A stretch of DNA of 64,000 bases from Methanoculleus frigidifontis (GTDB lineage: Archaea; Halobacteriota; Methanomicrobia; Methanomicrobiales; Methanoculleaceae): positions 1 through 64,000 of the forward strand of contig NZ_VCYH01000004.1 in NCBI RefSeq assembly GCF_030464345.1, read 5' to 3'. Position 1 is the first letter of the stretch; the number at the start of each line of letters is the position of its first letter. The notes beneath the pieces are model-generated. The model ran no database searches, was not told the origin of the DNA, and saw only the letters and a program-made list of their open reading frames with translations. The position numbers were made by a program, and so were the translations under genes. This document shows, one piece after another, positions 1 to 64,000 of this stretch.

Positions 1-1
1 A

Positions 2-27
2 GGGGGCAGGCCCCCTCCCCTGCCCCC
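2..27. repeat. GC-rich inverted repeat at window start
   Basis: A 9-base arm (2-10, GGGGGCAGG) is followed after 8 bases by its exact reverse complement (19-27). It could be the end of a terminator or hairpin belonging to a gene left of the window. No gene is visible in 1-155. Confidence 0.4.
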
Positions 28-129
28 ACCCCCGTGAAGACACTCATCACGGTCCGGTTTTCCACATGTGCTGCAGCGAATCCCCGGCACGGAACATGTT
101 GGAAAAGAAATGCAGACAGATATCGCGAG

Positions 130-143
130 AAAAATGAAAAAAA
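130..143 (-). terminator. oligo-T terminator after the M50 protease gene
   Basis: Read on the minus strand, two T-runs (seven and five T) follow about a dozen bases beyond the stop of the M50/CBS protease gene. Oligo-T tracts are the usual archaeal termination signal. Confidence 0.5.
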
Positions 144-155
144 GAGGAGATCTGC

Positions 156-1286
156 TCACGCCTCTTTGAGCTCCATCACCCGCACGACGTCCGTCCGGGT
201 GACGATCCCCACGAGGTCGCGGTTCGCGACCACCGGGATCCTCCCGATATCGTTCGTCGACATGATCCGGAGAGCCTCGATCAGCGGGGCGTCGGGGGGG
301 AGGGTGATAGGGCTCTTTGACATGATATCGCGCACCTGCAGCGCCTCGCGGTCATGCGGCGTGATCTTATGGACGTCGGAGAGCGCGATGATCCCCGTGA
401 GGGCGCCGTTCTCAACGACCGGGAACCCGAGATGCTTGGTATCGTACATCAGCTCGACCACCTCGGTCACCGGCATGGCCGGCGGGACGGTTCTGACCGG
501 CGTGCTCATGGCATCCGAGACCGAGACGTCCTGCAGGAGAACGTTGTAGCGCAGCGACGTTGCCTCCTGGTTCGCCCCGATATAGATGAAGAAGGCGATG
601 ATGATCAGGATAGGGTTGAAGAGCAGAAACCCGATGATCCCGAAGACCACCGCAAACCCCCGTCCGATATCCGCCGCGATCCGGGTAGCGCGGTTGAGCG
701 GCATTCTTTTTGCAAGCCACGCACGGAGCACCCGGCCGCCGTCCATCGGGAACGCCGGCAGCAGGTTGAACCCGAAGAGCAGAACGTTCAGGAGCCCGAG
801 GTAGCCGAAGGAGAAGACGAGGACGCCGGCAACGGCTGAGTCGGGTATGCCGGCAAAGACGTAGACGAGAGCGCTGCAGACAAGCCCGACGACGAGGCTT
901 GTCAGGGGCCCGGCGAGCGCCATCGGGAGCTCCACCCTCGGATCAGGAACCGTCTCCTCCATCGAGGAGACGCCGCCAAGGATCAGCAGGGTGATGCTGT
1001 TGATCTTGAGCCCCTTGGACTTGGCGACGAGCGAGTGCGCCATCTCGTGGATGAATACCCCGAAGAAGAGGCCGAGCGCCACAACCGTCCCCAGAATATA
1101 CGGATTCCATCCGGCGGTGATCAGGGTCATATCGATCGGCACGCCGAAGAGATCGGCGATGAGCTCCGTCGTCAGCACGATCTGGCTGCCGATGATCCAG
1201 GCAAAGACCGGTATCACCAGGAGGAAACTCCAGTGCAGTTTGACCGGGATCCCTGCAATCTTCCCTATCTGTAACGAGGCGTCCAT
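156..1286 (-). CDS. M50-family site-2 zinc metalloprotease with two C-terminal CBS domains
   Basis: Intramembrane zinc protease, 376 aa. The zinc motif HEMAH lies at residues 80-84 and the third ligand in a PAFPMDGGR motif (Asp182), both within hydrophobic segments, as in site-2 proteases. About residues 256-376 form two CBS repeats, which in this family bind adenine nucleotides or regulate the peptidase. It probably cleaves membrane-anchored regulators, but the substrate is not identifiable here. It is divergent from the PRC-barrel gene with about 50 bases between. No clear Shine-Dalgarno precedes the ATG. Length and domain order match standalone archaeal M50-CBS proteins. Confidence 0.9.
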   Translation of the reverse strand: MDASLQIGKIAGIPVKLHWSFLLVIPVFAWIIGSQIVLTTELIADLFGVPIDMTLITAGWNPYILGTVVALGLFFGVFIHEMAHSLVAKSKGLKINSITLLILGGVSSMEETVPDPRVELPMALAGPLTSLVVGLVCSALVYVFAGIPDSAVAGVLVFSFGYLGLLNVLLFGFNLLPAFPMDGGRVLRAWLAKRMPLNRATRIAADIGRGFAVVFGIIGFLLFNPILIIIAFFIYIGANQEATSLRYNVLLQDVSVSDAMSTPVRTVPPAMPVTEVVELMYDTKHLGFPVVENGALTGIIALSDVHKITPHDREALQVRDIMSKSPITLPPDAPLIEALRIMSTNDIGRIPVVANRDLVGIVTRTDVVRVMELKEA

Positions 1287-1308
1287 GAAAAGGAGTATCT
1301 TTTTTACG

Positions 1309-1322
1309 TTTATAGATATATA
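1309..1322 (+). promoter_or_regulatory. TATA box of the PRC-barrel gene
   Basis: The A/T-only block TTTATAGATATATA has its left part centred about 26 bases before the ATG at 1339, which predicts a leaderless or nearly leaderless transcript. No strong Shine-Dalgarno is present. Confidence 0.55.
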
Positions 1323-1338
1323 CCTTCAGAGAATACCG

Positions 1339-1602
1339 ATGAGAACCCAGATCACAGAGCTGTTCGGACTGAATGTCTATACCGACAAGGCCGTCTATGT
1401 CGGGAGTGTCGATGACGTCGTGATCGATGTGGACGCCAAGAAGATCGATTCGCTCGCCGTCGGGAACCTGAACCCCGAGATCGGCGAGATCAAGGGCTAC
1501 AAAGGACTGCAGATACCCTTCCGCATCATCAAGAACATCAGCGACATCGTCCTGATCCGCCACGTTGCCGGCGTCTTCAAATCCCCGCAGGAGAAAGAGT
1601 AA
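1339..1602 (+). CDS. PRC-barrel domain protein
   Basis: Small soluble protein of 87 aa that is essentially one PRC-barrel domain: an N-terminal strand with a GLNVYTDKAVYVG pattern, then a VGSVDDVVIDVD strand pair, and a late segment near IPFRIIKNISDIVLI. Archaeal stand-alone PRC-barrel proteins have been linked to RNA metabolism (the family resembles the RimM C-terminal domain) and to division complexes, but nothing here proves a role. The ATG at 1339 was chosen because it starts the conserved domain and sits just below the TATA box. It is followed after 37 bases by the Thg1-like gene on the same strand. Confidence 0.85.
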   Translation: MRTQITELFGLNVYTDKAVYVGSVDDVVIDVDAKKIDSLAVGNLNPEIGEIKGYKGLQIPFRIIKNISDIVLIRHVAGVFKSPQEKE

Positions 1603-1639
1603 CGCAACGATTCCGGACTACAAAACGCCGCCCGCTGCG

Positions 1640-2377
1640 ATGGATCCGCACGAGAGGGAGATCTTCTCCGCACTGTCGATATTCCCGCCCATATTTATCA
1701 GGCTCGACGGACGGGCATTTCACCGCCTCTCCCGCGAGCTGCGCCTCTCAAAGCCCTTTGATCCGGTGTTCCACGGAAGCATGACCGCGGTCGCGCAGCA
1801 GCTCCTCACCGGGAGCGGGCTTGAACCCGCATTTGCCTATACTTTTTCCGACGAGGTCAGCCTTTATTTTACGACGCTGCCGTTCTCCGGGAGAATCGAG
1901 AAGCTCGACTCGGTCGCCGCAGCCTTTGCCGCAAGCGCCCTCACCATTCAGCTCGGGCTTACGACGCCCCTCTCCTTCGACGCCCGGGTGATCCCGGCGA
2001 CGCCCGAGTTCGCGGTCGAGTATCTCACCTGGCGGCAGAACGAGGCCTGGCGCAATCACATCAACGGCTACTGCCAGCAGGCGCTCATCGAAGAGGGGCT
2101 CTCTTCCCGTGCCGCCGCCACGCGCCTGCGGGGAGTATCGGCCGCAGCAATGCACGAGATGATGTTTGCACGGGGCGTGAACCTTGCGGAAACCCCGGCA
2201 TGGCAGCGCCGGGGAACGCTGGTCTGCCGGGAGACCGTGATAAAAGAGGGGTACAACCCCGTAACCGGCGAAGTTGTGGAGACGACCCGGAAGACGCCCC
2301 GGGTTCTCGACGACCTGCCGCTCTTCTCGACACCGGAAGGGGAGCGGCTGATCGCCTCACTGACCGCCGGCCTGTGA
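1640..2377 (+). CDS. thg1: tRNA(His) guanylyltransferase (Thg1-family 3'-5' polymerase)
   Basis: 245 aa. Thg1 enzymes add nucleotides in the 3'-5' direction to tRNA 5' ends, using a polymerase-like palm. Visible motifs are RLDGRAFHRL (residues 21-30, with Asp23) and FSDEVSLYF (Asp71/Glu72), the two metal-binding carboxylate blocks, followed by FDARV and a YLTWRQNEAWRN segment typical of the family. Archaeal members do templated addition and may repair tRNA 5' ends. I chose the internal ATG at 1640 because the upstream in-frame stretch overlaps the PRC-barrel gene and looks non-coding. The 3' end overlaps the convergent ileS gene by 21 bases. Confidence 0.88.
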   Translation: MDPHEREIFSALSIFPPIFIRLDGRAFHRLSRELRLSKPFDPVFHGSMTAVAQQLLTGSGLEPAFAYTFSDEVSLYFTTLPFSGRIEKLDSVAAAFAASALTIQLGLTTPLSFDARVIPATPEFAVEYLTWRQNEAWRNHINGYCQQALIEEGLSSRAAATRLRGVSAAAMHEMMFARGVNLAETPAWQRRGTLVCRETVIKEGYNPVTGEVVETTRKTPRVLDDLPLFSTPEGERLIASLTAGL

Positions 2378-5300
2378 GATACCCATCCGCATGGAGACGC
2401 CTTCCACGTCCCAGTCTTTTGCAAGCGCCCACTTCCGTCCCTGATCGCCGTTCTCGCCCGGCGAGCGGATGACCAGATCTTTTGCCCGGACTTCCTGGCT
2501 GATGCCCGTCGCCCACGCAGAGCGGATCAGGTCGGCGACCCGGGAGTCCTCGACCTGCACGTCGGCGGCGATGAAGTCGTCCACGTTCAGGTTCAGCTGC
2601 CGGCGCATCTCCTGGATCCGGCGGATGACCTCGCGGGCATACCCCTCGGCCTCGAGGTCGGGCGTCAGCGTCACGTCCACGTAGACCGTCGCGTCCTTCA
2701 TGGGCGCGGCGTAGACCCCCTCCGGGAGCGACTCGGTGAAGGTGACGTGCCGGGCGGTGAGCTCGTAACCGCCGAGCGCGGCCTTGCCGTCCGCCTCGAT
2801 CGCGGCCTTGAGGGCGCTGCCGCCGGCCTGCTCGATCAGCGCCTTCACCTTCGGCCCTTCCTTCCCAAACTCCGGCCCTATTGCACGCATCACCGGTTCC
2901 GCCTGCCAGCTGAGCCGGTCCCAGGCACCTTCCACAACCGTGACCGTCCGGCTGTTCGCGCGGGCCCGCGCAAGCGGCTTGAGGTCCCCGACGGCATCCC
3001 TGACGAGATCGCTTTCGGTCACCACGACGCACTCCTCGACCGGCCAGCGGAGCTTGCGCTTTCCGGCCTGCCGGGCGTTCGCCACCGCATCGTCGAAGGA
3101 GCGGATGACGTCCATCGCCGCTTCGAGGTGCGTGTCGATGAGGAGGGGATCGGGCTCTATCCGGTCGAGCATGTGCACGCTCTCGGGGTCACCCTCCATC
3201 CGGAGATTCTGGTAGATCTGCTCGGTGATGTGCGGGACGAAGGGCGCGAAGAGGCCGACAAGGCGGCGCATGACGTAATAGATCGTCTCGTAGGCGAAGC
3301 GTTTCTCCGGCGCATCCTCCTCGAGCCACATCCGGGAGCGGACGAGCTGGACGTACCAGCGCGAGAGGTCCTCGAGGACGAAGTTTGTCAGCGCCCGGGT
3401 CACCCGGTGCAGCTGGTACTCTTCCATCTCCTCCTCGACCTGTCCGGCGAGCGAGTTGACCCGGGAGATGATCCAGCGGTCCGCCTCGGGGAGGTCTCGG
3501 CGGCGCTCGCGGAGAAGCGAGGCGTCCCACCGACCGTCCGCATCCGTTGCAGGCTGGAACGCGTCCAGGATCATGTAGGGCAGCGGGAAGCGGTAGACGT
3601 TCCAGAGGATGTTGACCGCCCGGTGCACCGTCTTGACACCGTCCCAGTTGAACTTCAGGTCGTCCCAGGGGGCGCTCGCCGAAAGGATGTAGAGGCGGAG
3701 AACGTCGACACCGTACTGGTTCATCACCTCGTCGGGCGTCACCACGTTGCCGAAACTCTTGCTCATCTTCCGGCCCTCGGCATCGAGGGCGAACCCGTGC
3801 ATGAGGACGCTTCTATAGGGCGAGCGGTCAAAGGCAATCATGCTCGCCCCGAGCTGGGAGTAGAACCAGCCACGGGTCTGGTCCTGGCCTTCGGTGATGA
3901 AGTCGGCGGGCCAGTACTTCTCGAAGGCCTCACGCTGCCGCGGGAACCCGAGCGTCGCCCAGGAAGCCACGGCCGAGTCGAACCAGACATCGAAGATGTC
4001 CTCGACGCGACGCATCACGCCCCCGCAGGAGCAGGGCAGGGTGACGCCGTCGACGTAGGGGCGGTGGGGGTCCGGGATGGTGGTGCCGGAGAGATCCGCG
4101 AGCTCGGCGATGGTCCCGACGACGGTGTACGTGCTGCACGCCTCGCACTGCCAGATCGGGATCGGGATACCCCAGTAGCGCTGCCGGGAGATGCACCAGT
4201 CGCGCGAATCGGCCACGAAATCGTGGAACCGGGCGCTTCCCGCCCACTCGGGGTGCCAGGCGACGTCCCGGATCTCCTCGAGCATCCGGTCGCGGATACC
4301 GGTCGCCTTCAGGAACCACTGCTCCGTCGCCCGGAAGATGATCGGCGTCTTGCACCGCCAGCAGTGACCGTAGCGGTGGACGATCGTCTTTCTGGCGATG
4401 AGATTGTCGCCGAGGGCGTCGATGACCACGTCGTTGGCATCGCGGACGTACATATCCGCAAAGGCCCCGGCCGAGGGGAGGAAACAGCCGCCGCCGTCGA
4501 CCGGACAGAAGACCTCGAGCCCCTCCTTGATGCCGAGCAGGTAGTCGTCCCACCCATGGCCGGGCGCGATATGGACGAGGCCGGTGTTTTCCATGGTGAC
4601 GAAGTCGGCCGCGACGACGCGGTGGCGGATCTCGCGCTGCTGCGGCACCTGCGCGGCAAGCGGAGAGGTATACTCCACACCCACGAGATCGCTGCCGGGC
4701 ACGCGCTCGAGCACCTCGTAGTCCTGGTACCGCCCGAGTTTCAGCACCGGTTCGACGAGATCGTCGGCGATCCAGAGGAGCTCCTCGGCGAAGTCCTTCT
4801 TTGCAAGCACCCGCGCATAGGTGAAGTCGGCATCGACGGCGACCGCGACGTTCGCCGGGAGCGTCCACGGTGTCGTCGTCCAGATGACGAGATACTCGTT
4901 CTCCCGACCCGCGACCGGGAACTTGACGAAGATCGACGGGTCTTTCTCGTCCCAGTACTCCACCTCAGAGTCGGCGATGGCGGTCTCGCACCGGGGGCAC
5001 CAGTTCACCACGCGGTGCCCGCGCTCGAGAAGCCCGCGCTCCTCCGCCCGCTTCAGCGTCCACCAGGCGGCCTCGATGTAGTCCTCCGTGATCGTCTGGT
5101 AGGGATTCTCGAAGTCGAGCCAGATACCGAGCCGCTTGAACTGCTCGCTCATGATATCCTTGTGCGTCTCGGCGAATGTCCGGCAGCGCTCGATGAACGC
5201 TGCGATGCCGTACTCCTCGATATCCTTCTTGGACGTAAACCCGAGCTCGTGCTCCACCTTCACCTCGATCGGAAGGCCGTGCATATCGTAGCCCGCACGC

Positions 5301-5539
5301 TCGATGACAGAGCGGCCGCACATCCGGTGGTAGCGGAGGATCGCGTCCTTGAGAATCTTGTTCCAGGCGGTACCGAGATGGATGTGGCCGGTGGTGTACG
5401 GCGGTCCGTCGACAAAGAAGAACGGCCTGCCGGCGCTGCGGAGCTGCTGCACTTCTGCATAGGTATCGCGCACCGACCAGAAGTCCTGAGCCCATTCTTC
5501 AACGGCATGCGCATCGTAGCTGCTGGTGACCTCTTTCAC
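2357..5539 (-). CDS. ileS: Isoleucyl-tRNA synthetase
   Basis: Class Ia synthetase of 1060 aa charging tRNA-Ile. The HIGH signature appears as HIHLG at residues 52-56 and KMSKS at 591-595. Two CxxC pairs (WCPRC near 170 and CWRC near 385) fit the editing and zinc regions, and the C-terminal part is the archaeal/eukaryal anticodon-binding type. I place the start at a GTG (5539) because GAGGGA lies six bases before it; the longer in-frame extension reads through promoter sequence. The gene is convergent with thg1 (overlap of 21 bases) and divergent from the LOG-like gene. Confidence 0.95.
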   Translation of the reverse strand: MKEVTSSYDAHAVEEWAQDFWSVRDTYAEVQQLRSAGRPFFFVDGPPYTTGHIHLGTAWNKILKDAILRYHRMCGRSVIERAGYDMHGLPIEVKVEHELGFTSKKDIEEYGIAAFIERCRTFAETHKDIMSEQFKRLGIWLDFENPYQTITEDYIEAAWWTLKRAEERGLLERGHRVVNWCPRCETAIADSEVEYWDEKDPSIFVKFPVAGRENEYLVIWTTTPWTLPANVAVAVDADFTYARVLAKKDFAEELLWIADDLVEPVLKLGRYQDYEVLERVPGSDLVGVEYTSPLAAQVPQQREIRHRVVAADFVTMENTGLVHIAPGHGWDDYLLGIKEGLEVFCPVDGGGCFLPSAGAFADMYVRDANDVVIDALGDNLIARKTIVHRYGHCWRCKTPIIFRATEQWFLKATGIRDRMLEEIRDVAWHPEWAGSARFHDFVADSRDWCISRQRYWGIPIPIWQCEACSTYTVVGTIAELADLSGTTIPDPHRPYVDGVTLPCSCGGVMRRVEDIFDVWFDSAVASWATLGFPRQREAFEKYWPADFITEGQDQTRGWFYSQLGASMIAFDRSPYRSVLMHGFALDAEGRKMSKSFGNVVTPDEVMNQYGVDVLRLYILSASAPWDDLKFNWDGVKTVHRAVNILWNVYRFPLPYMILDAFQPATDADGRWDASLLRERRRDLPEADRWIISRVNSLAGQVEEEMEEYQLHRVTRALTNFVLEDLSRWYVQLVRSRMWLEEDAPEKRFAYETIYYVMRRLVGLFAPFVPHITEQIYQNLRMEGDPESVHMLDRIEPDPLLIDTHLEAAMDVIRSFDDAVANARQAGKRKLRWPVEECVVVTESDLVRDAVGDLKPLARARANSRTVTVVEGAWDRLSWQAEPVMRAIGPEFGKEGPKVKALIEQAGGSALKAAIEADGKAALGGYELTARHVTFTESLPEGVYAAPMKDATVYVDVTLTPDLEAEGYAREVIRRIQEMRRQLNLNVDDFIAADVQVEDSRVADLIRSAWATGISQEVRAKDLVIRSPGENGDQGRKWALAKDWDVEGVSMRMGISQAGGQ

Positions 5540-5654
5540 CTTGAATCCCTCATAAACACACTCTGTGTAGTATGTGGCGCTCCGGGGACAAAGTATTTTG
5601 GAGTACCTCCAGGCGGGCACCACCTCTTTATGCCGGGGCGCCGATGCTGCATCC

Positions 5655-6137
5655 ATGCAGATAGCGGTCATCGGGAGGGGGGATGCTTCGGCAGAGGAGT
5701 GTGAAGCGGCCGAGACGGTCGGCTACCTCATCGCAGGCAACCACGAGACGGTCGTCTGCGGCGGCCTTTCCGGCGTGATGGAGGCAGCCTGCAGAGGCGC
5801 AAAAGAGGCGGGCGGAACGACGGTCGGCATCCTGCCCGGCACGGAGGGCGGCAATCGGTTCCTCGACGTCGTCGTCAGGACCGGGCTCGGGCACGCCCGC
5901 AACGTGGTGCTGGTGCAGTCGGCAGACGCCGTCATCGCCGTCGGCGGGGGATACGGCACCCTCTCGGAGATTGCGATCGCCCTGAAAACAGACATCCCGG
6001 TCTTCGGCTATAGGACCTGGGAGATCGAGGGAGTGATGAAGTGCCTCACTCCCGAAGAGGCTGTCCTGCTCGCAGTTCGCGCAGGACGCCTGTTTCACGA
6101 GTCTCGTAGCCGCCGAGAGAGCGGAGAGCCGCTTTGA
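5655..6137 (+). CDS. LOG-family / TIGR00725-like nucleotide-binding Rossmann protein
   Basis: 160 aa Rossmann-like protein. It shows the family blocks CGGLSGVMEAACRGAKEAGG (residues 34-53) and GGGYGTLSEI with PGGGT-like spacing, as in the LOG/lysine-decarboxylase-like superfamily. Members bind nucleotides or molybdenum cofactor, and some hydrolyse nucleoside monophosphates; the substrate here is unknown. Start at the ATG that opens the MQIAVIGRG strand. Its last 92 bases overlap the convergent MoeA gene, so either stop context may deserve checking. Its position next to the MoeA pair makes a molybdopterin link possible but unproven. Confidence 0.8.
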   Translation: MQIAVIGRGDASAEECEAAETVGYLIAGNHETVVCGGLSGVMEAACRGAKEAGGTTVGILPGTEGGNRFLDVVVRTGLGHARNVVLVQSADAVIAVGGGYGTLSEIAIALKTDIPVFGYRTWEIEGVMKCLTPEEAVLLAVRAGRLFHESRSRRESGEPL

Positions 6138-7926
6138 ACCGGTCGGACGAGACCGCCTCGATCAGCGCGGCGACCCGCGGGTCATCGACGGTGTCGCGGT
6201 GCATGACGAGCTCGTAGCGCTCCGTCGCCACGGGCGAAAACGCGAGATCGAGGGCTTTTGCGGCGCTGTAGACGCCCATCCCGGCATCCGCATCGCCGGT
6301 GCGCACCGCGAGCGCCACCGCAAGGTGCGTCGTCATCTCGCGGTCGTAGCCCGGTATCGAAGCGGGATCGAACCCGCGCTCCTTCAGAAAGTGATCGAGG
6401 AGCATCCGCGTCCCGGAGCCTTTCTGCCGGTTGACGAAGGCGTGCCCCGGCAGGTCGTCGAGGGTCATGCCGTCACGGGAGATGATCCCCTGCTGCCGCT
6501 CGGCCACGCAGAGGAGGAGAAGGTCGGCATCCGGCAGGTAGCGCTGCAGGTACGGAATGTTGTAGCTCCCGTCCGGGGCCAGCAGGTGCATCGGCGCCGC
6601 GTGACACTCCCGCTTCTTCAGCGCGAGCACCCCGCCCATACTCCCGGTATGCGTGGAGTGGAGATCGACGCCGGCCGGCCGGACGATATCGGCGAGGTGG
6701 TCGAGCGCCGGGTCGTGGCTGCCCGTGATCAGCAGCACCTCTTCTGCGAGGCTCTCTGGCACCCGGAGGCGTGCGCGAACCGTCTCCCCGGCCTCGACGC
6801 CCTCGCTCGATGCCGGGATCTGCATGAAGGCGTTTGCCCGGACGGCGCTCATCTGGACGCCCGCACCCCGGGACTGGGGCACCGCCACCCAGGCGTCGCC
6901 GACCCTCCCGGCGGTGAGGAGGACGAACTCGTCGGTGCCGATCTCGGAGTGGAGGCTCGTGGTCATCCGCGCCTCGACGGTCTCGGGCTCCGGGCGGACA
7001 AGCCCGGAGCGGGAGAGGAGGGGGAGCACGATCTCGCGCAGAACGGTGAGGGCCGCAAGCGGGTAGCCGGGAAGCCCGATAACCGGTTTGTCATTGATCC
7101 GCCCGATGATGACGGGCTTGCCCGGCTTGATCCCGACCCCGTGGACGAGGACTTCCCCGAGGTCCGCGATGACGTCGGCGGTGAAGTCGCGGGTGCCGGC
7201 GGACGAGCCGGCGGAGATGAGCAGGACGTCGTTTTCCCTGACGCCCCGGAGGACGGCGTCCCGGATGAGGTCGTAGTCGTCGACGACGATCGGGTAGCGG
7301 CGGGCGTCCGCCCCCGCCTCCCGCAGCACCGCCGCTGCCATCAGGGTGTTGCTCTCCACCACCTTGCCGGGAGCAGGGCGCTCGCCGGCGGGCACGAGCT
7401 CCGAACCCGTCGGGACCAGCCCGACCCGGACGCTGTAGACCTCGACTTCGGTCACGCCGTAGGAGGCGAGCGCCCCGGTCTCGTGCGCCTGCACGCGGTG
7501 GCGCGAGGGGACGATCATCTCCGACTCCCCGATGTCCTCGCCGACCGGCCGGACGTGCTGCCAGGGGCTGACCGGCTTTCGGATGGTATACCCGCCGCCG
7601 TCCTCCTCCCAGACGTCCTCAATCATGATCACGGCGTCGTACTCCGGCGGCACGATGTTGCCGGTGTTGACGCGGGCGGCGGAGGAGAGCGTGACCGGGT
7701 GCTGCTCGCTCGCCCCGACCGTCTCGGCGCTCCGCACGGCGATCCCGTCCATCGCGGAGAGGTGGATCTCGGGGACCGAGAACCGGGCGAAGATGGGGTT
7801 CGCGGTGATCCGGCCGACCGCGTTCTCGAGCGGGACGGTCTCCGTTCCAGGCGCAAAATCGAACGAGCGGGCGACGAGCGCGTTCGCCTCGGCGAGGGAG
7901 ATGACGGAGAGGTAGCGCCTCACCAC
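6046..7926 (-). CDS. moeA: MoeA molybdopterin molybdenumtransferase fused to a periplasmic-binding-like domain
   Basis: 626 aa. Residues 1 to about 400 are MoeA: a SAMDGIAV block, VPTGSELVPAG, an SAGSSAG active-site loop and PGKPVIIG followed by GLPGYPLAAL, as expected for metal insertion into molybdopterin. The remaining 220 residues form a PBP-like (LysR-substrate-binding-like) domain with a TGSHDPALDHLAD start and the QKGSGTRMLLDHFL block. That fusion is known in archaea and presumably senses molybdate, tungstate or a cofactor ligand. The gene starts within the end of the upstream moeA (7-base overlap), so the two are co-translated. Its 3' end runs 92 bases into the convergent LOG-like gene. 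Confidence 0.93.
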   Translation of the reverse strand: MVRRYLSVISLAEANALVARSFDFAPGTETVPLENAVGRITANPIFARFSVPEIHLSAMDGIAVRSAETVGASEQHPVTLSSAARVNTGNIVPPEYDAVIMIEDVWEEDGGGYTIRKPVSPWQHVRPVGEDIGESEMIVPSRHRVQAHETGALASYGVTEVEVYSVRVGLVPTGSELVPAGERPAPGKVVESNTLMAAAVLREAGADARRYPIVVDDYDLIRDAVLRGVRENDVLLISAGSSAGTRDFTADVIADLGEVLVHGVGIKPGKPVIIGRINDKPVIGLPGYPLAALTVLREIVLPLLSRSGLVRPEPETVEARMTTSLHSEIGTDEFVLLTAGRVGDAWVAVPQSRGAGVQMSAVRANAFMQIPASSEGVEAGETVRARLRVPESLAEEVLLITGSHDPALDHLADIVRPAGVDLHSTHTGSMGGVLALKKRECHAAPMHLLAPDGSYNIPYLQRYLPDADLLLLCVAERQQGIISRDGMTLDDLPGHAFVNRQKGSGTRMLLDHFLKERGFDPASIPGYDREMTTHLAVALAVRTGDADAGMGVYSAAKALDLAFSPVATERYELVMHRDTVDDPRVAALIEAVSSDRFKAALRSLGGYETRETGVLRELRAGQPLRE

Positions 7927-9122
7927 AGGATCACCTCGACCTCTTCATCCACTTCAAGACCCTCCCTCCCTGCCGGGACCCGGACGAGGCCGGTGCTCCG
8001 GACGAGAGTGTTTAAAAGGCCGGACTTCCCGAAGACCGGTGTGGCCCGGCCATCCTGCACCGCGACCCGCACGTAGTCCTCCCTGCCCCGCTGCGACGGG
8101 ACGTTCTGCGCCATGCGGGCGGCGGTGGTGCGGCGGGCAACCTCTGTCTGCATCATCGCGGCGAGCAGGTGATCGACGATCGCCACCAGCACGACGTACG
8201 CGGACGCCGGATGGCCGGGAAGCCCGATCACCGGTTTTTCCGCCGCCTGCCCGATGATCGTGGGCTTTCCGGGTGCGATGGCGACGCCGTGGACCAGGAC
8301 CTGCCCGAGCGATGCGATGGCGGCGGAGGTATTGTCCCGTTCGTCCTTCGAGCTCCCGCCCGATATCAGGACGAGGTCGCACTCTCCGAGCGCGGCGGTG
8401 AGCGTCCGGGTAAGGGCGTCCCGGTCGTCCCGGATGATGCCGTAGTAGACCGGATGGCACCCCCGCTCCGTCACGAAGCTGCCGCAGAGGTAGGAGTTGA
8501 CGTCCCGGACCTCTCCGGTGCGGGGAACCGAGACCACCGGAACGAGTTCGTTGCCGGTCGAGATGATCCCGACCTTCGGCACCGCAACGACGCCCACCGC
8601 GTCCGCGCCGGCGGCCGCCGCCACCCCGACGTCCCGGGGGGAGAGGGTCGTTCCCGCCGCAAGGACGACCTCGCCGGCGGTGAAGTCCTCATCGGCATGG
8701 ACGACGTTCTCCCCGGGCGCGACCGCCCGGTGCACCAGCACGTCGTCGCCGACCTGCTCGCAGTACTCGATCATGGCCACCGCGTCGGCACCGGCGGGAA
8801 GGGGCCCTCCGGTGGGGACGTACATACACGACCCCGGAGCGATGGCAGCGCCGTCATCACCCCCCATCGCGACCCGGCCGCGGTAGTGGAGCATCGCCGG
8901 GATCGCCTCGCCCGCTCCCACGGTATCGGCCGCGGCAACCGCGTAGCCGTCGACGGTGGAGCGGTCGAAGCCGGGGATATCGACGTCGGCACATACGTCT
9001 CCGGCCAGGACACGGCGGAGCGCATCCTCGAGCGGGACCTCCTCACTGCGGGGAGGCGGGGCGATCCCCCGTGCGGTCTCGACCGCCTCGGCAACGGAGA
9101 CGACCTGCAGAAACAGTTTCAT
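7920..9122 (-). CDS. moeA: MoeA molybdopterin molybdenumtransferase (short form)
   Basis: 400 aa stand-alone MoeA paralogue. Signature blocks are RSTVDGYAV near residue 57, PTGGPLPAGADAV near 110, ISTGNELVPV near 190, ISGGSSKDERDN near 255 and PGKPTIIG / GLPGHPASAY near 290-310. It catalyses transfer of molybdenum or tungsten to activated molybdopterin in the cytosol. Two different MoeA proteins in tandem are common in archaea and may split Mo and W or adenylylated-cofactor steps; that division is inference. The gene is coupled by an ATGA overlap to a small Cys protein upstream and overlaps the fused MoeA downstream by seven bases. Confidence 0.94.
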   Translation of the reverse strand: MKLFLQVVSVAEAVETARGIAPPPRSEEVPLEDALRRVLAGDVCADVDIPGFDRSTVDGYAVAAADTVGAGEAIPAMLHYRGRVAMGGDDGAAIAPGSCMYVPTGGPLPAGADAVAMIEYCEQVGDDVLVHRAVAPGENVVHADEDFTAGEVVLAAGTTLSPRDVGVAAAAGADAVGVVAVPKVGIISTGNELVPVVSVPRTGEVRDVNSYLCGSFVTERGCHPVYYGIIRDDRDALTRTLTAALGECDLVLISGGSSKDERDNTSAAIASLGQVLVHGVAIAPGKPTIIGQAAEKPVIGLPGHPASAYVVLVAIVDHLLAAMMQTEVARRTTAARMAQNVPSQRGREDYVRVAVQDGRATPVFGKSGLLNTLVRSTGLVRVPAGREGLEVDEEVEVILW

Positions 9123-9316
9123 TTAAAGCAGCCCAGCTGACAGCTCCGTATCTTGATCCGCGGTTCGCGCGTGTTGCAGTAGCGTGCGAGGTCCATCTTG
9201 GGAATATTGTACTTCTCGGATATCTCGAACGCCACCGGGCAGGTTATCTCATTCTCAATACCATATGCACGGAATACTTCCCGTATCTTCTCTTCATCCA
9301 TGGTACTCATGAGCAT
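9119..9316 (-). CDS. Small Cys-containing protein coupled to moeA
   Basis: 65 aa from the first ATG; two further ATGs at 9310 and 9301 are possible starts and no Shine-Dalgarno decides between them. The sequence has a helical N-terminus with a helix-turn-helix-like stretch (EISEKYNIPKMDLARYCN) and four cysteines, ending in IKIRSCQLGCFK. From memory, similar ...CQLGCF tails occur on small proteins beside molybdopterin genes in anaerobes; I cannot verify this. The stop overlaps the moeA ATG (ATGA), so it is the first gene of the molybdopterin operon. Function unknown; a metal-responsive regulator or chaperone are options. Confidence 0.7.
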   Translation of the reverse strand: MLMSTMDEEKIREVFRAYGIENEITCPVAFEISEKYNIPKMDLARYCNTREPRIKIRSCQLGCFK

Positions 9317-9393
9317 GTGCAGGAAGATAGGATTTACTGTAGCGACCGGTCAACCACTACCATTTAGCACCTTCCTTCCAAACATTTTCATCC

Positions 9394-10710
9394 ATGCGGA
9401 TCGCGATCGTAAACTCCCGCCAGGACCCGGGCGGTGTAAATATCAGGCAGCATCTCCTCTCACTGCTCGACGGTCCGGAGGACTGGCCGCTCACAGAGCA
9501 GCACGACCTCACGTTTCTCGAGGTCGACGAACGGCTCATCTACCAGGACCGGATCGATGCAGGTCTCGACGCCGACCTGATCCTCTTCATCTCCCGGCAC
9601 TCGAGCAGGCACCCGGTGCCCGCCCTGACCGTCCACGTCACCGGGAACTACGCTGCCGCCGCCCTCGGCGGGGAGGAGCGGATGCTTGCTCCCGCTGCAC
9701 CGGAGTGGATGCACGCACTCCTGCACCGCTGCGCACGCAGCGCGCCGGAGGGATATCGCGTCTCCTACGAGGTGACGCACCACGGGCCGACCGATCTCGC
9801 CACACCGTCGCTCTTCGTCGAGATCGGCAGCACCGAGAAGGAGTGGACCGACCCCGCTGCCGGGCGTGCCGTGGCGACGAGCATCCTGACGGCACAGCCC
9901 GCATCCACCATCAACCTGATCGGATTCGGGGGGACGCACTACGCCGTCAGGCAGACCGCGATCGCTCTCGGGTCGCGTGCGGCCTTCGGCCATATCGCAT
10001 CGTCAAACCGGCAGGTGCCGACACTCGACCTCGCCATGGTCAGAGCCATGGCAGAGAAGAGCCGCGCTGTGGCCGCGTACGTGGATCGCAAGGCACTCTC
10101 ACGCGAGGAGGAGCGTCTCGTCGACGATCTCCTCGGCCGGGCGGGAATCCTCACCCTGACCGAGAGCGAACTTCTGGATATCGGGGATGTCGACTGGAAC
10201 ACCTACCTGCAGATACGCACCCTCGCCGGCGAGGTTGCTCCCGGCAGCCGGGTGAAGATCCGCAATCTGCAGGGAGCAGGAATCCCCGTGACAGTCTCGA
10301 TAAACCATGAACTCCTTGAAGAAGTGGTAAAATCAGATAAAACGGCATTGATGTCAAAAATAGATCAAATGCCCGTTGCAACGCTCTCGAATGGCCGCCA
10401 GGAGGTGCTTCCGACCTTCATTACCTATGAATCCGAAGAGTTCCGACTCGCAAATGATTTAACTACCTTGTGTGTAAAACTCTTACTTATTAGCGGAAAC
10501 ACTGTGGCTACCGGAGATCATCTGCTGATTCGCAAGACGCGGTTCGACCCTGAGAAGGCGCACAGACTGGGTGTTCCGCCGGGGCCGCTCTTCGGGAAAC
10601 TCGCCGGCGGTAGGGAGATCGAGATTGAAGGGCGGCGAATCACGCCGGATATGGTTTGGGCACACAGCGTTAAAGAAATACACCTCCCGGGACTGGAGAG
10701 ATATACATGA
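9394..10710 (+). CDS. dtdA: D-aminoacyl-tRNA deacylase (DtdA/DTD2) with RNase Z-like tail
   Basis: 438 aa. The archaeal/plant-type deacylase removes D-amino acids from tRNA. The N-terminal 270 residues fit: [13 protein letters not shown] start, [17 protein letters not shown] (about 70-86), and [19 protein letters not shown] (about 129-147). A further 160 residues follow, with a [14 protein letters not shown] block near 397-410 then [10 protein letters not shown], which resembles the C-terminal motif of ribonuclease Z. Longer DtdA forms are known in Methanomicrobia. The stop overlaps the ftsZ ATG by four bases, so it leads the division/ribosome operon. Confidence 0.88.
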
Positions 10711-11804
10711 AATCCATCGTAGAAGAGGCACTATCACGGGCAAAAAGCGAGCAGCGGTATATTGAACCCACCGAGACGGACAGCGACCTCGAGGATATCC
10801 TGCGGGATCTCCGGACCGAGATCGCGGTCGTCGGATGCGGCGGCGGCGGTTCAAATACGGTCACCCGCATGGCAGAGGAGGGGGTGCACGGGGCACGCCT
10901 CGTCGCGCTCAACACCGATGCACAGCACCTCATCCGCAGCAACGCGGACAAACGGATCCTGATCGGACGGCAGCGGACTCGCGGGCTCGGGGCGGGCTCC
11001 ATCCCGCAGGTAGGCGAAGAGGCCGCACTCGAGAACGAGGACGAGATCTTGGCGTCCGTCTCGGGCTGCGACATGGTCTTTATCACGAGCGGCCTTGGCG
11101 GCGGGACCGGGACCGGCTCCGCACCCGTGGTCGCCAAAGCAGCAAGGGACGAGGGTGCCCTGACGATCGCGGTGGTCACCCTGCCTTTCACGGCGGAAGG
11201 CGCCATCCGTGCACAGAACGCCGAGGCAGGCCTCGAACGCCTCCGCGAGGTCGCCGACACCGTTATCGTCGTCCCGAACGACCGCCTCCTCGAGGTCGTG
11301 CCCCGTCTCCCCCTGCACGCGGCCTTCAAGGTCTCGGACGAGGTGCTGATGCGGGCGGTCAAGGGGATCACCGAACTGATCACGATGCCGGGGCTCGTCA
11401 ACCTCGACTTCGCCGACGTCCGGACGGTCATGGAGCGCGGCGGCGTCGCCATGATCGGCATGGGCGAGAGCGACAGCGAAGACAAGGCTGCAGATTCGGT
11501 CAAGAAGGCGCTCCGCTCACCCCTGCTCGACGTCGACATCTCCGGCGCGACGGCGGCGCTCGTGAACGTGGTCGGCGGCCCCGATATGACCATGTCCGAG
11601 GCGGAAGGCGTCATTCAGGAGGTCTACGACCGGATAGACCCCGATGCACGGATTATCTGGGGAGCCCAGGTCGATCCCGACATGCAGCACAGGATGCGCA
11701 CGCTGCTCGTGGTAACCGGTGTGCGGTCACCACAAATATATGGAAGAAACGAAAAGAGTACGCCACGTATGATGAAGCAGTTTGAGATCGATTTTCTCAA
11801 GTGA
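10707..11804 (+). CDS. ftsZ: Cell division GTPase FtsZ (FtsZ1 type)
   Basis: 365 aa tubulin homologue that polymerises with GTP at the division plane. The nucleotide loops are clear: GCGGGGSN near 43-50, the tubulin signature [10 protein letters not shown] at 131-140, and the catalytic T7 loop NLDFADV at 232-238. An N-terminal extension of about 38 residues and the location directly before secE-spt5 match archaeal FtsZ1, which is thought to scaffold division ahead of FtsZ2. The ATG overlaps the dtdA stop (ATGA). No ftsZ2 is seen in this window. Confidence 0.96.
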
Positions 11805-11810
11805 GCGGTT

Positions 11811-12023
11811 ATGATGGACTATAAAGAAAAAATCCCTGAGAATCTCAAATCCGTTAAACTGGAAGAGGAGCTCTTCAGAAAGTACTGGCGCGTACTGAAA
11901 CTCGCGCGGACGCCGACCCGTGACGAGTTCTCAAAGATTGCCATCGTCGCAGCAGCCGGTATCCTGCTTATCGGTCTGGTCGGATTCGCCATATACGAAA
12001 TAATGCAGATTATCCCAGCCTGA
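11811..12023 (+). CDS. secE: Protein translocase subunit SecE (Sec61 gamma)
   Basis: 70 aa single-spanning membrane protein of the Sec translocon. An amphipathic N-terminal half (EELFRKYWRVLKLARTPTR) precedes one transmembrane helix at about residues 42-65, the archaeal SecE layout. Two consecutive ATGs open the frame; either could be used. It lies six bases after ftsZ and six before spt5, the usual archaeal order. Confidence 0.92.
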   Translation: MMDYKEKIPENLKSVKLEEELFRKYWRVLKLARTPTRDEFSKIAIVAAAGILLIGLVGFAIYEIMQIIPA

Positions 12024-12029
12024 TGCAGA

Positions 12030-12518
12030 ATGAACGAATCCGGTAATAAGATCTACGCTATCAAGACCACGGCCAAACAGGAGCGGACGGTCGCCGACAA
12101 CGTTGCCAAGGTGATCGAGGGGCAGAAAGATATCCGTGTCATGGCAGTCATTGCTCCCGAGGAGCTGAAGGGTTACGTCCTCGTGGAGAGCCCCGACTCC
12201 GTCGCCAGAATGGAACAGCTCGTCGAACAGATCCCCCACGCACGCGCCGTCGTCCGTCTCAGGGGTGAAGAATCGTATACCAACCTCTCCGAGGTCGAGC
12301 ACTTCCTCGTCCCGAAGCCGGTCGTGAGCGGCATCACCGAAGGCACCATCGTCGAGATCATTGCAGGCCCCTTCAAGGGCGAGAAGGCCGTGGTCAAACG
12401 GATCGATACGGGCAAAGAAGAGATCACCGTCGAACTCTACGAGAGCATGGTCCCGATCCCGATCACCGTGCGTGGCGACTCCGTCCGTGTAGTGGAACGG
12501 AGCGAAGAGGCCGTATAA
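12030..12518 (+). CDS. spt5: Transcription elongation factor Spt5 (NusG)
   Basis: 162 aa. An NGN domain (about 7-95, opening [19 protein letters not shown]) binds the RNA polymerase clamp with Spt4, and a KOW domain follows with [18 protein letters not shown] at about 110-127. It keeps polymerase processive and links it to the ribosome. It sits between secE and the L11 gene, the conserved archaeal arrangement. A short AT-rich spacer after its stop carries a second TATA-like box, so the ribosomal genes may also be transcribed separately. Confidence 0.95.
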
Positions 12519-12546
12519 CACAACCTATTTTAAAATCATTTGATAC

Positions 12547-12555
12547 CTTTAAATC
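12547..12555 (+). promoter_or_regulatory. TATA-like box before the L11 operon
   Basis: CTTTAAATC lies about 70 bases before the L11 start, with another A/T block (about 12525-12538) just upstream. This suggests an internal promoter and a 40-50 base leader for L11-L1-L10-L12. Confidence 0.5.
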
Positions 12556-12620
12556 CCAGCAGGTCGACCTAATCTAACCCAAGCTGAGTATCCCGAGTGG
12601 GAAAGGCTGGTGAAACATCT

Positions 12621-13097
12621 ATGGCAGAAGTGGTCGAGGTACTGGTATCAGGCGGTAAAGCAACAGCAGGGCCGCCGCTGGGACCTGCACTCGGACCGCT
12701 CGGAATCAACGTGAAGGCTGTCGTCGACGAGATCAACAAGAAGACAGCAGAGTTCAACGGCATGCAGGTGCCGGTGATCGTCACCGTCGATGACAAGAAG
12801 AACTTCACCGTTGACGTGGGTATTCCACCCACGACGGCGCTCGTTATGAAAGAGGTTGGTGCCGAGAAGGGAGCTGCAGAGCCCAATACCCAGAACGTGG
12901 GTAACCTGCCCCTCGAGGCCGCTGTCAGAATCGCACGCATGAAGTTTGATGACATGCTCTCGTACGACATGAAGTCCGCCGTCAAGGAGGTCGTCGGTAC
13001 GTGCGTGAGCATCGGTGTCACCGTCGAGGGCCTGAAGCCCAAAGAGATGATCCGGGCCATCAACGCGGGCGAGTTTGATAGCGTACTCGCAGAATAG
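12621..13097 (+). CDS. rpl11: Ribosomal protein uL11
   Basis: 158 aa protein of the large-subunit GTPase centre. The N-terminus (VEVLVSGGKATAGPPLGPAL, residues 5-24) and the MKEVGAEKGAAEPN region followed by the RNA-binding domain are characteristic. I start at ATG 12621; an in-frame codon further upstream would add residues from the leader. GGTGA precedes the ATG by about six bases. First gene of the L11-L1-L10-L12 cluster. Confidence 0.96.
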   Translation: MAEVVEVLVSGGKATAGPPLGPALGPLGINVKAVVDEINKKTAEFNGMQVPVIVTVDDKKNFTVDVGIPPTTALVMKEVGAEKGAAEPNTQNVGNLPLEAAVRIARMKFDDMLSYDMKSAVKEVVGTCVSIGVTVEGLKPKEMIRAINAGEFDSVLAE

Positions 13098-13149
13098 ACA
13101 AACAAACACCCATAGAAGATCGTGAGGTCGCGTACTATGGAGGCAAGAG

Positions 13150-13791
13150 ATGGTTGACAGATCCAGCATAAAAGAAGCCGTGCAATCGGCAATCGAGCAG
13201 GCGCCACCTCGCAAATTCCGCGAGAGTGTGGACATCACCATCAATCTCCGGAATATCGATATGGCTCAGCCAAAGAACCGTATCGATGAGACGATCCTTC
13301 TTCCGAACGGCTTTAACGACATCAAGATAGCCGTCCTCGGAAAGGGCGATATCACCACGCAGGCAAAAGAGGCCGGCGTGGATCTGATCATCGGTCCCGA
13401 TGAGATTGAGCGCCTCGGCGGCGAGCCCCGGGAAGCACGCAAGATGGCGAACGAGTACAGGTTCTTCCTTGCAGAGACGGCAGTCATGCCGCTCGTCGGT
13501 CGTTATCTTGGTGTCCGGCTCGGTCCGCGCGGAAGAATGCCCATGCCGATTCCCCCGGGAGCGGATATACGGCCGATTGTCCAGCGTCTTCGCAAATCAG
13601 TGAAAATCCGGACGAAGGATAAGAAGACCTTCCACACCAAGGTCGGCGAGACCGACATGGCGCCCGAGCAGATCGCAGAGAACGTCGATGCGGTTCTGCA
13701 CAAGGTCGAGGGTGTCCTGGAAGGCGGCACCATGAATATTCGTTCGGTCTATGTGAAGACGACGATGGGACCAGCAGTGAGGTTGATCTGA
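13150..13791 (+). CDS. rpl1: Ribosomal protein uL1
   Basis: 213 aa protein of the L1 stalk. It shows the family blocks GKGDITTQAKEAGVD and GRYLGVRLGPRGRMPMP followed by a KTFHTKVGETDM segment. In methanogens L1 also represses its own operon by binding mRNA; a 52-base spacer separates it from L11, but I could not fit a convincing L1 site there. Its stop shares one base with the L10 start (TGATG), implying translational coupling. Confidence 0.95.
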   Translation: MVDRSSIKEAVQSAIEQAPPRKFRESVDITINLRNIDMAQPKNRIDETILLPNGFNDIKIAVLGKGDITTQAKEAGVDLIIGPDEIERLGGEPREARKMANEYRFFLAETAVMPLVGRYLGVRLGPRGRMPMPIPPGADIRPIVQRLRKSVKIRTKDKKTFHTKVGETDMAPEQIAENVDAVLHKVEGVLEGGTMNIRSVYVKTTMGPAVRLI

Positions 13792-14816
13792 TGGCAGTGT
13801 ATACGCAGCACCTGCCGCAGTGGAAACGGGACGAAGTCGAGGAGATCAAGCGCGGTTCCGAGGAGCACCAGGTTGTCGGGCTCGTCGACATGTACGGCAT
13901 CCCCGCAAAGCAGGTTCAGCAGATCAGAAAGAACCTGCGCGGTGTTGCCACGGTCAAGATGACCCGGAACACGCTCATCGAGCACGCCATGTCGGAGATG
14001 GGAGGCCAGGTCGAGGACCTGAAGGGCCACCTCTCCGGGCAGAGCGCACTGATCTTTACCGACGAAAACCCGTTCAAACTCTTCAAACTGCTCGAACAGA
14101 CCAAGACCAAGATGGCGGCAAAGCCGGGTGAGACCGCACCCGAGGATATCGTCGTCCCGAAAGGCCCGACATCCTTCAAACCCGGGCCAATCGTCGGCGA
14201 GCTCCAGCAGGTCGGTATCCCCGCTGCCATCGAGGGCGGCAAGGTCAAAATTCGCGATACCAAGACAGTCGTGAAGAAAGGCGAGGTCATCAACAAGAAG
14301 ATGGCAGAAGCGCTCGTCAAACTCGATATCAAGCCGATGGATGTCGGTCTCATTCTGCAGGCCGCGTTCTACCGGGATTCGATCTTTACGCCCGATCTCC
14401 TGGCAATCGACGAGACGCAGTACTACAATAACGTCGTTCTTGCGGCACAGCAGGCATTTAACCTCTCGGTGAACGCCGTCATCCCGACGCAGCTGACCGC
14501 CGGCGCCATCATCGCCAAGGCGTTCCGCGAGGCACAGAGCCTCGGTGTCGAGGCGAGCATCTACGAGAAGGGTGTCGCCGACCTTATCATCGGCAGAGCG
14601 TTCCGCGAGATGCTTGCGATCGCAGTCGCCGCCGCAGGTTCGGGCTACGAGCTCGACGAGGCGACGCAGGCGGCCGCTGCGGCAGCATCCGCTGCTCCCG
14701 CAGCCGCGACAGAGGCACCTGCTGCTCCGGCAGAAGAAGAGAAGGAAGAGGAAGAGGAAGAAGAAAAAGAGGACGAAGAGGGCGGCATGGCCGGTCTTGG
14801 AGCCCTCTTCGGGTAA
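13791..14816 (+). CDS. rpl10: Ribosomal protein uL10 (P0 stalk base)
   Basis: 341 aa. The N-terminal rRNA-binding domain includes the [17 protein letters not shown] stretch near residues 49-65. An archaeal/eukaryal insertion domain follows, then an Ala-rich hinge and a long Glu/Lys tail ending [11 protein letters not shown], which is shared with the P1/L12 protein and recruits translation factors. Start codon overlaps the L1 stop by one base. Length agrees with archaeal P0. Confidence 0.96.
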
Positions 14817-14854
14817 CCCCAATACAGACAGCATTAAAAAATGAGGTGAATGAA

Positions 14855-15169
14855 ATGGAGTACATCTACGCTGCACTGCTCCTGAACAACGCAGGAAAAG
14901 AGATCAACGAAGAGAACGTGACCGCGGTTCTGAACGCCGCCGGTGTCGAAGTCGTCGACGCCCGTGTCAAGGCACTCGTCGCCGCCCTCGAGGGCGTCGA
15001 CATCGAGGAAGCCATCAGCAAGGCCGCCGTTGCTCCGGTCGCCGCCGCACCCGCAGCAGCTGCACCCGCAGCAGCCGCAGAGGCAGCACCCGCAGAGGAA
15101 GAAGAGAAGGAAGAAGAGAAAGAGGACGAAGAGGGCGGCATGGCCGGTCTCGGTGCCCTCTTCGGCTAA
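14855..15169 (+). CDS. rpl12: Ribosomal stalk protein P1/L12
   Basis: 104 aa acidic stalk protein that binds P0 as dimers. It has the [16 protein letters not shown] helical start, an Ala/Pro hinge and the charged tail with [11 protein letters not shown], the same ending as the neighbouring L10. The ATG at 14855 is preceded by GAGGTGA at good spacing; an in-frame GTG three codons upstream is part of that ribosome-binding region and is less likely. Confidence 0.95.
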
Positions 15170-15174
15170 ACCCC

Positions 15175-15213
15175 TTCTTTTATCACATTCGCATCAGGGC
15201 TGCAGAGCCTGAT
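15175..15213 (+). terminator. terminator of the ribosomal stalk operon
   Basis: A pyrimidine/T-rich tract begins six bases after the L12 stop, followed by a small hairpin (ATCAGG 15193-15198 with CCTGAT 15208-15213). The position between convergent genes suits a terminator. Confidence 0.45.
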
Positions 15214-15251
15214 ACACCGTAACGAAACATCTTTTCTCCGGCGCGTCCGGT

Positions 15252-15926
15252 TTACTCTTCTTCGATCCAGCCCATCGCGACGTACCAGTCGTACTCGTGG
15301 CGCCAGAGATCCCGATTCGCCGAAACGAGCCGGCGGAAGTACTCGCGCCGCTGCCGGTGGAGCTCCTCCTGCTCGGGATACGTGTGTTCGCCCCGGATCG
15401 ATTCGGCGAGTTTCTTCCCGAGGTTGACGGCCTCTCCTTCTGCCCGCTCGAGCGCAGTCGGGTCCCACCCGACGGCGACGCCGACGCCGCCGACCGCGGT
15501 CGCCCCGAGGGTGGTCAGGACGCGGTTCATGTAGGCGACGACCTCATCCTGGCCGCTCCCACCCGCGGTACAGACGGAGCACCCGAATTTGCCGGTGAGC
15601 ATCTGGCAGTGGATGGCGTCGGCCATGCGGTCGAAGACCGCTTTTAGGGGGGCGGTGACCGAGTCAATATAGTTCGGCGAACCGAGGACGACCCCGTCGG
15701 CGTCGAGGATGTCGTCGAAGAGGTCCGGGAAGTCGTCCATCAGGGGGCAGTCGCCGGTCGCGTAGCAGGAACCGCATGCGGTGCAGTACTCGATGCGGAG
15801 CGTGTAGAGGTCGACGAGCTTTGTCTCTGCCCCTTCCTCCCGGGCGCCTGCGAGGACGGCCTCGACGAGGCGCAGCGTCCTGCTCTCCTCCCCCCGGGGA
15901 CTTGCGTTCAATCCGAGGACTTTCAT
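15252..15926 (-). CDS. Iron-sulfur flavoprotein / NADPH-dependent FMN reductase family
   Basis: 224 aa flavodoxin-fold protein. The start MKVLGLNASPRGEESRT is the FMN phosphate loop, and the compact motif CTACGSCYATGDC (from about residue 48) is the 4Fe-4S site of archaeal Isf proteins. GSPNYIDSVTAPLKAVFDRM is the second FMN loop. Such proteins transfer electrons, possibly from ferredoxin, to oxygen-stress or other acceptors. GGAG lies about ten bases before the ATG and a TATA-like box about 45 bases before. Convergent with the stalk operon. Confidence 0.88.
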   Translation of the reverse strand: MKVLGLNASPRGEESRTLRLVEAVLAGAREEGAETKLVDLYTLRIEYCTACGSCYATGDCPLMDDFPDLFDDILDADGVVLGSPNYIDSVTAPLKAVFDRMADAIHCQMLTGKFGCSVCTAGGSGQDEVVAYMNRVLTTLGATAVGGVGVAVGWDPTALERAEGEAVNLGKKLAESIRGEHTYPEQEELHRQRREYFRRLVSANRDLWRHEYDWYVAMGWIEEE

Positions 15927-15966
15927 GAAGATTGTACTCCTTTACAGGGAGTGAAGGCAGGAGACG

Positions 15967-15974
15967 GATAAAGG
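15967..15974 (-). promoter_or_regulatory. TATA-like box of the flavoprotein gene
   Basis: CCTTTATC on the minus strand lies about 44 bases before the ATG at 15926, predicting a leader of roughly 18 bases that includes the GGAG. Confidence 0.4.
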
Positions 15975-16059
15975 TATCGAACCGGCCAAGAAACGGCTTG
16001 AGCGGCGGGCGGGATCGCCCGGTTTTTCTGTCAGGGAAGAACCGCCCTCATGTGGTGCC

Positions 16060-16767
16060 TCACCGCTTCCTGATCAGAACCAGCAGGACGACGAACGCAG
16101 CAAACGGGGCGTACTGCAGCGGGGCCTGCTGCGTCGCCGCCGCCGGCGTCGGAGCTGCTGCGGCGGTAAACCGGGGGAGCGTCGTGCCGGCCGCCTGAAC
16201 CGTCGCTGACGCCGTGAGGTCAGGCGTCCCGGAACCGCCGGAGGTTCCCGTCGGTTCCGGAGAAGCGGTGGGCGACGGCGTCTGGGCGGTGGTGGGCGTG
16301 CTGCCTGCGGGAGAAGAACCACTCGAACCGGAGGAAGATGCAGTGGTCGTCGGGGCGGCAGTGGTGGCAACGGTCGTGGCCGGTGTCGTCACCGTGGCAT
16401 TCGGTTCTTCGATCTGGACGGCGAGATCCATCCGGGTTATTTCGCCCGGGGCGTAGAGTGCCGTCTGTGAGAACGTGACGCCGTCGACGAGGAACGTGAT
16501 GGCTGCGGGGTCCTCTCCTTCCGCAGCCTGTACGAGCAGCCGGGCGTCGAAAGAACCCGTGCCGCCGTAAACGCCCTCCGCCGACGTGACGAGCCGTCCC
16601 CGCTCCTCGCCCCCGATCGTCGCGGTGATCACGGTCCCGGCCGGCGCGGGATTGCCGTTGACGCTGATGTCGCCGTAGAATTCACACGGAAGAGCGGGTG
16701 CTGCCATGACTGCAGGTATGCAGCCTGCGACGAGCAGCAGGGTCAGGAGAAGGGTTCTATACTGCAT
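16060..16767 (-). CDS. Secreted, C-terminally anchored surface protein
   Basis: 235 aa. A signal peptide (residues 1-22) precedes a beta-sandwich-like domain at about 25-115 that begins FYGDISVNGNPAPAGTVI. A long Thr/Ser/Pro/Gly-rich stalk (about 120-205), likely glycosylated, follows, then a C-terminal hydrophobic helix ending in RKR. That is the layout of an archaeal cell-wall protein anchored at its C-terminus. The globular domain matches the N-terminus of the PKD protein at 21005, so the two share a module. Start ATG chosen because it opens the signal peptide; the in-frame upstream extension crosses the promoter. Function unknown. Confidence 0.75.
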   Translation of the reverse strand: MQYRTLLLTLLLVAGCIPAVMAAPALPCEFYGDISVNGNPAPAGTVITATIGGEERGRLVTSAEGVYGGTGSFDARLLVQAAEGEDPAAITFLVDGVTFSQTALYAPGEITRMDLAVQIEEPNATVTTPATTVATTAAPTTTASSSGSSGSSPAGSTPTTAQTPSPTASPEPTGTSGGSGTPDLTASATVQAAGTTLPRFTAAAAPTPAAATQQAPLQYAPFAAFVVLLVLIRKR

Positions 16768-17322
16768 TCTCAATCGTATAACCGGTATCGCTCTGCCGTA
16801 TATATACCTACCAAAACGCTCCTGGTGCCGGATTTCGCCAAAACACTCCCATGCCGGAGAGCGCGGGGTTTCGGATCGCCGTTCCCGGGACTGTGGCGGC
16901 CCCCCAAAGCACCCTTGCTCCCGACAGTTCCGGCCGGCGGTGTGCACGTTCGCTCCGCAGGTCCCCGGGCGGATCCGAATACCATGAAAAGCGATACGTC
17001 ACTATTTCAGCCCATTGCAGACTGCACCAACCGGGAATGCGTGAGGGACACTCTTCAGGCCGGTTGAAATTTCGAAAGGAATTAATATTTCCGGATGGTA
17101 TTGCATACTATCGAAGCGCACACCGCACCGCACGCCGGCGATCGCGCCGAAACTGTCTCTGCGGAGTTCGCGAGCGATACGGCAGCAGCAGTTCCCCGGG
17201 AAGGTTCTGTTGCAACGCTACGGCTCCGGCGGAAATACTATCAGCATTCTTATCATGATCTTCAGGTTTTTCTTTCCTGCCCTTCCCGCAATAAGTATCC
17301 TCTCTGGAATGGTGAATCATTC
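16768..17322. other. Intergenic region between divergent surface-protein genes
   Basis: 555 bases with no convincing gene. The left end carries the minus-strand promoter of the anchored surface protein. An AT-rich block ATTAATATTT at 17081-17090 may promote the plus-strand surface genes, giving a leader of about 215 bases; GGTGA precedes the ATG at 17323. Open frames here have Arg/Pro-rich, non-coding-like translations. Confidence 0.5.
16797..16810 (-). promoter_or_regulatory. TATA box of the anchored surface protein gene
   Basis: Minus-strand GGTATATATACGG is centred about 37 bases before the ATG at 16767, so the transcript should carry a leader of about ten bases. Confidence 0.6.
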
Positions 17323-18912
17323 ATGAAATCATACCGAATTACATTGAGCATCTGCTGTATTCTCCTGCTGGTGATGGGCCTTCTCTGTGCTCCCGCCGCA
17401 GCGCGAACGGTCTCCGCCGGCAGCACCATCTACGTCGGCGAAGAAGGCCTGGATTTGACCGCGATCGACCCGGGCATTGTCCGACTTGTACATTACAGCG
17501 ACTTTACGGCAGGCGCCGCCGACAATATGATCGATGTTCCGACTGCAAACGACTTTGACCTGAAAGCCGCCGACGTCGGCGGCATCACCGGCACGTACTA
17601 TGCATGGAGCGCGACCGGCATGATCGTTCCTAATGCCTTCATCCTCGTCAAGGAACCGTCCGCAACCCTCGATGTCGTCCTGAACAATTCTCGTTCCGAC
17701 TCGGTGGACGGCAAGACCGTCACCCGGGACACAACACTCGCCTTTGAGATCCAGAACAACGTCGCCGGCCTCTATGCCACTCCTCCGATTGCCTTCATGA
17801 ACATCGAGGTCACCACCCCCTGCGGCGGTACGCTGACCCTGTTCGGCGGGCAAAACCTGTATAATATTCCAATCCAAACCTCCACGATCTACGTCGGCGG
17901 GATAAGCCTCGCCGATGTCGATACCGGAACCTACACCGCACAGGCGAAGTGGGGGCACGGCACCGGCCTGAAAGGCAAGGGATATGATTCGAACACCGTC
18001 AGCTTCGAGGTCAGCGCAGACTCCCTCTCCCTTGCATCCAGCACCGGCAGCGTCACACCCGGCCAGTCCTTCGCCGTGGCCGTTGCCGGTTCGCCGAGGA
18101 CAGCCTACTGGCTCTATGTGAAGGATGCCGGCCTGACCGCCGAGAGTGACTACCCGCTGCTCGCACCCGGCCAGCCGGGAGTGGCGCCCAACGTCGATCT
18201 CCCGGCCGTCGAGGCTGCAAACTACACATATACCAAGGCGTACGTGACGACAACCGCAGACGGAAGCCGCATGGTGCAGTTCAACACCGGCTTTGCCACC
18301 AAGAATCAGACTTTTACGATTAAGGTCGTCAACCCGTCTGACACCTCGTCGTACGATGAGGTTCAGGTACAGGTCGGGGATGACGCTGTCACCACGCCCA
18401 CTCTCGATCTTGCGTCCGGCTGGAACTTCGTCTCGGTCCCAAAACGGCTTGCCGACGGCAATGACAATGCATCCGCGGTCTTCGGGGACGTCGATACGGC
18501 AATGCACTCGATCTTCCGGTATGACGCGGCGACAAAACTCTGGAGCGCTCTTGACGCCAACAGCACGATAGAGCCCCTGAACGGCTACTGGGTCTACGCG
18601 AACACCAGCACCGCCGTCGACCTGATCTTCGCGAGCGGCGGTGCGGCGACACCGCCGTCGAAGACCCTCGCGGCAGGATGGAACGCGATAGGGTTCTCGA
18701 GCACCGTCCCGGCTTCGGCGCACGACGCCCTCTTCTCGGTAGCAGCGGCGTGGACGAACGCCATCGGCTGGGACGCCGACAGCCAGGAGTACGGCCTTGC
18801 GATAGTCAACGGCGGCAGCGGCGCATACAGCGACAGCCGCACCATGGACCCGGGGCAGGGCTACTGGCTCTTCATGACCGAAGGAGGGGAGCTCGCGGCT
18901 CTTACGGGGTGA
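17323..18912 (+). CDS. DUF3821-type secreted surface protein
   Basis: 529 aa secreted protein. The signal peptide (1-25, with CCILLLVMGLLCAPAAA) is followed by a DUF3821-like domain at about 26-115 (VGEEGLDLTAIDPGIVRLVHY). The middle is beta-rich and of unknown fold. The C-terminal 165 residues are a two-part module, each half opening GWN and closing GYW. There is no C-terminal membrane helix, so this module may attach the protein to the envelope. Its DNA is identical over 479 bases to the end of the next gene. The ATG at 17323 has GGTGA upstream. DUF3821 proteins are typical of Methanomicrobiales; role unknown. Confidence 0.8.
   Translation: MKSYRITLSICCILLLVMGLLCAPAAARTVSAGSTIYVGEEGLDLTAIDPGIVRLVHYSDFTAGAADNMIDVPTANDFDLKAADVGGITGTYYAWSATGMIVPNAFILVKEPSATLDVVLNNSRSDSVDGKTVTRDTTLAFEIQNNVAGLYATPPIAFMNIEVTTPCGGTLTLFGGQNLYNIPIQTSTIYVGGISLADVDTGTYTAQAKWGHGTGLKGKGYDSNTVSFEVSADSLSLASSTGSVTPGQSFAVAVAGSPRTAYWLYVKDAGLTAESDYPLLAPGQPGVAPNVDLPAVEAANYTYTKAYVTTTADGSRMVQFNTGFATKNQTFTIKVVNPSDTSSYDEVQVQVGDDAVTTPTLDLASGWNFVSVPKRLADGNDNASAVFGDVDTAMHSIFRYDAATKLWSALDANSTIEPLNGYWVYANTSTAVDLIFASGGAATPPSKTLAAGWNAIGFSSTVPASAHDALFSVAAAWTNAIGWDADSQEYGLAIVNGGSGAYSDSRTMDPGQGYWLFMTEGGELAALTG
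18418..18896 (+). repeat. Direct repeat, copy A (479 bp)
   Basis: Identical base for base to 20509-20987 (offset 2091). It encodes most of the GWN...GYW C-terminal module of the surface protein starting at 17323. Weaker similarity extends a few bases to each side. Confidence 0.95.
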
Positions 18913-19020
18913 TATGGCACGATCCGCATGTCTCCGCCGGATTCTCGAATCCAGGGAGCGTCCACAGCTCCCCCGCTCCTCTCACATGACCGGTACGTAT
19001 TCAGGAATGGTGAACAACCC

Positions 19021-21003
19021 ATGACAGTATATCGAAATTCACTGATCGTCTGCTGTATTCTCCTGCTGGCGATGGCTCTGCTCTGCGCCCCCGCTGCAGC
19101 GCGAACCGTGTATCCCGGCGATACCGTCTCCGTCGGTGAGGAGAACCTCGACCTGACCGGGCTCGACCCGAGCGTCGTCAGCCTCGTCCACTACAGCGAC
19201 TTTGCGGCCGGGTCTGCCGACAACAGCATCGATGTGGCGAACCCCGTTGCGTTCGACCTGACCGAATCCAACATCGGCGGCATTCCCGGTACGTATTATG
19301 CGTGGAACGCGAGCGGGCTGATTGAACCGAGCATTGCTGTTGAGGTTCTGGCGTCCCCCGATGCCGGCCAGGATGACGTCACACCGGCTGAAACCGCCAT
19401 CACGATGACCGCAGAGGGCTCCGGCACCTATGCCCTCGGCGATGAGATCGTGCTCAGCGGCACGTGCACCGACAACATCACGGTGTTTCTCTTCCTGACC
19501 GGCCCGAACCTGGCGATCAACGGTGTTAAACTCCAGGATGTGACGGCCTGCGTCATTGACGGCGACATGACCACGTTTACTGCGGTCGCCGTCGAGGCAG
19601 ACGACACCTGGGAGTACCGGTGGGACACCTCCTGCCTCGGAGCGGTGATGGATCCCGGCAGGTACACGATCTATGCGGAGTCCGAGCTCAGGAATTATAT
19701 GAACCTCGCACAGTATGCAGCAGTGGACGTCGCTCTCGAGGTGCCGACGCTGACCGCCGGAGCGCACCCCGCGTCGGTTGTCCAGGGCGACACGCTTGTC
19801 CTCTCCGGCACCGCGACGGGGAGCCCGGCTAACGTCTATGTCTGGATCTTCGGGCCGAACTTCCGGCTCCTCAGCAATGCCGCAAGCGTTGCAGCGAACG
19901 GCACCTTCGCGTATACGCTCAGTCCGGCCTGGACCGCCAATCTGGCATGGGGCCGGTACAACGCAGTCATCCAGCACCCGATGATAAACGGGATGCAGGA
20001 CGTCTGTATCGTTCCCGGGACACCTGCAACCATCAGTGCGCCCGGCATGACGCCTGTCAACCTGGCATACTTGACGTCATCCGCCGCCAGAGATGCGCTC
20101 ATCAATGCGCTCAACTCGCCTGCAGTCGATGACATCTACGTGGAGATCCCGTTCTGGATCGGCGAACCCTGGATTGTTATTGATCCGATCGGGGATCAGC
20201 TCGCCAACACTTCGTTCCTGATCGACGGCACGACGAACCTGGCCGCCAGTGAGACGCTGAGGGTCGCAATAACGAACGTATCCAACCTCACCGTGGCTTC
20301 AGGAAACGTAACAGTCGGGGAAGGCGAACTGAACAACACGTGGTCGTTCGCGGTCGATGCCGCCTCGCTGGAGATCGGGGAGTATACCGTTACGGTAAAT
20401 TCCACCGTAACGGAGGAATCGGTCTGGAGCGCGGTTTCCCGGAGCGCTGCTTTCCGGGTCGTCGAGAGCATCGTCCCACCGTCTGCCGCCACCCTCGATC
20501 TTGCGCCGGGCTGGAACTTCGTCTCGGTCCCAAAACGGCTTGCCGACGGCAATGACAATGCATCCGCGGTCTTCGGGGACGTCGATACGGCAATGCACTC
20601 GATCTTCCGGTATGACGCGGCGACAAAACTCTGGAGCGCTCTTGACGCCAACAGCACGATAGAGCCCCTGAACGGCTACTGGGTCTACGCGAACACCAGC
20701 ACCGCCGTCGACCTGATCTTCGCGAGCGGCGGTGCGGCGACACCGCCGTCGAAGACCCTCGCGGCAGGATGGAACGCGATAGGGTTCTCGAGCACCGTCC
20801 CGGCTTCGGCGCACGACGCCCTCTTCTCGGTAGCAGCGGCGTGGACGAACGCCATCGGCTGGGACGCCGACAGCCAGGAGTACGGCCTTGCGATAGTCAA
20901 CGGCGGCAGCGGCGCATACAGCGACAGCCGCACCATGGACCCGGGGCAGGGCTACTGGCTCTTCATGACCGAAGGAGGGGAGCTCGCAGCTCTTACGGGA
21001 TAA
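19021..21003 (+). CDS. DUF3821-type secreted surface protein with extra beta domains
   Basis: 660 aa paralogue of the preceding protein. It has a signal peptide (1-25) and a DUF3821-like domain (about 26-110). Next is a domain carrying VFLFLTGPNLAINGVKL and DDTWEYRWDTSC blocks that also occurs in the protein at 21005. A domain with IGEPWIVIDP and LEIGEYTVTVNST resembles part of the protein at 44939. It ends in the duplicated C-terminal module. ATG at 19021 opens the signal peptide, and the bases before it repeat the GGAATGGTGAA context of the previous gene. One base separates its stop from the next ATG, so the two are co-translated. Confidence 0.8.
   Translation: MTVYRNSLIVCCILLLAMALLCAPAAARTVYPGDTVSVGEENLDLTGLDPSVVSLVHYSDFAAGSADNSIDVANPVAFDLTESNIGGIPGTYYAWNASGLIEPSIAVEVLASPDAGQDDVTPAETAITMTAEGSGTYALGDEIVLSGTCTDNITVFLFLTGPNLAINGVKLQDVTACVIDGDMTTFTAVAVEADDTWEYRWDTSCLGAVMDPGRYTIYAESELRNYMNLAQYAAVDVALEVPTLTAGAHPASVVQGDTLVLSGTATGSPANVYVWIFGPNFRLLSNAASVAANGTFAYTLSPAWTANLAWGRYNAVIQHPMINGMQDVCIVPGTPATISAPGMTPVNLAYLTSSAARDALINALNSPAVDDIYVEIPFWIGEPWIVIDPIGDQLANTSFLIDGTTNLAASETLRVAITNVSNLTVASGNVTVGEGELNNTWSFAVDAASLEIGEYTVTVNSTVTEESVWSAVSRSAAFRVVESIVPPSAATLDLAPGWNFVSVPKRLADGNDNASAVFGDVDTAMHSIFRYDAATKLWSALDANSTIEPLNGYWVYANTSTAVDLIFASGGAATPPSKTLAAGWNAIGFSSTVPASAHDALFSVAAAWTNAIGWDADSQEYGLAIVNGGSGAYSDSRTMDPGQGYWLFMTEGGELAALTG
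20509..20987 (+). repeat. Direct repeat, copy B (479 bp)
   Basis: Exact copy of 18418-18896, encoding the C-terminal module of the 19021 protein. The lack of any synonymous difference points to recent duplication or gene conversion. Confidence 0.95.
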
Positions 21004-21004
21004 T

Positions 21005-23521
21005 ATGACAGCACAATCCACAGTCCTCCGCTGGCTTCTGGCGCTCTGCCTGATAACTGTCTGTATTGGCGGGGCTGTTGCCGCGTCTCCCCCGCCCCTC
21101 CCATCCGCGTTCTACGGTGACGTCAGCATCAACGGCAATCCCGCACCGGCCGGAACGGTCATCGCCGCACTCATCGACGGCACGGAAAAGGGTTCCCTGA
21201 CCACGACCGCATCCGGCACGTACGGCGGAAACGAGACATGGGACTTGAAACTGCTTGTCCAGGGAACCGAAGCCGATCTGGGACAGACGATAACGTTCCG
21301 GGTGGGCGGCGCCGCAGCGAACGAACAGAGCACGTACACCGCGGGAGCGATCCAGAGATGTGATCTCTCCGTCGATATCGTCACCGCGAACTTCACCGCC
21401 AATGTCACCTCCGGCACCGCCCCCCTGACCGTGCAGTTCACCGACACCTCCACCGGCGACCCGGCAACGTGGAACTGGACGTTCGGCGACGGCGGCACCG
21501 CGACCGAGCAGAACCCGGTCCACACTTACACCGCGGCCGGCAACTACACCATCTCGCTCACGGCGTCGAAAGACAATGCAAACGGTACGGTGACGAAGGA
21601 GCAGTACATCCGGGTGCAGCAGCTGCTCCCGGCCGGCCGGCTCATCTTCAACGTCAACTACAACCGGGGCACGGCGAACGACAGCATCGCAGCCGGTACA
21701 TCCCCCTGCCAACTGGTGTACTTTGCGGGCGTCGCCAACGCCGCAGACAGCCAGAAGAGCATCAGCGGGAACCTCTCGTTCGCCCTCGACGCACCGTCGA
21801 TCGTCGCGCTCATCCCCGATACCTGCGCCGAGCTCAACGGGACACGGGCAACCTGGCACTTCCCCCCCGCCACCACGATCGACCCGGGCGCGACGCTGGC
21901 GACCACGGCACTGACCTCGGTGTTGACACCCCGGACGTCCGGCGTGACCATGGAGCGGGTCTGCAACAGGACGACCTTCACCGAGGCAGGTGCACAGCAG
22001 GTCACCCTGCAGATGACCTTCGCCACCGTGGACCTCGACGGCCTCTGGGGCAGGCTTGACTGCACCGAGACCGTCGACGTCCGGCCCGCATTCGTCCCGG
22101 AGACCGTCTCAACCGATCTTCCGCTCCTCTCGATCACAAAGAAGAGCGGGCGCATCGAGTTCGTCATCGATCACACACAGGTCGAGGCCGGCCGGCAGTA
22201 TACTCTCTCCTGCGCAGTGGCGGTCGACCCCATCCACCCGGCGACCTATGCACCGACCTGTGCGGTCTGGGAGGTCACTGACGCAGCATCCGCAACTGCA
22301 GAGGCCGGAACCACAGTAACGCTCCCGGCGGCGCTCCGCCCGGAGAACGTCAGCACCGTTGCGTTCTCCTCAGACACACCCTGCCGGTGGTCGTGCAGCC
22401 GTAACGACCACATCATCACCAGCCTTATCCAGCGCGCCGTCCCGATCCCGGCGCCGGTCGCGAACTTCACCGCCAATGTCACCGCAGGAATAAGGCCGCT
22501 CACCGTGCAGTTCACCGACACCTCCACCGGCGAGCCGACCTTCTGGTCGTGGTCGTTCGGCGACGGCGAGACCTCCTCCGAGCAGAACCCGGTCCACACC
22601 TACACCGCGGCCGGTGCCTACACGGTGAACCTGACGGTGACGAACGCCGCCGGCACCGATGCAACGTCCGTGCCGGGGTATATCACCGTCGAACGCGGGA
22701 CGGTCAGCATCACGGCTCCGGGAGGCGGCAGTGCGACCATCGGTGATGCGATCACTCTCACCGGGACGAACACCGACAGCACGACAACCTACCTCTTCCT
22801 GACCGGGCCCGGGCTGCCGCTGGCGGGTGCCAACCTCATGAACCTCTCGATGCCCGTGGTGAGCGGCAGCGCCGCGACGTTCACCGTCGCCGCCGTCGCG
22901 GTCGACGACACCTGGGAGCATTGCTGGGACACCGGGGCGGTCTGGGGCGGCGCCCTGCAGGAAGGCGTGTATACCGTCTACGCCGTCTCGGAACCGAAAT
23001 CACGGACTGACCTTGCCGGCATCCCGCATGCAACCGTCGCCATACGGTTCGCCGTTCCCGGGCAGTCGAACGCATCCTTCGTCGCGGACGTGACGGGCGG
23101 CCCTGCCCCGCTCACGGTTCGGTTCACCGACACCTCGTCGATCAGCGCGACCTCCTGGTCGTGGACGTTCGGCGACGGCGGCACTTCGACCGCACAGAAT
23201 CCGGTGCACACCTACGCGGCAGCGGGCAACTACACCGTCGCGCTCACGCTCAACGGCGGCGGCGAGACCTGCACGCGATCTGCATACATCAAGGTCACGC
23301 CGATCCTCTTCGGGGACGCGAACGGGGACGGTGCGGTCAACCAGGCCGACACGCTCCGGGTGCTCAAAGAGGTCGTCGGCCTTGAGACAAAACCGGCGAG
23401 CGGCACCGAACAGTTCCAAAAGACCGACGTCCACAGAAACGGGATCATCGAGGTCGGCGACGCCCTCTTCATCGCCCAGTACAACGTCGGGCTGCGGGAC
23501 GTCTGGTTTACCCTCATCTAA
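21005..23521 (+). CDS. Secreted PKD-repeat protein with C-terminal dockerin-like domain
   Basis: 838 aa. Signal peptide (1-27) and a FYGDVSINGNPAPAGT domain (about 34-122, shared with the 16060 protein) come first. PKD domain 1 (126-203) carries the WTFGDGG and NPVHTY hallmarks. A cysteine-containing beta region of unknown type follows (about 207-480). PKD 2 (485-565), the LFLTGPGLPL domain shared with the 19021 protein, and PKD 3 (about 689-762) lead to a dockerin-like pair (about 767-832; GDANGDGAVNQADTLRVLK and DVHRNGIIEVGDALFIAQ). PKD and dockerin modules usually mediate adhesion and calcium-dependent docking. No cohesin was recognised in the window. Confidence 0.85.
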   Translation: MTAQSTVLRWLLALCLITVCIGGAVAASPPPLPSAFYGDVSINGNPAPAGTVIAALIDGTEKGSLTTTASGTYGGNETWDLKLLVQGTEADLGQTITFRVGGAAANEQSTYTAGAIQRCDLSVDIVTANFTANVTSGTAPLTVQFTDTSTGDPATWNWTFGDGGTATEQNPVHTYTAAGNYTISLTASKDNANGTVTKEQYIRVQQLLPAGRLIFNVNYNRGTANDSIAAGTSPCQLVYFAGVANAADSQKSISGNLSFALDAPSIVALIPDTCAELNGTRATWHFPPATTIDPGATLATTALTSVLTPRTSGVTMERVCNRTTFTEAGAQQVTLQMTFATVDLDGLWGRLDCTETVDVRPAFVPETVSTDLPLLSITKKSGRIEFVIDHTQVEAGRQYTLSCAVAVDPIHPATYAPTCAVWEVTDAASATAEAGTTVTLPAALRPENVSTVAFSSDTPCRWSCSRNDHIITSLIQRAVPIPAPVANFTANVTAGIRPLTVQFTDTSTGEPTFWSWSFGDGETSSEQNPVHTYTAAGAYTVNLTVTNAAGTDATSVPGYITVERGTVSITAPGGGSATIGDAITLTGTNTDSTTTYLFLTGPGLPLAGANLMNLSMPVVSGSAATFTVAAVAVDDTWEHCWDTGAVWGGALQEGVYTVYAVSEPKSRTDLAGIPHATVAIRFAVPGQSNASFVADVTGGPAPLTVRFTDTSSISATSWSWTFGDGGTSTAQNPVHTYAAAGNYTVALTLNGGGETCTRSAYIKVTPILFGDANGDGAVNQADTLRVLKEVVGLETKPASGTEQFQKTDVHRNGIIEVGDALFIAQYNVGLRDVWFTLI

Positions 23522-23523
23522 CG

Positions 23524-23547
23524 AAAAATAGTCCTTTTTTCTCTTTT
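23524..23547. terminator. bidirectional A/T-run terminator
   Basis: Between the convergent PKD-protein gene and hypF lie A5 and then T6 plus T4 runs, so both strands read through an oligo-T signal just after their stops. Confidence 0.55.
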
Positions 23548-23578
23548 GTGCGGCCGCACCAGTCCGGTGGAAGGGTCT

Positions 23579-25789
23579 TCACTCCCCGAGGCTTCCCCCG
23601 CAGACGACCTGCCCGTAGGAGATGCACCCGTCGCCGAGGGGGTAGTCGGGGTTGATGACGTACTCGAGCCCGGCGGCCAGGATCTCCTGCCGGATCGCCT
23701 CCCGGATGGCGTGGTTGTAGGCGACGCCGCCCGAGAGCGCCACCCGCCCGATGCCCCGCTCCTCCGCGGCGCGGACGGCCATCGCCGCGACGCCCCGGGC
23801 GAGGTTGTACTGCACCGACGCGGCGATGTCGACAACACGCTCACCCGCCTGCATCCTGCGGTAGGCTTCTGCAAGGAGCGATCTGGTCGAGAAGACCTCG
23901 CGGCCGTCCCGGCCGGTGAACGCAAGGTCCCACGCCGCCGCCCGCCCGCGGTATGCCGCCGATTCGAGCTTCACCGCCGGTTCGCCGTCATACGTCCGCT
24001 CCCGGCAGAGCCCGAGGAGGGCCGACGCCGCATCGAGCAGCCTGCCGGTGCTGCTCGTATCGGCGACGTTGAACCGCTTTTCCACCTGCTTTTCAAGGAC
24101 GCCGAGCTCGAGCTCCGGCCAGCCCCGGGAGGCAAGCAGATCCCGGATCTCCTCCGTCGGCATGATCCCATACAGCATCCGCTCCGGGAACCGGGTGGCA
24201 AGGTCGCCGCCCGGCATCGGCACCACCTCGAGGTGGGCAACCCGATCGTAGTCGGGGACGCGGCCCGCGAAGATCTCACCGCCCCAGATTGTCCCGTCGT
24301 CGCCGTAGCCCACGCCGTCGATGGCGATCCCGATACATTCCTCGCGGGTGGCTGCGGCGATGTGCGCCCGGTGGTGCTGCACCGCCAGGAGCTGTGCACC
24401 CGTCGCCTCCGCGAGCTCGCGGGCGTAGCGGGTCGAGAGGAACCGGGGGTGCAGGTCGTGGACGATCGTGTCGTAGCGGGCACCGATGATCTCGCCGATA
24501 TTCTCCACCGTCTCCTGCAGGTAGGCGAGCGTCGGGGGGTTTCTGACGTTGCCGACGTGCGGCGAGGTGACCGCAAACCCGTTCTGGTAGATCGTGATGT
24601 TGGCATTCAGCTCGGGTCCGACCCCGAGGATCCCCCGGGGCCCGAGATCGATCGCCGCACGCCTGGGCGCAAACCCACGGGAGAGCCGGATGATGTAGCC
24701 GTCCCGGACGACGGAGTCGTCGCAACGGTTGACGATCGGGCGGTTGTGGGTGAGGATATAGTCGACCTGGCCGGCGAGGCGGCCGGACGCCTGCGCAAGG
24801 TCGGTGATCATCGGGTAGCCGGGCATATTGGCACTGGTCATGATCAGGAGCGGCCGGGCGAGAGCGGCAAAGAGCAGGTGGTGTAGCCCGGTGTAGGGGA
24901 GCATCACGCCGATGGTGTGCAGGTTGCTGATCGAGGCATGGCTCTCCGGGTCGCGTTTCCGGAGGACGACGATCGGCCGCTCACGGGAGGTGAGCTGCGC
25001 CCGTTCCTCCTCCGAGACATCGGCTATCCGCTCCGTCACCCCCAGCGTCGCCATCACGGCGAGCGGCTGCTCGGTCCTGCCGAGCCGCCGCTTCAGTTCC
25101 GCCGCCGACTCCTCAATGCAGGCGATGTGAAACCCGCCGATGCCCCGGATTGCGAGGATCTTCCCGGCGTCCAGCAGGGCGGCCGCATCCCGGATCGGGT
25201 CGGCGCACGGAACGGGCGTCCCGCCCGGGTTCAGGAGGGCAAGGTGCGGGCCGCAGATGCTGCAGGCGATCGTCTGGGCGTGGTGCCGCCGGCAGGCGGG
25301 GTCGGTGTACTCCCGCTCGCAAGGCGAACACATGGGAAAGACGTCCATGCTCGTCCGTTCGCGGTCGTAGGGGATGGCGGTGATGATGCTGTAGCGGGGG
25401 CCGCAGTTGACGCACGACGTCGCCCAGTAGCCCTCGTAGCGGCTGCCGGGCGTGGTGATATCGGCGAGGCATGCATCGCAGGTCGCAACGTCGGCGGGGA
25501 TGAACCCGGACCGGCTCCCGGTCCCGCTCTCAAGGATCGTGAACGAGTCCGGCGGCTCTCCGGCGAGATCGAAGACATCCACCGAGTCGATACGCGAAAG
25601 CGGCGTCCCGTGCGAGACGGCATCGAGGAACTCCCGGAATCGGTCGCCCCACGCCGCGATCTCGACCTCGCTCCCGAGGTTCTTGACCGTCCCGCGCATA
25701 CCGTACTCGTGCGCTTTTGCATAGACAAAGGGGCGGAATCCGACGCCCTGAACGATGCCCCTGATGATAATTGTGCCGCGTGTTCGCAT
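23579..25789 (-). CDS. hypF: Carbamoyltransferase HypF
   Basis: 736 aa. HypF makes carbamoyl-AMP from carbamoyl phosphate and passes it to HypE for the cyanide ligands of NiFe hydrogenases. Domains in order: acylphosphatase (1-90, with GIVQGVGFRPFVY), two zinc fingers (CDAC/CVNC and CSPC/CSIC, about 105-185), a YrdC-like domain (about 195-375, with LAIRGIGGFHIAC), and a Kae1-like domain (about 385-736, with QHHRAHIAAA and ALSGGVAYN). All catalytic regions look intact. No other hyp gene is in the window. It is divergent from a winged-helix regulator across a 57-base AT-rich spacer. Confidence 0.95.
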   Translation of the reverse strand: MRTRGTIIIRGIVQGVGFRPFVYAKAHEYGMRGTVKNLGSEVEIAAWGDRFREFLDAVSHGTPLSRIDSVDVFDLAGEPPDSFTILESGTGSRSGFIPADVATCDACLADITTPGSRYEGYWATSCVNCGPRYSIITAIPYDRERTSMDVFPMCSPCEREYTDPACRRHHAQTIACSICGPHLALLNPGGTPVPCADPIRDAAALLDAGKILAIRGIGGFHIACIEESAAELKRRLGRTEQPLAVMATLGVTERIADVSEEERAQLTSRERPIVVLRKRDPESHASISNLHTIGVMLPYTGLHHLLFAALARPLLIMTSANMPGYPMITDLAQASGRLAGQVDYILTHNRPIVNRCDDSVVRDGYIIRLSRGFAPRRAAIDLGPRGILGVGPELNANITIYQNGFAVTSPHVGNVRNPPTLAYLQETVENIGEIIGARYDTIVHDLHPRFLSTRYARELAEATGAQLLAVQHHRAHIAAATREECIGIAIDGVGYGDDGTIWGGEIFAGRVPDYDRVAHLEVVPMPGGDLATRFPERMLYGIMPTEEIRDLLASRGWPELELGVLEKQVEKRFNVADTSSTGRLLDAASALLGLCRERTYDGEPAVKLESAAYRGRAAAWDLAFTGRDGREVFSTRSLLAEAYRRMQAGERVVDIAASVQYNLARGVAAMAVRAAEERGIGRVALSGGVAYNHAIREAIRQEILAAGLEYVINPDYPLGDGCISYGQVVCGGSLGE

Positions 25790-25802
25790 CGGAAAATCTG
25801 CA

Positions 25803-25813
25803 AAAATTTATGG
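25803..25813 (+). promoter_or_regulatory. TATA-like box in the hypF/regulator spacer
   Basis: AAAATTTATGG lies about 39 bases before the TTG at 25847. The same spacer contains TTATATGG on the minus strand that could serve hypF, so it holds overlapping divergent promoters. Confidence 0.45.
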
Positions 25814-25846
25814 AGTTATACCACCATATAACACTAGGGTATTGCT

Positions 25847-26362
25847 TTGACGGGACATATTAAAATCCTTAACGATCCGGTTGAGCTCGTTCCTCTCCTG
25901 ATGACTTTCAATAACGCACAATACAAGAAGATCTACGAACTTCTCAATAAGAGCTGGATGACGGAGGAGGAACTTTCAGACCAGGTGGATGACGTAGCAT
26001 GCGTCGGGGAATGCCTCAAGATCCTCAAGAAGGGGAACCTCATTGAGGAGCAGTGGCGCATGCCCGAACCCGGCCAGAAGCCGATGCGGGAGTTTCGGAC
26101 GACCTACAGCAAGTTTCGCGCAAATTTCCAGTGTTCTATGAACGATATCGGGGATCTCCTGCATATCGCAATATCCAACGATGAACATCTCCGTTCTGTC
26201 GTCGACCTGCTTGAAGCGGAGATCATCGCCGGAAACACCTCCATCGGTGACCTCTCGCGAAAGCACGGGGTCAGCCCGATCTTTGTCAAAGGGCTCGCAA
26301 AGCGGATCCCATATCTCGACGTGAAAGGGCAGGGGATGGTGCTTCTTGAAAGAAACCCATGA
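25847..26362 (+). CDS. Winged-helix transcriptional regulator (ArsR/MarR-like)
   Basis: 171 aa. The region of about residues 22-75 (QYKKIYELLNKSWMTEEELS, then CLKILKKGNLIEEQWRM) reads as a winged-helix DNA-binding domain. A second helical region follows, with HTH-like SIGDLSRKHGVSPIFVKGLA near 135-155. The start is a TTG with AGGG about eight bases before it; no ATG fits the domain. The 3' end overlaps the next regulator by 17 bases. Target genes are unknown; hypF, divergently placed, is one candidate. Confidence 0.72.
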   Translation: MTGHIKILNDPVELVPLLMTFNNAQYKKIYELLNKSWMTEEELSDQVDDVACVGECLKILKKGNLIEEQWRMPEPGQKPMREFRTTYSKFRANFQCSMNDIGDLLHIAISNDEHLRSVVDLLEAEIIAGNTSIGDLSRKHGVSPIFVKGLAKRIPYLDVKGQGMVLLERNP

Positions 26363-27155
26363 AGATCCCCTGTATATCATTCTTCGAAGCAAACGCGAAG
26401 CAACCCGGTTTCAGATCCTGGTGGAGATCGCCGAACACCAGCCCGCCGTCCGCCAGCAGGAGATCGCCGAGAAACTCGGCGTGACGCCACAGGCAGTCTC
26501 CGAATATATCCGCGAGATGGTCGACGAGGGTCTCGTCGCCGCCCACGGCAGGGGACGCTATGAAGTGACCAAAAGCGGCGTTGAGTGGGTGCTCAGGAAC
26601 GCCGAAGCGCTCGAGACCTACGCCCGCCACGTTACGAAAGATATCATCCAGCAGGTCGCGGTCTGGACGGCGCTCGCCCGGGACACCATCCGGAAAGGCG
26701 ACCGTGTCGGCGTGTTCATGAAAGACGGGTGGCTCTATGCGACCCGCGAGGAGCGGACCGCGATGGGAGAAGCGACCATGGACGCCGCACCCGGCGAGGA
26801 CGTGGGAGTTGCCCGCCTCGAAGGGCTCATCGAGCACCATGAAGGGCTCATCCACGTCTGCAAGGTTCCCCGGGTCGAGCGGGGAGGATCGCGCAAAGTC
26901 GGCAGCGATCTCCTCCTGAACGTCGTCAACAGCGTCGAGATGGTGGCGGCCGTGGGGCTTGAGTCCTACGTCGCACTGAAGAAAGCCGGCCGGGAGCCGG
27001 ATATGTTCTTCGGGTCGCGGGAGGGCGTGGTCGAAGCCGCGTTCCACGGCAGGGAATGCGCCATCCTCGTCGTCGACGAAGAGTTCACCGATTTTTTGAA
27101 GCGCCTCGAGACTGTGGGACTCGCCTATACCATCCATGACCTGATAGTTTCATGA
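26346..27155 (+). CDS. Predicted winged-helix regulator (COG1497-like)
   Basis: 269 aa from a TTG inside the end of the previous gene, with GGTG just upstream. The N-terminal winged helix is clear: ATRFQILVEIAEHQPAVRQQ and QEIAEKLGVTPQAVSEYIRE (about 14-60), then a wing with HGRGRYEVT. The C-terminal 180 residues form an alpha/beta domain of unknown ligand. The family is an archaeal predicted transcriptional regulator. It overlaps the helicase gene by four bases (ATGA), so regulator and helicase are co-expressed. Confidence 0.75.
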   Translation: MKETHEDPLYIILRSKREATRFQILVEIAEHQPAVRQQEIAEKLGVTPQAVSEYIREMVDEGLVAAHGRGRYEVTKSGVEWVLRNAEALETYARHVTKDIIQQVAVWTALARDTIRKGDRVGVFMKDGWLYATREERTAMGEATMDAAPGEDVGVARLEGLIEHHEGLIHVCKVPRVERGGSRKVGSDLLLNVVNSVEMVAAVGLESYVALKKAGREPDMFFGSREGVVEAAFHGRECAILVVDEEFTDFLKRLETVGLAYTIHDLIVS

Positions 27156-29161
27156 AGATCATCGTACAACCCCAGAAAGGCACCTTTAAACTGTTGTTCA
27201 TCGAGGGCGGCCGGGCCGTCGCCTCCGGCTTCGTCGATCTCGCCGGCACGCCGAAGGGACACCGGCCGAAGAACTTCAAGATCCGAAAACGACAGAAGCA
27301 GCTCAAACCGACCCCGACCCGCGACCTCATCGCCCTGCTCCGGCGCTCGAAAGTGCAGCTCGCCGGATCCGCACAGGAGTTTGAGTCGTTCCTGAATGAC
27401 CTGCAGATCCCCTACGGCAGGATCGATATCTGCCGCTACTGCCAGATCGAGGACCGGTTCACCCCGGTCAACAAAGCGACCGGCGTCCGCTACGGCCAGG
27501 AGTATGTCTGCATGGACTGTGCGAAGCGGGAACTGCGCCGGGAGCTCGGCTACATGGGCAAGTTCGGCGGTTCCATGCTCTCGCACCTCGAGGAGTTGCT
27601 CGAACAGATCCGCGACCTCAACAAGGTGCTCGCATCGGTGGGGCCGGACCGCCCCGACCGGGCGCGGACGCTCTACGACCGCCTCGAAGCGCACGAGCGG
27701 CAGGACACCGTCCACATCACCGAACTGCCGCTCCCGGAGGGGTTTGCGAAGGCGTCGGGGGTCGAGTACCTCATGCCGGTGCAGCAGCTCGCCGTCGAGA
27801 GCGGCCTTCTCGAGCGGCAGCACCTGCTGGTGGTCTCGGCGACCGCCAGCGGCAAGACGTTCATCGGCGAGATGGCCGGAATGAAGAACTTCCTCGAGGG
27901 CAAGGGGAAGATGCTCTTTCTCGTCCCCCTGGTGGCGCTTGCCAACCAGAAGTACCAGCGGTTCCGCGACCGCTACGGCCACCTCGTCAAGGTCTCGCTC
28001 CAGACCGGGGTCAGCCGGCTGAACCTCCCGGAGACCCGGCCGGTCGGGGAGCGGGACATCTTCGCGCCGATCGTCGTCGGGACCTACGAGGGGATCGATC
28101 ACGCCCTTCGGACCGGGCGAACACTCAAAGACATCGGCACGGTGGTGATCGACGAGGTCCAGATGCTCGAAGACCCGGAACGCGGCCACCGTCTCGACGG
28201 GCTGATCGCCCGCCTCAAGCATGTCGCCCCGAACGCCCAGTTCCTCTACCTCTCCGCCACGATCGGGATGCCTGGGCTGCTTGCAAAGAAACTGAACGCC
28301 CACCTGGTCAGGTATGCCGAGCGCCCCGTCCCGCTCGAGCGGCACCTGATCTTCGTGGAGCGGACAAAGAAGATCGACTTCATCAAACAGATGGTGGCCG
28401 AGGAGTTCAAGCAGCGCTCATCCAAGGGCTACCGCGGGCAGACGATCGTCTTCACGAACTCCCGCGCCCGGTGCCACGTCATCGCCGACGCGATCGGGAG
28501 GAAGGCTGCCCCGTACCACGCGGGCCTCTCGTCACAGGAACGGCGCGACGTCGAAAAACGGTTTGCGAACGGGGATGTCGCGGCCGTCGTGACGACGGCG
28601 GCTCTCGCAGCAGGCGTCGACTTCCCGGCGTCGCAGGTCATCTTCGATGCCCTCGCCATGGGTATCGAATGGCTTGGCGTCGGGGAGTTCCACCAGATGA
28701 TGGGCCGGGCCGGCCGGCCCGACTTCCACGACCTCGGGCGGATCGTGATCCTCGCCGAACCCGGCGGGTCCTACTCCCGCACCTCCGGCAGGACCGAGGA
28801 CGAAGTCGCGGTCGGCCTTCTGCGGGGCGAGATGGAGGAGGTCGCCCCCGAATACGACCTTGAAGAGAGTTCGGAGGAGTTCGTGGCCAACGCCGTCGTC
28901 TGCGGCGGCGACGAGCAGCAGATCATCAGACTGAACCACCTGATGGTCGGGACGCTGGAGCCGGTGCTCTCCGCGCTCCTCGACGAGCAGCTGGTGAAGC
29001 GGCGGGCGGGCAGGATCGAACTATCGGATATGGCGCGGGTGATGGCCGAACACTTTATCGGGATGGAGCGGCTCCTGGAGATCCGGCACCTGGTGACGAA
29101 GATGGACGACGCGGCACAGATCGTCGCCGAACTCGACTGCGCCGACGAAAAACGGGGATAG
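27152..29161 (+). CDS. Archaea-specific Ski2-like superfamily 2 helicase (COG1202 / ASH-Ski2 type)
   Basis: 669 aa. The N-terminal 170 residues carry a four-cysteine zinc site (CRYC near 95, CMDC near 122). The helicase core has motif I SATASGKT (about residue 229), motif II DEVQ, motif III SAT and motif VI QMMGRAGRP. Archaeal Ski2-like helicases of this kind have been tied to RNA decay with aRNase J and the exosome, so RNA remodelling is the leading idea. The start overlaps the regulator stop by four bases. Its end is only four bases from the convergent MFS gene. Confidence 0.85.
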   Translation: MKIIVQPQKGTFKLLFIEGGRAVASGFVDLAGTPKGHRPKNFKIRKRQKQLKPTPTRDLIALLRRSKVQLAGSAQEFESFLNDLQIPYGRIDICRYCQIEDRFTPVNKATGVRYGQEYVCMDCAKRELRRELGYMGKFGGSMLSHLEELLEQIRDLNKVLASVGPDRPDRARTLYDRLEAHERQDTVHITELPLPEGFAKASGVEYLMPVQQLAVESGLLERQHLLVVSATASGKTFIGEMAGMKNFLEGKGKMLFLVPLVALANQKYQRFRDRYGHLVKVSLQTGVSRLNLPETRPVGERDIFAPIVVGTYEGIDHALRTGRTLKDIGTVVIDEVQMLEDPERGHRLDGLIARLKHVAPNAQFLYLSATIGMPGLLAKKLNAHLVRYAERPVPLERHLIFVERTKKIDFIKQMVAEEFKQRSSKGYRGQTIVFTNSRARCHVIADAIGRKAAPYHAGLSSQERRDVEKRFANGDVAAVVTTAALAAGVDFPASQVIFDALAMGIEWLGVGEFHQMMGRAGRPDFHDLGRIVILAEPGGSYSRTSGRTEDEVAVGLLRGEMEEVAPEYDLEESSEEFVANAVVCGGDEQQIIRLNHLMVGTLEPVLSALLDEQLVKRRAGRIELSDMARVMAEHFIGMERLLEIRHLVTKMDDAAQIVAELDCADEKRG

Positions 29162-29165
29162 CGGG

Positions 29166-30359
29166 CTACCCGGCTCTCTGGGTCTCCCCGGCGGCATCGC
29201 CCGGAGCGCTCCTTCGCATCAGCGCGGCGAATACCACGGTTCCGAGGAGACAGATGAGCCCGCCGGCATAGAAGACGGCGTCGATACCGACGTAGTCCAT
29301 GAACGCCCCGCCGATCAGCGGCGCGGCGATCATCCCGATACCGAAGACCGTGTTGTAGGCGCTCATCGACGCGCCCATCCCGACGGTCCTGCCCGCATCG
29401 ACCGTCAGCGCCATGAGCGAGGGCTGCTGGATGGCGCCCCCGACGCCGATGAGCGACGTGACGACGAGCAGGAGCCAGAACGACCGCGAGAAGGGGATGA
29501 GCACGAGGGCTACCGCTGCCACGGTCGATCCGAGGACGATCAGGCCGGCCTTGCTCGTGGTGTCGGTGAGCCTCCCGAACGGCACCTGGAGAAGCGCCAT
29601 CAGGAAGGTGTTGACCGAGAGGATGACGCCGACCTCGAACGGGCTGATCGCGATCAGCGGCCCGAAGACCGGAACGAAGACCATCACGCCTCCCCGCCCG
29701 ATGGCGCTGATGAGAGTGAAGACGACGATCCCCCGCATGGCCGGGAGCGTGACGACCGAGCGCATCGGGACGGGCATTCCGGGAGAGAGCGAAAGCGAGC
29801 CCGGCTTTGCCTCGGGGAGGGAGATGGCGACGAGGAGTGTCGCGAACGCCGAGAGGCCGGCCATGACGTAGAAGACCGACGCCATCCCGAAGGCGTCGTT
29901 CAGGAATCCGCCGAGGAGCGGGCCGGCACCCAGCCCGAGGAAGAGCGAGATCGAGAAGTTTCCCATCTGCCTCCCTTCCCTTCCCTTCTCCGAGAGATCG
30001 CCGATGTAGGCCATGGCTATCGGGACGACCATCGCCGACGCCATCCCGTGCACCAGGCGGACGGCCGTGAGCGCGTAGACGGTGCCGGCGATGAGGTAGG
30101 CGAGCGATATGACCGCGTAGGCGAACATCCCGATGAGGATGATCTTTTTGCGTCCCCGGCGGTCGGAGATCCGCCCGACGATCGGCATGAAGACCGACCG
30201 GGAGAGCGCGAACGCCGAGAAGACGGCGCCGAGCCAGAGACCGGTCGCCCCGAGGTTCTCCGCGTAGATCGGAAGCAGCGGGCTGACGATGCCGAGCCCG
30301 AGCATCGTGGCAAAGACGGAGATGAATAAGACGTTGAATATTCGTTTTGTGGTATTCAT
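29166..30359 (-). CDS. Major facilitator superfamily transporter
   Basis: 397 aa with about 12 predicted transmembrane helices. The MFS signature between helices 2 and 3 is GRISDRRGRKK (about residues 62-72), and a related GRLTDTTSKAG sequence lies at the half-way point. It resembles drug/metabolite proton antiporters, but the substrate cannot be told. A TATA box lies about 90 bases upstream, next to the stop of the methyltransferase gene, so it is probably transcribed on its own. Confidence 0.85.
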   Translation of the reverse strand: MNTTKRIFNVLFISVFATMLGLGIVSPLLPIYAENLGATGLWLGAVFSAFALSRSVFMPIVGRISDRRGRKKIILIGMFAYAVISLAYLIAGTVYALTAVRLVHGMASAMVVPIAMAYIGDLSEKGREGRQMGNFSISLFLGLGAGPLLGGFLNDAFGMASVFYVMAGLSAFATLLVAISLPEAKPGSLSLSPGMPVPMRSVVTLPAMRGIVVFTLISAIGRGGVMVFVPVFGPLIAISPFEVGVILSVNTFLMALLQVPFGRLTDTTSKAGLIVLGSTVAAVALVLIPFSRSFWLLLVVTSLIGVGGAIQQPSLMALTVDAGRTVGMGASMSAYNTVFGIGMIAAPLIGGAFMDYVGIDAVFYAGGLICLLGTVVFAALMRRSAPGDAAGETQRAG

Positions 30360-30446
30360 TCGGGGTACACCAGATCAGGGGCACGGGAGCTGCACGCCGG
30401 CGTGCGGCATTCCGTCCCCTGTGCAGGAAAAAGAGTTGGCGGTGCT

Positions 30447-30460
30447 GTTCCTTATATATT
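30447..30460 (-). promoter_or_regulatory. TATA box of the MFS gene
   Basis: Minus-strand CTAATATATAAGG lies about 90 bases before the MFS ATG, implying a leader of some 65 bases. It sits just past the stop of the upstream methyltransferase gene. Confidence 0.5.
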
Positions 30461-30470
30461 AGCCAGGGCG

Positions 30471-31307
30471 TTAGATCCGCCGCGCGACGCAGCACCAGCG
30501 GTCGTAGAGCGGGTCACGCTCGTTCTCGAAGACCTCGGTCTCACGCCCCCGCTCTGCGCACCACGCCTCCACCCGGACGACTTCCGGCTCCGTCCCGACG
30601 GTGACGAGCGCCTCGTCGACCAGCGCGAGCAGCTGATCGATGATCTGCTCCCAGAGATCTGCATTGTAGGAGTGGATCTCCCCGGCCATAAGCGCGGCGC
30701 CGAGCGGCGCAGGGTTGACATAGGTCGATGCGGCGGTGCCGTCGATGAGAAGGGTCTCGCCGGGGATGAGCCGGCCGCGGGAGAGACCGAGCGAAAGGAG
30801 GGCAGGATCGTTGTCATAGGCGAGCGACCGCATCCCGCAGGCCCGCAGGGCGGCGGTGCCGACTCCGGATCCGCAGCAGCAGTCGAGGCAGAGGTCGCCT
30901 GTTCGCCCGCCCCAGACCTCCCGGATGAGGTCCGCGATCATCCCGGGACGGTCCCCGGAGAGATCCTCAAACGCCGGGAGCACGGTTCTGCATATCTCAT
31001 TGCTGTAGAATTCGCGGACCGCATGCAGCCAGTCTTCCTTCGGCACCTGGTAGAGATCGCCGCCGATCGCCTCGAAACACTCGAGCGCCGCGAGCGTCGG
31101 CGGCCGGAAAAGGAACGAGACGGCGTGCCACCCGGCATCGTCGTGCAGCGCCAGGGCAAGCGGCTCCTCCTCTTCATCCAGGAGCAGGCGTGCCTCGTCG
31201 GCGAGCGCCCGCAGGAGCAGGCCGGTATAGAAGTCTTCAGTCAGTTCGGCAAACGATGGTTCGACCAGCCTGCAGTCGTCCAGCTCAAGCAACTCTGCAA
31301 TTGTCAC
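30471..31307 (-). CDS. SAM-dependent methyltransferase-like protein
   Basis: 278 aa. A first half of about 140 residues has no recognised fold. It is followed by a Rossmann methyltransferase: motif I is LCLDCCCGSGVGTAALRACG (about 138-157), the acidic residue after strand 2 is in AYDNDP, and the end DPLYDRWCCVARR is the usual closing strand. The substrate is unknown. I use the GTG at 31307 because GAGAGG precedes it at good spacing; a TTG five codons upstream is less likely. It starts one base after the bactofilin-like gene's stop, so both are co-translated. Confidence 0.7.
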   Translation of the reverse strand: MTIAELLELDDCRLVEPSFAELTEDFYTGLLLRALADEARLLLDEEEEPLALALHDDAGWHAVSFLFRPPTLAALECFEAIGGDLYQVPKEDWLHAVREFYSNEICRTVLPAFEDLSGDRPGMIADLIREVWGGRTGDLCLDCCCGSGVGTAALRACGMRSLAYDNDPALLSLGLSRGRLIPGETLLIDGTAASTYVNPAPLGAALMAGEIHSYNADLWEQIIDQLLALVDEALVTVGTEPEVVRVEAWCAERGRETEVFENERDPLYDRWCCVARRI

Positions 31308-31308
31308 A

Positions 31309-32151
31309 TTAATTCCTCTCAATCTTCAGTCCGTCCGGCGCCCGGATGGTGCCGTCTACCCGCGCCTCTTCGTGCAGCGTCAGTTTTTTGCAGACGACGT
31401 CGCCCAGGATGCGCACGCCCCGCGGGATGGTGACGTCGCCGTCGCTCCGGATGCCGCCGTGCACCACGCAGCCTTCTGCGACGCTGACGGCGCCCCGGGA
31501 CTGCAGGCTCCCGAACAGTGTCACGTCCTTCAGCATCGTAACGGATCCCGCCTTGATATTGCCGTGGAGCCGGCACCCGGTGCCGATGGTCATGCTGTCC
31601 GGGACGGTGATCGTCTGCATGTTCATCACCGCTCCGGCCGGGATCATCAGGGGCGACGCCTTCTCCACGTCTTCGTCCCCGAAGAGCCGGTTCATGACCG
31701 ATTCCAGTTCCTCTTCCTTCTCGATGCCGAGCAGCGCCACCAGGTAGAGCATAATGTAGGCGATGACCGGCAGCGGGTTGCGGATCGATATCCAGCCCTT
31801 CGCCTCAAAGCCCTGCTCGATCTGGACGTTGTCGCCGAGATCCAGGTCGCCGTGCACCACCAGCTTGCCCCGGATCCTGACGCCCTCACCGAGATACGCG
31901 TCCTCGTCCACAAGGACGTTCCCGGCCACGTCGCACCAGTTGTCGATACGGACGTCGCCGGACGCGAGGATGTTGCCGTTGATCTTGCAGAATTCGCAGA
32001 CGACGATGTCCTTACCCTCAAGGCCGTAGTCTATCTGGCAGCGGTCGCCGATGACGATGTCCTGGTCCGTCTTGAGAAGACGCTCCTGCAGTTCGGTGCT
32101 GTCCGGGAGCAGGCATTCTCTGAGCCAGTCATGCTTCGCTGTATCCTCCAT
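31309..32151 (-). CDS. Bactofilin-like polymer-forming beta-helix protein
   Basis: 280 aa. Two stretches (about 30-120 and 175-275) carry the short hydrophobic/glycine periodicity of bactofilin-type right-handed beta-helices, for example GKLVVHGDLDLGDNVQIEQG and GVRILGDVVCKKLTLHEEA. Between them lies a hydrophobic helix (PVIAYIMLYLVALLGI, about 128-143) and an acidic helix. Such proteins polymerise without nucleotide; the inserted segment could tether it to the membrane. It lies 21 bases after apgM and is followed directly by the methyltransferase gene. Confidence 0.7.
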   Translation of the reverse strand: MEDTAKHDWLRECLLPDSTELQERLLKTDQDIVIGDRCQIDYGLEGKDIVVCEFCKINGNILASGDVRIDNWCDVAGNVLVDEDAYLGEGVRIRGKLVVHGDLDLGDNVQIEQGFEAKGWISIRNPLPVIAYIMLYLVALLGIEKEEELESVMNRLFGDEDVEKASPLMIPAGAVMNMQTITVPDSMTIGTGCRLHGNIKAGSVTMLKDVTLFGSLQSRGAVSVAEGCVVHGGIRSDGDVTIPRGVRILGDVVCKKLTLHEEARVDGTIRAPDGLKIERN

Positions 32152-32172
32152 TGTTTGCCGCCGCTTAGATCT

Positions 32173-33408
32173 TCATGCGCCGTATTTATGAGCCTTGTTG
32201 ATTAGATCCAGGAGGGTCGGCATCAGGTCCAGGCCGCGTATCCGGTTTATTCCCCCTTCTGCGCAGGATATTTCGTCAAAATGCTTTACCCGGTCTGTCC
32301 TGACACCCTCTCCCCGGATCACCAGCGGAACCGGGTCTGCACTGTGATCCTTGACCGAACAGGGTGTGCTGTGGTCGCCGCAGATGACCAGCAGACAGTC
32401 CTCGATCGCGCCCAGCGGTTCGAGCGCCGCGTCGATCGCCTCGATGAAGTCGCGCTTCTGCTCCGGCTTCCCGTCGTGTCCGGCCTCGTCCGCGCCCTTG
32501 ATGTTCATGAGCAGGAAGTCATTGCGCCCGAGCTCGCGGAGCGCCGCCCGCACCTTGGCATCCAGGTCCGAGTCGACCGAACCGGTCGTTCCCGGCACCG
32601 GGACGTATTCGAGCCCGACGACCATGCCGATCCCCGAGATGAGGGTGGCGGCCGATATGACGCTGCCCGAGAGTTCATAGCGCTCCAGGAACGGTTCAAA
32701 GTGGCCCATCCGGCCGGCGCCCCGGATCAGGAGGAGGTTCGCCGGCGGCAGCCCCTGCTCCAGCCGCTCGAGGTTGAGCGGGTGATTTTCGAGGATCTCG
32801 TGCGCCTGGCGGAGAAACTCGTTGCAGACGGCGGCGGTCTTCTCGTCCGCGGGTGCATCGCCGACCGGCCGCACGGGGAGCGGACTGACGCCCTCCTTCT
32901 TCGGGTCGTTCGAGGTAACGCGGTCGCCGAGGAGCTCCCCCTCGAACGCGAGCGCGGCCCGGTGCCCGGCGCCCGACTCGAACCGGAACCCGACCTCAAG
33001 CCCGGAGAGGTCGACGCCCTCCCGGATGGCCGCCGAGAGCGGCCCGGTCTCGTGGATCCTGCCGGCCCGCCGATCGGTGACGCGGCCGTTCTCATCGACG
33101 GTCGCGAAATTGCACCGGAACCCGATCATCCCGGGCGTCATGTGGATGCCCGACCCCTCGGCCTCGAGCGGCCCTCGCCCCGTGTAGTAGCGTTCGGGCG
33201 GATAGCCGAGCAGACTTAAGTGCGCCGTGTCGGAACCCGGCCTGATGCCGGGCGCGATCGTGTCCATGATGCCGCAGATCCCCTCTGCTGCAAACCGATC
33301 CAGCACCGGGGTGCGGGCGGCCTGCAGAGGCGTCAGTCCGCCGAGCGAGGAGCAGGGACGGTCAGAGATCCCGTCAAGAACCAGGAACAGGACTTTTGTT
33401 GCAGTCAT
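32173..33408 (-). CDS. apgM: Cofactor-independent phosphoglycerate mutase, archaeal type
   Basis: 411 aa enzyme of the alkaline phosphatase superfamily that interconverts 3- and 2-phosphoglycerate. Metal-binding LVLDGISDRP is near the N-terminus (Asp12). GSDTAHLSLLGY holds the phospho-acceptor Ser59. The metal-binding histidine regions MNIKGADEAGHDG and VICGDHSTPCS lie in the second half. Length fits archaeal ApgM. It heads a minus-strand run with the bactofilin-like and methyltransferase genes. Confidence 0.93.
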   Translation of the reverse strand: MTATKVLFLVLDGISDRPCSSLGGLTPLQAARTPVLDRFAAEGICGIMDTIAPGIRPGSDTAHLSLLGYPPERYYTGRGPLEAEGSGIHMTPGMIGFRCNFATVDENGRVTDRRAGRIHETGPLSAAIREGVDLSGLEVGFRFESGAGHRAALAFEGELLGDRVTSNDPKKEGVSPLPVRPVGDAPADEKTAAVCNEFLRQAHEILENHPLNLERLEQGLPPANLLLIRGAGRMGHFEPFLERYELSGSVISAATLISGIGMVVGLEYVPVPGTTGSVDSDLDAKVRAALRELGRNDFLLMNIKGADEAGHDGKPEQKRDFIEAIDAALEPLGAIEDCLLVICGDHSTPCSVKDHSADPVPLVIRGEGVRTDRVKHFDEISCAEGGINRIRGLDLMPTLLDLINKAHKYGA

Positions 33409-33477
33409 CGAAGATAGATGCGACGCGCGGGAACATTACTCTATCCGGTGAAACGGGGATGAGGAGAGCGTCTGCTC

Positions 33478-33927
33478 CTACCGGGCAGGGATAACCCTTC
33501 TCCGAACGGTCGTGCACCGGATGACGAACAGGTCGGCGGAATGGCGTGCCTCCCGTGCCATTCTGCTTCCCCGCTCCCGGAATGTATCCTCGCACCGGAG
33601 CATATGACAGATGTTCACGGTCTTGATCATCTCGGCGGAGAGCGTCCGGAGGTGCCATACCAGATCTTCGGCAAGGATGTCCTGCACGTACCACGCCATG
33701 TCGTAGAGCTGGTGAGAGTAGCAGTCGAAACACTCGTCCGCCGCAGTCACCCATGCATCCCCGTTCTCTTCCCGGCAGAGCGCGCTCCAGTCGTTGTGAA
33801 ATTCGATCAGCGTCCGCTGGATCAGGTCGAGCACCCGGGAGAGCCGCTCCTCGGCCACGTCGCACGACCGCGCTTCTGCAAGCGCCCGCTGTATGCGGTC
33901 ACACTTCTCTGCCAGAGGCTGGTGCAC
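33478..33927 (-). CDS. Helical protein of unknown function
   Basis: 149 aa from a GTG preceded by GAGGTGA at eight bases, a strong ribosome-binding site. Nothing is recognised. The sequence is almost entirely amphipathic helix (ERLSRVLDLIQRTLIEFHND and LAEDLVWHLRTLSAEMIKTV), with four cysteines (residues 23, 51, 66 and 69) and a basic C-terminus. The pattern recalls four-helix bundle proteins. It stands alone between apgM and the S3ae operon. Confidence 0.6.
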   Translation of the reverse strand: MHQPLAEKCDRIQRALAEARSCDVAEERLSRVLDLIQRTLIEFHNDWSALCREENGDAWVTAADECFDCYSHQLYDMAWYVQDILAEDLVWHLRTLSAEMIKTVNICHMLRCEDTFRERGSRMAREARHSADLFVIRCTTVRRRVIPAR

Positions 33928-34110
33928 CTGTCTTCACCTCCCGCTCACGTTTCGTACGCGGGGGCATATGCCTCTTCGCGAAGATAAGCATTCCGCTGCC
34001 ACGATGCCTCTCCGGGATGGGAGATGCGAAAATCAGCGGCAGAAACGCCGATCGGGCAGAGGCTCCTGGAGAGAGGGAACCGTCCGGGAACTGCGGCGTT
34101 GCGCAGAGCC

Positions 34111-34117
34111 GAAAAAA
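34111..34117 (-). terminator. oligo-T terminator of the S15-S3ae operon
   Basis: On the minus strand a CTTTTTTC run follows about 18 bases after the S3ae stop, at the end of the five-gene operon. Confidence 0.5.
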
Positions 34118-34134
34118 GTGTTGCCGGATCTCGC

Positions 34135-34728
34135 CTATACGGCGGCGATCCGCTCGATCTTGGACTTGGTGACCTCGATGCGGCGGACCGGGTAGATCGT
34201 CTTGACCGCCTTGAAGAGGTCCCGGGACAGGTCGCCGGACATGATGTCCTTGACCATCGTCTCGAGGTCGCTCTCCGCTGCACGGGCCGCGATCTGCTGC
34301 ATGATCGCCAGGCGGATGGCGTGGATCTGGCTCTGCTCCGCCCGGGAGAGCGTGAGGCAGACGACCGTCAACCGGAGCTTCTTCCGGTCCTTGGTGATGA
34401 CCGGCATGGTCGTATCGACCCGGGAAGTCCGGCGTTTCACGAGCGACCGCAGGTAGTCCCGGGTCACCTCGTGACCGACGAACTCGGTATAGGCCGATTC
34501 GCCCGCCACGTTGTTGATCTTGAACTTCATCTTGATGTGCGACTTGGAGTAGTCCTGCACAACCTCTGCAAGCGTCGCCGTCATCACGCGGCCCACGAGG
34601 TTCTCGGGGTCGGCGGTGATGGTGTCGCCGATCTCAGTCTTGCCGAAAGACTCCGGGACGTGCACCCGGTACCACTTCTTTGCCTTCCAGCCTTCTACTC
34701 TTCTTCCAACCTGTTTCTTTCTTGCCAT
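34135..34728 (-). CDS. rps3ae: Ribosomal protein eS1 (S3ae)
   Basis: 197 aa small-subunit protein. The N-terminus (MARKKQVGRRVEGWKAKKWY) and the FKINNVAGESAYTEFVGHE and RDYLRSLVKRRTSRVD segments are characteristic of archaeal/eukaryal S3ae. GTGA lies six bases before the ATG. It is the last gene of the S15-DHH-Pcc1-SerRS-S3ae run, a gene association found in several Euryarchaeota. Confidence 0.94.
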   Translation of the reverse strand: MARKKQVGRRVEGWKAKKWYRVHVPESFGKTEIGDTITADPENLVGRVMTATLAEVVQDYSKSHIKMKFKINNVAGESAYTEFVGHEVTRDYLRSLVKRRTSRVDTTMPVITKDRKKLRLTVVCLTLSRAEQSQIHAIRLAIMQQIAARAAESDLETMVKDIMSGDLSRDLFKAVKTIYPVRRIEVTKSKIERIAAV

Positions 34729-34732
34729 GGTA

Positions 34733-34768
34733 TCACTTCGCTTTCATTTTTTTGATGATTTCATCCAT
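34733..34768 (-). CDS. 11-codon mini-ORF between serS and rps3ae
   Basis: After the serS stop, AGGA is followed at about five bases by an ATG opening the peptide MDEIIKKMKAK, whose stop overlaps the S3ae ribosome-binding region (GTGATACC ATG). It could couple translation of S3ae to serS, or be chance. The peptide itself has no recognisable function. Confidence 0.35.
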   Translation of the reverse strand: MDEIIKKMKAK

Positions 34769-34777
34769 TTCTGTCCT

Positions 34778-36292
34778 TTAGAGGAACCTGAATATCTCAG
34801 GCATCTCGCCGACACGCCGTATTACCGCTTCCGGCCACGCTGCGGGCTCGAGCCCTTTCTGAGCGAGGAATGCCGCGGTCCACCGCTCAAGGCCAATCCC
34901 GGAGCAGCCCGACCAGCAGTCTGCGCCGCTCTGGATCTTCACGGTAAAGCCCTTTGGGTACTTGTCGCCGTTCACGCTGACGTTCTGGAACTCAAGCCAC
35001 GAGTCGCTGTACGGGAGGTAGGCCTCGTAGTCCCTCGTCCCGATATCCGCACTCGCGGACTCGCCGACCAGCCCTTCCTGCGCCATGAACCACGGGGTCA
35101 CCTTCGCGCTCCGCCACTCGAGTTCCAGGAGGTCGTCGAAGACGCGGCGGTAGGCCTCGTGGAGCCTGTCCGCGGTCTCGACAGTCTGGTCGGCGGTGCC
35201 GAGCCAGAGGACCTCGATCCGGTGGAACTCGTCCACCCGCTCGATGCCATGGATCCCGCCGCTCTCGTAGCGGTGCGAGGTGCCGCTCCGGTCGAAGACC
35301 CGAATCGGGAGACAGTCGTTTGCAAGCGTCTCGCCCTGCACGAACGGCCAGAACGGCGGGCACTGTGCGTAGCACATCCCGCCGATGGGGCCGTCGAGGC
35401 GGTCGCGGATCCGGTCGACCGGGACCTCGCCGGTCACCTTGAAAGTGTCCGCGATATCCTCCCAGTAGGCAGGGTCGCGGGTCTTCGGGGTGCTGACGTA
35501 GTAGATCTCGGGGTAGACGCCCTTCGCGTGCCCCGAGCGGATCCAGACCTCCCAGGGGACGAACTTTGGGAAGATCATCTCCACAAAGCCGAGCGGCCGG
35601 ATGATCTCCTCGACGACGATCTCCTCGAGCGCCCGGAAGAGCCGCACCGCCTGCGGTGCGTAGATCCACTGGCCGCGCGAGGCGCCGTGCCGAAGCCAGC
35701 CGCGCGCCAGCATCTCCTCGGTCGGATTGCCCGCATAGATGCGGGGTCGCTTTTGGCTCTCGTAGACCAGTTCCCAGTGCTCTGCCTTCCCGCCGAAGAG
35801 GGCGGCCTCCTTCTTCTCCTCGATGAGCCTGACGATCCGGTCCGGCACCCGGTCTTCAAGGTCGGCCGCGGTGCAGGCGAGCTCGAGTTCGACCGACTCG
35901 CCGTGGCGGACGACCTCCCTGATGAACGGCACCTTCGGGACAGCCTCGTCCGGGACGTGGCCCGGCACCGTGACCGTGAAACGACGGACCGCGATCTCGC
36001 GCAGCCCCAGGCGATGCCGCCCGAGCACCGGTGCGATCAGTTTCCGGAACCGGAAGAGTGCGTCGTGCGCCCGGGTATACGGGCCGCTCTCAATCCTGAG
36101 GGTGACGACGGAGCCGTCGGCGTGCCACTCGGTGATCCTCCCGATCTGCTCGTCCGGGGCATCGGCCGGGACGCCGCGCCGGAAGACGACCTCGTTCGCT
36201 TCGGCAACCGCGCTCTCTACCGCCAGAGCAATGTCCGGGGTGATAGAGCCGCTGAAGTGCAGGTCTGCGGTTACCGCGAAACGTATGAACAT
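34778..36292 (-). CDS. serS: Seryl-tRNA synthetase, methanogen (type 2) form
   Basis: 504 aa. This is the rare zinc-dependent SerRS of methanogens rather than the coiled-coil type. It has a long N-terminal domain, class II motifs around HRYESGGIHGIERVDEFHRI, and cysteines in MCYAQCPPFWPF and GADCWSGCSGIGLERW that fit the Cys-Glu-Cys zinc site. The last of these is also motif 3. I begin at the ATG at 36292, which overlaps the end of pcc1 by 22 bases; the in-frame extension reads antisense-like Arg-rich sequence. Length agrees with the roughly 500 residues of the family. Confidence 0.95.
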   Translation of the reverse strand: MFIRFAVTADLHFSGSITPDIALAVESAVAEANEVVFRRGVPADAPDEQIGRITEWHADGSVVTLRIESGPYTRAHDALFRFRKLIAPVLGRHRLGLREIAVRRFTVTVPGHVPDEAVPKVPFIREVVRHGESVELELACTAADLEDRVPDRIVRLIEEKKEAALFGGKAEHWELVYESQKRPRIYAGNPTEEMLARGWLRHGASRGQWIYAPQAVRLFRALEEIVVEEIIRPLGFVEMIFPKFVPWEVWIRSGHAKGVYPEIYYVSTPKTRDPAYWEDIADTFKVTGEVPVDRIRDRLDGPIGGMCYAQCPPFWPFVQGETLANDCLPIRVFDRSGTSHRYESGGIHGIERVDEFHRIEVLWLGTADQTVETADRLHEAYRRVFDDLLELEWRSAKVTPWFMAQEGLVGESASADIGTRDYEAYLPYSDSWLEFQNVSVNGDKYPKGFTVKIQSGADCWSGCSGIGLERWTAAFLAQKGLEPAAWPEAVIRRVGEMPEIFRFL

Positions 36293-36495
36293 ACATCCTC
36301 CGCGATTGCCAGGTTCATAAGGTAGTCGTCGACCGATGCGATCACCGACCGCAGCCGGGTTCCCGCGATCTCGGTCTTCACGCCGCCCTCGGCCGGAGAC
36401 GTCCGGATCAGTGAGAGGTTGTCGGGAGAGACCGCCCCGGCCACGCACGCCGCATCGGCGTGTGGGGTGACGATCGTCCCTTCGATCCGGATCAT
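36271..36495 (-). CDS. pcc1: KEOPS complex subunit Pcc1
   Basis: 74 aa. Pcc1 dimerises and binds Kae1 in the KEOPS complex that makes t6A on tRNA. The sequence has the family signatures TPHADAACVAGAVSPDNLSL and LRSVIASVDDYLMNLAIAED. The ATG overlaps the upstream DHH gene stop (ATGA), and its own 3' end overlaps the serS start. The gene is easily missed because the same frame extends far upstream; only the part from 36495 is conserved-like. Confidence 0.9.
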   Translation of the reverse strand: MIRIEGTIVTPHADAACVAGAVSPDNLSLIRTSPAEGGVKTEIAGTRLRSVIASVDDYLMNLAIAEDVCSYVSR

Positions 36496-37709
36496 ACCGC
36501 CACCGCCTCCGCAAGTTCCGCGCGGAACCGGTCTATCTGCTCCTGCGGGACGACTGCTCCCGCCCGGCGGGCGTGACCGCCGCCGTGACCCCCGCATTCC
36601 TCGGCGAGCCTGCGTATCAGTGCCTCGAGATCGACGTCCACACCGGCCGGACACCGTGCCGATACGGAGCACCGGTCGCCCTTCGGGCCGATGACAAATA
36701 CCGGTGTATCGTACGGCCGTGAGGAGGCCAGCGCGTCCGCGACGTCGCTGATCACCGTGCCGTTCTCCACCTCAAAGAGGAAGAGCCGGTCTTCCGGCTG
36801 CCGGAGGTTCGCGATGGCGTCGATGACCGCACGCCGGTGGCGGACAGCGATCTCCCAGGCCTCCGGGAGCGCCGCCGTCGACCGCAGGCAGAGGGAGGCG
36901 CCGATGTCGCCTGCACCAGCTTTACCGCATGCATCGATGAGCGCCGCAAGGGAGTGCGCCTCGTCGAGCACCTCGCGCCCGAGCCCATAGGTGTTGCCGT
37001 AGATGCCGCACATCGCGTCGACCGATGTGTGCGGGCTCACCTTGAGCAGGACGAGCGAGAGGAGCGACTCGAGATCGAGGTCTTCGTCGCCGCTGCAGGT
37101 CGCGATCACCGACCGCACCGCCGCCTCATCACCGCTGACACCGTCGAGGTAGGGGTTGATGGCGAGCGCCAGCTGTTCGGCGATGCTTCTGCCGGCAAGC
37201 CGCAGTCCGCGGCGGGGCGCCACGTAGCCGTTGGCGATGCCGTCACTGATGATCTCCCGGTTCTGGCCGGTGAAATCCTGGCCGTCGCCGATGATCCCGA
37301 GGACGGCAAGCCCGACGAGATCGCGGTTGTCCCCCATATGCTGCGCCACCTGGTATGCCGCTCCTGCAGCCGACATCTCGCGGTCGCCGTCGATCCCGAA
37401 GAGCCTTGGGTTGACGTGATATGCGCCCTCGAAGTGCGGCACATGGTGATCCACCACCACCACGTTCTCCGGGAGGTCCGCGAGCCCCGAACCGAAGTCG
37501 CAGAGCAGCACCGCTGCATCCGCCGGGACGTCTCCGCTCGTGATGCGGGAGCGTATCCGGAGCCGGAACTGTCCGCCCTCGCGGAAGAGCGCGTGGCAGA
37601 GGATCGAGGCTGCGGCTATGCCGTCTGCGTCGTGGTGCGCAAGCACCTCCACAAACTCCTGCTCGAGCAGGTGATCCGCAACTGCGGCGGCGGCGGCGTC
37701 AAAGGACAT
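36492..37709 (-). CDS. DHH-family phosphoesterase (archaeal RecJ-like)
   Basis: 405 aa. DHH motifs are complete: HHDADGIAAASIL near residue 25, CDFGSG near 70, VVVDHHVPH with the DHH triad at 87-89, and a C-terminal DHHA1 domain ending in CGGHGGGHARRAGA. Archaeal RecJ-like proteins of this type (including GAN partners of the replisome) degrade DNA or RNA. Which activity this one has cannot be decided. The gene is embedded between S15 and pcc1 with ATGA overlap, in a conserved translation/replication operon. Confidence 0.88.
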   Translation of the reverse strand: MSFDAAAAAVADHLLEQEFVEVLAHHDADGIAAASILCHALFREGGQFRLRIRSRITSGDVPADAAVLLCDFGSGLADLPENVVVVDHHVPHFEGAYHVNPRLFGIDGDREMSAAGAAYQVAQHMGDNRDLVGLAVLGIIGDGQDFTGQNREIISDGIANGYVAPRRGLRLAGRSIAEQLALAINPYLDGVSGDEAAVRSVIATCSGDEDLDLESLLSLVLLKVSPHTSVDAMCGIYGNTYGLGREVLDEAHSLAALIDACGKAGAGDIGASLCLRSTAALPEAWEIAVRHRRAVIDAIANLRQPEDRLFLFEVENGTVISDVADALASSRPYDTPVFVIGPKGDRCSVSARCPAGVDVDLEALIRRLAEECGGHGGGHARRAGAVVPQEQIDRFRAELAEAVAV

Positions 37710-37718
37710 AGGACGATC

Positions 37719-38177
37719 TTATCGGGACAGCAGGATCTCGGCGGTCTCCGGTTTGTAGACCCAGCCCTTCGGCAGTCTGCCGGTGCCGGTGTAGTACCTG
37801 ACCAGCCTGCGCACCTTCGACTCGGTGAGCTGGAGCTGCCGCTTGTTGTGCAGATCCTTCTTGTTCTCGGAGAGGTGCTTCCTCATGCCGAGTGCCTTGA
37901 TCATCAGGTTCCGCAGGTCCTCGGGGATCTCCGACTCGAGTCCCTTCTCCTTGAGGATCTCCGAAACGCGCTTTCCGGTTGCGAGCTTGACATCGGGGAC
38001 GCCGTATTTGTCCCGGAGTGTCAGACCAATCTCTGCGCTCGACATGCCGTTCTTCCGGAGATCAACGATAGTTTTCTCAATCTCCTGTACATCCGTGTTG
38101 GACCATTCGGGCGTATCCTTCCGGTAGGGACGGACCGAACCCGAGGTTCCCCGGCGTCGAGCATGCATTCTTGCCAT
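37719..38177 (-). CDS. rps15: Ribosomal protein uS15
   Basis: 152 aa, the archaeal/eukaryal long form. The N-terminus MARMHARRRGTSGSVRPYRK, the IGLTLRDKYGVPDVKLATGK block and LTESKVRRLVRYYTGTGRLP are diagnostic. AGAGGTGA precedes the start. First gene of the operon reading S15, DHH nuclease, Pcc1, SerRS, S3ae. Confidence 0.95.
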   Translation of the reverse strand: MARMHARRRGTSGSVRPYRKDTPEWSNTDVQEIEKTIVDLRKNGMSSAEIGLTLRDKYGVPDVKLATGKRVSEILKEKGLESEIPEDLRNLMIKALGMRKHLSENKKDLHNKRQLQLTESKVRRLVRYYTGTGRLPKGWVYKPETAEILLSR

Positions 38178-38340
38178 TCATTCACCTCTGATGAAACTAC
38201 TATGTAAGTCCAGAAAAAAGTCCTTTGACTGACTAATCTCTGTAATCCCGAGCCACTTTGGGCAGTGCTTCTGCGGGCACGTCGGACTTACCATAGCCAG
38301 CACCTGTATGTCAGAGTGCTGCAGTAATATTGCACGAAAC

Positions 38341-38351
38341 GATATATAAGG
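38341..38351 (-). promoter_or_regulatory. possible distant TATA box of the S15 operon
   Basis: A near-palindromic GATATATAAGG block. On the minus strand (CCTTATATATC) it would start transcription about 140 bases before rps15, giving a long leader. On the plus strand it is too far from tRNA-Gly, which has its own box. Confidence 0.35.
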
Positions 38352-38400
38352 AATTGCACCGCCTGCGCCGATCCGCGCGGCGTTTCTGCAGAGGCGAGAC

Positions 38401-38411
38401 GAATATTTATC
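38401..38411 (+). promoter_or_regulatory. TATA box of tRNA-Gly
   Basis: GAATATTTATC centred about 37 bases before the mature tRNA 5' end. Confidence 0.6.
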
Positions 38412-38442
38412 ATCTTCCGATCCAATATCTAGAGTTGCACCT

Positions 38443-38513
38443 GCGATAGTAGTCTAGCGGTAGGACAGGGGCTTCCCAAGCCCTTAGCCCGGGTTCGAAT
38501 CCCGGCTATCGCA
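38443..38513 (+). tRNA. tRNA-Gly (anticodon CCC)
   Basis: Full cloverleaf of 71 bases: acceptor GCGATAG pairs with CTATCGC, discriminator A. The anticodon stem GGGGC/GCCCT encloses loop TTCCCAA, giving CCC. The T arm is CCGGG-TTCGAAT-CCCGG. The 3' CCA is not encoded and no intron is seen. Confidence 0.95.
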
Positions 38514-38735
38514 TCATCTCTTTTCGAACGCCACAAGCAAACCCTGTATATATTTCGCCTGGAGAGGCAGCGGTATCAGATGGTTTCCACGCCTCGCGAT
38601 CCCTGCCCGCACCGCAGGAACCCGGCAATTCCCAGCCCAAAACCTATATCGAATCACGGGTCAAACATACAAGCCAGTCCCGAATATGACGAGAATCACC
38701 CTGCCGGAGTGCAGCAGAGAGCAACCCGGTGCACC

Positions 38736-39407
38736 ATGACCCCCGAGCTGTATGCGCTCAGCATCATCACCAGGAACGTGACCGGCGTCCTTCGGGACGT
38801 TGCCACGGTGATGGCACACCATGAGGCGAACATTCAGATGATCCAGCAGTCGATCATCAGCACCGGCCCGCACACCGGCGACGCATATCTCTACTTCGAG
38901 TTCGAGGAGTGCGGCGACCACGGAGCGCTGATCGCCAAACTCCTGGAGGTTCCGTCCGTCCTCGACGTCACGATCTACCCTCCCTTCTCCCGGATCTTCG
39001 GTACCCGGGTCATCATCATCGGCGGCGGCGCCCAGGTCGCCCAGGTGGCGCTCGGCGCCGTCAACGAGGCCGACCGGCACAACATCCGGGGCGAACGGAT
39101 CTCGGTGGATACCATCCCCCTCGTCGGCGAGAAGGACCTCGCGCTGGCGGTCGACGCGGTGGCCCGGCTCCCCCGGGCATCGATCCTGGTGCTGGCCGGA
39201 TCCCTGATGGGCGGTGAGGTCTCCCGGGCGGTCGACCGGGTCAGGGCGACCGGCATCCCGGTGATCGCCCTGAAGATGGCGGGCAGCGTTCCGGAGCACG
39301 CCGACCTCGTGGTGACCGATCCCATCCAGGCCGGCGTCTTCGCCGTCATGCACGTCTCGGGCAAGGCAGTCTTCGATATCAATCGCGTACGCGGTCGTGA
39401 ATTCTGA
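38736..39407 (+). CDS. ACT-domain protein with C-terminal DUF5612-like domain
   Basis: 223 aa. Residues 1-85 form an ACT fold (LYALSIITRNVTGVLRDVAT, then ANIQMIQQSII), usually an amino-acid sensor. The rest is a Rossmann-like domain (TRVIIIGGGAQVAQVALGAV) with a DPIQAGVFAVMHVSG block, found in methanogen proteins annotated DUF5612. The role is likely regulatory. ATG at 38736 opens the ACT strand; earlier in-frame codons read non-coding-like sequence. The stop shares a base with the sua5-like ATG, so they are coupled. Confidence 0.75.
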   Translation: MTPELYALSIITRNVTGVLRDVATVMAHHEANIQMIQQSIISTGPHTGDAYLYFEFEECGDHGALIAKLLEVPSVLDVTIYPPFSRIFGTRVIIIGGGAQVAQVALGAVNEADRHNIRGERISVDTIPLVGEKDLALAVDAVARLPRASILVLAGSLMGGEVSRAVDRVRATGIPVIALKMAGSVPEHADLVVTDPIQAGVFAVMHVSGKAVFDINRVRGREF

Positions 39408-39991
39408 TGAGTACCATAGAGCAGGCAGTCAAAGTGCTGCAGAGGGACGGCATCGTCGTCTACCCAACAGAAACAGTCTACGGCCTCGGGGCGGACGCTC
39501 TCTCCGAGGATGCCGTGATGCGGATCTACGAGGCAAAGGGTCGCCCCCTCGGAAAGCCGATCTCGATCGCGGTCTCGGACGAGGAGATGCTCCGGGCGGT
39601 CGCGGTGGTCGACGGCGAGGCGGAGGCGTTCATCCGCCGGTTCCTTCCCGGGCCGGTGACGGTCGTCCTGCCGGCCAAGTCGTGCCTGCCGGAACTGCTT
39701 ACCGGCGGCACGGGGCTTATCGGCATCCGGATGCCCGCCCACGAGACGGCACTCCGGATCATCGAGGCGTTGGACGCCCCCATCACGGCAACGAGCGCGA
39801 ACCTCGCCGACGAAGCACCCGTGACCCGGCCGGAAGACGTCGACGTGGCCTACGATATCCTCGTGGACGGCGGGGAGCTCCCGGGCACGCCGAGCACCGT
39901 CGTCGACCTGACGACCCGCACGATCCTGCGCAAAGGGAAGGCGTGGGAAGATGTGGAGGCGTACCTCCGGGGACAGGGTGAGTCGGCGTGA
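39407..39991 (+). CDS. sua5: Threonylcarbamoyl-AMP synthase (Sua5/YrdC family)
   Basis: 194 aa, a YrdC domain without the extra Sua5 C-terminal domain. It makes threonylcarbamoyl-AMP from threonine, bicarbonate and ATP for t6A, which KEOPS then transfers. Hallmarks are YPTETVYGLGADA (about 19-31), KGRPLGKPISI (about 44-54), a GLIGIRMP strand and TSANLADEAP near 128. It is co-translated with its neighbours (one-base overlap upstream, GTGA downstream). With pcc1 it is one of two t6A genes in this window. Confidence 0.92.
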   Translation: MSTIEQAVKVLQRDGIVVYPTETVYGLGADALSEDAVMRIYEAKGRPLGKPISIAVSDEEMLRAVAVVDGEAEAFIRRFLPGPVTVVLPAKSCLPELLTGGTGLIGIRMPAHETALRIIEALDAPITATSANLADEAPVTRPEDVDVAYDILVDGGELPGTPSTVVDLTTRTILRKGKAWEDVEAYLRGQGESA

Positions 39992-40914
39992 AACCGGCCC
40001 GGCTCCGCGACTTTGTCGAGGATGCGGACGGCTGCCTCTACGCCGTCTCAAACTACGACAACGCCGACCGGATCGGGTGCATCCTCCGCTACGTCCCCGA
40101 TCCCGCCGGCGAGCGGGTCGACCCGGCCGGCCGCCGCTATACCAAGTACGACTTTGAGGACGCATTCGCCTGGATTGCCGAACATAAACCCGCGTACCTC
40201 GATACCGTACACCGGGTGCCCTGCTCAGACGTCGTCCGGGTCTACAAGCCCGAAGAGGAGATCGACGCGCTCATGGCGCGTGACGAACGGGTGCGGCGGC
40301 TCGCCGGCCTCTTCAACCTGCCGTCCGGCAGTTTCGGCTGCACCGGGTCGCTCCTCTGCGGGCTTGAGAACGCCGCCTCCGACATCGACATGGTCGTCTA
40401 CGGCGACGCCTGGTTCTCGGCGCAGCAGCAGCTTGCACGCCTCGTCGGACAGGGAAAACTCGACGGCATGAGCGAGGAGATGTGGCGGAAGGTCTACGAC
40501 AAAAGGGTGCCTGAGATCTCGTTCGCGGCGTTCATCCTGCACGAGGAGCGGAAGTGGAACCGCGGCGAGTTCGAGGGGACGTACTTCGACCTTCTCTATA
40601 CCCGGTCGTACGACAATCTGGACGCGGTCACCGCGGCGGGCCGCGGCGAGGTGCTCGGCAGGACCAGGACCGAGGCGCTCGTGACCGATGCGTCGCTCGC
40701 GTTCGACAGTCCGGCGGTCTACAGCGTCGAGCACGACGAGATCTCCCGGGTGCTCTCGTTCACCCACACCTACTCCGGGCAGGCGCTCGCCGGCGAGACG
40801 ATCGAGGCGAAGGGCGTCCGCGAGCGGCACGGCGACGAGACGTGGCTCGTCGTCGGCACGACACGCGAGGCGAAGGGCGAATACATCCTCTCAAAGACCC
40901 TGATGGAGCAGTGA
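39988..40914 (+). CDS. Predicted archaeal nucleotidyltransferase (COG1665-like)
   Basis: 308 aa. A polymerase-beta type nucleotidyltransferase signature is visible: GCTGSLLCGLENAASDIDMV (residues 117-136), with Gly-Ser followed by the Asp-x-Asp pair (Asp132/Asp134). The flanking N-terminal 110 residues and the C-terminal part are of unknown fold. The start is a GTG overlapping the sua5 stop (GTGA). Association with the t6A gene suggests tRNA or RNA as substrate, which is inference. Confidence 0.75.
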   Translation: MKPARLRDFVEDADGCLYAVSNYDNADRIGCILRYVPDPAGERVDPAGRRYTKYDFEDAFAWIAEHKPAYLDTVHRVPCSDVVRVYKPEEEIDALMARDERVRRLAGLFNLPSGSFGCTGSLLCGLENAASDIDMVVYGDAWFSAQQQLARLVGQGKLDGMSEEMWRKVYDKRVPEISFAAFILHEERKWNRGEFEGTYFDLLYTRSYDNLDAVTAAGRGEVLGRTRTEALVTDASLAFDSPAVYSVEHDEISRVLSFTHTYSGQALAGETIEAKGVRERHGDETWLVVGTTREAKGEYILSKTLMEQ

Positions 40915-41082
40915 CGCCGGCTTTCGGGTTCCCCTACACACCCATATTCTCTATAGGGCGTTTCTATCATATATGGCGCAATAGAACCTTCGGGCAGGTA
41001 TTTCTCCCCTCTCGTCAGAAGTCCGCTAGAGAGCCGGCCGCTGCCGTCCTCGGATCACCCGGACAGAACGGAGTGAGACACC

Positions 41083-41353
41083 ATGCCAGAGATCGAGATC
41101 CAGGGAGAGGTCACTATCAGGTGGGGCCGATCCCAAGAACATCCGGGGCTGTATTCCCTGACGCTCAGGTCGGGAGAGCAGACCACACGGTACATCGGGA
41201 CTGCCGATGTCGTCATGGCGCTCGCAGCCCCCCGCGCTCAACCGGATACCCTGGGGAGCCGGCGAGATCGTCCTTCCGGCATCGTTCAGACCGGAGAGCA
41301 GGAGCAACCTTCCACCGCCCGGCGGTGCCCCGACGCCGTGCGGATCCGGGTGA
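41083..41353 (+). pseudogene. Small gene with an apparent +1 frameshift at a C6 run
   Basis: From ATG 41083 (GGAGTGA upstream) codons look genuine for about 50 residues (MPEIEIQGEVTIRWGRSQEH onward, ending ADVVMALAAP). The frame then turns Arg/Pro-rich. If one C of the six-C run at 41228-41233 is skipped, reading continues as ALNRIPWGAGEIVLPASFRP and stops at 41351-41353, five bases before the end of the convergent Cas4-like gene. The restored product would be about 89 aa, of unknown function. It may be a mutation, a sequencing error or a programmed shift on CCC-C. Confidence 0.6.
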
Positions 41354-41357
41354 GACG

Positions 41358-42026
41358 TCAGAAGAGATCGGAGAGCCGGCGGCCGCTGCCGGTCAGGCAG
41401 CGGTCGGCATACGCGCAGCCCTCGCACGGCGCCTTGAACGGCTTTGCGGGGATCTCCCCGTCGGCAACCTTCCGCGCAGCCGCCAGGCCCCGGAGCATCT
41501 CTCGCCGATCGCGCGGCTGCGGTTCGACGAGCCGTGAGACACCACTCGGGACGTACTCGATGTAGCCGCCCGCAACGCCCTGTCCCGTCATCTCGGCGAG
41601 GCAGTGTGCATAGCAGGCTATCCTGACCCGGTCCGCGGCGTAGACACCGGCTCGCGGCGCCGGACTTGACCGGACGACGGCAAAGGTCGCGGCGTCGTCG
41701 AAGATCTTGTCCACCCTGCCGTGCATGCCGAGCCGTTCGGAGGCGACCATCACCTCGCTCTGCACCGGCACCTTCCACCGCGACCGGCGGCAGGCGGCGA
41801 GACACGCGTCAAAGAACTCGCGGGTCTCCGCATCGGCATCGGGGAGAACGGTGGTCACCTCCTGCCAGATGCCGTCCGCGTCGAGCAGGGTGCCGAGATG
41901 CAGGCCGATCTGCTTGCAGACGGTATACCGGGGCGATTCTTCCCGGTCAGCCGACCGCTCGAAGTAGTACCGCCGTGGACAGGCGTGGCAGGCGACGACG
42001 GCAGAAACAGGGATGCTCTCAACCAT
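41358..42026 (-). CDS. Stand-alone Cas4/RecB-like PD-(D/E)XK nuclease family protein
   Basis: 222 aa. Cysteines at 13 and 16 (CHACPRRYYF) and a C-terminal CEGCAYADRC cluster match the iron-sulfur site of Cas4 and related nucleases. GRVDKI near the middle fits the nuclease aspartate motif. The following strand reads FAVVRSS where (D/E)xK would be expected, so the lysine may be replaced and catalysis is uncertain. GGTG precedes the ATG. No CRISPR array or other cas gene lies nearby, so a DNA-repair or orphan role is more likely than adaptation. Confidence 0.7.
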   Translation of the reverse strand: MVESIPVSAVVACHACPRRYYFERSADREESPRYTVCKQIGLHLGTLLDADGIWQEVTTVLPDADAETREFFDACLAACRRSRWKVPVQSEVMVASERLGMHGRVDKIFDDAATFAVVRSSPAPRAGVYAADRVRIACYAHCLAEMTGQGVAGGYIEYVPSGVSRLVEPQPRDRREMLRGLAAARKVADGEIPAKPFKAPCEGCAYADRCLTGSGRRLSDLF

Positions 42027-42099
42027 TCCGCACCAGAAGCTCGTTTCAAAAGACTTACATCGTATCCCATAAAAAATGAGGTGAGTGGAGCTTCAGCAT

Positions 42100-42339
42100 A
42101 TGCGCACAGGGATCCTGATAGCAGTTCTCCTGCTCCTCGCCTTCGTTACTTTTACCTCCGGATGCCTCTCCGGGTCGAGCGTCCCCGGGCCTGCGACCGC
42201 CGTCGTCCCGCCGTCGATCGTCACCGACGTACCCGCCGGATCGGGCATAGACGCCGCCGGAGACCCTGTGCCAGGCAGCGAGACCCTCGCCGCAGACGAC
42301 ATCCAGGCTGCGTCCCTTCCGGCAGACCGGCGCACGTGA
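42100..42339 (+). CDS. Small secreted lipoprotein
   Basis: 79 aa. A hydrophobic signal (RTGILIAVLLLLAFVTF) runs into the lipobox TSGC with Cys22, followed by a Pro/Val/Ala-rich tail that is probably exposed and flexible. GGAG lies ten bases before ATG 42100; a GTG five codons upstream is less well placed. Function unknown. Confidence 0.6.
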   Translation: MRTGILIAVLLLLAFVTFTSGCLSGSSVPGPATAVVPPSIVTDVPAGSGIDAAGDPVPGSETLAADDIQAASLPADRRT

Positions 42340-42409
42340 ACCCTCTCCGGAGCGCCCCGCCGGCGGCCGCCCGAATGCTTAATGCCGGAGCAATGCCAGA
42401 GTATGGGAT

Positions 42410-42706
42410 ATGCCGCCACGCGAAATATCGGTGAATATTCCAAACGACCTCGATCCCGTCTACTCAAACCGGATCCAGATCGCCTACAAGGAGGACGAGT
42501 TTACCTTCATGTTCCTGCACGAGATCCCGGGAACGAACCAGGCACGCGCCAAGGCGATCGTCTCCATCAGCCCCCGTCACGCCAAGAACCTGCTGCAGGT
42601 GCTGGCCAAGAGCGTGCAGGACTACGAGCAGAAGCACGGGCAGATCGCCCAGCCGGAGAGCGCTCCGGCGGCCGAAGGGAACGTCACCATCCGGGGCTAC
42701 TCCTGA
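42410..42706 (+). CDS. DUF3467-family protein
   Basis: 98 aa. Fits the DUF3467 pattern: a beta-rich start (REISVNIPNDLDPVYSNRIQ), FTFMFLHEIPG, and a helix with ISPRHAKNLLQVLAKSVQDY. These small proteins occur in archaea and bacteria and have no established function. Transcribed toward tRNA-Thr, 61 bases upstream of it. Confidence 0.8.
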   Translation: MPPREISVNIPNDLDPVYSNRIQIAYKEDEFTFMFLHEIPGTNQARAKAIVSISPRHAKNLLQVLAKSVQDYEQKHGQIAQPESAPAAEGNVTIRGYS

Positions 42707-42730
42707 CAGAGCCCGGATCACCAACTGATA

Positions 42731-42743
42731 CCTTTTTAATTCG
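42731..42743 (+). promoter_or_regulatory. TATA box of tRNA-Thr
   Basis: CCTTTTTAATTCG centred about 31 bases before the mature tRNA 5' end. Confidence 0.55.
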
Positions 42744-42767
42744 AGAGATGCAATTAACTAAGGCAGC

Positions 42768-42839
42768 GCCGCTGTGGCTTAGTGGTATAGCGGCTGATTC
42801 GTAATCAGCAGGCCGAGGGTTCGAATCCCTCCAGCGGCT
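42768..42839 (+). tRNA. tRNA-Thr (anticodon CGT)
   Basis: 72-base cloverleaf. Acceptor GCCGCTG pairs with CAGCGGC, discriminator T. The anticodon stem GCTGA/TCAGC holds loop TTCGTAA, giving CGT. The T arm is GAGGG-TTCGAAT-CCCTC. No encoded CCA and no intron. Confidence 0.95.
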
Positions 42840-43011
42840 TCTCTTCCTTGCACCGTTTCACCACAGAGACTCACGTTTCGGAATCATACGTGCCCGCCCA
42901 CCGCGCACCTCTGCAGGCACGCCGCGTGCCAATCTCCATGCTCCCGGTATCGAGGCGGTGCGTAGAAACCCTCTTATCATCGCACGGTGTAATGCACTCC
43001 CGTGATGGGAG

Positions 43012-43491
43012 ATGGAACTCCGGGAGAATTTTACGGATGAAGAATGGAAGAACCTCGTCAGCCTGCCGTACGCGGTTTCGATAACGGTCATTGAAGTTGC
43101 ACCGTCGTTCCTGGGTGCCTGGGGCGAGACGAAAGCCATGATCCAGGAGCCGGTACGGCTGGCGGCAGAAAGCGGGAGCGCTCTGGTCGGCCTGGTATCC
43201 GCTGAGATGCAGGCGGAGGAAAAAGCGCTCGTCAAGGAGCAGCAGACGATGATGCGGCACGACCCGGCGGGCTACCGGGCGACGACCATCGAGGCGGCAA
43301 AAGCCGCTTCCGAAGCCCTGTCCAACGTACCTCCCGACGAGGCGACAGCCTATAAAACGTGGGTGCTGGCGATAGGCCGGAAGGTGGCCGAAGCGGCGAA
43401 AGAGCACGGCGTTGCCGTCAGCGATCCGGAGACGGCAGCTCTCGACGAGATCTCCCGGGCATTCGGCATCGGTGCGGAAGTTCCCGCATAG
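43012..43491 (+). CDS. Helical protein of unknown function
   Basis: 159 aa, mostly alpha-helical, with blocks EEWKNLVSLPYAVSITVIEV and YKTWVLAIGRKVAEAAKEHG, and a C-terminus SDPETAALDEISRAFG. It has no signal or membrane segment and no cysteine. The overall look recalls TerB-like or other helical stress proteins, but no motif is decisive. A purine-rich GGGAG sits immediately before the ATG. Convergent with the beta-propeller gene, the two stops being separated by a hairpin. Confidence 0.6.
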   Translation: MELRENFTDEEWKNLVSLPYAVSITVIEVAPSFLGAWGETKAMIQEPVRLAAESGSALVGLVSAEMQAEEKALVKEQQTMMRHDPAGYRATTIEAAKAASEALSNVPPDEATAYKTWVLAIGRKVAEAAKEHGVAVSDPETAALDEISRAFGIGAEVPA

Positions 43492-43576
43492 GAGGGATTC
43501 TTCGGAAATGCTGTGGAGGTGGCCGGGATTGTTGACCTCCCGAACGTTCGATGTGACGCGATGGGCAGTGGAAGAG

Positions 43577-43602
43577 AGGTGCGGGCGCATCGCACCGCAC
43601 CT
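43577..43602. terminator. hairpin between convergent genes
   Basis: Perfect 8-base inverted repeat AGGTGCGG / CCGCACCT with a 10-base loop, ending on the stop codon of the minus-strand propeller gene. It is a candidate bidirectional terminator, though no T-run follows. Confidence 0.4.
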
Positions 43603-44942
43603 TATCCATCCCGAACCCCACATTCGTACAACGTGACGGCGTAGGAGACATCTGCCCCTACCGACTCGCCCGACACGGCATAATACCACCTGCCGGGGAC
43701 GAGCCCTGCCGAAGACATGACCGAAACCCTCACTCTGGCATCCATCTCCCCGTCATCGCTGTCGGTGAACCGCAGCATCGCTCCACCAGGACCGATAAGC
43801 GTACACGAGAGCGATTCGTTTGCATTCTCCCATGCGAAGTCCAGCGATACCCCGGTGGTTCCGGGCGAGACGTCCAGCGCGTACCATGCACACTCCCCCT
43901 CCCGCAGCCGGCCGGTCTGGTTCCCTGCCGAGACAGGAGTGACCGTCGCAACCGGCTCGACCTGCAGCCCGGTCGCCGGCGCCGATGCAAACGGCTGATA
44001 CTGGAGAGAGCACTGTCCGCCGGTGCCGCCTTCCACCCACGCAATCCCCTCCTCCAGGATCGCCGGTTTCGTAGAGGCCTGCCGCGTTCCGATCCGTGTC
44101 GTCTCCCCGTCCACAAGATCGTGGCACCGGATCCGGCCGTCTTCCGACCATGCAACGGTGGTACCGCTGATGACCGCGCCGGAGCGCGATGCCGGCTCGC
44201 CGGGGAGCGTGGTCACGCCCTCTTCGGTCGATGCGAGATGAATCATCCCACCGTCCTCCCATACAACCGTTCCCCCGTCGATACGGGAGCAGACCGGAGC
44301 GGTTGTGGTGGCAAGGACGTCCCGCCGCCCGGACACCAGATCCAGCGAGACGATCGCGTATGCATCGCGGCCGGATTGTTCAAGCCAGACGACGATGTTC
44401 CCGTCAATATCAGGCGCGGTACAATCGGCCTTTCCACTGGAAAGGCCGAAGAGTTCGCCGGTCTCCGTGTCATACATCCAGATGCCGCATTCACCATCGA
44501 ACCCCTCCTCCCAGACGATGCGTCCTTCGCTCACGCGGGGATTGTTCTGGTGCCCGGCGGTGTGGAGGGCAAAGACCGTTCCCGTGCGAAAGTTGTAGAG
44601 GACTATGTCGGTCGTTGTCCCGCGCTCCTCCTCCCAGACCGCGAGATCGCCATCGATATCGGGGGAGCAGGCATTGGTCGCACGGGAGCGGATGAGAGTT
44701 TCTGTCCGTGACGTGGCGTTATAGGCACGGATGGTGCGAGAGCCCAGAAATGCGTAATAAGGAGGGGAAGGGCTGGGTTCTATCCACAGGATGCGATCCC
44801 CTCCGGCCGCCGGTGCGGATATGACGTTGCTCGGGCATGCGATCCGGACCGGCTCGTCACCTGCAAAGGGCACCGCTGCGCCGGTTCCTGCAACGATGAT
44901 CGCGATCACTGCGAAGAGGATGAATATTCGTTTCGCCTTCAC
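43602..44942 (-). CDS. Secreted beta-propeller protein with PPC-like C-terminal domain
   Basis: 446 aa from a GTG that overlaps the upstream stop (GTGA). Signal segment KRIFILFAVIAIIVAGTGAA (4-23). About six repeats of the TolB-like kind follow, each with a VVW or AVW strand and a YDTETGEL or YNFRTGTV type turn, forming a propeller at about 50-330. A bacterial-type pre-peptidase domain closes the protein (about 350-440; LDFAWENANESLSCTLIGPG). A surface role such as adhesion or binding is likely. Forms a pair with the next upstream propeller gene. Confidence 0.72.
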   Translation of the reverse strand: MKAKRIFILFAVIAIIVAGTGAAVPFAGDEPVRIACPSNVISAPAAGGDRILWIEPSPSPPYYAFLGSRTIRAYNATSRTETLIRSRATNACSPDIDGDLAVWEEERGTTTDIVLYNFRTGTVFALHTAGHQNNPRVSEGRIVWEEGFDGECGIWMYDTETGELFGLSSGKADCTAPDIDGNIVVWLEQSGRDAYAIVSLDLVSGRRDVLATTTAPVCSRIDGGTVVWEDGGMIHLASTEEGVTTLPGEPASRSGAVISGTTVAWSEDGRIRCHDLVDGETTRIGTRQASTKPAILEEGIAWVEGGTGGQCSLQYQPFASAPATGLQVEPVATVTPVSAGNQTGRLREGECAWYALDVSPGTTGVSLDFAWENANESLSCTLIGPGGAMLRFTDSDDGEMDARVRVSVMSSAGLVPGRWYYAVSGESVGADVSYAVTLYECGVRDG

Positions 44943-46930
44943 CTGCGCCCCCTCATCCAGAGCGCCGCGACCGCCGCCATACCGGCAACCATAACGCTGA
45001 ATCCGATCATCGGGGCATCGGGGAGTGCACCCGCCCCCGTGCTCCCTCCGGCATCCGGGAGGGTGTCGCCGGGGACCGTGATGAGCCGGAGACCGTCGGA
45101 CCCCGCGACGATGATATGATTGCGATCGATCCCGGAACATCCGCCGCTCCAGGTCTTGAGGACTGTTCCCGCTTTCATGTCGTACAACACCGTGATCAGG
45201 CCGGCAGAGTCCGGATCCCGCTCTTCCCACACGGTCCATTCGCCGTTGGACTGCGGATGGTAGCGCCGGGGCATTTCAGGGAGAGCAAGGGTCGTCGTTT
45301 CCATTCCGGGAAGTGTCGCCATCACGATCTCCGTGTTGCACAGTTCCGTGGTTCCGGAAGTACGGTGATGGAGCGGAGATACCACCATCCCTCCGCCTAC
45401 GGAGGGTGTCCCGTATGAACTACCGGCGGCAGGGCGGAGGGTGACCCGGCTGAAATCGGCCAGCGAGCAGATGGTGACGGTATCGGCGTACGCTCCTTTC
45501 GAGTCGCGCCACGCGACATACCCTTCGTTGATCGCCGGTTCGATCTGGTGGCCGGATTCGTTGCAGAGGATCTGTGTCGTATTATTCGAGATGGAGTAGA
45601 GCAGTATGTCCCGGTCTCGGCTGCCGTCGGAACCGGCCGCCGACCAATCCACCGCCGAGAACACAATCAGGTCGCCGTCCATTGCAATCTCAATGATCAG
45701 GTACTCACCAAGGGGCCGTTTCTCGACAACTCCTGTCGGGATGGTATAGAGTCCGATACCGTCCGATCTTACGGACGCATCAGGCCGGGAGATCTCCCAG
45801 GCAACGCGATCTCCCGAGATGTCGATTGACGAGGTACGGTAATCGGCATCCCCGGCGATCATGCGCGTCGTCCCGGTCGGAATATCGTACAGGAAGATGT
45901 TCGTCTTCTCCTCCTCTGTTCTTTCGACCCAGACGATGTAGTCGCCGTCAATGGCCGACACCCCACTTCCGATCGTACTGATGAGGCGTTCGGTCGTGGA
46001 GATCACTCCCGGATCCGCGGTCTCGGCAGGATCCGGCTCCGGTCCTATCGGTGGTGCGGAGATCTCCTCCGGCTCCTCCTGGAGCATCTCCATGGTTATT
46101 CCAGGCGTCGCAGGCAGGGAAACCCCGGCGTTGTGGAGGGTGAAGACCGTTGTGGCAGTGGCAGCGGCAAGGCCGGAATCGAGGGTCATGACGTACTCCC
46201 CAATCTCAAGTCCGCCCGTATCGATATCGAAGTACCAGTAGTTGTGCCCCCCTCCCTTCACGACCTTGATGGAACCTGATTCCGCGATTTTATCATCCTT
46301 CCCTGGATTGGCGGAAACAGAGAAGACGGTATAGGCAATCTCACTGCCAGGCGGCAGATTGGTTGACCCGGCGAACCGCAGACGGTCGCCGGGGTGGCCG
46401 GAAGGGACCTGATCGAACCTCATCCAGGGTTCTTCCACGAGAAAGACCAATGTTGTCGCTGCATCGTCGATGTCAGGGCGGTCGAGAGCTTCGGAGAGCG
46501 CCATTGCGGTGTCCGAATAACCGGTCTCGGGATCGTCGAGCGCAAAAAGAGGCAGATCGCCGTGGTACACCACTGTCCGGCCGTCATCCGCAGCGGTCTC
46601 GAGAGCGAACTTTGCGTCGGGGCCGGTATCCTCGATGATCAGGAAGTACTGGCCGCTGCGAAGTCCGGACGTTGCGTTGGCCGGGAATAATTCTTCTGCA
46701 AAGGTGCCGTCCGGTGCGGTGATGATCCGGCGGTCCTGGACGGTACGGCCGACGATCCAGACGGCGATCTCTCCGGGAAAGTCCGTCTGCCCGGTGATCG
46801 AGAGGGGAATCCCTTTTGGCAGGATCGGCTGGGACACCTGTGCGTTCAGTGCGGCGGCAGGTGCTACAATCACGCAGAGCACCAGGACGGCGGCTGCGCA
46901 GCGTATAGAGTGCGAGCTGTTTATCTTCAT
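44939..46930 (-). CDS. C-terminally anchored surface protein with beta-propeller repeats
   Basis: 663 aa. Signal peptide (about 1-27), then an Ig-like domain (SITGQTDFPGEIAVWIVGRT) and a second one with VEEPWMRFDQV and LEIGEYVMTLDSG that resembles part of the 19021 protein. TolB-like propeller repeats (about 320-625; for example DGDYIVWVERTEEEKTNIFL) and a C-terminal helix ending MRGRR follow. AGGAGGTGA lies before the ATG at 46930; an ATG eight codons earlier is possible. It probably faces the outside, anchored in the membrane. Coupled by GTGA to the shorter propeller gene. Confidence 0.75.
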   Translation of the reverse strand: MKINSSHSIRCAAAVLVLCVIVAPAAALNAQVSQPILPKGIPLSITGQTDFPGEIAVWIVGRTVQDRRIITAPDGTFAEELFPANATSGLRSGQYFLIIEDTGPDAKFALETAADDGRTVVYHGDLPLFALDDPETGYSDTAMALSEALDRPDIDDAATTLVFLVEEPWMRFDQVPSGHPGDRLRFAGSTNLPPGSEIAYTVFSVSANPGKDDKIAESGSIKVVKGGGHNYWYFDIDTGGLEIGEYVMTLDSGLAAATATTVFTLHNAGVSLPATPGITMEMLQEEPEEISAPPIGPEPDPAETADPGVISTTERLISTIGSGVSAIDGDYIVWVERTEEEKTNIFLYDIPTGTTRMIAGDADYRTSSIDISGDRVAWEISRPDASVRSDGIGLYTIPTGVVEKRPLGEYLIIEIAMDGDLIVFSAVDWSAAGSDGSRDRDILLYSISNNTTQILCNESGHQIEPAINEGYVAWRDSKGAYADTVTICSLADFSRVTLRPAAGSSYGTPSVGGGMVVSPLHHRTSGTTELCNTEIVMATLPGMETTTLALPEMPRRYHPQSNGEWTVWEERDPDSAGLITVLYDMKAGTVLKTWSGGCSGIDRNHIIVAGSDGLRLITVPGDTLPDAGGSTGAGALPDAPMIGFSVMVAGMAAVAALWMRGRR

Positions 46931-46986
46931 CACCTTCACCTCCTGCAATTGCATCGTTGCAGGCCTTGCTGATCTGTATTTCCCGT

Positions 46987-46997
46987 TGTCATATACT
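46987..46997 (-). promoter_or_regulatory. TATA box of the propeller gene pair
   Basis: Minus-strand GAGTATATGAC lies about 62 bases before the ATG at 46930 (38 before the earlier ATG at 46954), within the 199-base spacer shared with the divergent regulator. Confidence 0.5.
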
Positions 46998-47044
46998 CTT
47001 TCTGTGAGAATCGTCTACTCCGGGGCGTGAAGGTGAAGGGAGAG

Positions 47045-47062
47045 CCGGCATACCAATGCCGG
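47045..47062. promoter_or_regulatory. inverted repeat upstream of the membrane regulator gene
   Basis: CCGGCAT-acca-ATGCCGG is a perfect 7-base inverted repeat about 22 bases upstream of the TATA box at 47084. It is a possible operator for the winged-helix regulator or for the divergent propeller genes. Confidence 0.35.
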
Positions 47063-47083
47063 AGAAGATGATTGTCACAGATC

Positions 47084-47092
47084 ATTTATATC
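47084..47092 (+). promoter_or_regulatory. TATA box of the membrane regulator gene
   Basis: ATTTATATC centred about 42 bases before the ATG at 47130, leaving a short leader that contains GGGAGG. Confidence 0.55.
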
Positions 47093-47129
47093 CTCCTGAT
47101 TTCAAATGCACTGTCGGGAGGCGTTTAGA

Positions 47130-47906
47130 ATGGCTGGGAACTTCCGGATCACGCTGCTGGCTCTGGTTCTTGTCGCGCTGTGTGCCGCACCCGCGACGGC
47201 AGCCGGCATGTACTCGGTGGAGACGTGGGAGTCGCTCCCTCCCGACGCGAACGTGCTGGAATCCGTTCCCATATCGTGGTGGGAAGTTGCTCCGTTGACG
47301 CTCACCTGGTATATGGTCTGCATGATCTGCCCTCTGCTCTGCCACCCGGTAGACATCTTCTACGTGATCGGCGCATGGTGCAGCCTGGGGTTTCGCCGGG
47401 TGGCGCGCCGGGATGTATTAGGCCACCCGGTCCGTGCAACCGTCTACGACTATATCCGGATGCATCCGGGCACCCCGTTCTCCGTGATCGCAGAACAAAA
47501 CGGCATCAACCGGGGCACCCTGCACTATCACCTGTACATCCTTCTCCGGGAAGGCCGGATTTCGGAGCGGAGGGAAGGCGGCCGTACGGCGTACTTTGAA
47601 AACGACGGCAAATATTCAACGGATGAAAAACGGATCCTGTCCCGGATCCGCGGAGGGACAGGCGGTGAGATCTGCAGGCACCTCGCCCGGAGCCGCAGCG
47701 CGACGCGATCGGAGATTGCCTGCCGGATGGGTATCACGCCCTCGTCCGTCTCATGGCACCTCTCCCGCTTAAGCAGCAGCGGGATAATCGTTTCGGAAAA
47801 AGATGGGGGCACGACCACGTATCGCCTGACCTCCGGCGCCGCAGCCCTCCTGTGTGCGTGCATGCCCGATAGCGTTCGGGAATCCCGGGATGAAACCTGC
47901 ATGTGA
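47130..47906 (+). CDS. Membrane-tethered regulator with two winged-helix domains
   Basis: 258 aa. An N-terminal signal-like helix (5-24), a short extracellular stretch (25-52) and a second helix (about 53-85) are followed by two winged-helix domains in the cytosol: residues 100-156 (VYDYIRMHPGTPFSVIAEQN, INRGTLHYHLYILLREG) and 166-233 (SEIACRMGITPSSVSWHLSR). This layout is common in Methanomicrobiales and suggests transcription control from the membrane. GGGAGG precedes the ATG. The divergent propeller genes are natural candidate targets. Confidence 0.78.
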   Translation: MAGNFRITLLALVLVALCAAPATAAGMYSVETWESLPPDANVLESVPISWWEVAPLTLTWYMVCMICPLLCHPVDIFYVIGAWCSLGFRRVARRDVLGHPVRATVYDYIRMHPGTPFSVIAEQNGINRGTLHYHLYILLREGRISERREGGRTAYFENDGKYSTDEKRILSRIRGGTGGEICRHLARSRSATRSEIACRMGITPSSVSWHLSRLSSSGIIVSEKDGGTTTYRLTSGAAALLCACMPDSVRESRDETCM

Positions 47907-48369
47907 GCAGACCAGCCGGGTGCAGCGCGTATCGGCGGGCTTTCCGAGCCGGAAAGGTGCAGATCTGATCCCCGCAGGACCTGCCGCTTCCGCGGCGTTC
48001 CTCATTCAGATATCACCGGGCGGCCGCGAGAACCGTACCGGACACTTTTCCCGAAAACGAGAGGGGTTCCGGAGGCTTCCCAAATCAACACATTTAAGTG
48101 GCTAATTCTGCAATACTCGCACTGTTACATGAGTGCCACGGCAGGACCCATCAGCGCACGGGTCACCGCCATCTCCCGGTCTCGATGCTGCTGGAGCTGA
48201 GCCCGCCCCGGAACGGTTCTGTGGTCGGCGATCGACCGGACCCGGATTTGCAACAGAGGGGAAGTTTGCGAGGGGAGAGAAACCTTCCGATGAGCGGCAG
48301 CGCGATCCGGGAGCGAGAAAAGCCGGCAAGGGCGCCCGGTTCCCAGACACAGAAGGACGGTGGATACAG
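47907..48369. other. 463-base region with only a promoter
   Basis: No convincing gene. A TATA-like block lies at 48090-48099, so the kinase-like gene would carry a leader of roughly 250 bases. An in-frame extension of that gene back to 48133 is Pro/Arg-rich and non-coding-like. No strong hairpin was noticed. Confidence 0.45.
48090..48099 (+). promoter_or_regulatory. TATA-like box upstream of the kinase-like gene
   Basis: ACATTTAAGT in an A/T-rich patch of an otherwise GC-rich spacer, 270 bases before the ATG at 48370. Confidence 0.35.
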
Positions 48370-49896
48370 ATGCAGTTTGTCTTTGACCCGATAATCTTCA
48401 CCAACCTGATCTTCTGTGTAGGGATTGTGATCTTGAGCATCTGGTGGCACCGGCGATCGAACAGCCGCACGCCCCTGTATATCGGACTGGCATTTGGACT
48501 ATTTGCCGTCTCACATGCGGCAACCCTTCTGGACCTGAAGGCCGCCTTCGAACAGGTCCTGATCGTCGACAGGATAGGGGCATACGTCCTTGTTTTCATC
48601 GGGCTGTTTTTTATTGCCCGTGACGCCCTCCGGCGGCAGGAAGCTGAAGAAGCCCTGAAATTATCCGAACGCCGGTTGACGGATATCATCAACTTCCTGC
48701 CTGACCCGACGTTCGTCATCGATCTCGAAGGGAGAGTGCTTGCCTGGAACCTGGCTATCGAAGAGACGACAGGCGTAAAGGCAGCGGATATCATGGGGAA
48801 AGGCGATTTTGAGTATAGCATCCCTTTTTACGGCACCCGGAAGCCGGCACTCCTGGATCTCATTATTCACAGCGATAGAGACGACCTTGTGAGGCTCTAT
48901 CCTGATATCCAGAGAAAGGGGAATCTGATTATTGCGGAATCCTACAGCTCCGTTCTGAATCAGGGAGCGGGGGCGTATCTCCACGTCACTGCGTCACCCC
49001 TGTACGATACCGGCGGGACAATTATCGGCGCAATCGAATCCCTCCGGGACATCACCGCCCTGAAGAGGGCGGAGGAGGAGATCCTCCGCAAGAACGAAGA
49101 ACTCAGTGCCGCCTACGAAGAAACGGCCGCCACCGCCGCGGAACTGCAGCACAATTACGACGAACTCCGGAAGAGTGAGCAGGCTCTCGACCAGGCGCGG
49201 AAGAAACTGAACCTGCTGAACTTCATCGCCTTCACCGACATCCGGTCGGCGGTCTTCTCGCTTGCGGGGTACATCCAGCTCGAGGAAGAGATCCTGACCG
49301 ACGAGCGGCAGCGGGCATATCACCGGAAACTGGCGGCGACGGTCGAGAATATCGACAGCCTGCTGCAGTTCGCCCGGACCTACCAGGATCTTGGCCTGAG
49401 ACCAGCCTCCTGGCAGAGTGTCGAGCAGGCGTTCCTGCTCGGACTGTCGCACCTGGACTCGCTCGCCCTCGCCCGCAATCTCAACGTAAACGGGCTTGCG
49501 GTCTACGCCGACCCGCTGCTGGAGCAGGTCTTCTTCAACCTCGCGCAGAACGTGCTCCAGCACGCCAAGACCGCCACAACGATCGCCCTGCACTGGCAGG
49601 AGATGGATAACGGGCTGGTGCTGGTCTTCGAGGACGACGGCGAAGGGATCCCTGAGTCCCTGAAAACCGCCATCTTTGAACGCAACCTTGAGGAGAGGAA
49701 AGGCATGGGGCTCTTCCTCGTCAGAGAGGTTCTGGCAATTACCGGGCTTTCCATCCGGGAGACCGGCGAACCGGGGAGGGGCGCCCGGTTCGAGATCCTG
49801 GTGCCGGAAGGGGCATACCGGTTCCCGGACAGGAGAGAGGAGGAATGCAGCACGGCACCGGTTCAGCAACCCATACATACCCATGATTCCGGCTGA
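48370..49896 (+). CDS. PAS sensor with HATPase domain, histidine-kinase-like, phospho-acceptor His missing
   Basis: 508 aa. Three membrane helices (about 5-25, 36-55, 60-82), a PAS domain (about 100-225; IINFLPDPTFVIDLEGRVLA), a coiled coil (about 226-280), a dimerisation region and a kinase-type ATPase domain (about 365-490). N box NLAQNVLQHA, G1 EDDGEGIPE and G2 KGMGLFLVREV are intact. The dimerisation helix reads LNLLNFIAFTDIRSAV (from about 280), where archaeal kinases usually carry R-H-D-I; Thr289 replaces the histidine. It may work by another mechanism than His autophosphorylation. No response regulator is adjacent. Confidence 0.82.
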   Translation: MQFVFDPIIFTNLIFCVGIVILSIWWHRRSNSRTPLYIGLAFGLFAVSHAATLLDLKAAFEQVLIVDRIGAYVLVFIGLFFIARDALRRQEAEEALKLSERRLTDIINFLPDPTFVIDLEGRVLAWNLAIEETTGVKAADIMGKGDFEYSIPFYGTRKPALLDLIIHSDRDDLVRLYPDIQRKGNLIIAESYSSVLNQGAGAYLHVTASPLYDTGGTIIGAIESLRDITALKRAEEEILRKNEELSAAYEETAATAAELQHNYDELRKSEQALDQARKKLNLLNFIAFTDIRSAVFSLAGYIQLEEEILTDERQRAYHRKLAATVENIDSLLQFARTYQDLGLRPASWQSVEQAFLLGLSHLDSLALARNLNVNGLAVYADPLLEQVFFNLAQNVLQHAKTATTIALHWQEMDNGLVLVFEDDGEGIPESLKTAIFERNLEERKGMGLFLVREVLAITGLSIRETGEPGRGARFEILVPEGAYRFPDRREEECSTAPVQQPIHTHDSG

Positions 49897-50439
49897 ATCC
49901 GCCGAGAAAATGACCCTCACTGAAGCCCTCGCTCGATCGATCTCGGGCCGAGCCAGGGCAGCCACCCTCCGGCAATTACTCGCCCGCATATCACCGCTAT
50001 AACCCTGCGATACTACCGTCTTTCAGGAATCGGAGCCGCACACCGCGGCCAACCCAGGCACAGGAATCTTTCGCTGGTATCATCAGGTAAAATTGAAAAA
50101 GGACGGCAATTTTGCCGCTGTCCAGAGCGAAGAGAGGGACGGCCACCCCCTGCAGCACCGGGTGCCGCCTGCAACCCTTCACAGATCCAGCACCGGCAGA
50201 GCCTCCGCTTCCGGAGGTCGCTCGGGCCGGCCGGTGCCGGATCCTTCCCATGCGATATACACCGTGCGGCACGGTTACAGCAGAGTTACAGCAGCTTCCG
50301 CCGTTATTCTGAGGCATATAGGCGCCCAGTTTCCCCAGAGGGCATTGTGACGGCGCTTTCAATTGTTCGTGTGCAGCATTCGCCGGATCACAGGCACAGT
50401 CGGTAGCGTGGACACGTGCAGATCGTGCACTGTGTGATC

Positions 50440-50469
50440 GTACATCTTGCTGTACATCTGTACACGTGT
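50440..50469. repeat. GTACAT repeat cluster
   Basis: GTACAT at 50440 and 50452 and GTACAC at 50460, the last running into the palindrome CACGTG. A second CACGTG lies at 50413. Spacings are 12 and 8 bases. It looks like a multi-site operator. Confidence 0.4.
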
Positions 50470-50531
50470 AGGTACTACCTCTCTTTTCCGCAGCTCGTAC
50501 CCCACTATTCGCCCCGTTCCGGCAGTCCTAT

Positions 50532-50572
50532 GGTTTGCAGCAGGTGCTTGAAAGACGCTGCAAACCTGCTGC
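50532..50572 (+). ncRNA. Candidate structured RNA with two mutually exclusive stems
   Basis: GGTTTGCAGC (50532-50541) pairs perfectly with GCTGCAAACC (50557-50566). Overlapping it, GCAGCAGGT (50537-50545) pairs perfectly with ACCTGCTGC (50564-50572). The two stems cannot form together, as in attenuators or riboswitches. Conservation is untested. Confidence 0.35.
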
Positions 50573-50679
50573 ACTGCTGCACCGAACACCGCCGCCGTCG
50601 AGCCGAAAACCTGCAACGCTGATCCCGACGCGAACCAAAAGAACAATAGCAGGCCCCTACCCATTTTTGGGTGAGAGAC

Positions 50680-50874
50680 ATGAGAACCAGCAGCATCGGC
50701 ACAGTCGCGATCACCACTTCCCTCCTCGGCATCGCATTCCTGATACACTTCTCGACAGTGCCCTACTACTTCACCGGGTCTCCCCCGACGGGGTTCAGCA
50801 CCGGCACCATCGGCCTCGTCATCTGCACTCTTGCAGTGCTGCTCGCCGGGGTTGCCGCCGTTCAAAAAGAGTAA
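50680..50874 (+). CDS. Small two-helix membrane protein
   Basis: 64 aa. Two hydrophobic helices (about 8-26 and 42-61) joined by a loop of Pro/Gly/Thr residues, ending AVQKE. GGGTGA sits seven bases before the ATG. Function unknown. It is the first gene after the long gene-free stretch, so it may be controlled by the structures there. Confidence 0.55.
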   Translation: MRTSSIGTVAITTSLLGIAFLIHFSTVPYYFTGSPPTGFSTGTIGLVICTLAVLLAGVAAVQKE

Positions 50875-50893
50875 AGAACCGGCATACCCAGAG

Positions 50894-51580
50894 TTACGGC
50901 TGCGGATCGCCCGCCTCTTTCAGCACGGCATAGACCAGGTGGACGGCACCCTGTTCCAGCGCCTCGGCCTTCTGCAGCGCCAGTTTTGCCCGCATCCCGA
51001 CCGGGCAGAGCAGCTTCTTTCCCTGATCCCCGGCGACGACCGGGTGGACGATCAGGCTGATCGTGTCGGCGATCCCGTCCCGGATCAGCACGTTATTAAG
51101 ATCGCTGCCGCTGTCCGAGACCACGCGCGATACGCCGAACCGTTCGCGGAGTTCCCGGAGCGCCGCCGGAAGATCTACCCGCTCCGCCCCGCACCGGATG
51201 AACGGGTACTCCCGCTCACGCAGGTAGTCGAGGTAGTCCTCCGGCGTCGTCTCCGAGACGAGGACAACGACGTCCTTGATATGCTCGAGATTCCGGTAGA
51301 AATGGAGCAGACCGTTCAGCACGCCCCTGCTGTCGACGAAGACGCCGATCGGCCGGGGATCATCCGCCCTGACCGCGGGCCGGTGCCGGTCCGCCGCCGT
51401 CTCGGGCTCTGTGATGTCCAGGAACCGCTCGATCCCGGACTTCGCCGTCGCCGAGCCCACGAGGGTCGCATCGGGTGCGAAGGCCAGAAGTGCACCGTAG
51501 TGCTGGCCGAGATCGATAGCAAAGCCCGTCACCGCATAGTCAAGGCTCACGCTGTTGTGGATAATGACTTCCGGATACAT
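50894..51580 (-). CDS. RibD C-terminal / dihydrofolate-reductase-like protein
   Basis: 228 aa. The fold is suggested by the start EVIIHNSVSLDYAVTGF, and by VSRVVSDSGSDLNNVLIRDG followed by IADTISLIVHPVVAGDQGKK, the pattern of RibD-type pyrimidine reductases. True archaeal RibD has SLDGKIA at the first loop, which is altered here to SLDYAVT, so riboflavin synthesis is doubtful and another NAD(P)H reductase role is possible. Divergent from the helicase gene. Confidence 0.7.
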   Translation of the reverse strand: MYPEVIIHNSVSLDYAVTGFAIDLGQHYGALLAFAPDATLVGSATAKSGIERFLDITEPETAADRHRPAVRADDPRPIGVFVDSRGVLNGLLHFYRNLEHIKDVVVLVSETTPEDYLDYLREREYPFIRCGAERVDLPAALRELRERFGVSRVVSDSGSDLNNVLIRDGIADTISLIVHPVVAGDQGKKLLCPVGMRAKLALQKAEALEQGAVHLVYAVLKEAGDPQP

Positions 51581-51679
51581 GGTGGCTCCCCGGGGTACGG
51601 ATACGCTCTCGGAGGGTATAGCATGCGTGGGTACGCTCCCGCACCGTCAGATCACAGCCATTTTCAACCCCCTACCCAA

Positions 51680-54600
51680 ATGGGAAGTATGGAGCCGGTC
51701 CCGGGGATCTACGAGCAGGTCATCAGCGAATACCTCGCGTCCAGGCTCACCGTCCCCGAGAAAGAAGGAAGATTACTGAAAGACCCGCTTGCGCACTACG
51801 ATCCCGGGACAATCCTCGCACGATACCTCTCCAGGATCCTCAGGCAGGCTCTCCGGTCAGCCGGTGAAAAGGGCATTCCCCTGGATGAGCAGGTCAGGAT
51901 CTGCAACCGCCTCATCGAGCGCCTCGCTGATGAACTGCATGATCCGGCCCTGAAACAGTGTGCGATCACGCCCGACGCAGAGGTCCTGCTCACAATCGCG
52001 GAGCAGACCTGCCTCCCCGCATTCAGGACCGGTGCGCCCGTCCGCCCCGAGACCTCCATCGCGCAGAGCAGCCTCTTCACCGGCTCTCCACGGGAACCCG
52101 GGCTGGTGGACGAACTCAGAAAAGAGATCCTGAGCGCAGACCGCATCGACCTCCTCGTTTCGTTCATTAAATGGAGTGGGATCCGGCTGATCATCGACGA
52201 TTTACAGCAGTTTGTCAGGCGGGGCAGGCTGCGGGTGATCACGACCTCCTACACCGGAGCGACCGACCCAAAGGCGGTCGAAGCCCTTGCAGCCCTCCCG
52301 AACACAACCGTCCGGATATCCTACGACACCGACCGGACCCGGCTCCACGCCAAGACCTACACATTTCACCGGAAGAACGGCTTCTCCACCTCCTACATCG
52401 GGTCGTCGAACCTCTCGAATCCTGCAATAACAAGTGGTCTTGAGTGGAACGTCAAGGTCACCGAGCAGGACTCGTACGACATCATCAGAAAGATCAGCGA
52501 GACGTTCGAGACCTACTGGAACGATCCGGAGTTCGTCGCGTACACGCCTGGAAGCCGGGAAAGACTGCAGCGTGCGCTCGCAAAAGAGCGGCGGAGCGGG
52601 ACAGAGCTTCTTCCGGTCTTCGACATCAGGCCCTATCACTTTCAGAAGGAGATCCTCGACCGGCTCAGGGCGGAGCGGGAGCTGCACGGCAACGCCCGAA
52701 ACCTCATCGTCGCTGCGACCGGGACAGGAAAGACAGTCATATCGGCGTTTGACTACAAAAGCCTTGTCGAAAAGCCGGGAGCGTATCCGCGGCTGCTCTT
52801 CGTCGCCCACCGCGAGGAGATCCTGACGCAGAGCCTCCGCGTCTTCCGGGCGATCCTCAGGGATCAGAACTTCGGCGACCTCCTGGTCGGCGGAAGCGAG
52901 CCGTCGCAGATCGAACACCTCTTCACCTCGATCCAGAGCCTGAACAGCAGGAGCCTCACGGAGGTCACGCCTCCGGACTACTACGATATGATCATCGTCG
53001 ACGAGTTCCACCACGCCGCAGCCCCCTCGTACCGGAGGCTGCTTGGCCACTACACGCCACGTATCCTCCTCGGCCTCACTGCGACCCCTGAACGGATGGA
53101 CGGGCTCGAGATCCTCGACCACTTCAACGGCAGAGTTTCCGCCGAGATCCGGCTTCCGGAAGCTATCGACCGGAAACTGCTCGCCCCGTTCCACTACTTC
53201 GGGGTCACCGACGTCGTCGACCTTGACGCCATGCCGTGGAAGCGGGGAGCCTATGACCCCGCCGCCCTTTCGCAGGCGTACACCGGGAACCGGGAGCGGG
53301 CAGACCTTATCATCAGGAAAGTGCAGGAGTACACGACCGAGATTCGCGACATCGTCGGGCTCGGATTCTGCGTGTCTGTGGAGCATGCGGAGTACATGGC
53401 AGCATCGTTCCAGGAGGCGGGCATCCCGGCGGCCTGTCTGCATGCAGGGAGTTCCCGCCAGGAACGCGCCGCCATCCAGAAGCGGCTGGTTGGGCGGGAG
53501 ATCCACTTCATCTTCGTCGTCGACCTCTACAATGAGGGCGTCGATATCCCGGAGGTGAATACCATCCTCTTCCTGCGCCCCACCGAGAGCCTCACCGTCT
53601 TTCTCCAGCAACTTGGCCGGGGGCTCCGCCTCTCGGACGGGAAGGAGTGCCTGACCGTCCTCGATTTCGTCGGGAACCACAACAAAAATTTCCCGTTCGG
53701 CGAGAGAATTGCAGCGCTCCTCTCCCCGGCAGGACGAACCCTGGTCGAACAGGTCTCCCTCGACGCATACTCACTCCCGAAGGGCTGCCATATCCACTTT
53801 GAGAAAGTGGCCAGTGAGAGGGTTCTTGCGAACATCACGGCGAACATCACGAACCGGACAGCCCTTATCCGGAATATCCGCTCATTGCAGGCCGAGATCG
53901 GCAGAGTCCCCGGGTTTGGGGAGTTCCTCTCCCGCTACCATCTGCAGCCCACCGATGTCTACCGAAGAGGGACATTCTCTGCACTGGCCGCGGAGGCGGG
54001 AGTTTACCCGGAGACCTGTGCAGACCCGCACCTCTTCCCCAGGGCCGCTGCGCTCCATCTGGCAGCTCTGGACGCACCGGAGGCCATCCGGTTCATCAGG
54101 GATCTGCTCGCAGATCCCCGCCGGTGCAAAGACCCCTCTGCCCGCGAGGCGTGCATGCTTGCCCTCTTCTACTACTCACTCTATGATGCTCCCCTTACCG
54201 GCGAGGGGAGAGATGTCAGAGAGATATTCCCGGGGATCTTTGAGCATGACGAGATCCGGCGCGAGATCTGTGACCTCCTTGACCACACCTATGCGCGCAG
54301 CAGGTTCTCCGGAATGGGCGTTGACCTCGGGAGCACAAACGCTCTCGAACTCCACGCTACCTACACCCGGGCACAGGCATTTGCAGCCCTCAGCCACTAC
54401 ACCCTGACCCGGAGGCCGGCAGGGGGCAGCCGGGAAGGCGTCGTATACCTGGAGGATACAAAGGCTGACGTGCTCCTGGTTACCCTGAATAAGACCCGGG
54501 AGCACTACTCGCCGACCACAATGTACCAGGACTACGCAGTCAGCGACCGATTGTTCCACTGGCAGTCACAGAGCACCACGTCGGCGTCATCGGCGACCGG

Positions 54601-54817
54601 GCGGCGCTATATCGAACACGAACGCCGGGGGAGCAGGGTTCTCCTCTTCGTCCGCGAGTATAACAGGGTCGACGGTGTCACGCAGCCCTACATCTTCCTC
54701 GGAACCGCCCGGTACCGCTCTCACGAGGGAAGCCGCCCGATGAGCATCATCTGGGAACTCGACCACCCGATGCCACCGGGTTTCTTCCTGAAAGCAAACA
54801 AAATGGTGGTGGGGTAG
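51680..54817 (+). CDS. PLD-nuclease / SF2 helicase fusion (DUF3427 type)
   Basis: 1045 aa. A phospholipase-D-like nuclease domain (about 145-290) has the HxK motif at His223/Lys225 and GSSNLSNPA after it. The superfamily 2 core follows: motif I AATGTGKT (about 345-352), DEFHH (about 441), LTATPERMDG and QQLGRGLR (about 643). The last 350 residues correspond to DUF3427. Bacterial and archaeal relatives are often in variable, defence-like regions. Start uncertain: ATGs at 51680 and 51689, neither with a good Shine-Dalgarno. No partner methylase or Cas gene is adjacent. Confidence 0.85.
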   Translation: MGSMEPVPGIYEQVISEYLASRLTVPEKEGRLLKDPLAHYDPGTILARYLSRILRQALRSAGEKGIPLDEQVRICNRLIERLADELHDPALKQCAITPDAEVLLTIAEQTCLPAFRTGAPVRPETSIAQSSLFTGSPREPGLVDELRKEILSADRIDLLVSFIKWSGIRLIIDDLQQFVRRGRLRVITTSYTGATDPKAVEALAALPNTTVRISYDTDRTRLHAKTYTFHRKNGFSTSYIGSSNLSNPAITSGLEWNVKVTEQDSYDIIRKISETFETYWNDPEFVAYTPGSRERLQRALAKERRSGTELLPVFDIRPYHFQKEILDRLRAERELHGNARNLIVAATGTGKTVISAFDYKSLVEKPGAYPRLLFVAHREEILTQSLRVFRAILRDQNFGDLLVGGSEPSQIEHLFTSIQSLNSRSLTEVTPPDYYDMIIVDEFHHAAAPSYRRLLGHYTPRILLGLTATPERMDGLEILDHFNGRVSAEIRLPEAIDRKLLAPFHYFGVTDVVDLDAMPWKRGAYDPAALSQAYTGNRERADLIIRKVQEYTTEIRDIVGLGFCVSVEHAEYMAASFQEAGIPAACLHAGSSRQERAAIQKRLVGREIHFIFVVDLYNEGVDIPEVNTILFLRPTESLTVFLQQLGRGLRLSDGKECLTVLDFVGNHNKNFPFGERIAALLSPAGRTLVEQVSLDAYSLPKGCHIHFEKVASERVLANITANITNRTALIRNIRSLQAEIGRVPGFGEFLSRYHLQPTDVYRRGTFSALAAEAGVYPETCADPHLFPRAAALHLAALDAPEAIRFIRDLLADPRRCKDPSAREACMLALFYYSLYDAPLTGEGRDVREIFPGIFEHDEIRREICDLLDHTYARSRFSGMGVDLGSTNALELHATYTRAQAFAALSHYTLTRRPAGGSREGVVYLEDTKADVLLVTLNKTREHYSPTTMYQDYAVSDRLFHWQSQSTTSASSATGRRYIEHERRGSRVLLFVREYNRVDGVTQPYIFLGTARYRSHEGSRPMSIIWELDHPMPPGFFLKANKMVVG

Positions 54818-54831
54818 CACCGCCGCCCGTT

Positions 54832-55425
54832 TCACGCTCCAGAGAGTGCCGCCGCAAGCTCCCGGCCGCACCGGTACGCCTGCGCAAGCACCTCTTCCTT
54901 CTTCGCGACGATGCCGGGTTCAAAACAGTTGAGAACCGGCAGCTCTCCGACCACCTCATACCCGAGCGGCTGGAGCGGCCAGGAGAGCGCCTCCAGGGCG
55001 ATGCCGAGATCCCCGGATTCCGCCTGTTCACCCACCGCGAAGACCACCGCTTTGCGCGGCCGGTCGGCAAGACGGCTGGAATATCCCCGGGGGCGGTCGT
55101 CGGTGAAGTCGTAGAAGGCATACAGCCGGTCGATGAACGCCTTCATCTGGCTGGTGACGTTGTAGTGGTAGACGGGCGAACCGAGAACGAGCGCATCCGC
55201 TTCCACGATGCGGGGGTACAGCAGTGTCATACCGTCGTTCCAGCGGGTGCAGACAGGATCGCGTCTGCACCGCTCGCAGCCGACGCAGCCTGCAATGGTA
55301 TAGTCGGAGAGGCTGACGGCGCTCGTCTCGCCGCCTGCATCGGAAACTCCCCGGAGCACCTCCGCGAGGAGACGGGCGGTGTTCCCTCGTGCCCGCGGGC
55401 TTCCGCTGATGCCGAGTACCTGCAT
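54832..55425 (-). CDS. Iron-sulfur flavoprotein / NADPH-dependent FMN reductase family
   Basis: 197 aa. Flavodoxin-like start VLGISGSPRARGNTARLL, cluster motif CVGCERCRRDPVC (about 47-59) and FMN loop GSPVYHYNVTSQMKAFIDRL. It is the second protein of this family here; the two share fold and cluster but differ in the C-terminal third. GGAGAGG precedes the ATG at 55425. The in-frame extension upstream belongs to a short-chain dehydrogenase remnant, not to this gene. Confidence 0.85.
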   Translation of the reverse strand: MQVLGISGSPRARGNTARLLAEVLRGVSDAGGETSAVSLSDYTIAGCVGCERCRRDPVCTRWNDGMTLLYPRIVEADALVLGSPVYHYNVTSQMKAFIDRLYAFYDFTDDRPRGYSSRLADRPRKAVVFAVGEQAESGDLGIALEALSWPLQPLGYEVVGELPVLNCFEPGIVAKKEEVLAQAYRCGRELAAALSGA

Positions 55426-55768
55426 AACAAGACCTCTCCTGCAGGGTGGATAAGAGTTTTGGATCTCAGTCCCACCACAGAACGGGGGGGATGGAAAAAG
55501 AAAAGGTTCGTGGGTCTCGAGACCGCCGCTGATAGTGAGCGCCCGGCCGGTCATCCGGTCGGCATCGGGGGAGGCACGGAAGGCGGCGACGTTGCCGGCG
55601 TACCCGGACCTGCCGAACGACCCGGGCGAAATGCAAGCGAGCACCTCTCCCCCGACGATGCCATGCTCGAAAGGACAGATCAGCTCATCGAAAAACGTAT
55701 GAGAGCAGTGGAACAGGGGTTTTCACCCTCGCCTCGGGCGCGGAGCGGCGCCGGCATATCCGTGGAGA
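55426..55768. other. 343-base intergenic region holding a gene remnant
   Basis: Lies between the flavoprotein and the Cache lipoprotein genes, both on the minus strand. No intact gene. The middle contains the short-chain dehydrogenase remnant at 55516-55698; the rest shows nothing recognisable. Confidence 0.6.
55516..55698 (-). pseudogene. C-terminal remnant of a short-chain dehydrogenase/reductase
   Basis: The minus strand reads, without a stop, FFDELICPFEHGIVGGEVLA and then NVAAFRASPDADRMTGRALT followed by ISGGLE. This matches the end of SDR enzymes (typically ...GR.G.peDVA..vaFLaSpdAdYmTGQ...vdGG). Only the last 60 or so residues remain; the Rossmann N-terminus and the catalytic Tyr-x-x-x-Lys are absent, and there is no start signal. 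I take it as a degraded fragment. Confidence 0.6.
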
Positions 55769-57421
55769 TCATGTCTCCGCAGCATATACGCCGGAGCCGA
55801 CGAACCACTCGTCATCCACCGGAGCCACATAGCAGAGTTTCAACCCGTCACCGCCGGTATCCGGGTTATAGTACGTGACGTACACAAACCCGCTTCCGGC
55901 TTTTGCAGCGGCGATCTCCCAGTCGATTATCTTTACGCCGTACCTGTCCGCAAAACCGAGCCGGTTCGTGCCGATGAATTCGGGCTGATACGGAAGCGCC
56001 AGCGTCTCTCCATCCGTTCCGTAGGCAAAGATGTATGCCCCGCCGTCGGCAAACGACCCGGAGAGATCGTTGAACGCGGCGGATGCCGCCTCTTTCCCCA
56101 GCTCCTGTGCATAATCTCGTGCCGCCTTCACCCGCTGCACGAGCGCATCCTTCTCGCTCGCGGTAAACCCGGCACCGACTCCCGGAATGTAGACACCGGA
56201 GCCGACGAACCACTCATCATCCACCGGCGCGACGTACCCGAGTTTGAGCTCTTCGGCATACCCGTTCGCCGGGTTCGGGTAGACATAGTAGATGCTGCCG
56301 CCCCCTTCCGCCGCAACCCTGCACGCGGCGTCGATATACGCCACACCGTTGGGGTCGTGCACCCCTCGCCGATCCGTGCCGATGAGCCCCTGCTGGAAGG
56401 GAAGGGCGAGGACAGTGCCGTTCATGGAATAGGCAAAGATGTAGAGTTCCCCACGGACAAACTCTCCTTCAGGGTTGTTGAACGCGGAGAGAGACTCCGT
56501 GCGGCCGTGCTCGCGTGCGTAGGCAGCCGCCTCATTGACAAAGTCCTTCATCTCGTCGGTCGCGTTTGCTGCAGGCGGTATGCCGCTGCCTGCGACTTTT
56601 TGCCGCTCTCCCGCATCCAGGCTCCGCGTGATGACGATGCGCCACTCCGCCCCGTCGATGCCGGCGGTATCCCATACCGCCTCCTTGGTCACGTTCCGCT
56701 CCCAATTCAGATCATAGAACGAGTACTCGATGGAGCCGGAGGGTTCGGAGACGATACGGGTAAACGCCTCCTGGAGCCCGGGGGACTGGTACACCGGGTC
56801 TGAAAAGAGGTTCTTTCCGATCTCTTCGGGGGTCGTGTCGTAGATCACCCGGCCATCGGTCTGTGTGGCCCAGGCATCATACGGTGTTCCGTTGATGATA
56901 GGTGCAATTACCCGTCCGATGAGGATATCGGGCCGGTACGTGATGTCCGTGTATCCCAGGTACTCTGTCCCGAAGATCGGATAACTCTGGGAGATCCCGG
57001 AGAACCCTTCCTCCAGGGGGAAGACCTCGCTGACGATCGGCACCTGTTCCCGGTTCGCCCGCTGCACCTGAGGCTGGTACGAGAGATCCCTGCCCACGAT
57101 CTCCCCGTAATTCTCGGGCACGGCCATAACCACGACACCATCTTTTGCTATCACGAGGGACGACTCTGCCCAGGGGTACTCCAGCAGCGTCTGCTTCAGT
57201 GCCTCCCTCCCCGCAGCACCGGTAAGCCCGCTCTCCCCGAGCACCCGGGCATTCTCTCCGACCGCGGCCTCGACCGATTCAAGTTCATCGTTTATCCCGG
57301 AGACGGCATCACGGATGACCGACTCCTGAGATGTCTGCGGGGACGGCCGTTCATCTCCCGTACAGCCCGCTCCAAGCACCGCGATGACGAGGAGGAGGGC
57401 AAAGGTTGCATGGACTCGCAT
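55769..57421 (-). CDS. Cache-domain lipoprotein
   Basis: 550 aa. Lipobox VLGAGC with Cys20. Residues about 30-290 look like a double Cache sensor domain (ESSLVIAKDGVVVMAVPENY, YPIFGTEYLGYTDI). Two tandem single-Cache repeats follow (about 300-420 and 425-548), each ending VAPVDDEWFVGSGVY. Cache domains bind small molecules outside the cell and usually feed a transmembrane signaller; here there is none, so it may be an extracellular binding protein for a separate receptor. A TATA-like box lies about 25 bases before the ATG. Confidence 0.82.
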   Translation of the reverse strand: MRVHATFALLLVIAVLGAGCTGDERPSPQTSQESVIRDAVSGINDELESVEAAVGENARVLGESGLTGAAGREALKQTLLEYPWAESSLVIAKDGVVVMAVPENYGEIVGRDLSYQPQVQRANREQVPIVSEVFPLEEGFSGISQSYPIFGTEYLGYTDITYRPDILIGRVIAPIINGTPYDAWATQTDGRVIYDTTPEEIGKNLFSDPVYQSPGLQEAFTRIVSEPSGSIEYSFYDLNWERNVTKEAVWDTAGIDGAEWRIVITRSLDAGERQKVAGSGIPPAANATDEMKDFVNEAAAYAREHGRTESLSAFNNPEGEFVRGELYIFAYSMNGTVLALPFQQGLIGTDRRGVHDPNGVAYIDAACRVAAEGGGSIYYVYPNPANGYAEELKLGYVAPVDDEWFVGSGVYIPGVGAGFTASEKDALVQRVKAARDYAQELGKEAASAAFNDLSGSFADGGAYIFAYGTDGETLALPYQPEFIGTNRLGFADRYGVKIIDWEIAAAKAGSGFVYVTYYNPDTGGDGLKLCYVAPVDDEWFVGSGVYAAET

Positions 57422-57750
57422 ACGTAAAGATAGTTCACCATCTAATAAAGGATACCGGAATTTTAAGAGCCTTTAGTAGGAAAGAGACGCGGATTTAGCG
57501 AATTACACGCTCTACCGGGACCGTGACGGCGGCCGAACCCTTCCTGGTACGCTACGGCGCTCCCTTCGTACCCGGCGCTCGTGCACAGGAACGAAGCGGA
57601 AACCGGGCTACGGCGAACGGAGGAATACATCCGGGTTCCTTTCGGGGGCACGTCCTCCACGAGACGGAGAGAATGAGCGACTCCAGCGGATCAGTCCGCA
57701 TGGTGAGGGGCTGAAGGCGTCGGGCAAACCCGCTATGGACTCGTCTCTCC
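57422..57750. other. 329-base intergenic region
   Basis: Holds the minus-strand promoter of the Cache lipoprotein at its left end. No convincing gene in the remainder; the translated frames are short and Arg/Pro-rich. Confidence 0.5.
57442..57451 (-). promoter_or_regulatory. TATA box of the Cache lipoprotein gene
   Basis: Minus-strand CCTTTATTAG centred about 25 bases before the ATG at 57421, predicting a leaderless transcript. Confidence 0.5.
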
Positions 57751-58404
57751 TCACGTCAGCCCCACAACCGCCGTGTGCAGAATATCGACGGTATCCCGCA
57801 GGGCTCTGCCCGCATCGCGGAGGTGATGGTATATCTCCCGTTTTCGGAGCGCATTCATGGCATCGTCGGTGTGCAGCAGCTCCGCCATGCTCGTGATGTA
57901 GACGGCCTCGATCTCGTTGATGGCCTCCCGGGTTTCCTGGATCATCTCCTCGACCCGCACCCGGTCCGAGCTCATGACATTCACCGCATCGGCCACGTGC
58001 TCCGTGCCCCGGAGCAGAGCGGCCGCCATGGCGCGGATGGGCACGTCGGGCCGGACCCCGAAGGCATGCATCTCCTGGGCGGTCTCTTTCGAGAAGTTGA
58101 GGATATAGTCCATCCGGCGTGAGATTGTGTAGATATCCTGCCGGTCGAAGGGCGTGGAGAAGGCATCGATCAGTTTTGCCTCCATGTCATACCGCATCTC
58201 ATCCACGTCCTCTTCGATGCGAAGCAGCGCTGCCGGTTTCTCGAGCGGTTCGGTGTCCAGCCAGTGCACCAGCGTCCGCACCCCTGCCAGTGTCTCGGCC
58301 GCCTGGTCTGCCAGCATTCCCTCAAAATCGTATTCACGTGGTAAGATCGAATCGATGATGCCCCGATCGTTCTTCCTGTTCTTCTGTCTGGATCGTTCAC
58401 CCAT
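57751..58404 (-). CDS. DUF47 / PhoU-like accessory protein of the phosphate permease
   Basis: 217 aa helical protein of the DUF47 family, relatives of PhoU. Blocks include LPREYDFEGMLADQAAETLA, DEMRYDMEAKLIDAFSTPFD and an end region REIYHHLRDAGRALRDTVDI. These proteins pair with Pit-type permeases and probably regulate uptake. The ATG at 58404 is two bases after the permease stop, so both are co-translated. A longer in-frame extension runs into the permease gene and is not used. Confidence 0.88.
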   Translation of the reverse strand: MGERSRQKNRKNDRGIIDSILPREYDFEGMLADQAAETLAGVRTLVHWLDTEPLEKPAALLRIEEDVDEMRYDMEAKLIDAFSTPFDRQDIYTISRRMDYILNFSKETAQEMHAFGVRPDVPIRAMAAALLRGTEHVADAVNVMSSDRVRVEEMIQETREAINEIEAVYITSMAELLHTDDAMNALRKREIYHHLRDAGRALRDTVDILHTAVVGLT

Positions 58405-58406
58405 GG

Positions 58407-59435
58407 CTACACCCCTGTAAATGGAGAGATGATGAAATAAAGAGCTCCTGCGATCACCATTGTTACCGGAATGGTCATCACCATCGCGATCACAATCTCC
58501 CGGCCGACCGACCATCGCACCTTGCGCGGATTCTCCGCCGCCCCCACACCGATGACCGACGTGGAGATGATATGGGTCGATGAAATCGGAGCGCCTGCAA
58601 CGGTGGAGAGCGCAATGGCAGCCCCGGAGGAGACCTGGGAATCGAACGAATGGATGGGCTCGACTTCGAAGATCCTCCGCCCGAGAGTCGTCATGATGCG
58701 CCAGCCTCCCGAGAGCGTTCCGGCCGCGATCAGCAGAGCAAGCACCGCCCGCGCCCAGAAGGGTGTCTCGATGGTTGCGGACTCTCCTGCAGCGACCAGC
58801 ACGAGCGCGATCACGCCCAGCTGTTTCTGGGTATCGTTCGCACCGTTGAAGAACGACATCATCGCGGCAGCAACCCAGTTGAAGCGGATGATGCTCCGGT
58901 TAATCCCTCGTCTGGCGTTGCGGAGCAGGAGGGCGGACGCTTTCTGGAGGACGAAACTGCCGAAGAAACCGGCGAGCACCGATACGACGAGGAAGACCAG
59001 GATCAGTGCAAGGCCGTTCAGTTCGTGGGGAGGGGCCAGCAGGTCCCCGACGCCCCAGTTCACGCTGCCCGGCCCCGCCGCCGCGATGCCCGCTCCCACC
59101 AGGCCTCCGATGAGCGCGTGTGTCGACGACGAAGGCAGCCTGTAGCGCCAGGCCACGAGGTTCCAGGCGGTCGCCGCCACGAGAGCGGTCACCAGCACAA
59201 AAAGGGTTTCAACGTCGGATTCGATCGAGATCAGCCCTATCAGCGTGAACGCCACCGCGCTCCCGCCGAAGATCGCACCGAGAAGCGCCATTGCCGCCAC
59301 CATGATGATCCCCTGCCGCGGCGTCGCCGAACGGGACGCGATGAAGGTGGCGGCTATCGCGCTCGCGTCCTGAAAACCGTTGGTAAAGGTGAAGAAGAAG
59401 GCTATCACGATTGCAACGGCGGCGACGAGCAGCAT
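58407..59435 (-). CDS. pit: Inorganic phosphate transporter, PiT family
   Basis: 342 aa membrane protein with about ten helices. The duplicated PiT signature is present: FTNGFQDAS (residues 17-25) and FFNGANDTQK (195-204), with the PSSSTHALIGG and ISSTHIISTS segments that follow each half. It takes up phosphate with cations. ATG 59435 is preceded by GAGAGGAT at good spacing. Operon with the DUF47 gene. Confidence 0.9.
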   Translation of the reverse strand: MLLVAAVAIVIAFFFTFTNGFQDASAIAATFIASRSATPRQGIIMVAAMALLGAIFGGSAVAFTLIGLISIESDVETLFVLVTALVAATAWNLVAWRYRLPSSSTHALIGGLVGAGIAAAGPGSVNWGVGDLLAPPHELNGLALILVFLVVSVLAGFFGSFVLQKASALLLRNARRGINRSIIRFNWVAAAMMSFFNGANDTQKQLGVIALVLVAAGESATIETPFWARAVLALLIAAGTLSGGWRIMTTLGRRIFEVEPIHSFDSQVSSGAAIALSTVAGAPISSTHIISTSVIGVGAAENPRKVRWSVGREIVIAMVMTIPVTMVIAGALYFIISPFTGV

Positions 59436-59632
59436 CCGCAAACATCCTCTCTCGATCGAACGCAGGCGAGGCACGCCGGGTGCTCACGGTGACCCGCGTG
59501 CCCGGGAAGCGATCGACTCCCTGCCCGGAACGGTTGCGCCGCACCACAGAGAAGGCGCAGCGGTATGACAATTCATGTGTCGTGGGGAAAGGGTATTAAA
59601 ACAACCCACGCATCCAACCATGCGGGAATGAA

Positions 59633-60004
59633 ATGCCGACGATCGTCCATTTTGACCTGCCTGCCGATGACGTGGAGCGTGCGAGAACGTTTTACGGAGA
59701 ACTCTTCGACTGGAAGTTTGAGAAGTGTCCGGGCCCGATGGAGTATTACCTTATCGAGACCGCGGCGCTTGACGGCACCGGAGGCGTCGGCGGAGGGATG
59801 GGAGAGCGGGGGGAGCCGGGCCAGCAGATCGTGAATTACTTCGGCGTCTCCTCACTCGAGGAGTGTCTCGGAAAGATCGATACCCCTGGCGGGAAGGTGA
59901 TACTACCGAAGACGGCCGTGCCTCATCTGGGATACCTCGCTGTCTGCGAGGATACCGAGGGCAACCGGTTCGGCATCTGGGAGGAGGATCCGGCAGCAGC
60001 ATAA
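59633..60004 (+). CDS. VOC-superfamily (glyoxalase-like) protein
   Basis: 123 aa single-domain protein. The start MPTIVHFDLPADDVERARTF and the end GNRFGIWEEDP are the conserved first and last strands of vicinal-oxygen-chelate folds; His6 and Glu118 are likely metal ligands. Family members include glyoxalases and antibiotic-binding proteins, so the substrate is open. GGGAA precedes the ATG. Confidence 0.85.
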   Translation: MPTIVHFDLPADDVERARTFYGELFDWKFEKCPGPMEYYLIETAALDGTGGVGGGMGERGEPGQQIVNYFGVSSLEECLGKIDTPGGKVILPKTAVPHLGYLAVCEDTEGNRFGIWEEDPAAA

Positions 60005-60059
60005 CGCAGTGCAGACGAGGGGTTGCAGAGCGTTCGCTCCTCCGGAAGGGGCATTCGAT

Positions 60060-60284
60060 CTAAAGCTTTTTCAGGCCGAGCCGGGCAGAGGTCGCCCACC
60101 CGTTTATCGCCCGCTCCAGATTTTCGGCCGCCTCATGTGCTGCCCGCTCGATCTGCTCATGCTCTTCCGGCTTCCCGGGGAGAGGAGGAGCTGCGTTGCC
60201 CGCCGTGCCGAGCGCGGGCTCCGGCTCAGGGTCGCGGCCTTCGATCCACCGGCCCCTCTCAAAATGACCTTTCGTTCCGCTCAT
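60060..60284 (-). CDS. Small acidic protein, GHFxxGRW family (paralogue 1)
   Basis: 74 aa. Begins SGTKGHFERGRWIEGRDPEP, then a short acidic/Pro linker and a C-terminal amphipathic helix EQIERAAHEAAENLERAINGW. It is clearly related to the protein at 62218. No Shine-Dalgarno; a TATA box lies about 30 bases before the ATG, so the mRNA is probably leaderless. I do not recognise a function. Confidence 0.65.
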   Translation of the reverse strand: MSGTKGHFERGRWIEGRDPEPEPALGTAGNAAPPLPGKPEEHEQIERAAHEAAENLERAINGWATSARLGLKKL

Positions 60285-60309
60285 TAAAAGGGAGAGGCGC
60301 CGCTGCAGG

Positions 60310-60319
60310 ATAAATATTT
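60310..60319 (-). promoter_or_regulatory. TATA box of GHFxxGRW paralogue 1
   Basis: AAATATTTAT on the minus strand, about 30 bases before the ATG at 60284, consistent with a leaderless transcript. Confidence 0.55.
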
Positions 60320-60417
60320 CTGGGGCGCTCCGGTCCGGGACGTGCATACGGGGTGGAGAGCGGTTGGAGCGTGAACCCTTTTGTAGGTGGGCGGCGAAGA
60401 TCTCCGGCTGATCAGGT

Positions 60418-61221
60418 ATGACCGAAGAGCTGAAAGCGGCCGTCAGAGAACGGTGCAGGCAGATGGAGATACCGCTGGTCGGCGTCGCGGACGTCGAGCG
60501 CTGGAAAAAGCCGCCGTTCCTGCCCTGGATGCCCGAAGAATTCTTTCCGCAGTCGATATTCCCGGAGGCGCGATCGGTCATCGTCATCGGCCTGCCCGTC
60601 CACCTCCCGGTGCTCGAGACGGCGCCCTCCATCTACTACCACGAGCTCTACAAAACGGTCAACACGCTCCTCGACCAGTACACCTACCGCCTGGCCTCGT
60701 TTCTGAACGAGATAGGATATCCCTCGGTCTTCGTGCCACGGGACGGCTACGGGAGCATCGAGGTGCTCCAGAAGAACCCAATCGCCTTCTTTTCACACCG
60801 GCACGCCGCACTCCTCGCAGGCCTCGGGACCTTCGGCGTGAACAACACCATCCTCACACCGGAATACGGCCCCCGGGTCCGCTTCGGCTCCGTCCTCACC
60901 GCCGCTCCGCTCCCGCCCGATCCGATGATCGACCGCGACCTCTGCATCCGGTGCATGCGCTGCGTCAGGATGTGCCCGGCCGGTGCGCTCGACCGCGAGG
61001 ACTACCCGCAAGGGCTGACCGACAAAAATGCCTGCTCCGCAAACAGCGCCGCCCTGAACAAGCGACACATCTCGCCCTGCGGCATCTGCATCAAGGTCTG
61101 CCCGGTCGGTGAAGACCGGCGCCACTATAGAAGAGAGGAACCATCGCTGTACGAACCGGGAGCGGAGATGCGGCGATACCGGCAGGCGTGGAACCATGTC
61201 AGGCGGTACGGCGGGGCGTGA
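60418..61221 (+). CDS. Two-cluster ferredoxin-type protein, epoxyqueuosine-reductase-like
   Basis: 267 aa. The first 165 residues form an alpha/beta domain (ARSVIVIGLPVHLPVLE) related to the COG1600/QueG family. Two 4Fe-4S sites follow: CIRCMRCVRMCP (Cys176, 179, 182, 186) and CGICIKVCPVG (Cys221, 224, 228, with Cys206 as a likely fourth). It probably transfers electrons in a reduction reaction; in methanogens such proteins need not act on queuosine, and I see no cobalamin motif. Confidence 0.78.
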   Translation: MTEELKAAVRERCRQMEIPLVGVADVERWKKPPFLPWMPEEFFPQSIFPEARSVIVIGLPVHLPVLETAPSIYYHELYKTVNTLLDQYTYRLASFLNEIGYPSVFVPRDGYGSIEVLQKNPIAFFSHRHAALLAGLGTFGVNNTILTPEYGPRVRFGSVLTAAPLPPDPMIDRDLCIRCMRCVRMCPAGALDREDYPQGLTDKNACSANSAALNKRHISPCGICIKVCPVGEDRRHYRREEPSLYEPGAEMRRYRQAWNHVRRYGGA

Positions 61222-61275
61222 CGAAAGCGGGCATACTTTCAAGACGTCGGAAGTGAATGAGGGATTTGGCACGAG

Positions 61276-61842
61276 ATGGCACTTCGATCATCCACCGGCG
61301 GCACGCAGGCGTCTTCGGACGGGACGTCCCTCACCCGGGTCGTCAGAGCCGCGGCGGCGATTCTCCTCCTTATCTTTGCCGTCCCGCTCATTCTCGGAAT
61401 TGCATCCAGCATCGGGTCCCCTGCCGTGATCACGCTGATCGTATCCACGCTCCTCCTGCAGGCGGGAGCGGCAGTGGTCGGGCTCGGGTTCGGCCTCCAC
61501 CCCCTCGTCACCCTCGCGCTGGTTACGTCGGTGGCGGCCGGAATCATGCTTGTGATCTTCGAACTGAGCGATCTCTTGGCCTCCCGATCGGCACGGTTCA
61601 ACAGCCTGCTGCAGAAGATCGATGAAAAGACAAAGAACGTCGACTATTTCAGGAAATACGGCGTCCTGATCCTGATACCGATCATCTGGATCCCGGGGAT
61701 CGCCCTCTACGGCACGCCCATCGTCGCACGGCTCTTCCAGTATCCCCGCACACTCTCGGTGCTCTGCATGCTGATCGGGTGGCTGATCGCATCCGCGGTG
61801 GTCATGGCGATGGCGCTCGGCATCGTCAGCCTGGCCTTCTGA
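61276..61842 (+). CDS. Membrane protein, small multidrug-export-like (COG2426)
   Basis: 188 aa with about five membrane helices. Notable stretches are GLGFGLHPLVTLALVTSVAA and YGVLILIPIIWIPGIALYGT, which recall the small multi-drug export family. The export function is by similarity only. The ATG is preceded by GAGGGA at a rather long distance. Lies between the ferredoxin-type and DUF3795 genes, all on the plus strand. Confidence 0.65.
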   Translation: MALRSSTGGTQASSDGTSLTRVVRAAAAILLLIFAVPLILGIASSIGSPAVITLIVSTLLLQAGAAVVGLGFGLHPLVTLALVTSVAAGIMLVIFELSDLLASRSARFNSLLQKIDEKTKNVDYFRKYGVLILIPIIWIPGIALYGTPIVARLFQYPRTLSVLCMLIGWLIASAVVMAMALGIVSLAF

Positions 61843-61905
61843 CCAGACCATCATTTTCGCGCCGCAGGGCGAAGTGCTCTCAGCCCGAAGAGACGATACG
61901 AGAAT

Positions 61906-62208
61906 ATGAAAACGGAGGGAGAGATTGCCGTCTGCGGCATCATCTGTTCCGACTGCGAGCATCTCGCGGAATGCGGCGGCTGTAAGAAAGTCTCGGGGAG
62001 TCCGTTCTGGACGGAGTTCGTCGATGCAGAGACCTGCCCGGTCTACGAATGCTGCGTCGGGGAACATGGATTCGAGCACTGCGGGCAGTGCCCCAACCTA
62101 ATCTGCGAGCGGTTCACCCGCTACCGTGACCCGGCCGTCGGTGACGACGAACTCGCCGCCGTGCTTGCGGCGATGAAGCACCGCCTCATCGCCCGGAGGA
62201 GAGAGTGA
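61906..62208 (+). CDS. DUF3795-family cysteine-rich protein
   Basis: 100 aa with cysteines in the DUF3795 pattern: CGIICSDCEHLAECGGCKKV near residues 10-29, then CPVYECC and CGQCPNLICERF. They could bind zinc or an iron-sulfur cluster. No function is established for the family. Confidence 0.8.
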   Translation: MKTEGEIAVCGIICSDCEHLAECGGCKKVSGSPFWTEFVDAETCPVYECCVGEHGFEHCGQCPNLICERFTRYRDPAVGDDELAAVLAAMKHRLIARRRE

Positions 62209-62217
62209 GGCGAACCG

Positions 62218-62532
62218 TCACCGGCGTTCCAGTGCCTTCCGGGCGCTCTCCGCCATCTCGTTGATCGCTTTCTCGAGATCGGAACCTGCTTTTCGCGCCG
62301 AGCGTTCGATCTGCTCCCTTCCCGCCGGCGTCCCAAAGAGGTGACGGCCGGCTCTGACGACGTCGTCGACGGCTTTCCTGACCGATTGGGAAGCATCGGC
62401 AAGGAGGTCTTCGGTGCTGGCCCCGCTTTCGGGCGCCGGTCCGGACTCGATCGGAATCTCTTCGGTCTCGGTCTCGGTCTCCGGCTCCTCGACCCACCGC
62501 CCGTTATCAAAGTGACCTGCTTTCTCGCTCAT
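62218..62532 (-). CDS. Small acidic protein, GHFxxGRW family (paralogue 2)
   Basis: 104 aa. Start SEKAGHFDNGRWVEEPETET, an acidic Thr/Glu linker, a helical middle (STEDLLADASQSVRKAVDDV) absent from paralogue 1, and the shared C-terminal helix REQIERSARKAGSDLEKAIN. A TATA-like block about 30 bases before the ATG suggests a leaderless transcript, as for paralogue 1. Unknown function. Confidence 0.65.
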   Translation of the reverse strand: MSEKAGHFDNGRWVEEPETETETEEIPIESGPAPESGASTEDLLADASQSVRKAVDDVVRAGRHLFGTPAGREQIERSARKAGSDLEKAINEMAESARKALERR

Positions 62533-62556
62533 ATGAGGGGTAGTTTGCCGGAGCAG

Positions 62557-62565
62557 GGTTAAATT
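62557..62565 (-). promoter_or_regulatory. TATA-like box of GHFxxGRW paralogue 2
   Basis: AATTTAACC on the minus strand, about 30 bases before the ATG at 62532. Confidence 0.45.
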
Positions 62566-62588
62566 CCTGCCGTTTCGTTTCAGAGAGG

Positions 62589-63533
62589 ATGTGGAGAGAC
62601 GATGCAGCGGTGCAGATCGCTGCAAAATACGGCACGATATACGCCATACACCAGGAATCCGACTCCATCGAAGCCGGGTCGAACGGCGGGAGAGCAACCG
62701 TCTACGGGCTCGATCCCGACGTGATCCCGGTGATTCTCAACCTCGAGAAGGGGGCGTACCCGAAGAGCACGACTTTGGTCGTGGTCGGATCCACCCTTGC
62801 CGGGCGGCTTGAACTCACGATCGGGAGCAAGATCGATATCGGTGACGCCGACGAGGGCGACGTCACGACCGTCCGCGTCGTCGGCCTCCTCGAAGAGCGC
62901 GGGATGTCGATGGACCTGAACACCGACTCTGCGATCGTCGGCAGCGAGAAACTCTTTACCGGCATCTACGGCGGGGAGGGTGAGTATAACCAGGTCAACA
63001 TCGTCGTGAACGATTTAAACGACGTCGATACCGTCAAGACGGCGATCGATGACCAGCTGAACAGGAAAGAGGATGAGGTCACCGTCCAGGACAGCAGCCG
63101 GATGCTCGAGAGCATCACCTCGACGCTCTCGACGATGACGACCTTCGTGATGGCGATTGCCGGAATATCCCTCCTCGTCGCCGCAGTCTCGATCTTCAAC
63201 GTTATGATGATGTCGGTCTCGGAGCGGACACGCGAGATCGGCATCCTGCGGAGCATCGGTACGCAGCGGGACGAGATCCTGAAGATGTTCGTCTACGAGG
63301 CGTCAATCCTCGGGGTCGTCGGCGCGGCCATCGGTGCGGTGCTGAGCCTTACCATCGGCTATGTCTTGGTGCTCGGAATGGTCGGGACCGCGGAGTACTT
63401 CTTTGCACCCGGCAGCGTTGTCTACGTCCCCGTGGCCATGCTCGTCGGCGCCGGCATCTGCGTCGTCTCCGGCGTCTACCCGGCATGGCGGGCGTCGAAC
63501 CTCGACCCGATCGAAGCGCTGCGGGCAGAGTAG
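62589..63533 (+). pseudogene. 5'-truncated ABC transporter permease (MacB/FtsX type)
   Basis: 314 aa frame. It begins inside the extracellular MacB-like domain (VYGLDPDVIPVILNLEKGAY, GSTLAGRLELTIGSKIDIGD) and continues to a normal C-terminus: three membrane helices, the SERTREIGILRSIGTQRDEI coupling region and end ASNLDPIEALRAE. Full-length relatives are near 400 aa and have an N-terminal cytosolic tail and first helix, both missing here. The bases before it are the promoter of the opposite gene, and no ATPase gene is adjacent. Probably non-functional. Confidence 0.65.
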
Positions 63534-63555
63534 GGTGAGACCACGTCCTCCCTCC

Positions 63556-63561
63556 TTTTTT
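63556..63561 (+). terminator. T-run after the truncated permease
   Basis: Six T following a pyrimidine-rich stretch 22 bases beyond the permease stop. Confidence 0.4.
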
Positions 63562-63770
63562 CGAAGAGAAAGACCATCCGCCCGCGTGGAAGAGGTCGGA
63601 AACTGAAAAAGCAGACAAAAAACCCATGGAAGCAGCATTGCCCGTCGAACCAAACCGGAACCCTGAAAAACAGGCGAGAAGCAATCACAACTAAGAAGTC
63701 TGCAGGTGAGCGGAGGTGCCCGCCGGGCGGCCGTGATGCGGATTTCGTGATCCATTCGGATGTGAAGAGA

Positions 63771-64000
63771 ATGAATATGAAAACCCTCGCAAAGACCGTC
63801 TCTGCGGCGATCGCCCTCCTGCTCCTCGTCGGCATCACGGGAACGGCTGCAGCAGAGACCGTCGGCGGCGACCAGGGATGGTACGTCGTCCACGCCAACG
63901 TCGACGGCGCCGACGTCTACTTCGACGGTGACTATAAAGGACAGATCGCGAACGGTGAACTGAACGTGCCGGTCTACACCACCGGAACGCCTTATCAGTC
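63771..64000 (+). CDS. Secreted protein with PEGA-like domain (cut by window end)
   Basis: Partial, at least 76 aa. A signal peptide (KTLAKTVSAAIALLLLVGIT, cleavage near TAAAE) is followed by a strand pair VDGADVYFDGDYKGQIANGE of PEGA type, a surface beta-sandwich. Two ATGs (63771, 63777) are possible starts. The 237 bases before it hold no gene. The C-terminus lies beyond the window. Confidence 0.65.
   Translation, partial: MNMKTLAKTVSAAIALLLLVGITGTAAAETVGGDQGWYVVHANVDGADVYFDGDYKGQIANGELNVPVYTTGTPYQ

Follow-up and report, generated by a model that had tools for sequence, protein, structure and literature searches.

Results

Two S-layer paralogues that end in the same module

We analyzed a window of 64,000 nucleotides of Methanoculleus frigidifontis DNA, in which an interval of surface-protein genes (15170–23578) lies between the gene for ribosomal protein L12 and hypF. 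Gene A (17323–18912, + strand) encodes 529 aa: a signal peptide, the N-terminal half of an S-layer protein and a C-terminal module of ~167 aa that we call MOD (18398–18912, + strand). Gene B (19021–21003, + strand) encodes 660 aa: a signal peptide, S-layer residues 1–109 and 325–699 and a second MOD (20489–21003, + strand). A third gene (21005–23521, + strand) starts one base after the gene B stop. Its 838-aa product carries a signal peptide, a domain that we call FY after its FYGDV start (E = 1.9e-36), PKD domains (178 bits) and a C-terminal type I dockerin (Dockerin_1, 23.7 bits; cut-off 22.9). This N-terminal FY domain, a 95-aa β-sandwich, maps to 21086–21370 (+ strand) by profile match and structural model; the earlier note on this DNA had not noticed the downstream partner.

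Another FY gene (16060–16767, − strand) is transcribed away from gene A. It encodes 235 aa: a signal peptide, FY (16420–16704; E = 9.9e-35), a Ser/Thr/Pro-rich linker and a C-terminal hydrophobic stretch followed by RKR. A Pfam/NCBIfam scan of this protein gave no match. Its homologue in the sister species G001 (58% identical) is encoded at the syntenic locus, where its gene comes immediately after a module gene, and we consider the product a candidate membrane-anchored partner. At the border of the interval, the ends of the ribosomal P0 (14668–14820) and L12 (15021–15173) genes are 76% identical and encode an acidic C-terminus (EEEKEE...); such a common acidic end of P0 and L12 is a known archaeal feature.

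We compared proteins A and B by blastp with C17, the canonical S-layer glycoprotein encoded in this genome. Protein A matched residues 1–354 (58% identity) and protein B matched the two segments given above. Both contain the N-terminal DUF3821 domain (63 bits in A, 33 bits in B; cut-off 23). The S-layer glycoprotein model NF041431 (MEMAR_RS02690) scored 952 bits with C17 and 802 bits with a third paralogue, C2, both above the curated cut-off of 600 bits, which was reached neither by A (226 bits, positions 7–394) nor by B (392 bits). As judged from these matches, A and B are S-layer paralogues. C2 follows residues 1–710 of the canonical protein at 64% and then ends in MOD. The canonical protein itself ends in a spacer and a PGF-CTERM (29 bits; cut-off 18.8). 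Thus, in A, B and C2, MOD occupies the place of a known membrane anchor. No C-terminal anchor was found in A or B, which stop 2 aa past the matched domain, in line with the earlier note's remark that neither protein has a membrane anchor.

Evidence for gene conversion between the two modules

The modules of A and B had been described as sharing 479 bp of perfect identity. Comparison of both copies recovered exactly this maximal block, at 18418–18896 and 20509–20987 (both + strand). The tract is embedded in the longer homologous module (~515 bp), in which the two genes differ only at 18402, 18415, 18417, 18897, 18909 and 18911: there are no mismatches in the 479 positions of the tract versus 6/36 at the two module edges (Fisher p = 7.7e-8). 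Between A and B, 1/95 four-fold sites differ, versus 35/68 and 27/67 when they are compared with the other two close copies of the genome; these other close copies have ~75% DNA identity. Outside the module, only the first ~322 nt can be aligned as DNA (73.6%), confirming that the rest of the two genes has strongly diverged. A recent whole-gene duplication was rejected, as near-identity is confined to the module.

Behind gene A, we found a remnant of an FY-gene start (18913–18945, + strand), recognized by local alignment with 21004–21039. Its ATG lies one base past the stop, as behind gene B, and its alignment score was reached by none of 5000 shuffles and none of 4241 window controls. The resemblance of this remnant to the start of an FY gene suggests that the original duplicated unit extended into the next gene. 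The mismatches are restricted to the edges and the remnant has diverged, so both modules must be older than the identical tract. This is the pattern expected from gene conversion, which is thus well supported by the sequence comparison, as the earlier note had proposed.

A recent duplication of the module or an assembly artefact could also yield perfect identity, and the genome is indeed a draft of 30 contigs. We nevertheless regard this as very unlikely: mismatches sit at both edges within the homologous module, which makes an assembly error improbable, the diverged remnant behind A implies that the copies predate the tract, and a milder module-confined identity (93%) occurs in a single-contig genome (G013). 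The alternative raised by the earlier note, that selection keeps the end constant, fails as a general rule, since the remaining full-length close copies of the M. frigidifontis genome share only 46–70% protein identity.

MOD is an undescribed domain

The M. frigidifontis genome contains 8 copies of MOD, counting two divergent ones. A search beyond this genome, which the earlier note had suggested, found MOD in 34/40 genomes of the family and in 126 of the 393 genomes sampled from the phylum (E ≤ 1e-10). Strong copies come mainly from Methanomicrobiales, and other orders and Dehalococcoidia have a few. The N-terminal parts do vary, and the cargo is unrelated: DUF3821 S-layer proteins, NHL propellers, Oxidored_molyb (molybdopterin-binding)/DUF4430, fasciclin, PEGA, PKD, CUB, NosD, DUF3344 and CARDB. 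A general link of MOD to the absence of peptidoglycan was considered and abandoned, as Chloroflexota rarely have copies (4/400 genomes at E ≤ 1e-15).

The module of gene A consists of two GWN...GYW halves. Residues G7, N9, L60, G93, W94 and W118 are invariant and the motifs are rich in Trp, Tyr and Asn. The AlphaFold (AF2) model is confident (pLDDT 96.4, pTM 0.91) and β-rich. The two halves, whose GWN starts and GYW ends had been pointed out before, proved homologous to each other: hhalign gave a probability of 96.9% (E = 1.5e-10) and a score of 54.6, versus 17.3 at most in 20 column shuffles. Scans of 48 members revealed no consistent Pfam family (best E 0.016; SLH, wall-binding, CBM and lectin families included) and no CTERM, type IX or other sorting-domain match in NCBIfam. 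A PDB sequence search returned nothing consistent, and Foldseek of the model found no PDB match at E ≤ 1e-3. MOD is therefore an undescribed domain: no Pfam, NCBIfam or PDB relative was found. Against BFVD, the model gave one fold match, A0A8D9C8P8 (E 7.6e-5, TMq 0.56), a 587-aa protein of an uncultured marine phage annotated as hemin-binding; its meaning for MOD is unclear.

We scored the position of MOD in 91 distinct proteins with complete 5′ ends. In 79/91, no more than 5 aa separated the end of the module from the stop. Internal modules, which the earlier note saw as speaking against an attachment tag, form only a minority, with >80 aa behind MOD in 6/91. The same note had viewed cytosolic carriers in this light; none was identified, and 83/91 proteins have a signal-like hydrophobic N-terminus (export signals and transmembrane (TM) helices were called by hydropathy and not by a trained predictor). 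In L066, L067 and L068, variant modules come right after the signal peptide, with ~80 PEGA-like aa behind them, which reverses the usual order.

The extreme C-terminal position, the uniform ~2-residue tail and the unrelated cargo would suit a signal for secretion or sorting that, like those of type IX secretion or the CTERM systems, is read by an export or processing machinery. We find this improbable: MOD is a folded domain of 167 aa rather than a tripartite motif, no member matches an NCBIfam sorting domain, most carriers already have Sec-type signals and a few modules are internal. The PGF/PEF motif is also absent from the last 80 aa of MOD proteins.

FY genes often follow MOD genes

FY is a second undescribed domain, N-terminal in its carriers, with a confident model (pLDDT 96.7). 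Pfam, NCBIfam and PDB sequence searches with FY gave no consistent match, and Foldseek found only weak fold matches, including the C-terminal domain of the PapC usher and SlaB (SlaB E 0.14).

An FY gene lies directly downstream of 63/111 MOD genes, on the same strand in all 63 cases, and its start codon mostly falls between 2 bp inside and 30 bp past the MOD stop. Conversely, 60 of the 73 FY domains in the 40 genomes are encoded straight after a MOD gene, and in no case does FY directly precede one; the chance of FY lying directly behind MOD is ~0.07% per domain. The arrangement is thus C-to-N: the C-terminal MOD is encoded upstream and the N-terminal FY in the next gene, on the same strand. 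Outside the family, 49 of the 131 FY matches listed, and 39 of the best 60, lie directly behind MOD, and 33 of the 131 matches listed fall in genomes that have no listed module. The order of FY and MOD is kept in two Dehalococcoidia contigs (L049, L050). This order is the archaeal one, which suggests transfer of the whole pair or, alternatively, a MAG binning error.

No FY lies directly downstream of the remaining 48/111 MOD genes, and 11/40 genomes have MOD with no detected FY. A subclade of solitary MOD proteins (L038 and the LQLYEGWNF clade, L094–L172 in part) comprises fasciclin/DUF4430/DUF7282 proteins, at about one per genome and never beside FY. In L143, L145, L147 and L099, the FY genes behind intact MOD look truncated or frameshifted and may be decaying partners.

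Within genomes, MOD distances correlate with the distances of the FY partners (r = 0.82; null 0.21; 0/5000 permutations). By this measure, MOD–FY pairs are inherited together, although operon linkage alone could also produce the correlation.

A glycan-binding role has to be weighed here: MOD would be a lectin-like binder of the glycosylated S-layer or of extracellular polysaccharide, and FY another surface domain of the operon that does not bind MOD. The Trp/Tyr/Asn-rich motifs, the β-rich fold and the fact that nearly half of the MOD genes lack an adjacent FY would fit such a role. Yet the 48 members scanned had no consistent CBM or lectin match in Pfam, the PDB fold search was empty at its threshold and glycan binding leaves the strict order of MOD and FY genes unexplained. 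We give it a small but real chance.

FY proteins carry anchors, dockerins and fusions

What could hold FY proteins at the cell? In 35 of the 52 complete FY partners, hydropathy indicated a C-terminal hydrophobic TM helix followed by a K/R tail. None of the curated CTERM models passed its cut-off with the C-termini of FY proteins. About 11 of the 52 FY proteins have a dockerin-like repeat at their end: a pattern identified six, and sequence or Pfam five more; besides the partner of gene B, Dockerin_1 matched L069 (25.1 bits), and two others fell just below the cut-off. Neither MOD nor the FY domain itself matched the cohesin or dockerin models. A cohesin was suspected from sequence in the 306-aa C6 protein, and this candidate was rejected as it had no Pfam support.

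Three proteins contain both domains, with FY before MOD every time. In the L052 operon, a MOD gene is followed by a gene for FY, S-layer and MOD and then by one for FY and a TM helix, a series that could possibly encode a chain of docked proteins.

Alternatively, MOD and FY may only co-occur in surface-protein operons, spread by domain shuffling and with no common docking role. Both are found in multi-domain surface proteins, and linkage alone could give the correlated trees. This we think distinctly improbable, given that the two domains occupy complementary termini (C-terminal upstream, N-terminal downstream), that the anchors are located on the FY proteins, that the fusions are invariably ordered FY to MOD and that the pair is kept in Dehalococcoidia.

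Neighboring modules are homogenized elsewhere

Raised identity between adjacent MOD genes is found in other genomes. In G013 it is restricted to the module, while in G019.C15 (92%) and G018.C70 (88.5%) it spills over a little, into the PKD domain before the module or into the 3′ flank. Non-neighboring copies in one genome typically share 50–82% identity. Each of the four most homogenized neighbor pairs (99, 93, 92 and 88.5%) consists of one gene with its own FY and one without; neighbors that each own an FY are mostly 62–79% identical. Homogenization is thus plausibly tied to a shared FY partner, a post hoc link drawn from few cases and with counterexamples (G020.C4, 57%; L059 and L062, 52–56%).

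Discussion

A proposed docking role for MOD and FY

FY proteins carry a retention device that MOD proteins lack. We therefore lean towards the view that MOD serves as a docking domain: placed at the C-terminus of an exported protein, it would bind the N-terminal FY of a partner and so keep its carrier on the surface of the archaeal cell. The gene for this partner would usually be the next one, and the partner would itself be held by its C-terminal membrane anchor or dockerin. In the S-layer paralogues A, B and C2, MOD would replace the usual PGF-CTERM lipid anchor. MOD and the FY gene would form a cassette, and the N-terminal domains preceding it would be exchanged for unrelated ones. In the window, we suggest that the cassette was duplicated and that gene A then lost its own FY gene, leaving the ~33-bp remnant. 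Gene conversion would have homogenized the two modules, plausibly since both must fit the same partner: A and B would share the FY protein encoded at 21005–23521 and perhaps also the FY-TM protein encoded at 16060–16767. Linkage alone could explain joint inheritance, so the physical binding of MOD to FY is inferred, as are retention at the surface and selection for compatible partners.

The earlier note had proposed an envelope attachment tag common to different displayed domains. The support for this idea is indirect and comes from the C-terminal position, the export signals, the varied cargo, the replacement of PGF-CTERM and the anchored partner encoded directly behind.

A broader scheme, which we entertain seriously but do not quite expect to hold in full, is an extracellular collinear docking code in Methanomicrobiales and relatives. 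MOD would dock on the FY of the next-encoded protein, FY...MOD proteins would extend the chain and the last FY protein would anchor in the membrane or pass the chain to a cohesin, with gene conversion keeping tandem modules matched to their shared partner.

How anchor-less archaeal surface proteins are retained on the cell is poorly understood. MOD and FY, two undescribed domains with confident models and no close solved relative found, occur together in dozens of genomes; they would offer an answer that is concrete and cheap to test, a route to annotating hundreds of hypothetical surface proteins and possibly a display tag for methanogens.

Comparison with known systems

In polyketide synthases and nonribosomal peptide synthetases (PKS/NRPS), a docking domain at the C-terminus of one protein pairs with one at the N-terminus of the protein encoded next, collinearly and with possible chains. 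MOD and FY resemble this C-to-N docking in their termini, their collinear order and their possible chains, but they are extracellular, larger folded domains with no sequence relation to it.

Archaeal S-layer glycoproteins are anchored by the PGF-CTERM/archaeosortase system (PF18204; Mhun_2263 in M. hungatei, PMC11641113). Like PGF-CTERM, MOD is a C-terminal element of S-layer and other exported proteins, in the same place in paralogues. However, PGF-CTERM is a short motif with a TM helix and a basic tail, whereas MOD is folded, has none of these and goes together with an FY domain on another protein. For M. hungatei, 14 S-layer paralogues are described as having unknown structural roles (PMC11641113).

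The docking that we propose would be modular and non-covalent and would serve varied exported proteins, in which it recalls the archaeal cohesin–dockerin system (PMC9012536); some FY partners end in dockerins. Yet MOD and FY match neither model and form a collinear, adjacent pair. The Sulfolobus S-layer likewise combines a surface subunit, SlaA, with a separate membrane-anchored subunit, SlaB (PMC10903991). In this case, no sequence relation was found, FY and SlaB being linked by the weak Foldseek match only, and MOD has many cargo types.

The VARTIG modules of Thermococcales (PMC8416519) also comprise a recombining Ig-rich surface gene with variable genes downstream. In VARTIG it is the C-terminal Ig region that is hypervariable, whereas here the C-terminal MOD is shared and the N-terminal cargo varies. 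The interval between the L12 gene and hypF varies within the family, from 0.15 to ~13 kb, with differing S-layer, PKD-dockerin or MOD/FY genes between the conserved neighbors. G037 has ~0.2 kb here and G020 has ~11 kb. The ~13 kb of the sister species G001 hold three MOD genes, with an FY gene behind each.
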